Shown here piece after piece: positions 1-64,000 of a stretch of DNA of 64,000 nt. The translations under genes and the position numbers were made by a program. Within the stretch, counting starts at the first letter, position 1; each line of letters starts with the position of its first letter. The DNA is taken from contig NC_063020.1 in NCBI RefSeq assembly GCF_020509005.1, forward strand, positions 1,922,001 to 1,986,000. The letters are read 5' to 3'. This stretch comes from Fulvia fulva. Lineage: Eukaryota > Ascomycota > Dothideomycetes > Mycosphaerellales > Mycosphaerellaceae. The notes beneath the pieces were generated by a model. That model was not told the DNA's origin and did not search any database. It saw only the letters and a program-made list of their open reading frames with translations.

Positions 1-2
1 CG

Positions 3-1058
3 AACGAAGATGTTCCGGCCGTGAATCAGCTCGTGGTAGCTCTTTGCAGCAGCAAGCGACACGACTTCGACACCATCATGAACGTCGTCGCTGACCTGGC
101 GGACCGGAGAGCTCGATTCGAACCCCTGACGGTATCGACGTTGAGCTTGTTACACCTCAGTCGAGACGAAGTGCACGATGTCATCGACTTGCTCAATACA
201 CACTCATACCGATTCTCTTCGACTGAAAGAGAAGCTATTCGAACCAAGATAGTCGACTATTGCCTCGACAAGGCAACACCTGTCTCAAGGTCCTGGGACG
301 GATATACCATCCTTCGCAGCATCTTTGACGAAATGCCACGAACTCAGCGCACCGAACTCATGGTGTCCTTCTTCGAACGTCAACGACCGGACATGGCAGC
401 CAATGTCTTCCAGGGTATGCGGACACATTCTCGCCCCGACACTATTCCAACCGTGGACACCTATGTTGCGGCGTTCCTTGGTTCGGCCAAACTTCGAGAT
501 CTGGAAAGCTTGGAGATAATTCACAACCAGCTCAAGCTTGATTTCAACATAGACACCACCACGTACCTCTATAATGCTTTGATCATTGGCTACACCGCTT
601 GCGGTAAGCCTAGACGAGCACTCGACTTTTGGGAAGACATCGTCGCCAGCAAGGAAGGTCCGACATACAACAGTATACATATCGCACTGCGAGCATGTGA
701 GAAGGCTCCATTCGGAGATTTGAAAGCGCAAGAAATGTGGGCAAAGCTCAAGAGGCAGAATGTGGAGCTTGACCAAAGCTTGTGGGCCAGCTATGTTGCA
801 GCGCTAGCTGGAAACGGCGATAACGAACTGGCCATCACGACCATCGAGAAGGCAGATCAGAACAACGAGGTCGAGGTCGATGCTTTCCTTCTCGGTAGCC
901 TCTTCGGTGGATCTTCCGGCCAAGACCCTCAAGCTGAGATCGAGTCGTGGGCAAAGGAGAAGTATCCTCATGTGTGGGCTGAGCTTGAGAAGGTGCCAAT
1001 GGATACTAGGGAAGATGGGATGAGGTACTTTAGGATTGATCGCAGTGTCACGCCTTGA
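3..1058 (+). CDS. PPR-repeat protein, probably mitochondrial (5' end outside window)
   Basis: The frame is already open at the window edge; the first apparent start codon at 21 is a GTG, so the true start lies upstream and about 350 C-terminal residues are seen. The protein is helical, with pentatricopeptide-like units such as TYLYNALIIGYTACGKPRRA and a following unit around ALRACEKAP. PPR proteins bind organellar RNA or assist organellar complex assembly. The ending, with SWAKEKYPHVWAELEKV, recalls the complex I assembly factor CIA84 of filamentous fungi, but that is a resemblance from memory and not a confirmed match. No intron is needed. The next gene begins about 130 bases downstream on the same strand. 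Confidence 0.7.
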   Translation, partial: NEDVPAVNQLVVALCSSKRHDFDTIMNVVADLADRRARFEPLTVSTLSLLHLSRDEVHDVIDLLNTHSYRFSSTEREAIRTKIVDYCLDKATPVSRSWDGYTILRSIFDEMPRTQRTELMVSFFERQRPDMAANVFQGMRTHSRPDTIPTVDTYVAAFLGSAKLRDLESLEIIHNQLKLDFNIDTTTYLYNALIIGYTACGKPRRALDFWEDIVASKEGPTYNSIHIALRACEKAPFGDLKAQEMWAKLKRQNVELDQSLWASYVAALAGNGDNELAITTIEKADQNNEVEVDAFLLGSLFGGSSGQDPQAEIESWAKEKYPHVWAELEKVPMDTREDGMRYFRIDRSVTP

Positions 1059-1191
1059 TATTTCCCGCATGTGCGTTTGCTGCGCACGGACTGTGTTCTG
1101 GAGAAAGCTCGCCCGCAGCATTTCTATACTTAAGCCAGCGACTTCCTGCACAACATCGAGTGCACGCATCAATTCGGTGATGGGGCTCGAG

Positions 1192-2136
1192 ATGGCGGAC
1201 ACTGACGAACCTCCACCACAGTACATGCACAGCCCTCTCGTGTACGTTTCCCCCGGACCCATCATCTGCCACCGTTAACATTGATTAGCATCATCCGTCC
1301 GTACCTCGACCCGCCACCCGTCAAAGAGGAGCGCATCTCGAAACATGGCGCCCTCGTGTAGGTATTCGCATACTGAATGCTCGAGCATTGCTAACACTGC
1401 GCAGCATCGTCAAGCCGTACCTCGATGGCGGGCCGACACTGACAACCGTGAACGTCGCATCAGCTGTGGCATCTGAACGCACTCAGTCCATTGGCCCCGG
1501 ACATTCCGACACTACCGCTGCCAGTCACGAGTCTGGCGCCCTTATGTAGGTGGTTTGAAGCAGGGTACACGAGCGCTGCTGACCTAGACAGCATTATGAA
1601 GCCATACCTTGACAGCGCAGGCGACTAGAAGGCGTCACCCACGCTCCTCGGCATTCCAGCTGAGCTTCGCAATAACATTTATCGACTCGCTCTCACCGAT
1701 CCTGACGTTTTCTTTCTCGACCGCATGTCCTATCACGAGCCAGCACTACTACGGACATGCACCCAAATCCGCAACGAAGCGCGCAAGATATTTCTCGAGG
1801 AGAACATGTTCGTCATCGATGTACGGAGCTGCAGGCCAATCATGCCCAGCGCAGCGAGTGAGCATTGGTTCACGCACGTTTTGAGGATTCACTACACCCA
1901 TTGGGACCGTCCTATTTGGGAGAACTTGGAAGCGTGGCTCAAGTATCACTATCATGGTACCAGGCCGACTCTAGCCCCTGAGGCGCATGCTGGAAACTTC
2001 AACTGTGGCGTAGTCCGGGGCAGCGTTCGATCTTGTGCTTGTCATGAACGGGTTGGAGTGGGATCAGGTTGAGGCTGCGTTGAAAGCCTTCAAGATGGGG
2101 ATCGAGGCAGCGTCAGATGTTACCTACTGGGCATAA
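1192..2136 (+). pseudogene. 2EXR/F-box-like gene with three small repeated exons and an in-frame TAG
   Basis: Exons 1192-1241, 1289-1357, 1405-1545 and 1592 onward are separated by introns of 47, 47 and 46 bases with GT..AG ends. All are in phase 2 and each falls at the same place in a short repeated peptide, (A/P)LVI-x-(R/K)PYLD. The joined frame meets TAG at 1626-1628, then continues in the same frame straight into a conserved IPAELRNNIYRLAL module (2EXR type), which points to one gene interrupted by a nonsense codon rather than two genes. Near 2010-2025 the frame must shift (unseen intron or indel) to reach the likely C-terminus ending in TAA at 2134-2136. If the TAG is real, only a 98-residue peptide would be made. 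Function unknown. Confidence 0.55.
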
Positions 2137-2360
2137 GGATATATGAAGACAGCCGATTGGCGAAGAGAATGAAAGGCACACAGCGTACTCTAGCCACTAG
2201 AGCCTTCCGATCACGTCAGCAACGGACCGGGACAGTCACTTGGTTAGACAGCCACGTTGCAAACGTTCAGTATATCTGAGATCTCGCTGCACCGCTGTAA
2301 TAAGTGCAAAGGCTAATGGAAGAAATCAACTGAATGAATGCATGAGGCACATCGTCTCAA

Positions 2361-3320
2361 TCATACTTTCTGTCTCCAGAGCCAGCTCTCAAGAACACCA
2401 GTCCCGTCCGGAACATCGCTAAGCCTCGACTTCCATTTCGATGTCACACCAGCATTTTCATATTTCGTTGGATCTTGCGCCAGAACATCCAGCCGCTCAG
2501 CTTCCGTGCTTTCGACACCCTCACAAATGATTCTCGTCTCCCGAGCTCGTCGTGCGAAGACCGCAGCCCGAGCCCGATCTCCATGCATTGCGCAGATCTG
2601 GAACGCATCGTAGTACAGTCGCGGTAGGCGAAGATCATGGATCTGTTCTTCCTGGTAGATCTGCAGCAATGCGTGGCAGCCTTCGAGAGCTCGTTCTGGG
2701 GTTTGGCGGACGACCTTTGCATCTCCGATGGCTTCGTCTAGTTGCTGAGCTTTCCCCAGTCGCTCATCGCTCTTCGCCCGCTCGTCTGTCGGTAGGTCGC
2801 AAAGCTCACAATGGCAATCGAAGTTGAAGAAGTTCTTGAGATTGCTCTTACGCTCTTCGGAAGGTCCACCAACGATATAGCTCAAAGTCAGCTCTTCGCC
2901 TTCCTTAATCTCTCGAACAGCATGCACCATCATCCCGGCCAGCTTCTCATTCCAAGCGTGCTGTGCATTCGGCCGGCAAGAATGATTGATCCTAGCTGTC
3001 TCCGGAAATATGCCCCCGATATCACTGCTTGGGCCGAGAGGATATCCATTCGATCTGATAATGTTGCTGAAAGGATTCGAGCCTGGGAAGTTGTTGTGCA
3101 GAGACAAGAAGGCTCGCTGGCCTTCCTTGGGTAGTGCTTTAACGATGGTTCCTAGATCTTTCTCTATCGTCTCGGCGTTCTGTAGACTCTCTGTGGTAAA
3201 CAGAGCAGGCTCGTTGATGATGAGCTCCCCGGGCACTATCTTCCGGCTCGCAAGCAGACCTTTCCCTTTCCCGGGGATGCTTTGGAGAGTATATGGCCGG
3301 CCATCAAGGTTGAAAGACAT
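2361..3320 (-). CDS. SET-domain protein, SMYD-like without MYND finger
   Basis: A 319-residue single-exon protein. The SET core is visible: GKGKGLLASRKI near residues 17-28, the catalytic-fold motif RINHSCRPNAQ at 110-120, GEELTLSYI at 141-149, and a post-SET zinc cluster CHCELC at 169-174. The tail (roughly 190-300) is helical and TPR-like, ending in WLWRQKV. SET proteins methylate lysines using S-adenosylmethionine; this branch (SET5/SMYD-like, no MYND zinc finger) has many fungal members whose substrates are unknown. The start at 3320 gives the SET N-terminal beta strand immediately, so no upstream extension is needed. It is convergent with the gene ending at 2136. Confidence 0.85.
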   Translation of the reverse strand: MSFNLDGRPYTLQSIPGKGKGLLASRKIVPGELIINEPALFTTESLQNAETIEKDLGTIVKALPKEGQRAFLSLHNNFPGSNPFSNIIRSNGYPLGPSSDIGGIFPETARINHSCRPNAQHAWNEKLAGMMVHAVREIKEGEELTLSYIVGGPSEERKSNLKNFFNFDCHCELCDLPTDERAKSDERLGKAQQLDEAIGDAKVVRQTPERALEGCHALLQIYQEEQIHDLRLPRLYYDAFQICAMHGDRARAAVFARRARETRIICEGVESTEAERLDVLAQDPTKYENAGVTSKWKSRLSDVPDGTGVLESWLWRQKV

Positions 3321-4109
3321 TTTTGACCAACGAAAAGTTCATGAGATCAATAGAGAGATCGTAGCACTGGCAGTACGTACAAGCTCTGCACGCAGCACAG
3401 GCTGCACAGCAGAGGTCTCGAGAGCCAAGAATCCGCCATTGTGCCTGCGGTTTCCCGAGGATTAACCCATTGACACGACAAGCAGATTCGCTGGTTGCTA
3501 GTTAGCACTGGGCTGGCTGACTGGACGGCTCATGTTTGCGGTCTTGTACATCAGAAGTACACCAGAAGCGAAGAGCCGCAATTCATCTCCTACGCCTCGC
3601 GAATACGTCGCTGCCATGTCCACTCTCACAGATGTTCGCTCTTTCTGCCGCCATCATCGCGGTCGTCTTCTTGGCATCATGGTATCCCAAGTTGAGCGAT
3701 AGGAACACCTTCCATGACGGTCTTTGGCCTGACGTCTGATAATACTGATACAGTGCGCGGCACCTGCCGTGTTTGTTGATGGAGGTGATGTTGAGACAAG
3801 AAGGACAAGGTTGCCGCAAGCGAGCTTTCGCCACATGGCTTGGCAGAGGAGCTACATGTAGATCTACCTGCAGTATCCTCTACTCACATCACATCAACAT
3901 TCTTCACCTCCGTCAATACAGAGCCTAATGCATCAAATGGCAGCGTCCTACCGACCAGAGATACAATCCACTCTCCCGCCGCCAAAGCAGGGGACCTTGA
4001 ACAGAAAGAGTCACTGTGTGTACCGACCACCCAACTGTCCCCATATCGTGCTCGACATTACCCAACGCTTGGCATGCTTAAGGTAGTCGACATCGAATGG
4101 TGTATGTGG
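3321..4109. other. Intergenic, no supported gene
   Basis: Short ORFs occur on both strands, including one hydrophobic stretch near 3632-3700 (ALSAAIIAVVFLASW) that could be a membrane segment. None has convincing splice context or a recognisable domain. It holds the promoter of the SET gene on one side and the 3' flank of the small membrane protein gene on the other. Confidence 0.4.
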
Positions 4110-4519
4110 TCACTTAATCGACCGTCTCTGCGCATGGCTAGCTCTGGACTTCGCTCTAGTGCCCCTCCAATTCAGCTTCTTGTCGGAAGGCAGGAACCCA
4201 GGCCGAGCTCGCGGACCAAGCCTGCCTATGATAGCCCCGTCAGCCATTGAACTTCTTGTTGAGACGGGTCATGGACAGAGTGAATTGACGTACCTCGGTC
4301 CATACAGATCTGAAACCTTTGGCAGAACGGGAGGCACACTAGAGCTGCACCTGTCACGATACCTAAGCTCGACAACAGCAGTGCCGGACCCCACCACGAT
4401 CTTCGCTTCTCAGACGCTATCAAAGCCATCATCAGGAGGGAGGGCAAGAATATGGCCAAGCCGCACAGGTAACAGATCTTGGTCTCGAGGGAGGTAGGTA
4501 TTTTCATTGGGCGCACCAT
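4110..4519 (-). CDS. Small two-helix membrane protein, copy A of a tandem pair
   Basis: Two exons, 4519-4294 and 4225-4110, with a 68-base intron (GTACGT..ATAG) give 113 residues. Exon 1 carries CYLCG followed by two hydrophobic segments (about residues 20-34 and 45-63) joined by a charged loop. Exon 2 is a basic, glycine/arginine-rich tail starting RLGPRARPGFLPS and containing KLNWRGTRA. A paralogue lies immediately upstream on the same strand (4773-5210), with the intron in the same position and phase. The conserved CxLCG could bind metal or form a disulfide, but no function is known to me. The gene model rests on protein similarity between the two copies. Confidence 0.6.
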
Positions 4520-4772
4520 TGAGCGCCATCACTACGCATCTCGTAGCCTTTTGGCCCCTCATGATGTGTAGATTCTGATCACTATCCGACACGCAAAGGG
4601 CATGGAAGAAGATAACCATCTACTAATCAGTCTCTGCGGCGCTTTACCCGATACAGTTCGAGCTCGGGGCCAATGCGAGGCTGATGAGTATCTCCGCTGG
4701 AGCATTTGTTATACCCGCTGGAGCATGCGTTCGACGAACCGTCGGGATTGGTTGTCAACGTAATTAGGCACC

Positions 4773-5210
4773 TCACAGCAATAATGACCGCCCTGTGTCT
4801 GATTTCATCGATCGTCGGTTGATATGACCGGCTCGTGCGCCGGCTCTCGTTCCTTTCCAGTTCAACTTTCTCTGCGATGGCATAAACCCTGGGCGCGACC
4901 TTGGGCCTAGCCTGCCTGCGGTCAAATGTCAGTAATCATAACCAGAGTAAACGACCAGACAAGACTCACTACGCTCTCTCCAATCTTGGAACACTTTGGA
5001 GAATGGAAGCCAGACCAACAAGGCGCCCAAGGCAATGCCAAGGCTCGAGAGCAATAGCACCTGGGCCTGCGCTCTTGAGCTCTTCTCGTAGGCTGCTAGA
5101 CATAGCATCAGCAGTGATGGAAGCAGGAAGGCGGCTCCACAGAGTTGGCAGTTATTGTCTTCGGTGGTTGCTCGGCGGTGAGACAGCATGTTGTTGCAGA
5201 GATCAACCAT
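4773..5210 (-). CDS. Small two-helix membrane protein, copy B of a tandem pair
   Basis: Two exons, 5210-4970 and 4915-4773, with a 54-base intron (GTGAGT..CGCAG) give 127 residues. It aligns along its length with the gene at 4110-4519: CQLCG versus CYLCG, then LLPSLLM, LLLSSLGI and LPF shared across the two hydrophobic segments, then RLGPRSRPGFMPS and KLNWKGTRA in the tail. The ATG at 5210 was chosen because the longer frame opens only with GTG. The N-terminus (about 25 residues) is hydrophilic, so there is no signal peptide; the hydrophobic helices would anchor it. The copies have diverged well beyond a recent duplication. Confidence 0.6.
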
Positions 5211-6215
5211 ATCGACCGAGCGCTGGTGTACTGATGAGAGTGAGAGTAGTAGCCATAACACATCTGATGGAAACGAGGAAAGTGAGCGCCCTTTTACATA
5301 GCATCACGCTGCCATCACCTCCGAAACGGCCTGATAGCAGCAAATGCGAGGTTGCGTGCGAGCCTTCTTCACCGTACACCTGGATCCGGCCACGAGCCTT
5401 CCAGCATCAAGGAGGAAGCAGGACGCTCTGCCTTCATTCTCGACTTTCCAAAGCAGAAAGTAGCAAGTCCACGACGAAATACCATCCCCGTTCTCCGCCC
5501 TCCGCGGCGAACCCGCTAAAGCTCTACCTCTGTGCGACGGAAGGCTTGACAAGGCTCGGTGCGACGCGGTCATTGCTGCTAGAGTCGAGGGCTCCCAGTG
5601 ATCTCATTGGAGATGGAATCAAAGGATCCCTACGAATGATCGCAGCTAAGCATCACATCCCGGCTGAGAAACGCGGCCGCGAGCGTATGCGCTCATCTGG
5701 ACATGCAATGGAAATCAGGATGAAGCTTTATGGGATCGTCCGTGAGTGTGATGAGGCTGGGCGATGGAAGTGGCTTCAGCAATTACCTTGACTGTGGGTT
5801 GCACCAACGAATGAAGATGCTGGAGAGTTGTAGTAAGCATAAGGTCTTGAAGCGGGATTTCAAAGAGGATTGCTGACGATCCAGATCTTTCTCTCTCGTC
5901 GTTGTAGTGTGTTGGAACGTTGGAAGGAGATGGAATGTCTCCTACAGCGGTCAAGATATCGATGGCACGTTTTAAAGAGAAGAAAGAGGATGGCAGCGGT
6001 AGAGTCATGGTTGTAGGTGTCGTATTGTATCATGTGCGATATAGCTCCAAGGCTCAGGCTACGTAAGGCATACTACACTAACACGGCCTGTACACTGACA
6101 AAGCTTCTTAGCCATATCAACCACTTCTAGGAATCCTCCCAACCCAACCCATCCCTCCCCTCCCCTCAACTCTCCCACCTACCACCGTCCCCTCCCACCA
6201 CCAAACCCAAGCCCC
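5211..6215. other. Intergenic, no supported gene
   Basis: Open frames here are antisense shadows of the membrane-protein gene or have no recognisable composition. A weak ORF at 5715-6008 on the minus strand has no domain. Positions 6130-6210 are a pyrimidine-rich stretch (CCC/TCC runs). Confidence 0.4.
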
Positions 6216-6770
6216 TCAAACAGCACCAGGTCCCGCGGTAGCAACAAACCCCTCCCCACCACCACTACCCACCGCCCCAACATCCCCCCTCCTCCTCCGA
6301 AACTCCGTCTTCCTCAAAAGCCGATTAAATACCACCCTGATCTCCTTGTACGTACCCGACCCCTTCTTGTGCTCCACCTGCAACTGCTGATACTGCTCGT
6401 GGGCGTAGTGCTGAGCGGCGTCGAGGTGAGGGTGATGGTATTGGACGACTGAATTTTGAGCGCTGCTGGTGTCGGCCATGTGGGTGGGTTGGGTTGAGGT
6501 TAGGTGTGCTGGTGGGGGAATGGTGGGTGCTGATGTGGCAGTGGTTGCTGGTATTGGCTCGGGCACTGGTGCGGAGGTAGTAGGGTGTAGTGTTGCGTGT
6601 TCGCTGGAGGTAGCTGTCTGTGAGGAATTTGGATCTGGCGCTGGCACTGTTTGACTAGGTACGCTCTCAGAAGGTGCTGGGGCGGCCATGGCTGATGCTG
6701 GTGGAGCTGCGCTTGGAGCTTGGAGTGGTGTGGGAGTTTCTGCTATCGTAGGGTTGGTTTGAGGATCCAT
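6216..6770 (-). CDS. Hypothetical Pro/Ala/Thr/Ser-rich protein
   Basis: A 184-residue single-exon frame with an ATG at 6770. Residues 1-105 are low-complexity (Pro, Ala, Thr, Ser). Residues around 110-160 are different in character: HHPHLDAAQHYAHEQYQQL then HKKGSGTYKEIRVVFNRLLR, a probable helical, basic segment that may be the conserved part. A glycine-rich tail follows. I do not recognise a family. The low-complexity half is also open on the opposite strand, so the reading frame rests mainly on the ordered C-terminal segment. Confidence 0.45.
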   Translation of the reverse strand: MDPQTNPTIAETPTPLQAPSAAPPASAMAAPAPSESVPSQTVPAPDPNSSQTATSSEHATLHPTTSAPVPEPIPATTATSAPTIPPPAHLTSTQPTHMADTSSAQNSVVQYHHPHLDAAQHYAHEQYQQLQVEHKKGSGTYKEIRVVFNRLLRKTEFRRRRGDVGAVGSGGGEGFVATAGPGAV

Positions 6771-7282
6771 CGGTCTGAATGAGTTCTGGTCTTGTAACTG
6801 GATCGATGTAATTATTGTCTGTGAAGCAAGTCTTGTTGGATGGAGTCCTGTTGTAATTGAAGCTTGTATTGGTGGTGATGAAGACTCGTAGGATGGTGTG
6901 GTTCGAGAAAGTACAGACTGGGGAGCGACCGTACCGCAGCTCTGTGTTGTTCCTCACCGCGAGAAAGTGTAAACGGTGCAACATGGCAGTTGCGTATTGT
7001 CGAGAGCAGGTGCTTGTGAGACACAGGGTAGTCGCCACGAACGTGGACTGGAATGGCCGAGTAATCGATGTCATCTTTCGGCAGGAGTATCGAGTTGATC
7101 CAGATGAGCACAAAAGACACTGCGAGTGAATTCATTGCCATCCCGTGGGTAGCTCGATCGTGGTACACACTGCCATAACTGTGACTGCCTAGCACAATCT
7201 TTTGATGAACGCCACCACGCCTCGCTAAAATCCGCACGTCATTCCTCCATCTGGACGTCTGCCCAGCGATATGATCTAGGCT
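6771..7282. other. Intergenic, no supported gene
   Basis: Several overlapping short ORFs on both strands (for example 6812-7237 minus and 6857-7129 plus), none with a domain or credible splice sites. The segment should hold the 5' region of the gene at 6216-6770 and the 3' untranslated region of the RNA15 homologue. Confidence 0.4.
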
Positions 7283-8403
7283 CTAGATCGGCACACCATA
7301 CGACTGTCTGAGAGCAAGGATCTGTCGTTGCGCATCCTCTGGCATTGCGTAGATCTGCTCCCTCGTCAAGCGCAGGACTTGATTCACCAACTCTTGCTGA
7401 TTAGGAGCCCCAGCCGGAGGTGCGGCTTGCTGTTGCGGCGGTGGCTGGTACGCAGGTTGTGGCACTGGTGGTGTGGGGGCATACGTCGGGGCACCGAATT
7501 GAGGTTGCGGAGCCGGATAGCCGGAAGGTGGTTGTGGAGGATAGCCAGCAGGCACTTGCGGAGGGTAGCCTGGAGGATGTTGGGGAGGGTAACCGGGCGG
7601 GTGCTGGGGAAGTTGTTGCGGAACTGGAGGTTGTGGAATGGGAGGTTGTGGAGCTGGCGCGGGCGCGGGCGCGGGCGCTTGGTGTGGGACGAGGGATTGC
7701 ACGATGTTTGCATCGACGAGATTGAGCAGGAGCATTGCCTGGAAGACGGCGTAGCCGAGCTGAGGGGATGACGCCAGCAGAGCGGTGGCTTGTGTAGGGT
7801 TGCTAGCACAGATGCCCTTCATCTGGCTGATGAAGTCGAGCAAGTCGGGAGTCGGGTGTTGTGCGAGTGTCTGCGAGATGTGGTGTTAGGAAGAATGTGC
7901 TTTGCGACCACTTCAGCACCCGCACTATGCGTGCTTCGTCCTGCGCCTCTGTGTATCTCATGGCTTACCTTACTGATCGCATCAAACGCGGTCACGCCTG
8001 GCGGAAGCTGGACTCCCTGTGGAAGCGGTGGTAGTGCGGCCGAGTCCGGTCTGGCAGCTGGGGGCGCGGCATCGAAGTGAGCAGGCGGTGGCGCTCGATT
8101 GCCCTGGTTGTTGTTCTGGGCTTCGTTCTTGGTTGCGCGGTTGTCGTTGCTGAAGTCGACTCGTAGGGTCCGTCCATTCAGCTCGTACTCGTTCAGGTTC
8201 CTGATCGCTGACTGCGCGCTGTCGGTGTCCGAGTATTCCAAGAAGCCAAAGCCCTTTGGTTGTCCCGTCTCCTTGTCGTAGACCAGCCTGAAGTTCACGA
8301 CCTTGCCGCACGACGAGAAGATCTCCATGATCATCTCTTCGCTGACTCCATACGGGATGTTGCCGATGAAGACCACGCGGCCTCCCTTCTCGCGGTTCGC
8401 CAT
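7283..8403 (-). CDS. RNA15: Cleavage stimulation factor CstF64 / Rna15 homologue
   Basis: Exons 8403-7969 and 7870-7283 around a 98-base intron (GTAAGC..CGCAG) give 340 residues. An N-terminal RRM is clear: RNP2 VVFIGNIPYG and RNP1 KGFGFLEY. Exon 2 opens into the hinge (LLDFISQMKGIC..), which in this family binds Rna14/CstF77. A Pro/Gln-rich linker with repeated PPGYPPQ units follows, and the protein ends with the family's small C-terminal helical domain, LTREQIYAMPEDAQRQILAL. Rna15 binds GU/A-rich RNA during pre-mRNA cleavage and polyadenylation. The gene is transcribed away from CFT2, a subunit of the same machinery, 201 bases away. Confidence 0.92.
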
Positions 8404-8604
8404 GTTGTGTTGACGCGGTAGGGTAGTATGCGCTCGTGGCGGTGAAGGAGGGTGGTGGGAGATGTCGCCCGCTCCCGTCTTGGTTCTGGCGGAAGATGGC
8501 TGAAGGTGAAGATGGCTGCAGCACGGGCTGTCCCGCAAACATCACATTGTGACATTGACCAACAGGTGGCTGGCGATGATAGTACAGCGTCTTCGTGCAG
8601 CAAC
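8404..8604. promoter_or_regulatory. Shared divergent promoter region between RNA15 and CFT2
   Basis: Only 201 bases separate the two start codons (8403 minus, 8605 plus), so both promoters and 5' untranslated regions must lie here or overlap the genes. No TATA box is evident. The CFT2 frame stays open upstream to 8452, but the conserved N-terminus starts at 8605. Confidence 0.6.
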
Positions 8605-11514
8605 ATGTTCAACTTCACGCCGCTGCTGGGCGCGCAGTCCGACTCTCCCGCATCGCAATCGCTACTCGAGCTCGATGGAGGCGTGAAGATACTGGTGGAC
8701 GTGGGCTGGGACGAGACGTTCGATGCAGAGACGCTCCACGCGATAGAGCAGCACGTGTCTACTCTATCCATCATCCTCTTGACACACCCGACTCTCGACC
8801 ACATTGGTGCCTACGCGCATTGCTGCAAGCACATCGCCGGCTTCAGCAGAGTGCCCGTCTATGCCACCACCCCAGTAGTCAATCTGGGCCGAACGCTCCT
8901 CGCCGATCTCTACACCTCAGCACCGCTCACGACATCCATCATACCGACCTCGGCCATCTCGTCGTCCCCCATCGCAGTCGACCCCAGCACCGCGCCGAGC
9001 CTCCTGTATCAACACCCGACACCGGACGACATCGCCGCATACTGCAATGCCATACATCCGTTGAAGTACAGTCAACCGCATCAGCCGATAGGTGTAGCCA
9101 CCGGGCCAGGTCTGGGGAACTTGGTCATCACAGCATACAGCGCTGGACACACGCCAGGTGGGACAATATGGCACATACAACATGGCTTGGAGAGCATTGT
9201 CTATGCCGCGGATTGGAATCAGGGTCGCGAGAACTTGCTGTCAGGAGCAGCATGGCTAGGCACGTCAAGCGACGTCATCGAGCCTCTGCGACGACCCACA
9301 GCGTTGGTGTGTAGCTCCAAGGGTGTACAGAAGACGGGCAGTTTACCACGCACGAAAAGAGATGAGCTGTTGTTCAGTCTTATCAGGGAGACAGTAGCTC
9401 AAGGCGGCAAGGTTCTGATACCCACCGACTCATCCGCAAGAGTGCTGGAGCTGGCTTTCATCCTCAACCACACATGGCGGGAGAACATCACCGGACCTCA
9501 TGCAGACACATATCGCCATGCCAGGATCTTCATGGCCAGCAAGTCAAGTACCAGCACGATGCGCCAACTCCACGGCATGCTGGAATGGATGGACGACGCC
9601 ATCATTCGTGATGCAGAGGCAGCAATGGGTCCAGGAGGCGATGACAAGAAGGTGCCCAATCTCCTGGATTGGAAGTTCGTCAAGCAGATAGAGCGCAAGA
9701 GTCAATTGGATAAGGTGCTCCAAAGGCAGAATCCGTGTATCATCCTGGCAAGTGACGCATCGCTGGAGTGGGGACTCTCACAGCACGCCTTGAAGGCTCT
9801 GGCTGGTGATGCGCGCAATCTTGTCATCTTGACCGAGAACCTCACAAGCAGTAATCCCCGTACTGCAAGCATTGCTAAGAGCTTGGCTGAATTGTACCGG
9901 GAAAACGCAGATCAGCCATCGAAGAGCAGTGTTGCAAAGGTCGTAAGTGCGGACGGGCACTCGGTGCTGCTTCGAGAGCCATCGGCTTCCGCCCTCACCG
10001 AGGACGACAATACACTATACCAGCAGTATCAAGCAAGACAGCGGCAACTTCACAGCAACCTGCAAGGTGACAACACTGCGAACGACACTGCTACCACAGA
10101 GATTGCACAGGAAGAAGCCGAGGAGTCTTCGGACGAAGAAGACGAAGAAGAAGAAGAAGAAGATCCAGACCGCCAAGGTCGTGCCTTGAACTTGACCGCG
10201 CAGATCAATCAAGGCAACAAGCGGAAAGCGGGTGTTTCTGAGGCAGAGCTTGGCATCAACGTGCTGCTACGAAGTAAGAATGTATACGACTACGACGTGC
10301 GGCACAAGCGTGGCCGAGAGAAGATGTTTCCCTTCGTCAGTCATCGGAACAAGGACGATGAGTATGGTGACCTGATCAAGCCAGAGGACTACCTTCGTGC
10401 GGAGGAACGAGATGACACCGGCAATGAAGACACGCGTGATGGGTTGAAGCCTGAAGCATCGGAGTTGGGCCAGAAGAGGAAGTGGAACGATGTAGCAGAC
10501 GCTAAAGCCGCGACTGGCAGAGGACGAAAGGACCGCAAGCAAGAACAGAACAAGAAGCAGAAAACCGAGCCTGACGATATCGATGCCATTATAGCGAAAG
10601 CGACCGGCGAGTCTGGTTCTGGACAAAATACTGTGAATGGAGCGCCGGAGGATGAGGACGACAGCGAGAGCGACTACGAGCCTGACGAAGGTGACTCTGA
10701 CGAGCCGAAGAAGGTCATCTTCAACAACCAAACCATATCATTGCACATACGGATAGGCCACATCGACTTCACCGGTATGCACGAAAAACGAGATCTGCAG
10801 AACATTATTCCGCGAGTACGGCCTCGGAAGCTGATCCTGATCTCTGGCGATGTATCGGAGACGCAATTTCTGGCAGACTGGTGTCGGCAGTCGCTCGGCA
10901 GTGAAGCTGGCGAGTCAGCTTCGGAGGTTTTCGCACCCATCATAGGAGAAACGGTCGATGCTAGCGTGGACACGAACGCCTGGACTCTGAAGCTAAGCCG
11001 ACAGCTGGTCAAGAAGCTGACATGGCAGAATGTGAAGGGCTTGGGTATCGTCACGCTCACCGGCAGTCTCGTGGCCGAGCGTGTCGAGGAAGCGGAAGAT
11101 GCTGAAGACGAGAACGTCAAGAAGAAGCTCAAGCTCATCAAAGGCGAGGACACAGAAGACCTAACCATGAAGGACGAGACGGCGCAAGTCATGCCCGTGC
11201 TCGACCTGGTCAAAGCCCCAGCGGGCGCGACCCAAACGCGTGGCGCACAGCCCGTCCACGTTGGCGATTTGCGCATAGCAGAATTCCGGCGCATGTTGAC
11301 GGAATCTGGCCATGTGGCAGAGTTTCGCGGCCAAGGTACGCTGCTGGTCGATAGCACTGTCCTGGTCCGGAAAGACGCATCGGGCAAGATTGAGGTGGAG
11401 GCTGGAGCTGGTGGACTTAGTCAGCCGACGTATCGCACGCGAGAGATGGAGGGGACGTTCTATGCTGTTAAGAAGCTGATATATCAAGGCTTGGCTGTTG
11501 TGGCTGGTGTATGA
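8605..11514 (+). CDS. CFT2: Cleavage and polyadenylation specificity factor CPSF100 / Cft2 homologue
   Basis: 969 residues, no intron. The start MFNFTPLLG matches how this family begins; an in-frame extension to 8452 adds 51 unsupported residues. The N-terminal metallo-beta-lactamase fold has LLTHPTLDHIGA where the active nuclease CPSF73 has HxHxDH; losing a metal-ligand histidine is typical of CPSF100, which is a non-catalytic partner. A beta-CASP region follows (KVLIPTDSSARVLEL near 9412). An acidic insert (EEDEEEEEED near 10135-10165) and a Lys/Glu-rich segment (10440-10700) precede the conserved C-terminal region with LYS-rich turns and VVAGV end. Cft2 acts in the nucleus in the cleavage and polyadenylation factor complex. 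Confidence 0.93.
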   Translation: MFNFTPLLGAQSDSPASQSLLELDGGVKILVDVGWDETFDAETLHAIEQHVSTLSIILLTHPTLDHIGAYAHCCKHIAGFSRVPVYATTPVVNLGRTLLADLYTSAPLTTSIIPTSAISSSPIAVDPSTAPSLLYQHPTPDDIAAYCNAIHPLKYSQPHQPIGVATGPGLGNLVITAYSAGHTPGGTIWHIQHGLESIVYAADWNQGRENLLSGAAWLGTSSDVIEPLRRPTALVCSSKGVQKTGSLPRTKRDELLFSLIRETVAQGGKVLIPTDSSARVLELAFILNHTWRENITGPHADTYRHARIFMASKSSTSTMRQLHGMLEWMDDAIIRDAEAAMGPGGDDKKVPNLLDWKFVKQIERKSQLDKVLQRQNPCIILASDASLEWGLSQHALKALAGDARNLVILTENLTSSNPRTASIAKSLAELYRENADQPSKSSVAKVVSADGHSVLLREPSASALTEDDNTLYQQYQARQRQLHSNLQGDNTANDTATTEIAQEEAEESSDEEDEEEEEEDPDRQGRALNLTAQINQGNKRKAGVSEAELGINVLLRSKNVYDYDVRHKRGREKMFPFVSHRNKDDEYGDLIKPEDYLRAEERDDTGNEDTRDGLKPEASELGQKRKWNDVADAKAATGRGRKDRKQEQNKKQKTEPDDIDAIIAKATGESGSGQNTVNGAPEDEDDSESDYEPDEGDSDEPKKVIFNNQTISLHIRIGHIDFTGMHEKRDLQNIIPRVRPRKLILISGDVSETQFLADWCRQSLGSEAGESASEVFAPIIGETVDASVDTNAWTLKLSRQLVKKLTWQNVKGLGIVTLTGSLVAERVEEAEDAEDENVKKKLKLIKGEDTEDLTMKDETAQVMPVLDLVKAPAGATQTRGAQPVHVGDLRIAEFRRMLTESGHVAEFRGQGTLLVDSTVLVRKDASGKIEVEAGAGGLSQPTYRTREMEGTFYAVKKLIYQGLAVVAGV

Positions 11515-12351
11515 TAGGGATGATGAGATACCCACGCGGGAGGAGGCGTGTTACTTTGATATGATACGAATATTGATCATTGGGCATTGCGCTGTTGTTG
11601 CTGGATAAGTCAGTGACAGCTCCAGACAGAGATGCTGATGTCTGACCCAGATGCCACACCCATGTGATCGAATGACTCGCCACATTCGGGACCGGCACGA
11701 CCACGACAGCAGCATCATACGAAGCCACGTCAATCCATACACGTCCTACCCATCGCTATCGCAATGTTTGTGTCCTTCTACAACTCTCGTAACAGGCACC
11801 TGAGTCACATCATCCTTCGAAAATGCACTCGTGGCAGACCCGACTGTATGCGCCAACACATACGACCTGGCGGTCTCGGCACGCTGGTCCAGAACCCATG
11901 ATCATCCCCCAATGCCATCGCCCACCCGCATGATCTCCCACGATGTGTTTGCTGCCTTTGCGCTGCGCTGGTCGAAGGGTATAATTCTTCGTTCTGAGGA
12001 GAACAACGACTTGATCTTCTATCTTCCACTACCAAGCATTAGCAGTCAGCGTCCACCAGCCTCCAGCTCCATCCACTGCCCCAAGCTGTGGCCAGCATTC
12101 ACAAAGCACGATCCAAGTACCTCCCTATCCCAACCGATCCGATTCTGCCCAATACTCACAGTTAGCAGACCACCACCACCTCAGCCCAACAACCCCCCTG
12201 TGCTAACTGCTCTCTGCATATGAACTTTGCTCCCTGCCAGTGGCGCGCAGGCGAAGGATACCTCCCTCCCAAAGGCAAGCTCCCTACACCAAACCACCAC
12301 TCCCTCTAACACCCCAGCTCTGCAGGTTCGAAGCCTAACCCCATCTTCACA
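11515..12351. other. Intergenic, no supported gene
   Basis: The frame 11831-12223 is open but Pro/Ser-rich without a domain. The stretch before 12352 is pyrimidine-rich (CTCCCT, CACCAAACC runs), as is common upstream of fungal start sites. Confidence 0.4.
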
Positions 12352-13256
12352 ATGCCAGCCTACCCGTTCATGCCAATGTACGGCGCTCCCATGCCTGGAG
12401 CCTGGGCACCACCCTACCCAGGCAATCCATACGGCCCCGTCTTCGCTGCCCCACCGGCGAAATCTGCCGAAGCACCTAGCACGGCACCGCCGAAGCCTCC
12501 GCCAGTTCCATCCACCGTGCACCCATCAGTCGCCAAGCTCCGCTCCGTCAAGTGCGGCGAAAGCAGTCCCGGCGGAAACCGCGTCATCACCATCGAAGAA
12601 TGGCAGAAATTCTGCAATGCCGCCGATGACCGTGCAAAGCAAGAGCAAGCGAAAGCAGCCAAGTCCGTCAACACCGCAGATTTCGGGAGCGATTTCGCTG
12701 CGTTCATCGAGTGGAACCGTCTTCGCAAGGAAGCGAAAGTCGCTGCCACCAAGCCAGCCTCCACGAAGACGAAGAGCGAGAAGAGCGCCGCTCACTCCCA
12801 TAATTCGTACGCTCCACCAACGATCCGCCCGGGCGTGAATTACCTCTTCCCCGAGAAGACACAGCACACCATGCTGCACGTCTTCGCCAAGACTTCGAAG
12901 CTGTGGGAGGATAAGTACAAGGGCACTGTGCAGAAGTTTAAAATTTTCAAAGCTAGCACGAATTTTCCGGTGGCGGAGATTATGGAGAGGGTTAGGGGCG
13001 GGAAGGAGAAGTGTGAGGGGTGGGCGGTTACGGAGGTTGTGGAGGCGGGGAGTGGCGGGTGGAAGAAGGTGAGTGACGTTCTGTGGTGCTGGAGGGTGGT
13101 TTGGTAGTATGTCCGGCTTGCTGACTGTGGGCATAGGGTACGACGATTGCGTATGGGGATGAGAAGGCGAAGGGGAGTTTGGAGAGTATGGGGTGGGATC
13201 AGACGAGGGGGTGTGAGGGACGGCCGCCGGTTTGGTTGGTTGTGCATAAGGCCTGA
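12352..13256 (+). CDS. Conserved-looking hypothetical protein, two exons
   Basis: Exons 12352-13068 and 13137-13256 with a 68-base intron (GTGAGT..ATAG) give 278 residues. The first 60 residues are Pro/Ala-rich (PMYGAPMPGAWAPPYPGNPY). An ordered region follows: VITIEEWQKFCNAADDRAKQ (about 80-100), a Lys/Ala-rich linker, then PGVNYLFPEKTQHTMLHVF and a GWAVTEVVEAGSGGWKK segment running across the intron into GTTIAYGDEKAKGSLES and the end RPPVWLVVHKA. The splice is supported because the second exon continues a plausible beta-rich domain, while the unspliced frame ends within the intron. I do not recognise the family. Confidence 0.65.
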
Positions 13257-13696
13257 GGGCGAGGGTGTGCGCCTAAGAGTCTGCATGACTGATTGACTGA
13301 CCACGGGGCGTGGACATGAGGGTTAGGCGGCTGATTGAGGAAGAGCCCAACGGGCGAGACTGAGACTTTCCTGTTCTGATTTGTGTTTGGTATGCTTGTT
13401 TGACTTGGGTTCTATCAGACTGGCGATGGAGAATGATCAAGACTGCTGAAGAACATGGGAGCTGGAGGAGCGATCTCGGAAGGGTTGTATCATGCGGGCT
13501 GCTGGGCTGGTTGCTTGAATGGTAACTTCTAGACTGGCGACGGAGCACTATCAGACTGTCGGAGGACTCGACTTGGCCACGGCTCTGGCTTGGATAAGAC
13601 TGCATGATTCGGGTGTTCCTTTGAGCGGTACCTGGCCTCTATAACTTGGTAATGAAATGGAGCGATATCAGCTACCCGCGTGAGGCGTGCCTGTTG
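13257..13696. other. Intergenic, no supported gene
   Basis: No convincing frame. There is a loose internal repetition of the words CAGACTGGCGA/AGACTGGCGACGGAG with ATCA(A)GACTG near 13418-13560, which may be a degenerate short repeat. Confidence 0.35.
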
Positions 13697-14446
13697 TTAC
13701 GAGGTGCTCATATTATGCCATTCGGGCATTGAGGAGTTGTAGCTCAAGCTAAGTCCCGTCAGGCTGTGTGGCGGAAAGTAGAAGCCATTACGCTCCACAT
13801 TTCCGTCTGCCCCATGCTGTTCTCCTGCCGGCGTGGAATTTGTCTGCGTAAAGCATTGCACTGGCTCCGGACCAGTAGCCGGTCTCGTCGTTTGGTGAGG
13901 CTTGCACTTCCCACGAGATACGTGCGTATCTCTATTGCTCCTCCGGCTGAAGAATAGACTGCAGACAGGGCATACGGCGTCGCTCGGCCTTCTGCCCTTT
14001 TCTCGGACGTGGCGACGTAGGTTCTTTGGACTTGAGAAGCGGCGGTCTTTGCATCTACAGCCGCGTCTCGTACATCGAGCCTCGCACGGTCTTTTGGACG
14101 ACTTGCTTGGAGGGTCTTCGCCGCTTGAGGAACCTGTGGATGTTGAGGCATGCTGATGAGGATGGTGCGAGGGATCGTAGTTCGGTGGACTACCAGTATT
14201 CGAAACGGGACATGTTCCAGAGCTTTGAGAATACCGAGCGTTCGGCGATAGATGGTGGGATCCAGCTTCTTCCTCCGCATCGGGCTGAGGTGCTGGGTCT
14301 TCTGGCTGCCATCTTCCTTCTAGAGCCACCGGGTCCTCGCAAGTCATCTCGCAAGATGGGAGAGGTATGGTAATGGTCGATGTCACCTCGGAGCTCCAGT
14401 CGTGAGCTCCAGGTCTCCACCACTCATGGTCGCTGTAGTCGATCAT
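13697..14446 (-). CDS. Zinc-finger protein, C2H2-like
   Basis: A single-exon frame of 249 residues. The N-terminal half is acidic and Ser/His/Pro-rich. A zinc-finger-like region lies at about residues 120-185: GCRCKDRRFSSPKNLRRHVR resembles a degenerate C2H2 finger, and CPVCSLFFSRRSNRDTHVSR is a second finger ending in Cys rather than His. Proteins of this kind in Dothideomycetes are usually annotated as C2H2 transcription factors. The C-terminal third is Asn/Ser/Thr-rich. DNA binding is an inference from the fingers; target and role are unknown. Confidence 0.65.
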   Translation of the reverse strand: MIDYSDHEWWRPGAHDWSSEVTSTITIPLPSCEMTCEDPVALEGRWQPEDPAPQPDAEEEAGSHHLSPNARYSQSSGTCPVSNTGSPPNYDPSHHPHQHASTSTGSSSGEDPPSKSSKRPCEARCTRRGCRCKDRRFSSPKNLRRHVREKGRRPSDAVCPVCSLFFSRRSNRDTHVSRGKCKPHQTTRPATGPEPVQCFTQTNSTPAGEQHGADGNVERNGFYFPPHSLTGLSLSYNSSMPEWHNMSTS

Positions 14447-15820
14447 GACTTATCTGCATGCCGTCAAGCAACGGTCGTGGAGGAGTAGGCACCTTTTGCT
14501 GATAGACCATGGCCAGGAGGTATCGAAGGACCAAGAGATGAAGTGCAACCTTTCAGCCTCGGAAGCATGCTGATTACCGGATTGTGGCTTCGCCGATATG
14601 CCCTCGACGTTTTACTTCTGGTGAAGACACCGACGCTTGAAGCATATTGATAACAAAGCTTGGCCAATTCTGGCAAGTTCGAGCACCGGGTCCTCCTTCG
14701 CGACGCAATCAAGACCACACAAGGTAGCCAATCAGCGATTGTACTGTTGTATAACGAACACCAGCCAGTCTCCACGTGCTCCACTGTCAATGCTGCTAGT
14801 GGAAAGACTGTTGCAAACTACAGACCAGCTTCGGCCTGCACTTGGCATCTGGTGTAACCATACTTACTTCGAGTAAGCGATCGACTGTATAATAGCTACA
14901 TTAGAGTAGCGTGGTGTTGGTGACGACCGGGGCCTGGCCTTGTATGCTACGGAGGCGCCGAGAACTTCGTGAACTTCGCTCGAAAATGACTGCTGCCTTT
15001 ACTTGGCTGTGGTCGTTCGCACTAGCCTTGTGTAAGCAGCGCCAAGGGACTAGAGGAGAGCACTATCACCTCTCAGCAGAGTCTTCCTTGGTGTAGCAGT
15101 CTTTTGGCTCCTTCTTGTGAGCGAGCGTCTCAGCTTCGGATCGGAGGCTCTTACTCTGGGCGGCACTTGCCGAACGGCATTGGATATCCATAACAGATAC
15201 AATGCCCGAGGAACGATCAGCATTCTGTTAGCTGCTTGCAGGAGGTGTGCATAGGGTCAGACCCCCAAACGTTGCTCGTAAGCATAAGCGTAAGCATAAG
15301 CTCCCATTTTAAGGGTACAGTATCCAATCGGTGGAGTCTGGATCGGTCGTCCAGTGAATCAGCGCATCAAGTGTCGACTATTGGGAAGTGAGCAGATGGA
15401 TGACAGTCGTGGGGCCAAATTGATGTGGCTGTTGTGCAGATGAAGTCAGGTACAAGGTACGTGAAAGGAAGTAACTCGTCTCGGGCTCGGTCAAACTTTG
15501 TTCCGCGATCGACCTCCTTCCATCCCAAACGACTGTCCCATCCTCCTCTTGATCACCCACAAGTCAACGATCAGGAATCTGGCACGCAGCTTACAAGAGT
15601 TCCTTGGCAGCTATGAGGAACTTCTTGGACAGGCAAAGCCACGAGCGGAACAAGAAATTTCATACTTCCGGGATCTAGCCTGGCCATTACCTTGGACATC
15701 CAATTCATAAGTCGTTTCATATTTCGGGGACATCACTCCATCCGAACACGTCCAAACCTATCAGCTCCTGCCATCTAACACCGACTGCCCTTCACGGCCT
15801 GAGAGAGCTTGATATCCCAA
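14447..15820. other. Intergenic, no supported gene
   Basis: No frame with a domain or good splice context. The only structure noticed is a tandem 12-mer CGTAAGCATAAG, two copies at 15277-15300, itself made of two related hexamers. Confidence 0.4.
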
Positions 15821-16124
15821 CTATGCATCCCACATGATGCTTCTCTTGCCTGGTGGTGTTGGGCAACCATTTGGCAACTCCGCGCCGGGAGGCTGGCATA
15901 CCTGGTTGCCATCACCGTCTATGCTCGATGCATAACACTTCTGGTCTGAAGAGCAGTAGCAGTAGTTGCCAAGTCCTTGGTTGGGAGCCGCTCTGGGAAG
16001 CCTGTCAGTCTGGGCTGGACGTGCCAATCAAGGCAGCTTACTGGTTTCGGCATCCGTCCTGTGCCACAGTGAGGCCTGCGATTGAGGCAAGAGCGAGCAA
16101 GGTAAGAATTGTTGAGCGGAACAT
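15821..16124 (-). CDS. Small secreted cysteine-rich protein (effector candidate)
   Basis: Exons 16124-16042 and 16001-15821 around a 40-base intron (GTAAGC..GACAG) give 87 residues. Exon 1 encodes a textbook signal peptide (STILTLLALASIAGLTVAQ). The mature part, about 68 residues, has six cysteines (GC, CYC, KC, VC, GC), an even number suited to three disulfides. The C-terminus ends PPGKRSIMWDA, where KR is a possible Kex2 site. Fungal proteins of this size and composition are often secreted effectors or antimicrobial peptides; here that is inference from composition. A second protein of the same style lies 0.7 kb away on the other strand. Confidence 0.7.
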
Positions 16125-16801
16125 CTTTTCGGTGTGTTGTTGATTTGCTTCTGGGTGCTGATGAGTGTGTGATGCTATGACATTTGAGCTGCCGACAATT
16201 GTGCTTCATCTTATACGTGGACTTCCACCTGGCTCAAGATAGATCTATGTTAGTGCTCCGGAGTATGAGCTCACACGTCATTGTGGCATCGAAATTGATA
16301 GATGCAGTGCAAAGGACAGCTAAGAGGTGAGACGGTGGATTGTGTTCCATCCTAGGGCTGAAAGAGCTCGAACGATGGTTATGCATCTCTTGGTATGCAG
16401 ATATGTCTAACAGACTCCAGAGAGGATCCGGATGTATGACGTCTAAAGGAAACAGTAACACCTCGATCAATGCTGTACAGAGCGATCATGAAGTCGACAG
16501 AGCTTCGTTTATCCCGTTATCCAACACAATTGAAGGACATGTGCAGCTCTTGAGCTGCAATAGGATCTCTTGGGGCTTGGAAGATGACATCGATTGCAGA
16601 GCACTCATCTCGACCCAATGGCACGTCGCAATACTGAGCTGTGTAGACTGGACAGAGAGCCTCGAAAGGGCCACGGAGAACGGTGAACGACCGAAGACTG
16701 GCGGGAGCTGATAAGCAGCTGATTCCCTACAAGAACGACTTGACTCCAGATTCAACCTGCCCCTATCTTCAACAGTTTCAAACGACAGTATCTCAGTCAA
16801 G
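16125..16801. promoter_or_regulatory. Shared upstream region of two divergent secreted-protein genes
   Basis: The two small secreted protein genes are transcribed away from each other across these 677 bases, so both promoters are here. No TATA box or known operator is obvious. ORFs inside (16340-16711, 16486-16851) look like chance frames. Confidence 0.45.
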
Positions 16802-17208
16802 ATGCATTGCAACATCATCCTCGTCGCCACAACTTTGGCCCCGTTTGTCACCGTCGGCCTCGCCCTACCTACGACAACCGCGCCAGAGGCAGAGATCGAA
16901 GGCCCTCATTCAATGGCAAGAGAGGATGTCTCTGGAGTAAGTCACCATTGTCCGAGTCCAAGTGATAGCCATGAGATATACGAGCTGACGCCGTTTCTGT
17001 AGTTCTGCCAGGTGACTGGAACCGCTGGAGTTTGCCAGATTGATAGAGGGCCAAAGATGGGGAGCTATCCATGCTCAGGAGGCAGCCCGGTATGTCGTAC
17101 ATGTTTATTCATCTTCCCGTTAGGCTCTGACTCTGACTGCAGTGCACCAACGATGGCAACGTCTGCAACGAGCGCATCGACTCTGGACGATCCGCATTTT
17201 GCACTTGA
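16802..17208 (+). CDS. Small secreted cysteine-rich protein (effector candidate)
   Basis: Three exons, 16802-16936, 17003-17089 and 17143-17208, with introns of 66 and 53 bases, all phase 0, give 95 residues. A signal peptide (IILVATTLAPFVTVGLA) is followed by a short acidic pro-region (to about residue 45) and a mature domain with six cysteines spread as C, C, C, C, C, C over about 50 residues, ending SAFCT. Introns bound the cysteine-rich exons cleanly. No sequence similarity to the neighbour at 15821-16124 beyond general design, so they are not obvious paralogues. Role as an effector or antimicrobial peptide is inference. Confidence 0.7.
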
Positions 17209-17638
17209 ACACGGCAGGATACAGGATGCTGGGAAGGAACCAGAGTGCTGGCCATGAACTCTCGGGAGGCAGTGTGATCCCTCGATGTCGCTCTATAGTC
17301 GAATCCACGTTGTGAAGAGAGAAACCTCTCAATACATTGCGTCCATGATTCATATACGAGCAATCTTTACGCTTCGCGCCTTTCCTTGTCAAACTACGAG
17401 TAAGAGTGCCGAGACCTTACTCTCTCGGCTCTCGAAACCCCGGACGACCTGTTTGCTGCCACTCAAGTGCACATATAGTTCATGCACTGTAAGCGACAGC
17501 ACAGCTCTCGTAGCGCCCACGTGCGCTCTCTATTAGTAGTCTGACATTGGCGCACGTCACTTCCTGCGTTCTCGACTGTGTCCTACCCGTGTCTGCGTCT
17601 GCAGTCAAGCAGAGCTTGAGTACTCCAGCATCATCACT
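17209..17638. other. Intergenic, no supported gene
   Basis: Holds the 3' flank of the secreted-protein gene and the upstream region of the small gene at 17639. Overlapping chance ORFs only. Confidence 0.4.
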
Positions 17639-17902
17639 ATGTCATCAAGCGAATACAAGAAGGACACGATAGTTATCGATCATACCAAGTCACCTACTTT
17701 CCAGAGACAGCAGCAGCAGCAACACCACCACCAGGATGTTCCTGAACCAGCGAAGCCGACAGATCAAGCGGGTAGACTTGGGAGAGCCACTGAGGCGGCA
17801 GATCAAGCCAGGATCGAAGCCGCGGAGAGACTGAGTCGACGTGCTGAGGTGAGACGTCAGGAGGAAAAGTTCGATGGCAGTCGAGGAGAATGCTGCAGCT
17901 AA
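17639..17902 (+). CDS. Hypothetical small hydrophilic protein
   Basis: 87 residues with an ATG at 17639 in a pyrimidine-rich, fungal-style context (CATCATCACTATG). It has a Gln/His run (RQQQQQHHHQ) and then a charged helical stretch, QARIEAAERLSRRAEVRRQEEK, that may form a coiled coil. A GTGAGA donor at 17850 could start an intron, so the true C-terminus is uncertain. No family recognised. Confidence 0.35.
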   Translation: MSSSEYKKDTIVIDHTKSPTFQRQQQQQHHHQDVPEPAKPTDQAGRLGRATEAADQARIEAAERLSRRAEVRRQEEKFDGSRGECCS

Positions 17903-18249
17903 GAAAGACGAGGAGGGAGCTTTGGTGTGAGCATATCCTATAATAGCGAGTCATGGAGCAAGTTGTCTCAACCCGAGACTCGAGCCAGACTTTTAGCTGC
18001 TGATATCACATGATCTGTTTTGGTGAACGAAGTATGTTCAGCAAAGTTACACAGCCCAAGACTACAGCTGACTGTGTTCAGATTCTTTCCATTGCGTAAA
18101 TCCCCATCCGTACGGAATGAACCAGCGAAAAATTGCCTGTAGCAATCTCTTTAGATTCTACACAGTCTCCTCCAGAACGCACTGATACTGTGGCTAGACC
18201 CAGAATTCAGTAGTGCCGTCAATCCCATCTCTAGCCCTTGTCCGTCTCC
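17903..18249. other. Intergenic, no supported gene
   Basis: Nothing recognisable; convergent 3' flanks of the neighbouring genes. Confidence 0.4.
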
Positions 18250-19278
18250 TCATGCGATCTCTTGACGGGTCGCTTGTGTCTGTTGATGTCGGATCATGCA
18301 CGGATCGTCGTCCTTCAATGTCACGTCGGCATAGAAAAAGATGCAGGCGTCTGCCAGGCTATGCGGTGCACAGAAGTGATGTGCCTTGGCAAAACGGTTT
18401 GCGTCATCTTCTAGATCGCCGAATGTGATGATCTCGGATCCGGTTTGGGGATAAATCGTTCCACCTCTTGCCCGACCAGTCCGATCCGAAGCCGACCTGC
18501 AACTGAACACAGTGCAGAAGTCCCAGTATTTAATCTCTCTGACAGCCGGCTGGATAGGTATGAGTTGGCGCTGTTGTGGCGTGAGCCTCGTCGTGGTAAC
18601 ATCGGACAAGAAGCTGTAGATCTTGACAAAGGCTCGGATCAAGTGGCGTGGTCCGAGGTCGAAATAAAGGTGCTGAAACTGGGAGCACCACTCCTGACTC
18701 ACCTGCGGCGAGCGAGTCGCAAGAGCGAAGGTGCCAAACAACTGGTCCACTGTGCCCTGGGAGGGCGACGGCTCCCACGACGACTGCAAGGTCGGCTTCC
18801 ACATCGGCGCGGCGAAGAAGGAGTCTGGATCTGGCATGAGACCGAAAGCCTTTGTTTTTAGCTTCGAACTGCCTTGCACAGTGTTGCGCATAGATCGAGT
18901 CGTCTGCAGAGCGGTGAGTACATCTTTCGGTGAGACGAACGTGAGGATATGCTGTGCTCTGGTCAGCTGTGCTCGAGACTCGAGACTCGAGTATGGGAAG
19001 TAGGGTTGCCGTACCTCCATCAGCTCTGGCATGCCGAACACCTCAGCCGCCTTCTCGGGACATGTCTCCGCCATCAACTTGCGAGCGGCGCAACGCGATC
19101 TGCGCTTGGCTCTCTTGGTCTTGGTAGCCCATGATGTGGCGAGTGCTTGAGAGCGGAACATCTTGCGTTTGGACATGGTGTGGTGTCGCGAACGCGACGC
19201 TGTCGACCGAGCCGAGTGACGATTTTTGGTGATGGAAGTGTCTCTCTCTCTACAGTCGAAGGATGAAGATGCGGTCAT
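18250..19278 (-). CDS. F-box-like protein, first of two neighbours
   Basis: The uninterrupted frame is 342 residues, but a 63-base GT..AG intron at 19014-18952 is likely: removing it joins FGMPELME directly to HILTFVSPKDVLTAL, restoring an F-box-like motif that continues TTRSMRNTVQGSSKLK. The intron is a multiple of three with no stop, so a retained form would also be translated. The spliced protein is 321 residues from 19278, or shorter if MSKRKMF (19176) is the start. F-box proteins link substrates to SCF ubiquitin ligases through Skp1; this short lineage is greatly expanded in Dothideomycetes and its substrates are unknown. The C-terminal region is a DUF-like beta-rich domain. Confidence 0.65.
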   Translation of the reverse strand: MTASSSFDCRERDTSITKNRHSARSTASRSRHHTMSKRKMFRSQALATSWATKTKRAKRRSRCAARKLMAETCPEKAAEVFGMPELMEVRQPYFPYSSLESRAQLTRAQHILTFVSPKDVLTALQTTRSMRNTVQGSSKLKTKAFGLMPDPDSFFAAPMWKPTLQSSWEPSPSQGTVDQLFGTFALATRSPQVSQEWCSQFQHLYFDLGPRHLIRAFVKIYSFLSDVTTTRLTPQQRQLIPIQPAVREIKYWDFCTVFSCRSASDRTGRARGGTIYPQTGSEIITFGDLEDDANRFAKAHHFCAPHSLADACIFFYADVTLKDDDPCMIRHQQTQATRQEIA

Positions 19279-19398
19279 GTAGTTTTGAAGCTCGGAAGTG
19301 ACGAAGGCGTGCGTCGCGCGAGAATCTTACGTCATCGCGAAGCGAAGTGAATGTCGCTGGCTTGATCTGCGCCCATTCACTCAGACCCCTGGTGATGC

Positions 19399-20070
19399 TC
19401 AAACACTACCACCAAGTTCCGGATCCATGACCAAGACTGTGATGCCCATGTACGAGCTAAGTCCTGTGCCCTGCGTGCCGGGCTCAAGACAATATCGGCT
19501 GACCAGGTCTGTACAATGGTCGCTGAGAGCCCCTATCGTAACTCCAGTCGGACAGCGCAAGGACGAGTCATCCGTGCCACCCTCGCGCCAGTCTTGGTAC
19601 TGTATGGACACCTTGAAAATCGGAGGTTGCGTTAGCAGCATGTTCCTCCAGCTGTGTTCGACACTCGAACCACTCGGGAGTCCGGGCCAAGCATAGCGTC
19701 GACGACCATGACCTACGGGCAGCCTAAGACCGATGCTGATCTTGTGAAACCGGGAAGCGTCGTCGTTCTTCGCGAGTACTTTGCGCTCATACTGGTAGAC
19801 CTTCGATACTGGGTTCATTGTGATGCGATGACTTTCGAAAACGCCGTCGGAGGATGACTGCAGTGTTGGACCCATGGGTTGCAAGAACATCTTCTGCGAT
19901 ATCGTGATTGAGGTCTTCATGGTGGCTTGCCAATTCTTGCATACTCTTTGTAGAACGAAGAGGTCTTGAACGGGCAAGGTAAGTAAGATTCGTTCTCGTA
20001 GCTCGGATACTTCGAGTACTTTGGTGGTTGAGGCAGCGACTGAGCTTGAGTTCTCCGTATTGAGTGCCAT
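19399..20070 (-). CDS. F-box-like protein, second of two neighbours
   Basis: 223 residues from the ATG at 20070; the longer frame opens only with TTG at 20157. The F-box-like motif is VLEVSELRERILLTLPVQDL followed by LQRVCKNWQATMKTS and MFLQP, the same pattern as in the gene just downstream (18250-19278), with the usual linker and a beta-rich C-terminal domain (WRNMLLTQPP, IQYQDW). Same strand, 120 bases apart, same family: a tandem pair. Likely role is substrate recognition in an SCF ligase, by family only. Confidence 0.65.
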   Translation of the reverse strand: MALNTENSSSVAASTTKVLEVSELRERILLTLPVQDLFVLQRVCKNWQATMKTSITISQKMFLQPMGPTLQSSSDGVFESHRITMNPVSKVYQYERKVLAKNDDASRFHKISIGLRLPVGHGRRRYAWPGLPSGSSVEHSWRNMLLTQPPIFKVSIQYQDWREGGTDDSSLRCPTGVTIGALSDHCTDLVSRYCLEPGTQGTGLSSYMGITVLVMDPELGGSV

Positions 20071-21519
20071 TGTTTTTGGTTCGTGAGGCTGTTCCAAGTG
20101 TGGCCAGATGGCTGCGAGCACCGTGGCCAGGAGCGTTGTGTACAAGTTTTGGAGCAATCCCTTATCAATGTTTTATATTGGCCAGGTCGATCACGGCAGG
20201 CATAGCCATGACATGCACAGCCCACTGCCTCTTGGTATGAACTAGCTACAGAGGGCGGATAGGGATCCACTTCCGCCCTGTGCATTTATCTTGACCTTGA
20301 ACTTACCTGAAGCTGACACCACTGCCGCTCGTTCCATTATATACAGAGTCACCACTGTACAGGCATTGTCTATGCAAGAATCTTAGACTAGCATCACATC
20401 TCGTGACTTGCGGCCCACGACGTGCTTCATGCACGCCAAGAGTCTAGGCCTTTGCCACGTGAGGAAGGAACAACTTACACTCGCGAAGAGGCGTCTGACG
20501 CCCGTAGTTTTGATGGTAGCGAAGATCCTTCGAAAAGCACATGGAAGGAAAGCGACCAAATGTCGTTGACTTGGAGAGAATATCGGCGTTCTCCGTGAGA
20601 ATCGATCCTTGGTCGTGTCACGAAGTATTGAGCGGCATCGAATCTAGTGGGCATGCGTCTTGACATTTTTCGCAGCGATCCTGCATGTAGCCATCGCGAC
20701 ACCGACCAGTGCACGAAACGCAGCATACTGTTCTGTTGTCAACAAAGTCAGGATCTGTGTCCTTGAGATAGAGCCGATGATTGGTAGAGTGTGAAGTATT
20801 GTTTTGCCTACAAGGGTAGTTTCCAAGGCTCTCGCAGTGACTGATTCGAGGTTCTTCGTGCTACCAAAACTGCAGTCGCAAAGCATTTGGTGCATCCTCA
20901 CGCTCTGGAGGCTCCATTTGGCCAGCCAAGGTACAAGGGTATGGCCGCGGTGTAAACCTACGCCATCCGCCTCGCGCCAAGATCGCGATCAAAGAGCATT
21001 ATGTTGGGTATCCTCGCCGTACGGACAGCGTTGCGACGGGAGGTCACGGCCGGTGACTAGCGTTTCGATACTGGCCACAGGGGTAGGTTGTAAGAAGGAT
21101 GGTCGTGTTGGCGCGTGAAAGTCGCGTCGAGTTTGCGTCTTCACCGCGATTTCCCCGGGACAAAATGTTGTTTCCTCCTTTGCTCCTGCCTGCACCTCTT
21201 CCAGCCTGCACCTCTTCCATCAACTACGCTCTCTTGGGCTCTTGATCCATCGGCAAGAAAGGTCAAGGAAAGGCTGTTACGAAACTGCCGTTGCAAATCG
21301 CTTGATAAGAACATCGACATGGAGCCAGCATCGACGTCATGTGAGGAGCTCTTCGCCGTCGGCCACGACCTTGTCTTACCCCACTATATATAGTAGAGGT
21401 TAAGTACGAAGGAGCAGTATTTCGTTTGTCCTCTTTTATAATCGAAAAGGAGCAGGTCGACGAGTAGATCGAAACCCGACATTGACGAAACACCGAAAGC
21501 ACAGCCACAAACCACCATA
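20071..21519. other. Intergenic, no supported gene
   Basis: About 1.4 kb without a supported gene. ORFs 20475-20726 and 20644-20901 on the minus strand and 20804-21118 on the plus strand lack domains. A TATATATAG sequence at about 21384-21392 lies 130 bases upstream of the deacetylase start and could be its TATA element. Confidence 0.4.
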
Positions 21520-22645
21520 ATGGGCAAGAAAAGTAAGGCGTCACACCACCTTAGTCCAGCATGACATGATCAAGCATGGCCATTGACACGCCACAGGAGT
21601 ACAAGCATGCATCTCAGTCGACATCGACGCCGTAGCTGGCTGGCTGGGATCGTATGGAGGTGAAGACTCCACGTCCGACATCAGCCGCGGGCTCTTCGCC
21701 GGTACCATTGGAGTTCGGAGACTACTCAAGATGTTCGAAAAGTACAACATCACGACCACATGGTTCATTCCCGGCCACAGTCTCGAGACCTTCCCCGAAG
21801 AATGTCGGATGATCGTCGACGCCGGCCATGAGATTGGCCTTCATGGGTACTCGCACGAGAATCCTCAGGAGATGACATTGGAGCAACAGACTGCTATCAT
21901 GGACAAGTGCTATAAGCTCATCACGGACTTCCAGAATGGCAAGCCGCCAAGAGGGATCGTTGCGCCTTGGTGGGAGTCTTCTCAGGAGGGGGCGGAGTTG
22001 ATGTTGAAGTATGGCCTGGAGTATGATCATTCTTTCTCGCATCATGACTGCCAGTGTTACTGGCTACGAACTGGCGATGAGTGGGCGAAGATCGACTTCA
22101 AGCAGCATCCGGAAACTTGGATGAAGCCATTGACTGGCGGACCTATGACTGGTAAGCTCTGGTAACCTGAACCAGATTGCCTGACAGGACTAATTATCGT
22201 GTACAGGCTTGGTCGAGATCCCGGCTTCTTGGTATTTGGACGATCTACCGCCGATGATGTTCATCAAGAAGGCTCCCAATAGTCATGGGTGGGTCAATCC
22301 TAGAGACGTTGAGGAGCTGTGGATGGACCAGTTCAATTACTTTTACCGGGAGTATGACGACTTCGTGTTTCCAGTCACTGTGCATCCAGATGTGTGTGGC
22401 CACCCACATGGTCTGTTGATGTTGGAGAGGTAAGCTTGCATATCTTGGCGCAGTCGACCCACATGCTGATCATGAGCAGGATCATCGAGAAGATCAACAA
22501 GCACGAAGGCGTGGAATGGGTAACCATGGAACAGATATGCGACGACTTTAAATCAAAGTCCACAGCACCAACAGGCGCCCTTATGCCTGCAGCACCGGGA
22601 GCCATCCTCAACGATCCAAACTTGCAATTGCAGAAGCAGCAATAG
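21520..22645 (+). CDS. Polysaccharide deacetylase (carbohydrate esterase 4-like)
   Basis: Four exons (21520-21532, 21597-22151, 22207-22429, 22480-22645) with introns of 64, 55 and 50 bases give 318 residues. Motif 1 is [11 protein letters not shown] (catalytic and metal Asp near residues 13-15). Motif 2 is LHGYSHENP near 86-90, giving the HxxxH metal ligands. Later motifs APWWESS and [17 protein letters not shown] match the PgdA/PuuE-like branch of the family more than classic chitin deacetylases. There is no signal peptide, so it is probably cytosolic and may act on a small amide or N-acetyl substrate. The 13-base first exon is fixed by the RVQACISVD junction. Confidence 0.88.
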
Positions 22646-22847
22646 GCTTGTTGTTGTAACAAGTCCTGGGTATCATTCCAATCATATGCGTACATACAAG
22701 CTGACGTTGTGGTGCAGCTGCTTTCCCCTTCCTTATCCCTTATCATCAGAGGAGGGTTTCAGTTTTCATCCTTCCAACGCCTTCGCTAAATCACCCAATG
22801 CGCCGTGGCCCAATCAACCCCAGTAATGGTACACATATACCCCTCAC

Positions 22848-23375
22848 TCATACCTGGATGCTGAATTCGGTGGAGAGATCCGCACCAGTGATTGCTTCCC
22901 ACGACCGACGCACTTGCTCGTGCAGTCTGACTGACGCGGCCTTGGTGCGACCCTCCTTGAGTGTTTCGTAAATGTCGTGCGACTCAACGGTACCAGCGTG
23001 CTCCCACAGAAGCTCGGCCATCATTCGCCGTACCAATACTTCCGTCCAGCGGCCATTGTCTTTGCGGAAGGAGTCTGTGGGGGATGAGGTGGGGTCGTCG
23101 AGGGAGTGGAGTTTTTCCTGGGATGTTGTTAGTTGGATGTTGCGAGGATGATGAAGGGTTTTGGGAAGATGTACTAATGCTTCACTCAAGAGGTTGATCA
23201 TCCACAATGCTCGAGCGTCCTTGGGGTGCATGTCGCTGAGGAGACGGAGCATGCAGAGGATCTTGAAGTGTTCTTGCCTGTACTCTGGAGATGTGCATGC
23301 TGGTAGTTGGCGGGCGAGGAGGTTGTTGAGATGTTGTTGTCTGGTATGTGTCTTGACTTGCGTTGAGAGCAACAT
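22848..23375 (-). CDS. Hypothetical helical protein
   Basis: An uninterrupted frame of 175 residues, predicted largely helical: YRQEHFKILCMLRLLSDMHP, DARALWMINLLSEALVHL and VLVRRMMAELLWEHAGTVES. An intron may remove the loop around residues 80-95. No family recognised. It is convergent with the deacetylase gene. Confidence 0.45.
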   Translation of the reverse strand: MLLSTQVKTHTRQQHLNNLLARQLPACTSPEYRQEHFKILCMLRLLSDMHPKDARALWMINLLSEALVHLPKTLHHPRNIQLTTSQEKLHSLDDPTSSPTDSFRKDNGRWTEVLVRRMMAELLWEHAGTVESHDIYETLKEGRTKAASVRLHEQVRRSWEAITGADLSTEFSIQV

Positions 23376-24823
23376 GATTGATGTCTTGGGATCGATGTGG
23401 TGTGATTGACGATAGAGTTGTGGGTGTTGGATGTTGTTGTTGATCGTCGAAGGAACAAAGTGTATTCACAGTGGCAGGATATATAGGGTGTTGGTGGCGT
23501 GATGAGGCAGTATAGCTGGGCCTGTCGCAAGCTTCAATAGCTAGCTCAAGTGTTCGAAGAGCGATATGTTGATGCAAGCCAGCCGTGTGCGTCTATAAAA
23601 GGGTAATGCGTGGTGTGTGTTTGGACTTTGTCAATGCAGGGGGCCTAGGCTGTTAGGCTTTCGCAACAACGGGTGCCACTGGGAGCGCTCGGCGCTCGGC
23701 GCATGACGGAAAGTGGCCTCGTGGCTGATGGCTGAGACAGCGAGACCCAACAAGGTGCAAGGTGCAAGGCAAGGACGAGCTGCTCCAAGACTCCAACACG
23801 CGTTCGCTTGGCTGGCGCACTGCCGCGCTGCCTGCCAACGCAATCGCAGAGCAACGTGATCATGTTTCGCATTGGCTGGTACCCACGTTCATAGCCTGTA
23901 CCTGGGCTTATGGCGTCCATCTTGCGACAGAAGATTACACGGCCACGGCGGTGCAACGCACGACAGCTCCGTTGCTGTTGTGCTGCTGCTGCTGCTGTTG
24001 TGCTGCTGCTGTTGTGCTGCTGCTGTTGTGCTGCTGTTGTGATCAGCGTTCAACGGCAGACCCCCGTGGCGAAAACAGAGGCCCTCTCTCCCCACTGCAC
24101 ATCATCACGCTCGTCGACAAGCACAGCACAACAAGCTTCCTCGCTCCATCATCACCACGGCACCAAGAAGGCCCAAACAGCGGACGGGAAAAGTGCGCTG
24201 GCCTGAGGTCGGAGGTTCTGCTCGTCAACTCCGTGCCTTGGGTCGTGCAATTGTTGCTGCTCCGCCCCGTGTCCATCATCGAGCGGTCTTTCGGTGGCCG
24301 CCAAGCCCGACGCAAAATCACCACCACCACCTGGGCATCGTCATCACCATCATCGTCAGGCGACTACGACGCCCCTCATCTCAGTCTACAGTAATGCGAT
24401 TCGGTCGCTAATACACTCGAGAAGAGTCACAACTTGTTAGACGTGTCGTTTCCTCTCGCCCGGCATCCTCCCGTGGCTCTGTCTCCCACATAGAACTAGC
24501 CCTTCCAGAACGCCATACAGCAACGCCACAGCTGAGCACCACATCGTTCCACTTTTCCAGTGTCTGAGGCGTCTCGTTACTGTGCAGCAGTGGACGGGTC
24601 TCACACATGCCACCGCACATTTTTGCTTGAGGCTGAAAGTTTCTGAGATCTTTGCGATGACAAGGACGAGAAGCTCGGCTTGGCTTTTAGATCTTGGGCG
24701 CCACATTCCTGCGTGCCTCGTGGCATACAGGCCACATACTCACAATACTGACAATGGTCACTGCACAGGTCAGGATTCATCGCATGGCTCGAACTCCGAA
24801 TGCGATGTAAACACACCGACACC
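23376..24823. other. Intergenic, no supported gene
   Basis: No supported gene. Long open frames here (23762-24394 plus) run through a CTG microsatellite and are explained by it. The rest is ordinary sequence with no recognised motif. Confidence 0.4.
23971..24041. repeat. CTG/GTTGTG microsatellite
   Basis: An imperfect run of CTG triplets broken by TTG, with a longer period visible as GTTGTGCTGCTGCT. It opens long frames of Leu/Cys/Ala on both strands and should vary in length between strains. Confidence 0.9.
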
Positions 24824-24825
24824 TA

Positions 24826-25111
24826 CAGTCCTGGGCATAGTGCTTACAACCCCTGTTCTTCCACCTTTCCTCATTAGGAAGGATGTATCCACTCATGGCG
24901 TAGCTCACCACCTGGTGTGTCCTCCATTGTTGGCTATTACTGCCTCGCAGCGTTCTCGCATACTCTTGCATATACGTTGTATGTCCTCAGGTGTGAGCTT
25001 GGCCCATTCTTGATAGTGAGATTGAAGGTAGCAACACCTTCTGAGATGAACATGGATAGCCGGAAGGGGTTAGCGTAAATACAGGGGTTGTAAAAACCAT
25101 GCCCAGGACTG
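24826..25111 (-). mobile_element. Deletion derivative of a Tc1/mariner element (286 bp)
   Basis: Inverted termini begin CAGTCCTGGGCAT and share TTACAACCCCTGT further in, allowing mismatches. They are flanked by TA at 24824-24825 and 25112-25113, the Tc1/mariner target duplication. Between the ends, one strand keeps the last 40 codons of a transposase. So this is an internally deleted, MITE-like copy rather than an unrelated hairpin. It cannot move itself. Confidence 0.75.
24905..25027 (-). pseudogene. C-terminal fragment of Tc1/mariner-type transposase
   Basis: Forty codons ending in TGA read LQSHYQEWAKLTPEDIQ, then SMRERCEAVIANNGGHTRW. This is the typical end of fungal Tc1-like transposases, where the last helices follow the DDE catalytic core (SMxxRCxAVI..GGxT). 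The catalytic domain is absent. The frame is intact, so the deletion was not followed by much decay, and RIP-type change is slight here. Confidence 0.7.
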
Positions 25112-25334
25112 TAACCACGCACGCCGACCGCGAGTCATTGATTTCCGAGGTTCGAGCGGTATGCCAACTCGACGACCTGCTTTGTGCTAACATACAGTCG
25201 ATAGCCTCGGATCTGGAGTGCGTATTATCCTCGCGCATGCTTCCTAGCTCATGTGCATCATGCTTCGGCGGTGCTGCTACACCTCTCCGACTTGGAGCTG
25301 CGCCGTGCGATGAGGCTTCAGCGCGACTTGCGAC

Positions 25335-26126
25335 TTAGAGCCAGACAGCGCCCAGGAGGTTCCTCTTAGCATCCAAGGCCACGACCAATTTATCCCATGC
25401 AGTGTTGCGAAACAATGGTATGAGGCTGGCCAGGACCCAAAAACACCCCCAGGCGGTAACGATCCTCCGGTCCTGCTCCTCCTCCAAACCCTTCGGGATA
25501 CGCGAGGGAACTGGAAGCGCACCGCTGTGTATCGCCTTCAGCCACATGCGAGCGTTCGACCATCTCGGAAGCAGTGTGTAGTGCAAGCGGATTGCCCGGT
25601 TGCCGAAGAAGTATGGCCGCCACGGCTTGCGGAGCAGAGCCAAGAGGAGGGAGACGTCGTAGTCGCGCATGAACACCCCGAAGGTGTTGCAGCCCCAGTA
25701 CATCAGCGTGGCCTCGCCGCGAATCTGGTGACAGGTGCGCAGGAGTGGTGGTAGCTGGTAGGTCGGGGTGATGGAGATCTCGTTGTCCTCGATGAGGGCG
25801 TACTCGTAGATCTTGTTGCGAAGCTCGGCGGGGAGGATGGGGAGGAAGTTGGCTCCGAGCTTCTGTCAAAGAGGTCAGTTTGCTGGAGGCGGTGTTGAGA
25901 AGCGCGCGAGTTTGCTTACCTTCATCAGTCTGTGTGAGCGCCGTGGGAAGGTCTTGGGCTTCTTGCTGGGGCTGCCGATGTACTCGCCGTCGTCGTCGTC
26001 GTCGGATGACTTCTTGCGCTACGAGACAAAATGTCAGTCTGCTGATGTCTGCAATCAGGTAGGCAATCGCCTGTGGCATACCTTCTTCGCCCGAGGCGCC
26101 TCAGACGAGGTGCGTGTGGGCTGCAT
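25335..26126 (-). CDS. 2EXR-domain protein, three exons
   Basis: Exons 26126-26082, 26018-25920 and 25862-25335, with introns of 63 and 57 bases, all phase 0, give 223 residues. The N-terminus is a basic, nuclear-signal-like stretch (RAKKRKKSSDDDDD, SPSKKPKTFPRRSHR). The core starts LPAELRNKIYEYAL, the hallmark of the 2EXR type, then LLRTCHQIRGEA. These proteins are very numerous in Dothideomycetes; function unknown. Related in its core to the module at 1650-1950. Splice sites are canonical (GTATGC..GTAG; GTAAGC..ACAG). Confidence 0.75.
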
Positions 26127-27650
26127 GATGTGCGTTGATGTCTGGTCGATGTCGCGGACGTGATGGAGAGGAAGGGAAAGAATTTCGGGACTTAAGTAGA
26201 GTGGTGGGAATCAGGCCGCACCGAATGGAGATTCCCGGCTCTTGGAAGCGGGTCAGGGAACGTTTTGGTTTGGTATGAGCTCGCTGAGCGCCAGCTCATG
26301 GTTGGAGCCATGTCGCAGAGATGACAGACCTGTCTTTTGCGGACGAAAGAGCCGGGAAGCATTGTGGACGCCCGACATGGAAGAACTATCACGACAGACA
26401 CAACGCAGGCAATGTAGGTAGCTCGAAGGGCTTGTACGTTTAGTACCCATTCGATGGGCTACAACTTGTCGACGCGAGGCTGCGACGCCGCGGCGCGACC
26501 ACTCTCACTACCGCCAGACAGTATCTGAGAATGGCTTTGCCCCTCGATCCGCCGCGCGCCACAATCCGCTGGACATACTGCAAGCACCGGACTATCATCG
26601 TCAGTCTAGCAACGTCGTTGACGGCATTCTGAAGTCCCTGCTGGACCAGAGATGCATCGCAGCGCAGACACAACGACATCACTCTACTTTACGATGCGTA
26701 CGCTGTCCTTAAGCATGCAAGTCACAAGCATCAGGGCGTGAAGTGCGATATGCAGCGAGTGATCGACGATTTGCTATGCTATCGCCGGCACTACCTACAA
26801 GATACTGCATTGTGTGCAGTTGCCTTGTGTTTTGACATTGTTGCACATGTGACCCAGTACAGAAGTCTCGAGCTCCCACAGATCCAAGAAGAAGAAGAAG
26901 AAGAAGTGAACCCACAAGATCTGCCTCATCGCTAAGAACACCCTCGTTCTCCTGTTGCGCGAGAACTAGGTAGCTAGTGCTGGGTAGCGGGCAGGAGGCT
27001 CAATCGCCTGATCAGACTTGGGCGATTCCCTGAAGAGTATGGAGTAGGAAAAGCCGGAGCAAGCACTACTGTACGCCGCATCAGTCGTGAATCTCAAAAG
27101 CGCGATGGAGGAGCGTAGGACGATCCTTGGTGTCGGTGTTGCGCCTGACCCTTCTCGTTATTCTTCTCCTAGGGGCTGTTTTCCCATGAAGATGCTATCA
27201 ATCTTCACAAACAGCTCTGTCTCGTGTAGATCAGAGATCGTGGTGTGAACTCGAAGGTGGGCGATGATACGCTGCTTGCTGTAGAAAGGAAGAGAAGCAG
27301 GATCGGAACATGGCGTGCGCGAAGCCCAACGGTCAACACTTCGGCTGCCAGTGGCTTGAAGAGCAGTATTACGGACACCATTGAAGTACTGATGGCCACT
27401 ATCTATCTGGCTATCCAGCCTTCTCTCCATCCTCCTCCTCCTCCCCCAAGCTCGACTTCTGCAAACGAGCAGCCACCACATCCTGCCTCAACTCCTCCAC
27501 TCGTGCGAGGTTGTCGTCAAAGAACAGCCCCAAGGATGTTAGGTCACGAGGTCTCGATCGACATCCCGGTCAATGATCACATCCTTCTCAAAGAGCGACT
27601 TCAGCTGCTCAGCTGCCATGAGTGCTGTGTTGAGCACGACGTCCATCCGG
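26127..27650. other. Intergenic flank of the retroelement island
   Basis: No supported gene in 1.5 kb. Sequence is not RIP-affected: CAG, CTG and TGG words are ordinary. Small ORFs (26440-26682, 27158-27481 minus; 27245-27685 plus) have no domain; the last merges into the retroelement at its 3' end. A GAAGAAGAAGAAG run lies at about 26886-26906. Confidence 0.4.
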
Positions 27651-30600
27651 TCCAAGGATTTGACCTTATCCTAGGCCTTAAGTAGTTCTAGGAAGTCAAC
27701 CCTAACGTAAACTAGCAGTCTAGCTCTACTAGACTACGGGACCGGCGTAGCCGGTACCACACGATCAGGTCGTACTCTAAGGTGTTCGACCTAAAGGACG
27801 ACGAAGGCGAGCTAGAAATGTTCAACTCTATATATTTAGTAGACTTCGCTATACGATACGAAGGACCCTAGCTCTTCTGCTCGCTTAGGCGACTCCCCGA
27901 CGATGCCCTAGTTAACATCGACTTCGAGGAACACGGCTTAGATAAGGCATACAAACGCCTTATAGCTATAGTAGGGGACCTAGACGACGAGTCTTAGCTA
28001 CCGTAGGTAGGTAACTAGGTCTTCTAGACGTTAGTTGATCTCTTCCTAGAGATCTAGAGAGCTTAGCTCCCGGCTAGACTCCTACGGAAGAGAGCTTTCG
28101 ACTATACTATCCCTACTAGTAACGCTCGACCTATTAACTAGCCCGTATACCGTCTAAACCCTAGTTAGCTTCGAGAACAGGCTCGCTAGATCTAGATGCT
28201 CCTTGATCGCGGACTAATTAAGGTCTCGTCCTCACCCTAGGAATCCCTAGTCCTCTTTATCCCTAAGCTAGACGGCTAGTAGCGTATATATATTAACTAT
28301 CGCGCCCTAAACGCCGTAACTACTAAAAACGGCTTCCCCCTCCTACGTATCTAGGAGTGCCTAGACACGGTCGCGAAGGCTAAATACTTTAGCAAACTAG
28401 ACCTAGTCTTAGGGTACTAGTAGCTACTAATCGACTTAGCCGACACGTATAAGACTACGTTTAATACTAGAGATAGAAAGTACGAGTTCCTCGTTATACC
28501 CTTTAGGCTAACAAACGCCCTAGCCTCGTTTTAGTCTATAATAAACGAGATCCTAAGAGATCTGCTTTAGAAGAAGGTCGTCGTATACCTCGACGACATC
28601 CTAGTCTTCTTAGACTCTAAGGAATAGCACGAAAAAGACCTAAAGGAGGTCTTCGACCGCCTAAAGAAAGCTAAACTATTCTACTCCCCTAAGAAGTACG
28701 ATATTAGAGTCAAGTCAGTTACCTTCTACGGGCATTAGATCGAGAAGAATTCGATTAGGCCACTATAAGACAAGATCGACGCGATTAATAGTTAGCCTAC
28801 GCCTACTAATATATAGTAGATTAGGTAGTTCCTTAGCCTTATAGGCTACTACTGCCGCTTTATTAAGGGCTTCGCGAAACTCGTAGTACCCCTCTTAGAT
28901 CTTCTTAAGGAAAGCGACGAGTCCCTTAGGCGGAGAAAGCGTCGCCTAGTACGATAGAACGCCTAGTACGTATACGCTTTTAAGAGCCTAAAGCTCGGGC
29001 TAACCTTAGGGCCTATACTAATCCCGCCTAACCCTAAGAAGCCCTTCACGATTAAGACTAATATATCTAAATAGGCTATAGGCGCTACTCTCTATTAAAT
29101 AAGAGCTAATAACTAGCTATACCCTATAGCCTTCTCTAGAAGGAAGCTTTAGGGAGCCGAGCTAAATTGCCTAGTTCACGAAAAGGAGGGCCTAGTAATT
29201 AAGGAAGCCCTCCGAACCTAGGATAACTATATAGAAAATAGCTATACGGTCACGATCCTAACTGATTACTAGTCGCTTAGGTACCTTAATAGTACTAAGG
29301 GCTAGAGTAAGAGGATCGTACGATAGGCTAAAGAGTTTTAGTAATATAACTTAGACATTAGATATCGTAAGGGAGAAGAGGCGATCGTTCCCGATACGCT
29401 CTCCCGTCGGCCTAACTTTATCGGAGAAGGACCTACTAACCTAGCTTAGCCGGTTAAGCAACTCGTAGCTATAAGATTTAAAGCTAACGAGACCGACTTG
29501 TTCCCTAAACTAATAAGGTAGTTCAAGTTAACGGGATAGATACTAACTTACGGTCCCTATCTCGAGAGCTTAATTAAGGTACGAGAAGAGGAATTCGGGC
29601 TACTCCTCCCGATCGACGAGTCTAAGGAACCTAGATTAGGCTTCATTCTTCTAGACGATAAGGGAACAGCGCCTTTCCTCGTACTAACCTAGCGTCTTGA
29701 TCTAGTAAACTACGTATACTAGCGATACGGACACTTTACGGCGCCCGGGCTAATAGGTTAGCTCGAGATAAGAGCCTAGTAGCCTAGTATAAGAAAGGAC
29801 GTACGAAAGTTTACTGAATCCTACCCTAGATACTAGCTAACGTAGAAAAAGAAGCCTAATAAGCCTAAAACACGCGAGCCGCGGTTTTACTAGGTTAATA
29901 ATAAGCTTAGGCCCTCCGAGAGATAGGCGATTAATATCGTAGGGCCTTTACCGAAGAGTCTACTAGCAAACGAGTATATTATTACGGCGATAGATTACGC
30001 TACGGGTTAGCTAGTCGCTTAGGCCGTTCCGCGTACGGATACTAAAGCGACTATAGTATTTCTATACGAGAGAATCTATTAGGACTACGGGCCACCCCGT
30101 AAGCTCCTCTTAGATAATAGTAAGAACTTCCTAAGTAGGGTTATAAGCTACCTAATAAAGTAGTTTAAGGCTAATTATCGTCTAGTATCCCTATATTATC
30201 CTATAACGAATAGGAAGGTAGAAAACCTAAACGGTATACTAGGATCGATACTAACGAAGCTATATATCGGTAACGATATTAGGCTATAGCATACCTTCCT
30301 ACCTAAAGCGATCTACTATACTAGATACCGCTAGTATATAATAACCTACCTTAGCCCCTTCTACCTTATATATAGCTAACACCTATAAATCCTAGAAGAC
30401 GAGAACGAGCTACGAGCTAAGAATGTCTTAGTTAACGACTATAGGAAGCGTATCGTCCGCGTCCGCTATACGCGTCAGCTCGTAAATAAAAGACTACTTT
30501 CTCGAGCTTAGACTAGGAACCTAATAAGTCTAAAGTTACTTCTGCCGGAGGTATAGCTAAGACGTAAAGTCGGAGAATAGGTCTTACTAATAAATCTAGA

Positions 30601-31556
30601 TCCGCGTAAGCTAGAACCTAAGTACTTTAGACCCTATAAGATCCGTAAAGCGAGCTTTCTAGGGACGTATACACTTTAGACCCCTACGGGTAGGATTCTA
30701 AGGTATATCGTCTATAGGAATAGGCTTATATTAGCCGTATATAAGGATCTAGCTAAATTCTAGTATTAGTATCTAGCTAGGAGACTTCTAGATAGGTCCG
30801 GTATTTTAGAAGATAAGCTAGAACTTAAGGAAGTTCTAGGTACTAGTTAAGACACGAGTCTTAATCTAAAGGACCTTTTAACTATACCGGAGGCTAAGTA
30901 GTTAAAGAAATAAGTTGAACTCTAGACTACGAAAGAACGTAGCTAACCTTACGTAGGAGCGCGAGGGTTCTTAGTAGGAGAGGAAGGTTAAAGAAGAGAA
31001 GCTGACTTACTAGAGTAAGTTTAGCGAGACCTAAGAGTTACGAAGAATGCTTAGAGGAAAAGAAGCGAGCAAAAGACTTTAGCTAAAGTACTTAGGTCCT
31101 AAAGGCAATCTTATTAGATTAAGTTAAGAAGAGTAGGCGAGGAGCAAGATTAGGTATATTCCCTACTACTTAAGAAGGACACTTAGGAAGATCGTTAGCC
31201 TCTATAACAAGAAAGTCCTTAGGAAGCTATCCCTACCCTAGCTAAACCCGCTAAGGTCCCGTAGGAGATACCGGTTAGGGAGATTAAAGTGTTTAGCTCG
31301 ATACTCTATCTCTAGGCCGACGAAAAAGAGTTAGCCCTACCTTAGGGAACATTACTTAGATTAAGCGTAGCGGACGAAGTTATAGCCGAACCTAAAGCGG
31401 CTAATAGCCTTTTAGATATAGATATACCGGACTTAGTAGACCCGGAGGTTAGACAAGCTAACCTATTATAGTAGCTACTTTTAGAAGCCGAGGTAGTAGC
31501 TAAGACCGCTCGCCTAAAGGGACTAAGGTAGCGGATAACGAAGAAGAAACTATAGG
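27651..31556 (+). pseudogene. Gypsy-A pol, RIP-inactivated
   Basis: Domains in order: protease end (27650-27710); reverse transcriptase (about 28190-28760) with YLDDILVF at 28580-28605; RNase H (about 29030-29400) with a decayed LVHEKEGL and LRYLN pattern; integrase (about 29690-30420) with the core RWAINIVGPLPKS-like segment, Asp and LYERIYQDYGPP-like motif; then a long charged tail to about 31556. Dozens of in-frame TAG codons, almost all explicable as CAG or TGG in the ancestor. No product can be made. Confidence 0.8.
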
Positions 31557-31756
31557 AGTAAGCCTAGTTACCGAAGCGGCGCTAAGGGAGTTAGGTCGTA
31601 AGAATTATTAATTAGGGTTGTTAGTCTATAGTACTCTTAAGTTAGGCTACTCGGCTACCTATCGCTCGTGTAAAACAAGAACGTAGTACTAAATTATAAA
31701 GTAGCCTCGGGCTTATTATTATCTAGGCTCTTAGAGCCTTACTTTTAACCTAGGAA

Positions 31757-33620
31757 CTAGAAATTACTAGGTACTACCTCTAGATCCTCTCTATTATTAT
31801 CCTCTATTATCGGTATAGGCAAACGAGCTAAGGAGCTAGATAGAACTATAGCCCCTCTCGGCCTCTCGGTAATCGAGCCGAATCGTAAAGTACGTCTAGT
31901 CGCGATTAACCGCCTAAACCGCTTAGCTACTAGAAGAACGGGAGGACTAGCTATACGACCGTAGACCGTAGGCGAGGTCACGACCGCCTCGCCCTTACCC
32001 TTAGAGTCTTCTAGGAGAGGCGTCTATACCGGAATCTCGCGGAGCTACCTAACGTAGTCGGAGGTATTGCTTAGACCCTCCTACGGCTCGTTACGGTCTA
32101 GGGTATAGCGCGGCGATATCTACCGAGGGCTATACCGAGTTCTAGGAGCCGACTTCTTCTTAGCTAAGGCCGCGGGCTTCTTACTAGCTAAAGATACGGG
32201 CTTCTTACTAGGAGGCTTCCTAGGTACCTTAGGTATACTAGCGGACTTACTAGGCTTAGTAATATAAACAAGCCGTCGTCCTCCTTATCTAAGGTATTCT
32301 CCTCCTAGCTAGGTCTATTCGTATTAGTCTCGGCGTTCTCGCGAATAAAGGCGCGGACGTAAGCTAAGTTAGCCTTTAACGCGGCCTTTAGGCGGCTAGC
32401 GGCGTCGCGTATAGTATAAGGCTTATAACTAACCTAGAAGACTAGACTATATATAGCTAGGGTCGGGGCGTTAATCTAAGCTAGATTACAATACTTAAAC
32501 TTAGTATTCTAGAACTAAATAGACTCCGTGACCTAAGTAATATCGTAAGCCTAGGGAAGATTAGAGAAGTTAGCTACCTTACTAGAGGTAACTAGGCGCT
32601 TAGAGTCCTTTAACCGGGAAGACCGCTTAGTATAGCTAAACTTAGTACGAGACCGGCTACGGTCGTAGGTAGAGTACTTACTAGTCTAGAAACAATTAGT
32701 ATAGCCGCCGCGCTCGATAAAGGTAAAGTCGCCTATAGTATTAGGCTTAGGATCCTCCTAGTCGTATTTCTCTAGCCTACTACTCGGTAGGCTAAGTTAC
32801 TAGTACTTAGTAAAGGTTCCTAGCGGACGCTCGGTATCGCCCTTAGAACGGTAGCTTTATACGTATCGCGTAGATCTAGAGCGGCCGCTATAGTAGCTAA
32901 AGACAATCGCCGCTAGCCTAGTTTATATAGTATACGGTCTAAAAGCGATAGGCTGCCTTAGATTCCCGCCCTTAGGGACCTCTTCGAAGACGTCGAAGTC
33001 GGAGTCTAACGCGGCTACTAGCTTTAGAACGCCGCTAAACTAGAAGCGGCTATAGCGTAAAGGGAGTGTCGCGATCTGAGCGTATATATAGGTAATATCC
33101 TATTATTAAAACTTGAGGCTACGTACGCTAAGAATTAGGTGACTAATTAGTCACCTATAGCCTCTTTAAGAGCAATACTTATCTATTCTAGATAGACATA
33201 TACAATATATAACCTGCTTTTAAAACACCCTATATAAGCCCGTATAATAACTTCCTATACTTCTAACGTAATAGGGAGTATATAAATTATCTTAAAGAAT
33301 CTAGATCCTCCGTCGATCCTTAGATACTAGCGCGCGATACGGGCTAACTATAGCGCGATCTGATCGTCTAGCTTAATAACGTCGCGAGAGAACTAGACTT
33401 TAAACTAGAAGGCGTAGAGCCGAGTCTACTAACCGGCTAACTATCCGGTAGGTATATCCGGAAGGCGCGTCTTAGTATAAACGGGGAGCCGCGGGAAGTT
33501 ATTAGATACGGCCGAAGTATAGGTAACGGTAAGGGCGTCTATCTAAGCTATTAACTCCTCGCCTTAAGGAGAGCGCGGGATAGGAGCTATAGTAAGCTAT
33601 AAGGAAGAAAGGAGTCAAAA
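31757..33620 (-). pseudogene. Reverse-strand accessory reading frame of Gypsy-A, decayed
   Basis: Downstream of pol, the minus strand can be read as a protein through scattered TAG codons. The C-terminal 74 residues (31981-31757) are still open, with RFRRLIATRRTLRFGSITER, preceded by a Lys/Pro-rich linker (KKPAALAKKKSAP-like) at about 32150-32230 and a region around 32300-32700. It converges with pol and ends about 200 bases from it. The beginning may lie across the Gypsy-B insertion, in 57851-58200. I do not recognise a family; coding status is inferred from the openness and amino-acid composition of this strand. Confidence 0.4.
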
Positions 33621-33684
33621 ATACGTTAGTATTACTACGTTAACGCCGATACCGCGGCGCGGCTTATATACCTTAATCTAATTA

Positions 33685-33689
33685 AGAAT
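33685..33689. repeat. Target-site duplication of Gypsy-B, left copy (AGAAT)
   Basis: AGAAT precedes the TG of the 5' LTR; the same five bases follow the CA of the 3' LTR at 57846-57850. Confidence 0.9.
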
Positions 33690-34208
33690 TGTTATAGTAT
33701 CCCTATAGAGTGTATAGAAGGTAGGGACAGAAGAGCCTTAGAGTGCTTAGAAGTCGTTAAGAAGTAAAAGTCTAGCTTAGTATATAAGCGCTAAGAATTA
33801 TATACCCCGTAATATTTACTACGGGACCTAGCCCTCCAAATTTACTACTCTACTAACCCTTAATAGATTCACTTCGGCTCGTAACTATATAACTTACGGC
33901 ACTCCCGCGAGCACCCGCGACTACGCTAGACCCTAGAAGAAGCACGTAGAAGACTCGGAACGTAGGGTAGGTTAGAATAAGGTTTTGAGCAAAGCTACTA
34001 AGCGCGGCTTCGTACGGGTTAGCCCTATTAATACGGGGACACGTACTCGCGAGGGTCGCGTATAAATATCTAGCCTTCCCTAGGCCTCTCTTACTTTCTT
34101 CGTCTTTCGTTTTGTGTAGTAATTATACTATACCCTTTGTATCTACACTTCGTACCTATATTCTCGCTTTTACCCTTATATCTTATAGGCTAGGCTCTCG
34201 CCCTTATA
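33690..34208 (+). repeat. Gypsy-B 5' LTR (519 bp)
   Basis: Begins TGTTATAGTATCCC and aligns without gaps to 57327-57845. The terminal CA of the other copy reads TA here (34207-34208), a RIP-type change. Contains the U3-R-like pyrimidine-rich CTTCGTCTTTCG motif near 34098. Confidence 0.9.
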
Positions 34209-34259
34209 CTACGAAAGACTAACAAACCGTTAACCACTCGAGTTATCCTTATAGGTGAC

Positions 34260-36732
34260 CACGCTACCGATAGAGGTGTTAACCTCGATAACTAAGACAC
34301 TCTATTCTACTTTAGTAAGTAGGCTAATATCCCCTTCTCGAACGCCGCTACCTTTAGTACCTAGGTAAACGCTAACCCCGACACCGCCTACGCTCTTATT
34401 AACCGTACCGTCTCCTCTTTCTACGAGACCGCCTAGTAGGTCGAGCAAGTAAACAACTAAGTAATATACCTTTAAGGTATTATAAATACCTTCTAGAACC
34501 TCGTACCGTACGCCGACGATAACCGCCGCTAGTACTTCTCTAAGAAGGTTAACGACCTAGACGAGTTCGACGGTAATAAGAGTAAGTTCGAGGCATTTAA
34601 GACATAGCTTACTATTAAGCTATTAGTCAATACCGACTACTTTCCGTAAGAGAAGGATAAGGTTACGTACGTCTTCTCCCTCCTTCGGGGAGACGCCGCG
34701 GCTTAGGTATAATACTATATCGATAACGCTACGTAGACTATCGGCTACCTAGACGTCCTCACCTTAATATAGGACCTCCGTGCTGCCTTTAGTGATCTAG
34801 ACCGTAGAGCTACCGCCTAGAACGCTATCTATAACCTCCTCTAGAAGAACAAGAGCTTCGCCGAGTACCTCGCGGCCTTTAACCGCGACATCGGGTTTAC
34901 CGGCTATAACGAAGAGACTAAGAAGAGTACTCTCCGCCGTAGCTTATTAGTAGAGCTTCTTCGAGCCCTCGAGGATAAGGACGTCGGTACTATAAGCTTC
35001 CGTAAGCTCGTCGAGACCTACTAGCGCCTCGACTCTAATATAAAACATACCGCCTCTCTCCTCGCTTCCCGTTCTTAAGGTCGTTAGCCTCGTAGTCCCG
35101 GAAGCTACTTTACTACTCTACTAGGCGCCGCCGCTCCTACGGCTCTCCCTCCCGTCTCTATAGGTAATGCTATAGATCTTAGCGCTAGTACCGCCGTCCC
35201 TCGAGTCTAGGGCCTTATTAACGGTAAGCTTACTCCCGAAGAGAAGCTTCGCCGTCGCTAGGCCGGACTCTATACCTACTACGGCGGTCTAGGCTATATC
35301 GTAGTTAACTATCCGTAGCTCGCTACCCGTAACGCCCGTAACCTAGTTCGCGGCGCTATCGGCGCTATCGAGCCTACTTCTACTACTCCCGCTAAGTAGG
35401 AAAAAGCCTAGGTCTTCCTTATCGACGCGATAAAGACTAAGAATAACGTTTACCGAAAGTAAAGAGAGGAAAGAAGTTAAGGATCAATATAGTATAGCTA
35501 GACCTATACGACGAGACGGGTAAGGACTACGCTTATAAACCGTTCGTTACGAATATAAATATCGGCTTAAAGAAACTCTCTTCTTCCAATCTCACTCTTA
35601 TAGATACTAGCGTACTAGGCGAGTCTTTTATAGACTATAAACTCGCGACCTCTCTTAACCTCGAACCCTAGGAACTAAAGTACCCTCGTACCCTTAAACT
35701 ATTTAACGGTACGGAGACTACTACTAGTAAGATTACTTATATTATATATACGTTAATCACTCTCGGAAGCAAGCGTATATCGATTACTAGCTTCCTTACG
35801 TCCCTACCGTATTAGAAGTTTATCCTTAGCCTCCCCTAGTTTAGACGATACTAACCTATTATCGACTAGACTTCCCTTACTATTAGCTTCCCTCTAGAAG
35901 CTCCTCCGGTACCTCCGCCTTCTCCGCCGCCTTAGCGCGGTCCTAAGTATACTAGGATCTTCTAGGTGAACGCCGCTACCTTTACTACTACTACTAAGTA
36001 GCCTAAAGCTTAAGTCTTCGCCGCCTCTCTCCGCGATATCGACATCGCCCTCGAGAAGCTCGATAAGAAGCGTATACCTACCGACCCTACTACGAAGGTC
36101 CCTCCTTAGGTATACTATATCCTCTACGTATTCGATACTAAAGCCGTAGACGAGCTACCTCCTTATCGCCCTTACGACTATAAGATTGAGCTAGAAGAAG
36201 GTATAGAGACACCGTTCGGACCGTTATATTCTATGTCCCGAGAAGAGCTTATCGTCCTTAAGAGATTCCTCGAAGAGAACCTAAAGAAGGGGTTTATTCG
36301 AGCGAGCCGTTCTAGCGCTAGTAGTCCCGTTATATTCGTTAAGAAGCCCGGCGGTAGCCTACGCTTCTACGTAGACTACCGAGGCTTAAACGCTATTATA
36401 AAGAAGAACCGCTACCTAATACCGTTGATTTAGGAGACGCTCGAGCGCCTCTCTAAGGCCAAGTACTTTACTAAGCTCGATGTTATCGCTACGTTTAAGA
36501 AGTTACGAATAGTAGAAGGACACGAGTATCTTATAGCCTTCCGTACTTACTACGGGCTATTCGAGTCGCTCGTTATACCCTTCGGCGTTTATAACGGGCC
36601 TAGTACCTTCTAGAACTTTATTAACGACATTCTTTAGGAGTTTCTCGATCAGTTCTATACTACCTATATCGACGACATCCTAGTCTATAGCGAGACTAAG
36701 GAGGAGCACCGCGAGTACGTCTATAAGGTCCT
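34260..36732 (+). pseudogene. Gypsy-B gag, protease and 5' half of reverse transcriptase
   Basis: Gag runs from about 34260 to 35460. Its zinc knuckle at 35271-35312 should be C-x2-C-x4-H-x4-C, but all four ligand codons read Tyr. Protease follows (about 35540-35840, LTLIDTSVLG-like). RT begins near 36180; one stretch, 36233-36433, is still open with VDYRGLNAI, and YIDDILVYS is at 36665-36691. The gene is cut at 36733 by the small LTR element just after this catalytic motif and resumes at 39146. Confidence 0.8.
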
Positions 36733-37059
36733 TGTTAGGAACCGCTGTACGTTATCCCAACCGGGCTTAGATCTTTGTAATGATGTCTCTGACTCGTTGA
36801 GAAGGTAGTGGTCCCAAACAGTATATGGTGTATACTTAAAATGAGTTGAGCACGAGGCTCCTATCTACTTGCAAAGGAGCGTCGTCTATATAGTACTATG
36901 TCTTGGCGCGGTCACCTCGCTCACGAGTGACCTAAGTGACCCTGAGTCACCTCGTTCACGAGTGACCCAAGTGACTCCAATACACTGGCTGCCTAGTGAT
37001 CTTCCCTCGTTCTTCGCTTGTCTGACAAATGAGCTTCTCCCACCTTTCAGACCGTAACA
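36733..37059 (-). repeat. 3' LTR of the ambisense element (327 bp)
   Basis: TGTTAGGAACC..CCGTAACA. Compared with the other LTR it lacks one 26-bp unit, has one extra G in CCGGGC, and carries two RIP-type substitutions (CTTAGATC for CTTGGATC; TTGTAATG for TTGCAATG). One TGAGTCA at 36943-36949. Confidence 0.88.
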
Positions 37060-37074
37060 CCATCCCCCTCCCCA
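37060..37074 (-). promoter_or_regulatory. Polypurine tract of the ambisense element
   Basis: On the minus strand GGGGAGGGGGATGG ends exactly where the LTR begins, as expected of the plus-strand primer. This fixes the element's orientation as minus. Confidence 0.75.
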
Positions 37075-37152
37075 GGATCGGTGTCCCAACGATCACGTGT
37101 CATGATGATATAAGCGAATGTCCCATCATTTTCATTCCTCAGCTTGTCCAAA

Positions 37153-37656
37153 ATGTCTTCCTCCTCGTCACAGAAACGCGAACTTCGTGCCTCCCGCATC
37201 GAGCGACAGAATCACCTGGCCGAGTCCCCCTGCGAGAACTGTTGTTCGAAGTTGCGTCTGTGTTTCGTCATGCCTGGCTCCGACTCGCGGTGTTCCGAGT
37301 GTGTCCGTAGAGGTCGCGCCTGTGTCCGTACGTCGTGGGCCGCCATAGATCGGACCGAAGCATCCATAAAAAGAGAAATCGAGCTGGCGGAGCAACAACA
37401 GGAATCGCTCCTGCAGCAACTGGAGCAGGTCCGGGCGATCCTCACCAGGAAGCGCCAAGTACTCGAGCAGAACCGTGCCCGTGAAGAAGAAAAACTCCGT
37501 TGCTTGGATCGTGAGCTCGCCGCCGAGGGAGACGATACTCGGGTCGTCCACCTGTCCGCATCCGAGCTGGAGAAGAGCCTCCAAAGCGTCGGTGTAGCGT
37601 CCCCTTTCTCCTGGTCTGGTTTTTGTTCTGATCCTCCTCCCGAGGCGCCTTCGTAA
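37153..37656 (+). CDS. Zn2Cys6-like coiled-coil protein, antisense ORF of the LTR element
   Basis: 167 residues from the ATG at 37153 (the longer frame opens with TTG). Residues about 25-55 hold six cysteines spaced C-x2-C-x6-C-x9-C-x2-C-x6-C, the exact pattern of the fungal Zn2Cys6 binuclear cluster, though with fewer basic residues than a classic GAL4 domain (CENCCSKLRLC, then CSECVRRGRAC). A long charged heptad-like helix follows (ASIKREIELAEQQQESLLQQ, then EQVRAILTRKRQVLEQNRAR). The tail is Ser/Pro-rich. It is convergent with gag and 106 bases from it. Proteins of this look recur among fungal genome hypotheticals and, to my recollection, have no established function. Confidence 0.75.
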   Translation: MSSSSSQKRELRASRIERQNHLAESPCENCCSKLRLCFVMPGSDSRCSECVRRGRACVRTSWAAIDRTEASIKREIELAEQQQESLLQQLEQVRAILTRKRQVLEQNRAREEEKLRCLDRELAAEGDDTRVVHLSASELEKSLQSVGVASPFSWSGFCSDPPPEAPS

Positions 37657-37762
37657 GTCGTGTTCCAGTAGTCGTTTATCCGTGTCGTTGTGTTGACTTC
37701 TAGTCCTTAGGTCATCAAATCAAGAAGCCGCTGTTTGATGCCTTGTCGTCAGGTCGTTTCTG

Positions 37763-38755
37763 CTAAGCAGATTTCGAGAAGAAGTTCTCGCATTCCTGGT
37801 ATGTCTTCTCTTCGCGAATCATTGCGTTGAACTCGCGGCTAACCATATTCTTCTTCTTGCAGTTTTTTGCAAAGTGGCCTTGCTCGCCACATACGTAGCA
37901 GGTGGAACCTTTGCTCTTCAGCCCCCTTCCTGTCCTACGATCCGTTACGTCCAATTCCATTGGGTCTCCGTAACTAGGGTCCTGACTTCTGGCCTTGAAG
38001 CCCCCTCTTCCGCTCGCGGCGGGTCTCTGGTATCCAGGCTGTACGTGTCGGTCGTACCTCAAATCCTGGAGCCTTTCGTCGATCTCCTTTGCTGCCTTGA
38101 TCATCGCCCCTAGCGTCACAACGCTGGCGTTTCGGGATAGTTCGGCTTTAACGTTGTCCTTCAGCCCGAGGTAGAACTGCGATCGCAATGCTGCGTCGTT
38201 CCATTCTAGGTCGGCGGCATATCCTTGGAATTCTGAGGCGTACAGCGCTACAGAAGTGGTCTGTCGAAGTTGTCGGATATGTCGGTCGGCGTATACCTCC
38301 TCATTCGGTATCCCGTATAGATCATCGAGTTTCGTCTCAAACTCGTCGTAGTCGTGGAAAATTTTTCGAGTTTCCGTCTTCGGTGTCCCCCCCTCACCCT
38401 GGTTGTGGAGCCAGTCCTTGAGGTATGGTCGGAATCCTCTAGCTGCTTTTCCTCGTAGGAAGGATGCGGCGTACAAGACCTTGCTGGCCTCGCCTTGAAA
38501 CTGGTGTGCGTTGAAGTGAAGGTACAACTGAACCTGCAGTTGAAAAGCCTCCAGTTTGTCCTTGGTCCCGTCGAACGTCTCCGGCGTAGACACCTTAGGT
38601 GCACGGTGGTGGTCCTGTGAGTTCAGCATACTCATAGGAGCGTTGTTGTTCTTGCTGCTTCCTGTAATCGACATTTCGCTCATTCGTTCCGTAATGCCAG
38701 TTGACTGTGGCGTTCCTTGTCTCGACGGACTCCGGGTAGCGTCTCTCCCAGACAT
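37763..38755 (-). CDS. Gag of the non-autonomous LTR element
   Basis: 330 residues from the ATG at 38755 (two upstream codons open with TTG). The capsid-like core (about 55-240) includes TPETFDGTKDKLEAFQLQVQ and LRQTTSVALYASEFQGYAAD, typical of Ty3/Gypsy Gag. A CCHC zinc knuckle, CYVCGEQGHFAKNC, lies near residues 285-300 with all ligands intact. Gag forms the particle that packages element RNA. The frame ends without a frameshift into pol; there is no pol. The start lies 33 bases from the LTR, leaving little room for a primer site. Confidence 0.85.
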   Translation of the reverse strand: MSGRDATRSPSRQGTPQSTGITERMSEMSITGSSKNNNAPMSMLNSQDHHRAPKVSTPETFDGTKDKLEAFQLQVQLYLHFNAHQFQGEASKVLYAASFLRGKAARGFRPYLKDWLHNQGEGGTPKTETRKIFHDYDEFETKLDDLYGIPNEEVYADRHIRQLRQTTSVALYASEFQGYAADLEWNDAALRSQFYLGLKDNVKAELSRNASVVTLGAMIKAAKEIDERLQDLRYDRHVQPGYQRPAASGRGGFKARSQDPSYGDPMELDVTDRRTGRGLKSKGSTCYVCGEQGHFAKNCKKKNMVSREFNAMIREEKTYQECENFFSKSA

Positions 38756-38788
38756 ATGCAAAGGGCCCTGGTGGTGGTGCTCAAAGTT

Positions 38789-39140
38789 GTTAGGAACCGC
38801 TGTACGTTATCCCAACCGGGCTTGGATCTTTGCAATGATGTCTCTGACTCGTTGAGAAGGTAGTGGTCCCAAACAGTATATGGTGTATACTTAAAATGAG
38901 TTGAGCACGAGGCTCCTATCTACTTGCAAAGGAGCGTCGTCTATATAGTACTATGTCTTGGCGCGGTCACCTCGCTCACGAGTGACCTAAGTGACCCTGA
39001 GTCACCTCGTTCACGAGTGACCCTGAGTCACCTCGTTCACGAGTGACCCAAGTGACTCCAATACACTGGCTGCCTAGTGATCTTCCCTCGTTCTTCGCTT
39101 GTCTGACAAATGAGCTTCTCCCACCTTTCAGACCGTAACA
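38789..39140 (-). repeat. 5' LTR of the ambisense element (352 bp)
   Basis: By orientation this is the promoter LTR for gag. A 26-bp tandem unit containing TGAGTCA occurs twice in phase (TGAGTCA at 38998-39004 and 39024-39030), next to related CGAGTGACC words. TGA(C/G)TCA is the site of AP-1/Gcn4-type bZIP factors, which suggests but does not prove stress or starvation control. Confidence 0.85.
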
Positions 39141-41595
39141 GTCCTTTAGAAGCTCGTAGACGCCGGCTTATAGCTCGATATCGATAAGTACGAGTTTAAG
39201 AAGACCGAAGTCAAGTTCCTTAGTTTAATTATTACCGTAGACGGCATTAAGATAGACTAAGAGAAGGTCAACGCTATCGTCGAATAGGATACTCCTCTAA
39301 CGTTAAGGAGGTCTAGGGTTTCCTAGGCTTTACTAACTTCTACCGCCGCTTTATCTACGTATTCTCGAGCGTAGTACGCCCTTTAACGAAGCTTACGCGT
39401 AAGGGTAAGAAGTTTGCCTAGACCGACGAATACTAGGAGGCTTTTGACTTACTTAAAGCGAAGTTCATTAAGAACCCGCTCCTATAGCACTTCGATTTCG
39501 AACTAGAGACCCGTATAGAGACTAACGTATCCGACGGCGTAGTAGGCGGTGTCCTACTATAATGCCGCTCGCCTAAATCTCCCTAGTTACCTATCGCCTT
39601 CCTCTCTAAGAAGATGACCGCTACGGAGTATAACTACGAGATCTACGACAAGGAGCTTCTCGCTATCGTCAAAGCTTTTAAAGAGTAGCGCCCCGAGCTC
39701 GAAGGCTCTACTATACCCGTCTAAGTAAGCTCCGACTATAAGAGCCTCGTCTACTTTATAAAGAGTAAGCTACTTAATTGTCGCTAGGCCCGCTAGAGCG
39801 ATTTTCTCTCCCGGTTTAACTTTATAATCTCGTATACGCCCGGTAAGGCCAACTCGATAGCCGACGCCCTTACCCGCCGCCCTAGTAACTCTCTAGTTAA
39901 TCGAAGAGGGGGCTAGCAAATCGTAGAGCAACAAGTTATTAAAGAGTATAACCTCTCTTTCGAGCTTCGAGAGTACCTATCGAACGGCTAGCCTACGCTC
40001 GCTACTTCCTTTACTACTCTCGTACTCGCTCCTACCTACCTTAACGAGAGTGGCAATAAATCCGAGCCTAAAGAATACGCCTCGGACGCTAAGGACTTGA
40101 ACGATAATAAAGAGGGCTTAGTAACGACCGACGGCTTATCCGAATTAGGCTTTAAGGGGTTTAATAATAAGGAGTAACCTAAAGGCATTATAGTACGAGT
40201 ACGAATAGTATACGATACCGACCTAGTCGCCTAAGAGTTAGTTTAGGCCCTTAAATCTAGCGCGAGGATATTCCCGGGCTTCTCGCTATCTAAGTACGAG
40301 CTCTAGGAAGGTGTCGTCTACTTCCGTAAGAAGCTTTACGTACCGTAGCCCGAAGGCTCTAATATCCGAGCTAAGATTCTTTTAATCGTCTACGACTCCG
40401 CCTCTAGGGGTCACCTAGGCGTAGCTAAGACCTATAAGCTCCTCGCTAGGTATTACTAGTAGCCGTATTCCTAGAAGGACGTCCGCCGCTACGTACTAAA
40501 CTACGCTACTTACTAAAGAGCTAAAGCTAACCGCTACCGCCCCTACGGTCTCTTATACCCTCTCCCGGCTCCTAATTGTCCGTAGAAGCACATTACTATA
40601 GACTTTATTACCGATCTTCCTTACGGTAAGACCTTTAGCGGCGTAAAGGCAAAGGCCCTTCTAGTAATCGTAGACCGTTACTCTAAGGACCGGTATATAA
40701 TCCCGTACTAGAGTATAACCGTAAAGGAGACTACTCGCTTATTCTACGAATTCGTCTAGCGCTTTTAAGGCCTCCCGGATAGCATCACCTCTAATAGAGG
40801 CTCCTAGTTCATCTCGTACTTCTAGAAGCGTCTATATACTATCCTAGGTATTAAGTATAACCTCTCGACTAGTTTTTAGCTATAGACCGACGGCCAGACC
40901 GAAATTACGAACACTATCCTCGAGTAGGTCCTTCGTTACTTCGTCGACTACTACTAGAAGGATTGGCCTTAGTATATCCCTACGGTAGAGTTCGCTACTC
41001 GTAACTAGGACTCGGAGACTACTAGCTACTCTCCCTTCTATACTACGAGAGGTTACTACCCTCGTATAGGTATAGAACTAGAAGAGCCTCTCCCGCCTAC
41101 CGAAGACGTAAACGAGTAAGTAGTAGACGAGTTCGCTACTATACTCTTATAGATCTATAAAGAAGTCTACGACGAGATAGTATACGTATAAGCAATCTAC
41201 GAGGATTAAGCTAATCGTCGTCGCTAGCTAGCTCCCGACTACTAAGTAGGCGATATAGTCTACCTTAACTCTAAGAACATTAAGACGGACCGCCCCTCTA
41301 AGAAGCTAAGCTAGAAGAACCTAGGTCCTTTTAAGATTACCGAGCGTATTAGTTTATACGCCTACCGTCTAGCTCTTCCTACGAACATAAAGATCTACGA
41401 CGTCTTCTATCCCGTACGCCTTCGGCCGTCGGCTAAGGACCTATTCCCGAACTAAAACTAAGACATACTAGGTCCTCCCGATAAAGTAGAAGTCGACGAG
41501 CCTATTAACCTACCTTCTAACGACTATACCGTCCGTAAGATCCGGGGAATCCGCGTAGAGCCTAACGAAGTTAAAGGGCTACCGCCGATCAAGTA
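39141..41595 (+). pseudogene. Gypsy-B RT end, RNase H, integrase
   Basis: Resumes after TSD GTCCT (39141-39145). RT thumb and RNase H run to about 39860 (the [24 protein letters not shown] stretch near 39600-39660), then the integrase zinc-binding region, core with IDFITDLPYGKTFSG-like and QTDGQTEITN-like motifs (40600-40920), and the start of a chromodomain that is cut at 41595 by the Copia insertion. Many in-frame TAG codons. Confidence 0.8.
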
Positions 41596-41829
41596 TATTA
41601 AGAACATATAGGCCGTAGGACAAGTATGTGGGTGTAGGTATGTCATGTGACTAGATCACGTGACTAGGGTTTGCTAGCCTATAGGCTAGTAAACATCCGG
41701 ACACCTAGTATCTACCTATACTAATACTAGCGATACTATATATAGATATACGCTATCCTATTAGGTCCTTCTTCGTCTTTCGTATAATCCGCCGTCTTCT
41801 ACTACTACGTAACTCGTACCTATTTAATA
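41596..41829 (+). repeat. Copia 5' LTR (234 bp)
   Basis: Begins TATTAAGAAC, where the 3' copy keeps TGTTAAGAAT; ends TTTAATA. Contains a perfect 16-bp palindrome CTAGCCTATAGGCTAG at 41674-41689. The sequence just inside, GGTTATAAGCCCGAG, is a possible decayed tRNA-Met-type primer site. Confidence 0.88.
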
Positions 41830-42299
41830 GGTTATAAGCCCGAGTTAGTAACTCGGTGTTTCACCCTCGACAAAGTCGTATTAGAGTTATTCCTCTTTAG
41901 AATAAAAGGAAGGTAGACTAGAGGCCGTACCCGTATTATATAGGAAGCTATAGCCGTGCTATAGGTATATATAAGACGTAAAAGAGCCTAGTAAGGCACT
42001 ATTAGACTCCGAGTTAGGGAGCCTATACTAATACCTTAGATAAGTAGGCGAGCTTACTAAGAAGAGTCGCTCTCCGGACATCGCGTTCGTATCGACTAAC
42101 TATTTATTCTAAGAGAGCTGTAGTGTCTTAGAAACCCCCTCTACTAAGAGAGTTACGCTATAGTGTCTTAGTACTAATACGATCCTTCGACTTTCCTCCC
42201 CTTCCCGGCGGATAGCTATCCTCTCCGCTATTAACCTCGCGTTCGTTTTATCCTATTTCGATCCGATCGCGTACGACCGAATATATCCTTTTACCTAAG

Positions 42300-44441
42300 A
42301 GTAGCTAACCTGTCCCTTAACTTATAAAAAATAGAGAACGAGACTAGGTTTATAAGAAAGAGAGTAGTACCTGTTCTAATAAGAGAGAACCACGAAACAT
42401 AGTTCAAGCTAATAAGAATACACCTAGTATTAAAGTAGGTTAACTAGGTCCTCGAAGACATTATTACGGACATTCCCGCTATAACCCTATCTATAGCGAC
42501 ACCCTCTATATTATCGGAGTTATCTCTTCCTTTAGATTAAGCGATAAGGAAGGTATCGTATAGACGGTATAATATAACGGCCCTATATAAGATGTATATC
42601 TATCTGTCGATAGATAACTAAGAGATAATATACGAGATCCGGTATACGAAGGAGTTATAGGAATAGGCTAAAGCTAAATATAAGAGAAGACTTCTCGCTA
42701 CTAGAAGAAGTTTGCTTTAGTAATATACTAATTTCGTGATAACAGAGGACTAGTCAATAGATAACGCCTAGTAGGAGCTTAGCTTAATTATAAGGAGGGC
42801 TGTTTCAATCTCGCCTTAGTTCTAAGACATCAAGACTAAGGACAGAAAGATCTAGTAACTCTTAGTAGCTCTACTAGACTTATTTGGCTTAATTCGCGAT
42901 ATCATTAATGCCTAGGTGAATCTCTTACTACAAGACATTCTTACAATTCTTAGGGAGAAGCAAGAATTAACAATTTATTAAGGGATAGCTATATTCGCTA
43001 AGAAGGGTTTCTAGGACAAGCTTACGTACTATCTCCGCGGTAGTGACTATTTTATAAGCAAGTGCCTACACCTTTCTATAGCTTAGTAGGCTGTTAGGAA
43101 TAAGGACAAACTAGCTAGGGTTACCTACCCTACTAAGAGACAACCGTTACTACCTCGTAGGAGGTCATTATTACTAAACCTTCGTGATATCCTTAAGGTA
43201 ATAACGGACCTTACAAAGTAGATCAAGGAGAGCCGCAAGCCAAAGGCCTCCTCTAGTAAGCCTATAAGGGCCTATACGACCTAGGAAGACGTATTAGACC
43301 CTAAGATACTATTAGAAGATAATAATGTTGATGAGGTTGCCTATTCTACTATAGAAGCTAAAGGTAAGTACCCCTCGTCCGAGTAGTTACTTGACTCTTG
43401 TGTATCATTACATATAACTGACTAAGATTCACTATTTAGGACACTAAAGCCTCTTTAAAAGAGGAAGTGGATTAAGGTTAGGGGTGGCTATCTACAAGCT
43501 ATATATATAGGAAGTGTAGTAATAGGTAGTCCTTCTAGAAAGCAAATTGTCTTAGAAAATGTCCTGTTTGTTCCTAGCCTTAGAGTTAGTCTTATTTCGT
43601 AGAATCAGTTTAGCTAATAGTTTACTATCTAACTACCTAGTTTCACCCTAAAATCCTTGTCTAGTAAACCCGTTGTCTAGACTAAACTTCGAGGAGGAGT
43701 ACCGTTTATCTACTCGATCTCGGAAATTCTTAAGCTATAGTATACTAGTATACTCTCTAAAGAACGTAACGGTACCGCTATAGCTAATACTAAGTCCGAA
43801 GATCAGTAGGAGCTATAGTATAGAAGATGTGCACACCTTAGTAAGGGACTACTAAGAAACCTATATAGAGTTACTAATAAGAAAGATACTATTCCTATTC
43901 CTTCTAAACATTAGAATTGTAAGGTCTGCTCCCTTATAAATATAAGGAAGTTCAAAGGACCTACTATAGAGAGGAAAGGGGAGAGGCTGGCCCTTATCTC
44001 TATTAACATCTATAGGCCTTTTTAGGGCGTAGTCTCTAGGCTAGGATATAAATATTAGCTTAAGATTGTAGACAACTTCTCTAGGAAGAAGTGGGTAATC
44101 CCTTTAAAGGCTAGGAGCGACGCTCCTATAGCCCTACGGGATTAGAAGGTCTAGGCAGAACGGTAGTCAAGGTGCTTTCTGTCTACGATCCGTAGTAATA
44201 GTATAAAGGAAATTCTCGCCTTACTAAAAGAGTAGGAGAAGGAGTTTAGCACTTAGATAGACATAACTAATGACTATAACTCTCTTCAAAATAGACCTAT
44301 AGAAAGGTCAATTCAAGCCTCTAAGAACATAGTCCGGGCTATACTTAAAGACTCTAGTATACTAGTTAAGTTCTAGCTAGAAGCTTTATAAGTATAGACT
44401 ATAATTAGAAACAGACTGCCTAATAGTCCGATCATTAATAG
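42300..44441 (+). pseudogene. Copia gag, protease and integrase start
   Basis: Gag-like helices to about 43250, a protease-like LDSCVSLHITD segment near 43390-43420, a GAG-pre-integrase region with HLSKGLLRNL near 43845, CKVCSL near 43920, and the integrase core from about 43980. It is cut at 44441 by a LINE. TAG codons throughout. Confidence 0.75.
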
Positions 44442-45940
44442 ATAGATAGATTTGTCATTCCCCTGTTCTAGGACCCTATCCGGCCTATATAGGTATATAT
44501 CTATTGTTATATACAAAGGGAAACCCGAATAGGTGAAAACCCTTCCCGCCCCCGACTACTCCTTGTCTAGTTTAGCTTTCCCTCTGAACGTACGTAGTCT
44601 ATGTCACTACCCCGTTAGCCCCCGCTCCTAGCCGGTCTCGTCGCGCTACGTCGTGTCCTCTCTTCCTATACTACTCCTACTAGGCGGTACTGTTCTAGCT
44701 AGCCCTTCTCTAGTATCTAGTTCGTAATGCGCCGTAGGTCCTTAGCGTTATTAAGAAGTGCCCTAATCGTCCGGTTCCTCGCCTTTACTATCTACTCCCC
44801 CCTTCCTAGCGACCACCTCGGATAGACGAGGAGTACGTGCCGTACGTTCTAGGAGCGATAGCTATAGGGGTAGCTAGTATTCGTATATCCTAGAACCTTC
44901 CTCTATAATAGGTACCCCTAGAGGCCGATGTGTTCGCTTCGTGATTAGGTTGCTATACTACTCTATACCCTCGTAAGGCGGTAGTAGATAAGCTTCGGGG
45001 GGTGCTTAACCGCGGATTTTGTAGCTAACTATTCCTTAGGTTATCCCGCTAGCTAAGGGCGTCTACTATGCCCTACAACCTAGTTGTTCTACCTCTCTTT
45101 CTATAGTTGCTCTATAAACGATTTCTTACCTTCCTATTATATTACTAGCTGTTCGTCCCTTACCCGGTAGTTCGGCTCGTTTCCGGGTCGAATGCCCCTA
45201 TACGCTAGTACTAATTCGCGGGCCCTTACGACTGTACTAGCGATAACCTTCTATACTAGGTACTGTGCCGACTTGCCTAAGTAGGAGGTCCGTAGTCCCT
45301 AGATATATAGGTCGATCGGCGGTATAGCGGTCTCGTACTTAAGCATCCTCGTTAGTGTCGACTTATATACCCCGGTAACCTTCCTTAGGCATTGGTTTTA
45401 GATCTTCGCTAGCGGCGCGACGAGTCCCTTCGATAGGTAGGCCCTCTCGCCTAAGGACCACACTTAGCTACTATAGGTAAGGACTGGCCGTATAATAGCC
45501 GTATATAGAAGTCGTGACTATCGGAAGTCCGCCCCCTATATAGACGTAGTGAGCCTCTAGTATGATGCTATATTCTGTTTAGCTTTCCGTAATATTACCT
45601 ATACGTACTTCCTCTACCGTAGCGCCGGGTCTACCTATAGTCCGAGGATCCTAAGCTGATTTACCGGGTTAGTCGTATGCCCCTATATCTAGATAGAAGC
45701 TTACATATTGTAGAACCGTAGCCGGCGCGTAAAGTGTATTAGATTATACTTTTCTAGGGCAAACCGAGCCCCGTGCCTCCTAGCCTAGTCCTCGTAGATC
45801 TTATGCTTCTCTTCTAGTAGCCTACAGTTCTCCTTAGTCGAGGAAGACTACGCTAGGATGTTTATGTCGTCTACGAAGCCGCTCGTAGCGGTGTTCTAGG
45901 ATTCTAGGGCTAGGAGTAGCGTCGCTATAAAGAAGAGGAA

Positions 45941-48900
45941 AGTGACGTCTCTTAGGGAATTATCGATCTCTACGCCAAAACACGACATATTCGAAAGCTC
46001 TTATTAAGGCTATTCTAACGATATAAAAAGCAGGCCACTGCCCCTAGGACTAAGGAAGTTCTACCTTATTTAATCTAGACAGCTTGAAGCTCTCTTTATC
46101 CTATTTCTTTAGCTCTAAACGCCGCGGAGGTGCCTAGCTACATTAGGTAACTCCTAGGCAATAGTAGCCTAGGCTACGGTACTAACGGCGCCTACGGCCC
46201 TATAGGCGAAGCCCCCCTAAGACAACTGGCAGCAACTTATAGAGGACGTAAAAAGTATAGAAACTAACGATTAGCTCCCTTACCGGTCTCTATAGGTAAT
46301 GATTACTTAGCTACGCACGGCGCTTATACTGTCGTATTCCCGAGGGTAATAAGAAATGAGGACGACGTCCTAGGCGATTAGTAAGGCCACCCGGAATTAA
46401 CACCCCTATAGCTAGGCATCGGTCGCGGCATCGATACTAGGCCCCCGCCTAACGTACGATATAGTTACGATCCGTATTGTAGTAAAGGAAGACTAGGCCG
46501 AAGTTACGAAGCTATCGAACAAGGAGCTCGCCTAACGAATTAACTAACTAGGGGTGGTCGTAGTGAACTAATAGTCTAACGGCACTCTATAGATCTATAC
46601 TAGCTCTACTACTACTAGGAGGTACCTAGAGGCATAGCTATAGTAGGCATCTAAGGTTACGGTATTAGCGAAGGTCTTAACGAAATAATTTACGATCCTA
46701 GTCTACGACATACCTAAGGAGTTTGACCTAACTAACTAGGGTCACCTACGCGCTCTCTAAGAGGACAACCCGGTCACTCTTAACTCTCTAATCCAGAAGG
46801 CGACTTGGCTCTATAGGAAATGGCCAGAAGGCAAGAAGGCCTCGGCGCTAATAGTATAGCTATAAGACGCGAAAGCGGCGGATCTAGCGATAGAACAAGG
46901 CCTAGTCTAGCAATATAGCCTTAAGACAGTAGAAAAGTACTCCTTATCCTTTCGTGTCCTCCAATACTTCAAATGCTAATAGTATAGACACCAAACCTAT
47001 ACGTGTATAAACAAGTAGGCCTACTCGAACTATATAGGAGACTATATATCTAGGGACTATACATCGACTACGAGACGGTACGCGAACTGTCCGGGGTACT
47101 ACCTATCGTGTAGTACGGAATGCCTATAGCGGAAACTAGCGAAAAACAAGGCAATTATAAACAGAACCGTCGCCCTAAGATTCTACGGCGACCGTAAGGC
47201 TAGCCTATACCGGAACTAACTAGCGGCGGTCGGGTATAAGCGCTATAGGGCCGAGAACGATATAAAGGATACGTAGCCTAGGGCGTACGGGAGGCCACGT
47301 GCTCTACTAGCTACGGCGAGGGAATCTAACTAGGCCCGGCTCCCCTTTAGTATATAGCCGATAGGCGTAGACTAGGACGTATAGGGTAGTAGGACATAGG
47401 ACGATATAGAGGAAATGATTGTCGATACCGATAACTAGCCTCGACACGCTTAGCATCATCTAGTATAACGTTAACTATAGCAAGGATATAGTCTAGAACT
47501 ATTTCCTATACGAGGCGGACCCGCGCGTCTACTACGTCCTTACAATCTAGGAGCTATAGATTAACCCGTACTATAAGAGACTAACGACCTATAAGTCACT
47601 AGGCTACACGACATACCTACGAGGCGACGGCAGACCCCGTACGTGCTTCTATATTAGTAAGGACATACTAGAATCCGACTAGGAGGTAGTGTACTACGTA
47701 GACGAAGAAGGCGGGGGCGATATTACCTCCCTCTACGTAGGTAGCACCTAGATACACAACCTATATATACAACCGCTAGCCTCGAGGTCTAGCCGCGACC
47801 TAGGGGTCTGTAGACACCTAGATAGTACGCTCAAGAGACAAGGGTACTACATCGTAGTAGGAGACTTCAATATACACTACCCTTCCTAGGAAAGCCTTAT
47901 GTAGCCGTACCCTATAGCCGACGAAGTACTCGACTTGATAGCGAGTAACGTAATTGCCCTTAATACCCCGAAGGACCTAGGCACCTAGAAGAGAGGGGGA
48001 CTCTAAGGCACGATCGACCTCTCCTAGATCTTAGATAGCTACTACTATACGGTAACCTACTATAGGATCGAACATAAACTCGAGGCGTCGTTAGACTATA
48101 TGCTAGTCAGGACCTCTATTACGACATAGATACAACGTATACTAGCGAGAACCCCTAAGCCAAACTAGGGAAAGGCCTACTAGGCCAACATCTAGGCGTA
48201 CCTCGATAACTCTAAGAGGCTAGTCTAGATCGCGCAGTAGCAATACAATAGTAAAGACGAGATAGACGAAGTAGTCTAGTAGTTAACAGACGAAATAAGA
48301 AAAGCGACCTTACTTTACGTTCCGCTTACCTAACTAACGACATAGTCTAAACTATACTAGACGCCGGAGTGTACTACGGTAGTAAGAGAAGTAAGGAGAG
48401 CCCGCCGGGTGTGGACGAGCAGCTATAGCGAGGAGGCCTAGAACGTATATAGGGAGGTATACTAACAGAAGAAAGCTATAATACGGAGGGAGAAAGCAGT
48501 CGGCTAGAGGGCTATAGTAGAAGAAATCGCCGGCAAGCTAGAGAGGATATAGAAGCTAGCGAAATGGGCCCGACAGGACCCTATATAGGGCCCCTCCTTC
48601 TCTATCCTAGCGCTATAATCGCCTAGTAGCCCGGTTAGCGACCCCGAGGCCAAGGCGCGTCTACTAGCTAGTAAGTTCTTCCTACCCCTAGTCGAGGCTG
48701 ATCTAAGCGACATAAACAGCTCTACTCCCCTAGCCCCTAGCATCGCGGTCTAATAGGAGGTGTCCGAGGGAGAAGTTACCGCTGTGCTAAGGAAGTTACC
48801 GGCGAAGAAAGCCCCGGGGCCGGATAGGATCCTAAACGAGCTACTAAAGAAGTGTAGAGATCAACTAGCCCTAGCAGTTATAGCGATCTTTAACGCCTAC

Positions 48901-50915
48901 CTATAGACCAGATACCACCCGATAGCTTTTAAACAATCGACGATAGTGGTCCTACGTAAGCCGTAGAAGGAAGACTATACGTAGGTGAAGTCGTACCGCC
49001 CAATTGCGCTCCTTAATACTCTTAGGAAGGCGCTTAAGAAGCTGGTTATAACGAGACTCTCCGAGGCGGTAGAGAAACACTCCCTACTCCCGGACACCTA
49101 GATAGGTACGCGCCTATAGCGATCGACGCTATCCGCGATAGAACTTATCACCTCTTAGGTAAAGGCTATCTAGTATAAGAATAGGGACAAGGTGGCTTCC
49201 TTACTTAGCCTAGATATATCGGGAGCCTTCGACTACGTGTTATACCCGCGGCTTCTCTATATCCTAAGGTCGAAAGGACTCCCTAAGTGGCTTGTCAACT
49301 TCGTACGGTCCTACCTCTAAAACCGTAGTACGTCGATCCTAGTCGGCTAGTATAGAAGCCTATTTTAAGTAGTCTATACTAGAATCCCGTAAGGCTTAAC
49401 GCTAGTACCTATTCTGTTCCTCTTCTTTATAGCGACGCTGCTCCTAGCCCTAGAATCCTAGAACACCGCTACGAGCGGCTTCGTAGACGACATAAACATC
49501 CTAGCGTAGTCTTCCTCGACTAAGGAGAACTGTAGGCTACTAGAAGAGAAGCATAAGATCTACGAGGACTAGGCTAGGAGGCACGGGGCTCGGTTTGCCC
49601 TAGAAAAGTATAATCTAATACACTTTACGCGCCGGCTACGGTTCTACAATATGTAAGCTTCTATCTAGATATAGGGGCATACGACTAACCCGGTAAATCA
49701 GCTTAGGATCCTCGGACTATAGGTAGACCCGGCGCTACGGTAGAGGAAGTACGTATAGGTAATATTACGGAAAGCTAAACAGAATATAGCATCATACTAG
49801 AGGCTCACTACGTCTATATAGGGGGCGGACTTCCGATAGTCACGACTTCTATATACGGCTATTATACGGCCAGTCCTTACCTATAGTAGCTAAGTGTGGT
49901 CCTTAGGCGAGAGGGCCTACCTATCGAAGGGACTCGTCGCGCCGCTAGCGAAGATCTAAAACCAATGCCTAAGGAAGGTCACCGGGGCATATAAGTCGAC
50001 ACTAACGAGGATACTTAAGTACGAGACCGCTATACCGCCGATCGACCTATATATCTAGGGACTACGGACCTCCTACTTAGGCAAGTCGGCATAGTACCTA
50101 GTATAGAAGGTTATCGCTAGTATAGTCGTAAGGGCCCGCGAATTAGTACTAGCGTATAAGGGCATTCGACCCGGAAACGAGCCGAACTACCGGGCAAGGG
50201 ACGAATAGCTAGCAATATAATAGGAAGGTAAGAAATCGTTTATAGAGCAACTATAGAAAGAGAGGTAGAACAACTAGGTTGTAGGGCATAGTAGACGCCC
50301 TTAGCTAGCGGGACAACCTAAGGAATAGTTAGCTACAAAATCCGCGGTCAAGCGCCCCCCGAAGCTTATCTACTACCGCCTTACGAGGGCATAGAGTAGT
50401 ATAGCAACCTAACTACGAAGCGAACATATCGGCCTCTAGGGGTACCTATTATAGAGGAAGGTTCTAGGATACACGAATACTAGCTACCCCTACGGCTATC
50501 GCTCCTAGAACGTACGGTACGTACTCCTCGTCTGTCCGAGGTAGTCGCTAGGAAGGGGGGAGTAGATAGCAAAGGCGAGGAACCGGACGATTAGGGCACT
50601 TCTTAATAACGCTAAAGACCTACGGCGTATTACGAACTAGATACTAGAGAAGGGCTAGCTAGAATAGTACCGCCTAGTAGGAGTAGTATAGGAAGAGAGG
50701 ATACGACGTAGCGCGACGAGACCGGCTAGGAGCGGGGGCTAACGGGGTAGTGACATAGACTACGTACGTTTAGAGGGAAAGCTAATCTAGATAAGGAGTA
50801 GTCGGGGGCGGGAAGGGTTTTCACCTATTCGGGTTTCCCTTTATATATAACAATAGATATATACCTATATAGGCCGGATAGGGTCCTAGAACAGGGGAAT
50901 AACAAATCTATCTAT
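45941..50915 (+). mobile_element. LINE-2 copy (plus strand), inserted in the RT of LINE-1
   Basis: About 4,975 bases with a 14-16 bp duplication CTATAAAGAAGAGGAA (45925-45940 and 50916-50931). Its 5' end starts before the homologous start of LINE-1, so it is close to full length. 3' end AACAAATCTATCTATCTA. Same family as LINE-1, opposite orientation, giving large inverted repeats. Confidence 0.83.
46060..50790 (+). pseudogene. LINE-2 ORF1 and endonuclease/reverse transcriptase ORF, RIP-inactivated
   Basis: ORF1 (about 46060-47350) ends in Cys/His-rich knuckle-like units near 46970-47130. The second ORF starts with an apurinic-type endonuclease (about 47460-48160; VVGDFNIHYP near 47856 and a later SLDYMLV). 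RT runs from about 48780 with KKAPGPDRI, YRPIALL near 48990 and GFVDDINIL near 49480. A C-terminal Cys/His zinc-binding region ends LLVCP near 50535. Assigned to the Tad/I-like LINEs by this order. TAG codons are dense. Confidence 0.78.
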
Positions 50916-53900
50916 CTATAAAGAAGAGGAATAGAATAGGTGCTAGCGTTAAGCCTTACGGGATTCTAGTATAGACTACTTAAAATAGGCTTCTATACTA
51001 GCCGACTAGGATCGACGTACTACGGCTTTGGAGGTAGGACCGTACGAAGTTGATAAGCCACTTAGGGAGTCCCTTCGACCTTAGGATGTAGAGTAGCCGC
51101 GGGTATAACACGTAGTCGAAGGCTCCCGATATGTCTAGGCTAAGTAAGGAAGCCACCTTGTCCCTATTCTTATACTAGATAGCCTTTACCTAAGAGGTGA
51201 TAAGTTCTATTACGGATAGCGTCGATCGCTATAGGCGCGTACCTATCTAGGTGTCCGGGAGTAGGGAGTGTTCCTCTACCGCCTCGGAGAGTCTCGTTAT
51301 AACTAGCTTCTTAAGCGCCTTCCTAAGAGTGTTAAGGAGCGTAATTAGGCGGTACGACTTTACCTACGTATAGTCTTCCTTCTACGGCTTACGTAGGACT
51401 ACTATCGTCGATTGTTTAAAAGCTATCGGGTAGTACCCGGTCTATAGGTAGGCGTTAAAGATCGCTATAACTACTAGGGCTAGTTGATCTCTACACTTCT
51501 TTAGTAGCTCGTTTAGGATCCTATCCGGCCCCGGGGCTTTCTTCGCCGGTAACTTCCTTAGTATAGCGGCAACTTCTCCCTCGGACACCTCCTATTAGAC
51601 CGCGATACTAGGGGCTAGGGGAGTAGAGCTGTTTATGTCGCTTAGATTAGCCTCGACTAGGGGCGGGAAGAACTTGCTAGCTAGTAGACGCGCCTTAGCC
51701 TCGGGGTCGCTAACCGGGCTACTAGGCGATTATAGCGCTAGGATAGAGAAGGAGGGGCCCTGTATAGGGTCCTGTCGGGCCCATTTCGCTAGCTTCTATA
51801 TCCTCTCTAGCTTGCCGGCGATTTCTTCTACTATAGCCCTCTAGCCGACTGCTTTCTCCCTCCGTATTATAGCTTTCTTCTGTTAGTATACCTCCCTATA
51901 TACGTTCTAGGCCTCCTCGCTATAGCTGCTCGTCCACACCCGGCGGGCTCTCCTTACTTCTCTTACTACCGTAGTACACTCCGGCGTCTAGTATAGTTTA
52001 GACTATGTCGTTAGTTAGGTAAGCGGAACGTAAAGTGAGGTCGCTTTTCTTATTTCGTCTATCAACCCCTAGACTGCTTCGTCTATCTCGTCTTTACTAT
52101 TATATTACTACTACGCGATCTAGACTAGCCTCTTAGAGTTATCGAGGTACGCCTAGATATTAGCCTAGTAGGCCTTTCCCTAGTTTAGCTTAGGGGTTCT
52201 CGCTAGTGTACGTTATATCTATGTCGTAATAGAGGTCCTAACTAGTATATAGTCTAACGACGCCTCGAGTTTATGTTCGATCCTATAGTAGGTTACCGTA
52301 TAGTAGTAGCTATCTAAGATCTAGGAGAGGTCGATCGTGCCTTAGAGTCCCCCTCTCTTCTAGGTGCCTAGGTCCTTCGGGGTATTAAGGGCAATTACGT
52401 TACTCGCTATTAAGTCGAGTACTTCGTCGGCTATAGGGTGCGGCTATATAAGGCTTTCCTAGGAAGGGTAGTATATATTAAAGTCTCCTACTACGATGTA
52501 GCACCCTTGTCTCTTAAGCGTACTGTCTAGGTGTCTATAGACCCCTAGGTCGCGGCTAGACCTCGAGGCTAGCGGTTATATATATAGGTTGTGTATCTAG
52601 GTGCTACCTACGTAGAGGGAGGTAATATCGCCCCCGCCTTCTTCGTCTACGTAGTATACTACCTCCTAGTCGGATTCTAGTATGTCCTTACTAATATAGA
52701 AGCACGTACGGGGTCTGCCGTCGCCTCGTAGGCATGTCGTATAGCCTAGTAACTTATAGGTCGTTAGTCTCTTATAGTACGGGTTAATCTATAGCTCCTA
52801 GATTATAAGGACGTAGTAGACGCGCGGGTCCGCCTCGTATAGGAAATAGTTCTAGACTATATCCTTGCTATAGTTAACGTTATACTAGATGATGCTAAGC
52901 GTGTCGAGGCTAGTTATCGGTATCGACAATCATTTCCTCTATATCGTCCTATATCCTACTACCCTATACGTCCTAGTCTACGCCTATCGGCTATGTACTA
53001 AAGGGGAGCCGGGCCTAGTTAGATTCCCTCGCCGTAGCTAGTAGAGCACGTAGCCTCCCGTACGCCCTAGGCTACGTATCCTTTATATCGTTCTCGGCCC
53101 TAGGGAGCTTATGCCCGACCGCCGCTAGTTAGTTCCGGTGTAGGCTAGCCTTACGGTCGCCGTAGAATCTTAGGGCGACGGTTCTATTTATAATTGCCTT
53201 GTTTTTCGCTAGTTTCCGCTATAGGTATTCCGTACTATACGATAGGTAGTACCCCGGACAGTTCGCGTACCGTCTCGTAGTCGATGTATAGTCCCTAGAT
53301 ATATAGTCTCCTATATAGTTCGAGTAGGCCTACTTGTTTATACACGTATAGGTTTGGTGTCTATACTATTAGCATTTGAAGTATTGGAGGACACGAAAGG
53401 ATAAGGAGTACTTTTCTACTATCTTAAGGCTATATTACTAGACTAGGCCTTGTTCTATCGCTAGATCCGCCGCTTTCGCGTCTTATAGCTATACTATTAG
53501 CGCCGAGGCCTTCTTACCTTCTAGCTATTTCCTATAGAGCCAAGTCGCCTTCTAGATTAGAGAGTTAAGAGTGACCGGGTTGTCCTCTTAGAGAGCGCGT
53601 AGGTGACCCTAGTTAGTTAGGTCAAACTCCTTAGGTATATCGTAGACTAGGATCGTAAATTGTTTCGTTAAGACCTTCGCTAATACCGTAACCTTAGATG
53701 CCTACTATGGCTATGCCTCTAGGTGCCTCCTAGTAGTAGTAGAGCTAGTATAGATCTATAGAGTACCGTTAGACTGTTAGTTCACTACGACCACCCCTAG
53801 TTAGTTAATTCGTTAGGCGAGCTCCTTATTCGATAGCTTCGTAACTTCGGCCTAGTCTTCCTTTACTACAATACGGATCGTAACTACATCGTACGTTAGG

Positions 53901-54360
53901 CGGGGGCCTAGTATCGATGCCGCGACCGATGCCTAGCTATAGGGGTGTTAATTCCGGGTGGCCTTGCTAATCGCCTAGGACGTCGTCCTCATTTCTTATT
54001 ACCCTCGGTAATACGATAGTACAAGCGCCGTACGTAGCTAAGTGATCATTACCTATAGAGACCGGTAAGGGAGCTGATCGTTAGTTTCTATACTTTTTAC
54101 GTCCTCTATAAGTTGCTACTAGTTGTCTTAGGGGGGCTTTGCCTATAGGGCCGTAGGCGCCGTTAGTACCGTAGCCTAGGCTACTATTACCTAGGAGTTA
54201 CCTAATGTAGCTAGGCACCTCCGCGGCGTTTAGAGCTGAAGAAACAGGGTGAAGAGAGCTTCAAGCTATCTAGATTGAATGAGATAGAACTCCCTTAGTC
54301 CTAGGGGTAGTAGCCTGCTTTGTATATCGTTAGAATAGCCTTAATTCCGATCATTAATAG

Positions 54361-56811
54361 TATTGCTCTTTTACTAGAAGAAGCCTTTACTAGCTAAGTA
54401 CCGTTAGTCGACCATTTCCGCGTCTAGGGATATAAAGCTATAGTCTATATAGACCTAAGAGCCTAACCTTAAGGCTTAAGGAGAGACAAGTTAATAAACC
54501 GAGGAAAAGAAGCCGTGTTTATAGGCTACTTAGAAAACACTACAAAACAATAGCTGTTCTAGGATCCCGACATAAAAGCAATAAAAGCGTATAGTTACGT
54601 CGACTAGTTTGAGAATAAGAAGGGGGGAGATATAGATCTTAGTATCACCTTTACTAACTAGCCGAGTCAAGCGCTATAGCGCAATCCTATTAGGAGGAAG
54701 CCCTTTAGGGCGAAATTTTCCGATAGGGGATTATTAGAGACACCGTTACGAAGGCTAGGAGAAAATATTAAGGCGGTTTTAATACTATCGAAGGCCGATA
54801 ACGGTGGATCTATATACAACCTACCTAAGTCATTAACACTATAGTAACCGCTATTTATACAACTTTCCCCTCCCCTAAAGGACATTAGGGAATACTAGAA
54901 GTTTAGAGATCAGGGTACTCTAATAAAAGAAAAAGAAGATATCGTTCAGTTTGACCTATCCGAACACCTAGCGCCACCTTAGCTTATAGGCAATAAGAGG
55001 TCAAGGGGAGACGGAGATAATAACTCTAAAGAGTATAAGGCTAAACACTATAAGGCTCTTATCGCCTAGATGTTCTATCTAGATCCTATAATGAGCTAGG
55101 TAGAAGAGATTCTAAACGAAGTAGAAGAATATACATTTGCTACTATTAGGTAGGCTATAGCCTATTAGTAGGAAGTACTACTCCTAAAGTCCTATAAGGT
55201 AGCCGTAGGAGACCCCGAATAGGGACATATATAGAGAGAGGTAATCGAGACCGAACTTATTGCCTTAGTAAGCAATAACACCTAGGAAGCAGTTGTACCG
55301 CTAAAGGGTACGAATATAATTACTTCTAGGTGGGTCTTTGATGTGAAAAGAATAATTAGTAGAGCTATTAAGAAGTTTAAGGCAAGACTAGTTATAAGAG
55401 GGTTTTTATAGAAATATAGGGTTAACTTCGAAGAGACCTTTATACCTACTATTAGACATAATACTCTCCGAGTATTTATAGCAGTAGTATGTAAGAGAGA
55501 TCTCGAGATACACCTAGTAGATATAAATAATACTTTTACCTAAAGTAGGCTTCTTAAAGACATCTATATAATCCTATCCCTAGGAGTTGAAGCACCTCTA
55601 AACATAGTATTCAAGGTCCTACGAAGCCTTTATAGGCTTAAGCAAGCAGCTAGAGACTAGAACAAGCTCTATGTTACAAAGCTAGAGAAGATTAGATTTA
55701 CCTAGTCCTAGGTAGATCTATGCCTACTTATCTATACGGATAGAGACCTTATAGTCCTTACCTATATAGATGATATACCTATTATAGCTCCGAAGCTATT
55801 AGATGTTCAGTGGTTTAAGGCTAAGCTTAGAAAAGTGTTTGAGATTAAAGATCTTAGTAAACCTACGAAGATCCTTAGAATAAGGATTATAAGAGACAGG
55901 TCCTAAGGCACTTTAAAGCTTGATTAAGGACACTATGTCCACGCTAACTTAGCCAAGATGAACATAGCTAGAGAGAAGGCTACGCTAACCTACTTACCTA
56001 TAGAGAGCTACGAGCATTTAGTACCTACGGCACCTATAGATAAGAGGTGTAACAAACAGGATTACTAGAGCTATAATAGTACCTAGATGTAGCTAATAAC
56101 AATAACAAGGCCAGACTTAGCATTCCCCCTTAGAAGAATTAGCTCATTTGTTACTAATCCCTCGTAGTAGTATATAAAGGCTTTAAAGAAGCTCTCCCGA
56201 TACCTACGGTCGTACCTAGACCTAGGTCTTATATATAGAAAGGGAGGGGGCAATCTCTAGGGATACTCGGACTCTAACTATACTATAGACAAAGTAGATA
56301 GAGTCTTAATTCTAGGATACGTGTAGTTCCTTTATAGATCACCTATGTCCTAGATAAGTAGGAAGTAGAAGTCTATTACAACATTAATAATAGAAGCTAA
56401 GTTTATAGCTATAAACGTAGTCGTAAAGCAGTCACAATTTCTTACTACTGTCCTTAGGGAAATGGGGTGCCTAGAACTAGTAGGAAAGAGCTCTTTCTAG
56501 CCGAGTATAAGGGCAAGTAAGGGCACTGTTAACGAGCTAAGGCTAGTTAAGCTTATAGGTAATAACTAAGCCGCTTTAACACTTATTAAAGATGCCTATA
56601 TATATAAAAGGTCAAAGTATATTAATGTTATATATAACTATATCAGACATCTCTAGTAGTAGAAGAAGATTATAGTAGACTACTACTATATAAAGGATAT
56701 AGCTACTAATAGGTTAATAAAGCCCCTTAATAGCTAGTAGTTCTAAAACTTTATAAGGTAGCTCTAGCTTACGTAAAGGGATTATAGGAGACTATATAGC
56801 CTAAGTAGGAG
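54361..56811 (+). pseudogene. Copia integrase end, RT and RNase H
   Basis: Integrase C-terminal region resumes at 54361. RT spans about 55230-55950, with RWVFDVKR-like and TYIDDIPIIAP near 55760-55790. RNase H runs to about 56740, with GYSDSNY near 56262 and an EAKFIA-like motif near 56395. Decayed by TAG stops. Confidence 0.78.
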
Positions 56812-57045
56812 TGTTAAGAATATATAGGCTGTAGGACAAGTATGTAGGTATAGGTATGTTATGTAACTAGATCACGTGACTAGGGTTTGCTAGCCTATAG
56901 GCTAGTAAACATCCGGACACCTAGTATCTACCTATACTAATACTAGCGATACTATATATAGATACACGCTATCCTATTAGGTCCTTCTTCGTCTTTCGTA
57001 TAATCCGCCGTCTTCTACTACTACGTAACTCGTACCTATTTAATA
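56812..57045 (+). repeat. Copia 3' LTR (234 bp)
   Basis: Same length as the 5' copy with only C/T or G/A-type differences seen. Preceded by a purine-rich AAGTAGGAG. Palindrome copy at 56890-56905. Confidence 0.88.
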
Positions 57046-57050
57046 AAGTA

Positions 57051-57326
57051 TAAAGTCGAATAGTAAGGTTACCCTAAGTAGGATACCTTATAGGAACCTA
57101 TCTAATATATTATCTTTAATCGTTAAGTAATCGAAGAATACCACGCCCGCGTAGACGGCCTAGAGGTTAATATCGGTAGGCTTTTCGAATCTAAGCTCTT
57201 CGACGGGGCTTACTAATAGTATATCGACTATAATATTAGGCCTAGGCCTAGTACTAAAGCTAAACATCCTCGATATATAGAACTACTACGGCTTTATAGG
57301 AACTTAGCTTTGTTTAGGGGGGCTAC
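57051..57326 (+). pseudogene. Gypsy-B chromodomain end and purine tract
   Basis: After the Copia element the frame resumes as a chromodomain tail: YKVE-(W)-(Q)GYPK pattern, then a helix with VIEEYHARV. This assigns Gypsy-B to chromoviruses, whose integrase chromodomain steers insertion. The AGGGGGGC tract before the 3' LTR is the plus-strand primer. Confidence 0.7.
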
Positions 57327-57845
57327 TGTTATAGTCTCCCTATAGAGTATATAGAAGGTAGGGATAGAAGAGCCTTAGAGTACTTAGAAGTCGTTAAGAA
57401 GTGAAAGTCTAGCTTAGTATATAAGCGCTAAGAATTATATACCCCGTAATATTTACTACGGGACCTAGCCCTCTAAATTTACTACTCTACTAACCCTTAA
57501 TAGATTCACTTCGGCTCGTAACTATATAACTTACGGTACTCCCGCGAGCACCCGCGACTACGCTAGACCCTAGAAGAAGTACGTAGAAGACTCGGAACGT
57601 AGGGTAGGTTAGAATAAGGTTTTAAGTAAAGCTACTAAGCGCGGCTTTGTACGGGACAGCCCTATTAATACGGGGATATATACTCGTAAGGGTCGCGTAT
57701 AAGTATCTAGCCTTCCCTAGGCCTCTCTTACTTTCTTCGTCTTTCGTTTTGTATAGCAATTATACTATACCCTTTATATCTATACTTCGTACCTATATTC
57801 TCGCTTTTACTCTTATATCTTATAGGCTAGGCTCTTGCCCTAACA
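57327..57845 (+). repeat. Gypsy-B 3' LTR (519 bp)
   Basis: TGTTATAGTCTCCC to ..CTAACA, directly after a purine tract (AGGGGGGC at about 57316-57323). Differences from the 5' copy are mostly C/T or G/A, in line with RIP hitting each copy separately. The ORF 57647-57877 inside it is chance. Confidence 0.9.
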
Positions 57846-57850
57846 AGAAT

Positions 57851-58289
57851 AAGTTAGCTAAGGCTAAAGAAGGTTAAGGAAGAAGCTACCGAAGAGCGAA
57901 GAGGTTATTAAAGACTTAGTAAGCTTAAAGGTTAATATTTGTAGTCAGATTAATTTAGAATAAGCGCGTACTTTTATACTTACGTTCTATACGAGCTACC
58001 TAATACTACGAGCTTCTAACGATATAGGAAGGCGCGAATACGCGTAAGAAGCTTACGGCGAGGTTATCTAACGGGGTTAGTAAGCTCGTAGTAAGCTTAG
58101 GTAGTAGAGTTAAGCCGCGTAAGGCAGTTATATATACGGAGTAAAGTAAGCTAAAGGGTCGTAGGCTAGGAAGCTACGACGAAGGAAGCTAAAGCTTTAG
58201 GATCTCTTTTATTATCGATTTAAGTATATAGGCGATTAGGCTGGCCGCCTCAGGCTGATATAGGTGTGTTAGGGTCTAGTAGGGGAGGA
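57851..58289 (+). mobile_element. Gypsy-A right part and purine tract
   Basis: Continues RIP-affected sequence that resumes after the Gypsy-B TSD. It may contain the start of the reverse-strand accessory frame. It ends in a purine tract AGGGGAGGA at 58281-58289. Confidence 0.55.
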
Positions 58290-58400
58290 TGTGACGTTCT
58301 TATCCGAACATACCGCCGGCTTGGCGCTTAGCTTTGTATTTAGAGTTTTCTTAGGTAGCTTTTCTGTATGTCAGATTCACACTCGCCAAGGTTCTCACAG
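58290..58400 (+). repeat. Candidate start of the Gypsy-A 3' LTR
   Basis: TGTGACGTTC follows the purine tract directly, as an LTR would. The RIP signature fades within the next 80 bases. No second copy exists in the window, so its length and far end cannot be fixed. Confidence 0.4.
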
Positions 58401-58847
58401 CTTTTAAGTTTTAGGGTCACGTGATCTACCGCACTGTGCCTGTTGGCGAACTCGCAAACATATACTCGTCGCTAACGCCTATGTCGTCGTATAATAAGCA
58501 CTGTACGTCGGGTAGCGGTAGCTTGGATCGCACGCTACTTTGCAGTCTAGAAGGGTTGGTAGAGAGCTCCACTCCGCTACGCTTACCTTTGGAGGTTCAC
58601 AACCGCCAACAGCACATTTTATACCATACTTTCTGCACTCGCGAGCAAAAGACAAAGTAGGTAATTGTGGCTGTTAATTCGCACGTGGCATTGACGGCTA
58701 TGGCTGGCACCCTACCGGACACGACTTCGGGTGGCGTGAGGTTTAGGTATGGCAGAACACATCGCTGCAATCTCTTTTGTTTGACGATCGTTTACATCTT
58801 CTGCTCAGTGTTGTGGTAATAGTTGATTCGCGACACATCGACACGCC
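58400..58847. other. Right flank of the island, no supported gene
   Basis: CpA words are ordinary here. Part may be the remaining Gypsy-A LTR. A small open frame at 58421-58660 has no domain. Confidence 0.4.
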
Positions 58848-59213
58848 ATGCCTCCTACAGAGCAACCAAAGCAGGCCGGCGGCGGAACCACAAGCAACAC
58901 CGGCCGAACATCGCGCATGAATCGATCTAACTCTGTTGGCAACGGAAAGACAGTCACCGGTAGCAGCATCGCAAAGGATAAGGCGATGCCAGACCATAAT
59001 AATACAGATAGCGCGACTACACAAACGACAAGACCCGATCTTGCGACTTACGCTGCGAATCAGGGCCCTGGAGATAAGTCGCCTGTCGATCTCGCGACAT
59101 ATGCCGCCAATCAAGGTCCAGCGACATCAGGCACTGCTGCCAGGACTGAGAAGCAACCCACAACAAACATCCCTTCTGCCCCTCAAACAGTTGAAATGAC
59201 TGCAACTAAATAG
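58848..59213 (+). CDS. Hypothetical low-complexity protein with a repeated DLATYAANQGP motif
   Basis: 121 residues, hydrophilic, Thr/Ser/Gly-rich. DLATYAANQGP occurs twice, 18 residues apart, and a looser relative (VDLAAYLEAARNEK) starts the next frame at 59215. The stop (59211-59213) and the next ATG (59215) are nearly adjacent, so this could be the first exon of the following gene with an unrecognised intron, rather than a separate gene. Confidence 0.4.
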   Translation: MPPTEQPKQAGGGTTSNTGRTSRMNRSNSVGNGKTVTGSSIAKDKAMPDHNNTDSATTQTTRPDLATYAANQGPGDKSPVDLATYAANQGPATSGTAARTEKQPTTNIPSAPQTVEMTATK

Positions 59214-59214
59214 C

Positions 59215-61275
59215 ATGAATTCAGACGTCTTCTGCTACAGCAATGGTGCAGCAGTCGAACGAGAAAGCGTTGATTTGGCAGCGTACCTAGAAGCTGCACG
59301 TAACGAGAAAGTGGATGAAATTGTCAAGCAAGGGTCAACGGAGAAGCCTCAGGAGAAGGACAGTCGCGTCGAGCTACTTTATGTTAAGCGCAAAGGAGCC
59401 AGCTCACAAGGCGAGGGCTATCAGCCACCAGACGCACTGCCTATTGAACTTGGCGAGGTGAGTCATGCCTGATGCACCTCGAGAAGAGACTTCGACTAAT
59501 TGTCGAAGCGCCTTGGAAAGCCGTCGCAAGAGGCTGATAAATTTGAAGCTCGTGATAGAGACTTTGCGGATTATGGAGCTCCAGAGGAGGGCCTAGGTGA
59601 GGGCACAAAGTATGTTATCACCAGATTGCTCGATATCCGTGCTGATTAAGGCAGACATGCAGGTCAACTGACCGCAGAAGAGTGGGAGGACGTCCTTGAG
59701 AATTGCGGCGCCCTGTACGGCTGGTACGTCGATCGGCAAGACAACAAGATCGTACAGGCTCCAATGCCAGGTAATACTGGACGCTCTTCATCTACCGGCC
59801 GGTCACTAAATGTAACACAGAATTTCGGCTGCGACACGTTACAGCCGTTGTAGCAGATTCTGCCAGCAACGACACATCGGGTGACAAGCGTTCAGAATCT
59901 GGCGGACTCGTCATACTAACGGACGTAGCTCAATCGGAACCCTCGAATGATACAGATCATACTGCGATGAGCACTGGAAAGAACAACGCAATCGCAGTTC
60001 CATCAAAAAACGTTGATCTCACATTGGAGTCGCCAGCGACGAGGCCAACTGTTGTGGCGGATGCGTTGAAGATCAAGCCAAGATTTCATGTCAACGATAA
60101 TTCCAAGATAGAGATCATTGTCAGCTCGCATGAGTTTGAGACGAGCATGGCCACGAACGACTTCAGCGCTCAGAGCACCGAAGCATCAGTCAGTGGTGGA
60201 TTTGGAGGATTCGGCGCAAGTGTATCGGCTGGCTATGCTAGTTCGGAGTCTTCCACGTCGAAGGTAACCAACAATAAGTACGAAAGGCCATGATCGCGAA
60301 GTACTTGGTATGTCACGGATACTCACACGTCCTCGCTGGAGCACTGATCTAGACCTAGTACCCACGTGCGACTCTTTACCTGGAGCCTTCCGACCTTGAG
60401 CTTAGCACGGAACTGGCCACCGCACTCGCGAAACTAGCAACGGCCCCCAACGTGGCTGCAATGAGAAAACTACATCAAGACTTTGGCCAACTATTTTGTC
60501 GGCGCGTCACGATCGGTGGACGATTATTGACCACAAAAACGATGTCTGAAGATACGAAGATATCAGAGCAGTCACAGAAGCAGGAATACAAGGTCTCTGT
60601 TGCTGTTGAAGTGACGACACCATATGTTAGTGCTTCTGTAAAGCATGAGCAGTCGAAGGGCTCAGAGGTATCGACAAACACCGCTACGGCCGACAAAAAG
60701 GAGAGTCATGCCTTTCAAGCGATTGGAGGAGACACCATATTGGCATCGAAGTGGGTATCAAGGGAGGCGTGAGTGTGAAGAGTGTGATGCTGATTCCTCC
60801 AGTCCATTGAAATGGGCACCGACCTGCGGCCCTCACAAGAACTGGCGAGTCATAGACGTAAGCCACGAAAAGCGCTCGATCCTGCTCAACTCACTGACGA
60901 AACTTCTAGCGCATCGGGCTAACACCTATGGCTGATGCTATCTCTGAGGTCCCTGGTCGCAGCTCTGTTGAAGCAGACTTCGCTCGTGCAGTCCCGACAC
61001 TGGCTAAGTACATCGAAACTACTCAGACTCGTGAAGTGAAGGTCCGCCTGTGCGTCACTCGGCCTACGGCTCGAATGTCACTGTCATATACGCAAAAAGA
61101 AGCAGCAGCAAACCGGGACGATATCCCCAATGTCTCCTACTATCTTGGACATGCACCAGATTACAGTATTACCCCGATGTGGTATCAGATCAAGGACCCA
61201 GTCAAGGATTTCTGGGGCATGACTGAAGCGACATCCACTACCACAGGTGGGGACCTGCCGTTATTTGGACCTTAA
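59215..61275 (+). pseudogene. Gene with a MACPF-like (membrane attack complex/perforin) domain, probably broken
   Basis: Probable exons 59215-59457, 59509-59596, 59663-59770, 59821-about 60280, 60359-60750, 60803-60857 and 60910-61275, with GT-AG introns of about 50-66 bases. The region 60090-60860 has MACPF-like features: a KIEIIVSSHEFETS segment, a Gly/Ser/Ala-rich hairpin-forming stretch, an FGQLF..VTIGGRL segment and PHKNWRVI after it. Exon 4 meets TGA at 60291 in frame; the following coding-looking bases are in another frame, so there is a one-base shift or an undetected intron there. Another stop lies at 61273, before sequence that still looks coding. MACPF proteins form pores; no activity is inferred here, and the joined protein is not given. 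Confidence 0.5.
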
Positions 61276-62247
61276 TGGTGAGTGACCGTGGCCATAGTGT
61301 TCAAGAGGTGCGCTAAAATACTGCAAAGCTTTCGCGCGCCAGCCATATATGGCTACGCTGGCAATAAGATTGGCAAGACCTACTACGATAGTATTGACAG
61401 CCAAGACGCAGTGAACACTGTGTGGAGTATCACCACGCCTTTCGATACTTGCCTTTCACATTAGTGTCGGGTGATACTGCGTACGATTCGTAAAGGTCAT
61501 TCTGCACCGGTTGATGCTAGCGGCCCTCCACCACCAACCGCATCCTCACTTGCAGTCTTCCGCAACCAACAAGGTGTCTTCTTGCCTGCCATGACCGACG
61601 ACGAACAAGGACATATCTTTCGCATGGTCAAGCGAGGTACCGCAACCTACGTGGAGACTGTCAAAGAAGGCGACGAAATTCGATTGTGCTGGATGCTCCG
61701 AGACCAGACAACAGGATTCCGAGACTTTACAGACGATGCGTTCGGGCGACGCCGTACGAATCTACCGCCGGACATGAGCGATGTGCCTTTCTTCTTCAAG
61801 CTGCCGTGGCCTCGATTCGAAAGCTTGAGCAAGCTGGCAAAGGATGTCAATCCAGTTCCCAATACTCTGATCATGAGCCAGCTTCCAAGCGAAGAACCTA
61901 TGGCGACGGACCTGTGCACTCTGCCTGCAGTCAGGCAATATCGCAGGAAGTATGCCACCATACCATACGGCGTAGAAGACGTGGCGTTCAGGATCGATAC
62001 TGTGAGCAATGAGGGTCGTGGAGATGCGAGGGATTATATGCTGTCTGGACTCAAGCAAAGTAAAGATGCGGACGAGGTCTACGCTGGTATGCCAGCTCAA
62101 AAGCGCCCTTACACTGGCGATCCGCGACTTGCGCTGTTGGCGGCGCAGTTCTTCTTGGACGATCCGGAGAAGGTGCCATACATATTGCGGAACGAGTCTA
62201 ATTACGCGCAGGCTGAGTTAGCTGCTAAGGCGAAGGCAGCGGCGTGA
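61276..62247 (+). CDS. Downstream frame, perhaps the 3' part of the MACPF-like gene
   Basis: The frame 61471-62247 (258 residues) opens with GTG; the first ATG is at 61591. It contains EGDEIRLCWMLRDQTTGFRD and a long helical, charged end. The segment 61320-61464 before it also looks coding (APAIYGYAGNKIGKTYYDSI). The EVKVRLCVTR segment in the upstream gene and EGDEIRLCWM here may be related repeats. It could be one large gene with 58848-61275, or an independent gene. No family recognised for this part. Confidence 0.45.
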
Positions 62248-62963
62248 TGAATGAGCTGAGGGACTACAGTCAACCCTTCCTGCAAGATAGATTGGAAGAG
62301 GTGATGCCTTCCCATGCTGCTACAGTGCCTCCCGTGCCTACAGGAAATCCGGAAAACGTCAAATTGACCTGTCCAAGCAAGTACCGGAACTTTCCAAAAT
62401 ATCTTGAACCAGAGTAAATCGTCTTGACCGAAGCCAGCAGCCTTCAACTGTGTGCAAGCTGGTGGGCGGGGCTTTGTACGTTTCCTGGCCGATGTCTTGG
62501 TGCGCCTGCTGAAATACTCCTTTCCCGTCGGTTAAGACCAGATACCGGCATCAAAGCGATGCTGGGCAGCCAATTGTGGTGGAACTGAATCGTCTCGGTA
62601 ACGCAACTTCTACTTGCGTTCAAGCAGTGCTCGGATCCATTCCTGTTCCATTAGAATTAAACGAAAATGTTCTTGGATCTCGACATGATTGGAAAGCCAA
62701 GAAGAGGCTGCTTCGTCAAGCCGCCACATATTGGCGTCCTCTTCCTTTGATCGGCGTGCCAAGCCAGCTACTCGCATTCGCGTTCACGCGCCCATCTGCC
62801 ATGAACAATACTGGTTCAATGAACATTCTATGCCCTTCGGGCTGAAGATTCATCTCCGCAGAGAGAATTTCCAATATCTATATTTCGAAGAGCACAACCA
62901 AGGCGGTGCCTTCAGTCAACTTGACGGATCCGATTTCAGGGTTCGACCACAGCACTTCCGAAT
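62248..62963. other. Intergenic, no supported gene
   Basis: Chance ORFs only (62576-62845, 62689-63006). Contains the promoter of the surface-protein gene. Confidence 0.4.
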
Positions 62964-63962
62964 ATGCTTCAAGGAATACAACTTATCCTCCTCGGAGCAG
63001 TACTAGCTGATGCATCTGGAGGCGAGTCTGCGGTAGCTCGTCGACCAGACCGGTCGCAGCCGTTCGCACCTAATGAACTCTTGGGTATCAGCATCTTTGC
63101 ACGGCAGTCGGGATCTTGCGAGTCTGGGTACAAAACGTGCTCCAGTGCCTGCATCTTGAGCACCAGCGAATGCTGCGACGCGCTAGGATCGTGTCCGCGC
63201 GGCTACTATTGCGACAGCATTGGGTGTTGTGAGGATGGCAGGACTTGCACTGGCATAAGCGATGAATGCACTAGAGACTCCAAACGATGCGGCGACGACT
63301 GCATTCCCGAAAGCGAGACCTGCACCGATGGGTCGACTGGCCCGCCGTCTTCCGGAGATGCATCAGGTTCATCTTGCAGCGCGTTCGAGGAGCCATGCGG
63401 GAACCGATGTATGACGGCTGGATCTGACTGTTGCAGTGGTGGATTGACCTTTTGTGCCGCGGGCTTCGTTTGCACGCCTGACAATCAGTGCAGCCTCGAT
63501 CGTGGCCCTGCTGCAAGTTCTTCCGCTTCGACATCATCGACGGCAAGCAGAACAACAGCTTTTTCTGCAAGTACATTTACACCGACAAGAACAAACACGC
63601 TTCCAACCGCTAGCTCCACTTCCGACAGTAGCTCGGACGGGATCTGCAGTCCACTGGAGGATCAATGCGGATACAATTGCATGCCAGCCGGGTCTACCTG
63701 CTGCGCAAGTGGCTATTGCGGTGCTGGAGAGCTATGTTCCGAGAGCAACCGATGTAGGATACCTGGCGAACCCGCTGTCGATGCTGGTCCTTACTCAGCC
63801 CTACGCACGCCTACGAGCTCTAGTGTCACAGGCGGGGGCAGCAGTGACAGCTCGACAAGTGGAAGTTCTTCCCGGGTTGCGTCTTTCAGGCCAGCACCTC
63901 TGGGCACAGCTGTAGCGGGATTCATGGTGGTCCTAGGATTCTTGCTAATCAGCTTTCAGTAG
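62964..63962 (+). CDS. Cysteine-rich secreted protein, probable GPI-anchored surface protein
   Basis: 332 residues. An N-terminal signal peptide (IQLILLGAVLADA) is followed by a propeptide-like stretch with RR sites, then cysteine-rich modules: one at about 50-105 with CESGYKTCSSAC and ECC, one at about 138-182 (CGNRCMTAGSDCC), and one at about 230-270 (CGYNCMPAGSTCC). The last two are clear repeats with the order C, CGxxCMxAGSxCC, then three more Cys. Ser/Thr-rich linkers separate them and lead to a C-terminal hydrophobic tail (AVAGFMVVLGFLLISF) typical of a GPI signal. Likely on the cell wall or plasma membrane; role unknown. Confidence 0.72.
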   Translation: MLQGIQLILLGAVLADASGGESAVARRPDRSQPFAPNELLGISIFARQSGSCESGYKTCSSACILSTSECCDALGSCPRGYYCDSIGCCEDGRTCTGISDECTRDSKRCGDDCIPESETCTDGSTGPPSSGDASGSSCSAFEEPCGNRCMTAGSDCCSGGLTFCAAGFVCTPDNQCSLDRGPAASSSASTSSTASRTTAFSASTFTPTRTNTLPTASSTSDSSSDGICSPLEDQCGYNCMPAGSTCCASGYCGAGELCSESNRCRIPGEPAVDAGPYSALRTPTSSSVTGGGSSDSSTSGSSSRVASFRPAPLGTAVAGFMVVLGFLLISFQ

Positions 63963-64000
63963 AAACTGTAGTAAAGATTTCAGGGACTGAAATATGAAAG

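Follow-up and report, generated by a model that had tools for sequence, protein, structure and literature searches.

A young LTR element in Fulvia fulva carries, convergent to its gag, an intact gene for a zinc-cluster protein, and comparison with related families of the same genome indicates that this antisense ORF is exchanged between families together with the adjoining U3, a point that goes beyond the first-pass annotation of this DNA. We propose, with confidence just on the favourable side of even, that the antisense ORF is the trans half and the U3 repeats the cis half of an element-encoded, self-activating regulatory cassette.

A young pol-less element with a convergent ORF

Within the window (the whole 64,000-nucleotide stretch analysed), we delimited a young 2.4-kb LTR element of family A with a 5-bp target-site duplication, an intact gag and no pol, whose parts are as follows (coordinates, strand, feature).

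36733..39140, minus: non-autonomous LTR element, family A, entire
36728..36732, no strand: target-site duplication GTCCT, left copy
39141..39145, no strand: target-site duplication GTCCT, right copy
38788..39140, minus: 5' LTR, 353 bp, three repeat units
38966..39047, minus: U3 sites in the 5' LTR (38966-38986, 39001-39021, 39027-39047)
38941..38948, minus: TATA-like box; box to LTR end 97-99% common to families A, B and B'
38901..38908, minus: GTGCTCAA within the LTR, complement of the putative primer-binding site, candidate Tf1-like self-primer
38777..38784, minus: TTGAGCAC, putative self-primer binding site, directly 3' of the 5' LTR
37763..38755, minus: gag, 330 aa, intact (frame 38755 to 37763, stop-free)
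37153..37656, plus: antisense zinc-cluster/coiled-coil ORF, 167 aa, intact
37231..37323, plus: six-cysteine zinc cluster, residues 27-57
37336..37536, plus: long helix predicted by AlphaFold2, presumed coiled coil, residues 62-128
37564..37653, plus: C-terminal tail with SPxxW motif, acidic/hydrophobic in homologues
37076..37094, minus: hairpin GATCG..GGGAC..CGATC preceding the polypurine tract, with counterpart hairpins in other families
37060..37076, minus: polypurine tract adjoining the 3' LTR
36733..37059, minus: 3' LTR, 327 bp, two repeat units
36911..36966, minus: U3 sites GTCACTCGTGARCGAGGTGAC in the 3' LTR (36911-36931, 36946-36966; C9:1958911-1958931, 1958946-1958966)

The first-pass annotation had described a complete, nearly unmutated element, and this description is borne out by the GTCCT duplication, the polypurine tract, the stop-free gag and two LTRs that lie 2 substitutions and one 26-bp repeat unit apart; of the LTR lengths it gave, 327 bp stands and 352 bp is corrected to a measured 353 bp. 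It had also reported the lack of pol, and our ORF reading of the family A element likewise found no pol-sized ORF between 36733 and 39140. The 167-residue convergent ORF was recovered with the C-x2-C-x6-C-x9-C-x2-C-x6-C cysteine spacing initially noted, where a long coiled coil had been proposed AlphaFold2 places a 67-residue helix, C-terminal to the zinc cluster, and the repeated, regulatory-looking LTR sites on which the protein had been suggested to act, and may indeed act, were found as two units in the 3' LTR and three in the 5' LTR. The family A gag matches Pfam Retrotrans_gag (7.5e-11) and zf-CCHC (6.3e-6), and the element is a pol-less, non-autonomous relative of the Ty3/gypsy chromoviruses (Metaviridae). 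Complementarity between GTGCTCAA and TTGAGCAC suggests that it may be primed by a Tf1-like self-primer. RNAalifold predicted no structure on 8 hairpin sequences, whose stems are offset in that alignment.

Retention of the antisense ORF across the lineage

Searching the genome (67.17 Mb, 14 contigs), we identified seven young families (A, B, B', C, D, D2 and E) of one Ty3 chromovirus lineage, each with a convergent ORF next to its 3' LTR. Four of the seven have pol, CfT-I among them, and the antisense gene lies between pol and the 3' LTR in C, D, E and D2 (in the last, the 3' 3 kb were examined). Family C matches RVT_1 (5.7e-40), RT_RNaseH (2.7e-32), Integrase_H2C2 (2.7e-18) and Chromo (3.7e-16); from the zinc-knuckle gag and from the RT, RNase H, integrase and chromodomain of the pol-bearing relatives, we assign the lineage to the Ty3/gypsy chromoviruses. 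The family D pol is identical at 974 of 983 positions (99%) to CfT-I record P0122, a match by which we identify family D as CfT-I (Cladosporium fulvum T-1 virus); the window element belongs to another family, without pol. The antisense ORF had been presented as an unusual design of a non-autonomous element, and while the ORF itself holds up, its restriction to such elements does not, as pol-bearing families, CfT-I included, carry it too. Conservation in seven families likewise led us to reject a chance or degenerate ORF.

The window ORF occurs at 20 places in the genome at 97-100% identity, 17 of them stop-free, and the families have reached 5 to 23 copies with nearly all cassettes intact. The first-pass annotation had suggested checking whether intact copies always keep both ORFs. 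Among 81 elements in which the gag match has no stop, 80 also have a stop-free convergent ORF, where stops were judged within matched stretches and the underlying searches score best candidates only, and the sole miss is 3'-truncated. Loss of the ORF was considered and rejected for the B' copy at C9:1164202, which matches B' at 100% over 441 bp before the match ends, as in a truncated copy. In an outgroup Ty3 family (L077, with a 430-aa gag frame), inspection of the listed ORFs of at least 90 aa revealed no zinc-cluster ORF. The pol frame of that family extends into the LTR. Among viral contigs, 14 stretches match a pattern, none of which was confirmed as a relative.

RIP is not expected to yield transversions, and those that separate the ORFs of moderately diverged relatives fall mostly at third codon positions (positions 1/2/3: 3/2/22 for C vs. 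L065, 2/3/24 for C vs. L068 and 8/2/24 for L078 vs. L082), a pattern from which we conclude that the ORF is under purifying selection. The 17 A copies vary at 5 ORF sites, 3 silent and 2 non-silent, so that dN/dS among them is powerless. These substitution patterns also bear on a reading in which the antisense transcript matters and the protein does not, acting through dsRNA or transcriptional interference with gag. The convergence of gag and the antisense ORF would suit such an arrangement, and the available part of one source considers control by antisense RNA in other elements (PMC7264820), but conservation acts at the level of the protein, in the six cysteines, the third-position substitutions and the tail motif of homologues, and we regard this reading as highly improbable.

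The ORF and U3 form one exchanged block

Comparing families along their length, we found that families near-identical in gag and in the segment from TATA to U5 cease to align across the antisense ORF and the adjoining U3. Between C and D, identity per 100 bp is 98-100% in gag and 64-100% in pol, drops to 10-53% across ORF and U3, and then returns to 98%; the A/B, B/B' and D/D2 comparisons exhibit the same sharp boundaries. Identity from TATA to the LTR end is 97-99% within A/B/B' and 92-95% within C/D/D2. The A/B backbone carries four cassettes (A, B, B' and L090) and the C/D backbone six (C, D, D2, B type, L091 and L067).

ORFs of one type retain one U3 type on differing backbones, which identifies the antisense ORF as half of what appears to be a swappable cassette. 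For the association test, 28 elements were considered for the U3 set, one (L089) was left out as no LTR was found, and 16 of the 27 kept were used as representatives after near-identical copies had been collapsed by hand beforehand. Across 80 cross-backbone pairs of these representatives, ORF similarity and U3 similarity are correlated (Pearson 0.80, a value that none of 20000 within-backbone permutations reached; Spearman 0.39, reached in 4 of 4000 permutations). Once the 10 of these 80 pairs that fall inside the B or C type are removed, the correlation drops from 0.80 to 0.17, and one representative per ORF type gives 0.18 over 29 pairs; the association is thus weak outside pairs of one ORF type. 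The top three cross-backbone U3 partners of A are the three C-type representatives, all of which are within its four best ORF partners.

The U3 repeats are family-specific across the young families. The A site (GTCACTCGTGARCGAGGTGAC) occurs 114 times in the genome, and among the 100 places listed, 92 lie inside LTR matches and 8 in three further arrays with identical spacing; unit number varies among 28 A LTRs, with two units in 9, three in 18 and four in 1. All 6 C-type elements, which lie on two backbones, have a C-type U3 motif that is absent from the 21 others, and CTRATYAG occurs in 12 of 13 B-type elements, spread over three backbones, and in 1 of the 14 others; these counts serve as illustration and not as a test since both motifs were picked by eye from the very U3s counted. 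A and C-type U3s have a site array in common (z 5.0-11.7) at 38-39% ORF identity and 50% likeness from TATA to LTR end, and B and E have U3 repeats in common without closely related ORFs.

These data can also be read as linkage only, with template switching swapping 3' ends mechanically and the protein targeting host genes, integration or RNA. The adjacency of ORF and U3, the weak correlation beyond same-type pairs and the repeats common to B and E all fit such linkage, and template switching is discussed as an origin of crapaud LTR recombinants in the accessible part of that report (PMC10787394). Pointing the other way, the A and C-type array is common despite the low ORF and LTR identity, the A site is concentrated in LTR matches with its remaining listed places in similarly spaced arrays, and the C-type repeat zones are slower to change than the coding sequence at its third positions: between C and L065 they show no transversion at 61 sites, as against 22 at 119 third codon positions (Fisher 6e-5). 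We consider linkage without regulation unlikely, and it is the association of U3 type with ORF type that leads us to suggest DNA binding of the antisense protein to U3.

Anatomy of the antisense protein

The six-cysteine binuclear cluster pattern is present in 119 of 121 retrieved proteins, compared with a mean of 0.0 in 20 shuffles, a count that reflects conservation and gives no independent proof, since 119 of the 121 were retrieved with a profile containing these cysteines. Among 235 zinc-protein homologues, 120 were listed, and alignment A2 comprises 70 sequences from the 121 retrieved proteins and the families of this genome. Other Dothideomycetes (Cercospora, Hortaea and Elsinoe) have homologues as well. 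Fold comparison (VIA-align, 15 chains) returned Zn2Cys6 DNA-binding domains in 8 of 9 rows. Against Pfam PF00172, the gathering score of 21 was not reached (family C scored 11.3 bits; A, B and D had no listed match) and 0 of the 70 aligned members matched at E 0.01; NCBIfam offered no useful family for the protein.

In 98 of 122 proteins the tail is acidic, hydrophobic and nearly K/R-free (D+E 14.6%, K+R 0.5%, WFYLM 23.8%), and that of the window ORF is weakly so (4 D/E, 1 K/R and 5 WFYLM in 30 residues). Such a composition resembles acidic activation domains rather than repression domains, and fungal activators are built in this way, with a zinc cluster, a long helix and an acidic tail.

The tails therefore incline us towards a transactivator that is specific to its family and acts on its own LTRs, in preference to two other roles for a DNA-binding protein. 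As a repressor for copy-number control, the protein would shut the LTR by binding its own family's U3 repeats, like a lambdoid phage repressor at its operators, and cassette replacement would let an element evade the families already resident. The layout of the cassettes and the presence of several per backbone (four on A/B, six on C/D) are the trace expected of such heteroimmunity, and the dose of an antisense regulator, which would rise with copy number, might suit feedback control; set against this, the K/R-poor tails resemble activation domains and the families have multiplied with their cassettes nearly all intact, making repression unlikely in our view. As an anti-silencing factor, the protein would instead bind family-specific tandem motifs and lift chromatin silencing or DNA methylation. 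We think this, too, unlikely given the activator anatomy, even though short motifs in family-specific arrays of variable number differ between families alongside the protein, and a similar evolutionary signature is described for VANC in the available part of its source (PMC5735166).

A proposed family-specific regulatory loop

In the self-activating cassette that we favour, an antisense transcript would begin in or near the 3' LTR and yield a Gal4-type zinc-cluster protein, which the long helix would dimerise and which, as a dimer, would bind the U3 repeats of its own family. Bound protein would activate the LTR promoter, giving genomic RNA from the 5' LTR, and would probably also drive its own mRNA from the 3' LTR, producing a self-sustaining, family-specific loop. 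Template switching in reverse transcription would carry the contiguous ORF and U3 cassette between backbones, so that a backbone could change its regulatory identity, and non-autonomous gag elements, the window element included, also retain a cassette. Joint exchange of ORF and control sites may thereby place each family on a private switch. In its broadest form, which we put at even chances, this would be an LTR clade with a Gal4-type switch of antisense activator and matched U3 operators, in which the cassette passes from one gag-pol backbone to another, and from elements with pol to non-autonomous ones or back, and families with virtually identical gag become regulatorily isolated.

If true, this reading would explain U3-only diversification in fungal LTR families and offers a route by which retrotransposon families gain regulatory independence from one another. 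The several cassettes and roughly 80 intact copies within one genome make the function of such antisense genes directly testable in a small protein-by-U3 matrix, and the cassettes may yield compact, orthogonal transcription factor/operator pairs.

Comparison with known systems

Elements of Botrytis and of plants were already known to have antisense genes beside the 3' LTR, lacking an established function, and crapaud has been reported to diversify around U3, with no cause given; what is new is that the two appear here as parts of a single unit that can be exchanged, in the lineage to which CfT-I belongs. HBZ of HTLV-1, a retroviral bZIP protein resembling a transcription factor, is also encoded in antisense and read from the side of the 3' LTR, but we know of no coevolving U3 cassette for it. 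In the accessible text on the plant Retand elements, HBZ is mentioned alongside their antisense ORFs, which resemble ours in lying between pol and the 3' LTR, in predicted DNA binding and in nearby tandem repeats, but differ in having a TRP28 domain in place of the zinc cluster and in that cassette exchange is not described there (PMC11963269).

A positional match is brtn, described in the available portions of three papers as an additional antisense gene between pol and the 3' LTR of Boty-like Ty3/gypsy elements of Botrytis cinerea and Sclerotinia, likewise fungal elements with a chromodomain and 5-bp duplications (PMC7264820, PMC8365987, PMC4227169). Compared by description, brtn and the zinc-cluster antisense ORF are probably the same kind of gene, but those portions describe no U3 link or cassette exchange. 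In crapaud (Podospora), similarly, U3 sets the subfamilies apart and R and U5 are conserved; in contrast, the relationships of their internal regions do not match the LTR subfamilies, as far as the accessible part reports, and antisense is never mentioned (PMC10787394).

The VANDAL elements of Arabidopsis encode VANC, which, according to the part of the source available, is an element-encoded DNA-binding protein that evolves with family-specific tandem motifs in non-coding DNA and acts in anti-silencing (PMC5735166). The same feature is seen here, with tandem motifs that differ between families along with the protein and an association that lies mainly within ORF types, but VANDALs are DNA transposons and VANC is an unrelated protein, whereas ours are LTR elements with a zinc cluster and an antisense gene adjoining the LTR promoter. 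In the immunity region of lambdoid phages, regulator and operators are swapped jointly, as a single cassette, while the backbone stays the same; the regulator there is a phage repressor, whereas activation is the role we favour here. If the private-switch reading is true, heteroimmune phages would have their retrotransposon counterpart in this lineage.

Structure and insertion site of the family A element

The non-autonomous LTR element on the minus strand at 36733-39140, a member of family A, has the following features.

38788-39140, minus strand: 5' LTR, 353 bp (LTR comparison)
36733-37059, minus strand: 3' LTR, 327 bp (LTR comparison)
37153-37656, plus strand: convergent zinc ORF (six-cysteine zinc cluster with a presumed coiled coil), 167 aa, intact (ORF reading)
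37076-37094, minus strand: hairpin with a GGGAC-type loop right before the polypurine tract (seen by eye)

The two LTRs differ by 2 substitutions and one 26-bp repeat unit, the target duplication GTCCT flanks the element on either side, and a polypurine tract precedes the 3' LTR. The first-pass annotation had described an intact gag and an intact convergent 167-aa ORF without pol, and we confirmed this arrangement: both frames are stop-free, the 330-aa gag shows capsid-like and zinc-knuckle matches, and pol is absent from 36733-39140. Shortly after the 5' LTR, TTGAGCAC is complementary to GTGCTCAA inside the LTR, a pairing that suggests self-priming of the kind used by Tf1 and from which we place the start of R near GTGCTCAA. 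No such self-primer match was obtained for family E, whose LTR end was cut too far downstream. The 5' and 3' LTRs of the E copy (L076), as cut, have the same sequence up to their last bases apart from position seven (TGTTACGG vs. TGTTACTG).

The family A element is inserted in an older Ty3 element, within its reverse transcriptase region (36200-36732 and 39146-39700). The older element carries many RIP-like TAG/TAA stops (RIP, repeat-induced point mutation) and retains a readable RT fragment at 36233-36433. The hairpin before the polypurine tract was found by eye in all seven young families (counterparts at L070:279-326, L073:370-417, L069:635-682, L072:6637-6684, L074:2088-2135 and L076:1739-1786), with stems that differ yet remain self-complementary (AGCTTC/GAAGCT, AGTTCC/GGAACT, AGCTC/GAGCT, AGCTCA/TGAGCT; GATCG/CGATC in A). 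Such a hairpin may work in cis at the RNA level or in plus-strand priming; with 8 sequences as input, RNAalifold predicted no structure for it.

Zinc-cluster ORFs across seven young families

Genome searches placed the family A zinc ORF at 20 sites and its gag at 19, all at 97-100% identity; 17 of each are stop-free. Three A copies have a broken zinc ORF: two of them, broken in gag as well, lie in tandem on contig C3 with a spacing of 2055 bp, as expected from RIP, and the third (C1:7730629) matches only in part and has no gag match. Six further young families came from searches that used gag and the zinc proteins of E and B as queries: the non-autonomous B and B', whose gag is 77-78% identical to that of A, and the pol-bearing C, D, D2 and E, at 36-42%. 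The complete pol was read in D and E, a pol split into several ORFs in the C copy, and the last 500 codons alone in D2; family C has RT, RNase H, integrase and chromodomain, and D pol is 974/983 identical (99%) to the record Cladosporium fulvum T-1 virus, i.e., CfT-I.

In each of the six, a convergent zinc-cluster ORF adjoins the 3' LTR (reads and alignment). As to whether intact copies keep both ORFs, a question raised at first pass, a stop-free convergent zinc ORF lies downstream in 80 of the 81 elements with a stop-free gag match (A 17, B 23, B' 10, C 6, D 7, D2 13, E 5; all lower bounds, only the best candidates having been scored), the sole miss being a truncated copy. RIP is reported to affect ~39-41% of the Cladosporium fulvum genome (PMC10823647), in keeping with the abundance of old copies that carry TAG and TAA stops.

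We also observed regularly spaced copies. Four B copies stand in tandem at G000:C1:11152751-11159821 (2161-bp spacing) with all frames stop-free, yet RIP would be expected to favour tandem repeats. Three B copies exactly 29,780 bp apart (G000:C11:1744864, 1774644, 1804424) suggest a triplicated ~29.8 kb segment or an assembly effect, and four RIP-hit gag remnants recur every 7096 bp at G000:C9:347609-369760.

The zinc ORF and U3 diverge as one block

Sliding-window comparison of family pairs located the divergence between families of one backbone across the zinc ORF and U3, the repeat-carrying part of the LTR, which thus form one block.

Sliding-window identity between family pairs
C vs. D: gag 98-100% per 100 bp; pol 64-100%, most windows at least 84%; from a drop near the pol end, 10-53% across ORF and U3; 98% in the first window past the TATA box
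B vs. B': gag mostly 90-100%; ORF and U3 16-69%, one 50-bp window at 80%; 90-100% past TATA
A vs. B: gag 50-96%; ORF and U3 33-50%; then 98-100%
D vs. D2: pol mostly 84-98%; ORF and U3 34-70%; then 82-96%

Identity over the stretch between TATA and the end of the LTR is 97-99% within A/B/B' and 92-95% within C/D/D2. Separately, C and D (L069, L072) have nearly identical gag but parts of pol only 64-98% alike, a mosaic that suggests template switching elsewhere as well.

U3 repeats follow ORF type within the B and C types

U3 repeats differ by family: GTCACTCGTGARCGAGGTGAC in A, TCACTCGCTCACCAGTGACTTGGTGATTCGAG in C, CTGATCAG and CTGAGCGCTCAG in B, four GTGCCT followed by four AGGCAC in D, and TGATCA arrays in E, with D2 and B' less regular. 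Of the 13 U3s tested, 10 contain exact inverted repeats of 6 bp or longer; A (imperfect), B' and L067 do not. Old RIP-hit elements, with backbone assigned from the sequence right after TATA, extend the set of pairings, with C-type ORFs on the C/D (C, L068, L093, L094) and E backbones (L065, L066), and B-type ORFs on the A/B (B, L092), C/D (L081, L082, L084, L085) and E backbones (L078-L080, L083, L086-L088).

Across 80 different-backbone pairs of 16 representatives, ORF similarity correlated with RIP-tolerant U3 similarity z (Pearson 0.80, reached in 0/20000 within-backbone permutations; Spearman 0.39, 4/4000). Without pairs inside the B and C types (70 pairs) the correlation was 0.17, so the firm result is limited to same-type pairs: ORFs of one type are firmly shown to keep one U3 type on another backbone. 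The three C-type representatives are A's best cross-backbone U3 partners (z 11.7, 6.6, 5.0; next 3.9) and, alongside L067, its four best ORF partners. Against such coupling, the U3 repeats shared by E and B are not accompanied by close ORFs, the related ORFs of D, D2 and E have unrelated U3s across backbones, and the U3s of D2 and L067 fit none of the motifs listed.

Linkage, or a proposed family-specific transactivator

Since the zinc ORF adjoins U3, one swap takes both, and linkage alone would leave much of this signature. We consider it improbable as the full explanation, since the A/C motif similarity holds at 38-39% protein identity while the stretch past TATA is only 50% alike, and C vs. 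L065 shows 0 transversions at 61 repeat-zone sites against 22/119 third codon positions of the ORF (Fisher 6e-5), which together argue for more than linkage. The C vs. L065 U3 head is nearly as conserved (1/62), so what is constrained, or was exchanged more recently, is the whole U3. Among B-type elements, change is rarer in the repeat zone than in the head between L078 and L086 (8/77 vs. 14/48) and between L082 and L086 (6/77 vs. 7/45), and hardly so between L078 and L082 (6/77 vs. 5/51).

We counted 114 occurrences of the A site genome-wide and none of its reversed control. LTR matches hold 92 of the 100 places listed; the other 8 fall in three additional arrays with identical spacing (C2:4125413, C4:4939431, C5:3825637) that are presumably solo LTRs, and the site appears largely private to family A.

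Binding of the protein to the U3 of its own element is probable, and we lean, by a narrower measure of confidence, toward the full proposal that it would act as an element-encoded, family-specific transactivator. An element-encoded repressor is expected to leave the same cassette signature and is an unlikely reading, activation being favoured by the C-terminal tail of the zinc protein; an anti-silencing factor, for which that signature is equally expected, also seems improbable.

Comparison with known systems

Among the open-access papers searched, none was listed whose title or opening lines of the abstract connect fungal LTR repeats with an antisense zinc-cluster protein, which is no proof of absence as subscription papers lie mostly outside; the pairing with U3 repeats is a strong, testable new claim. 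Plant Grande, RIRE2 and Retand carry antisense genes whose function is not established in the available parts of those accounts (PMC7264820, PMC11963269). Diversification in crapaud is centred on U3, its cause left open in the sections available (PMC10787394), and in the VANC system, as described in PMC5735166, an element protein and tandem motifs coevolve.
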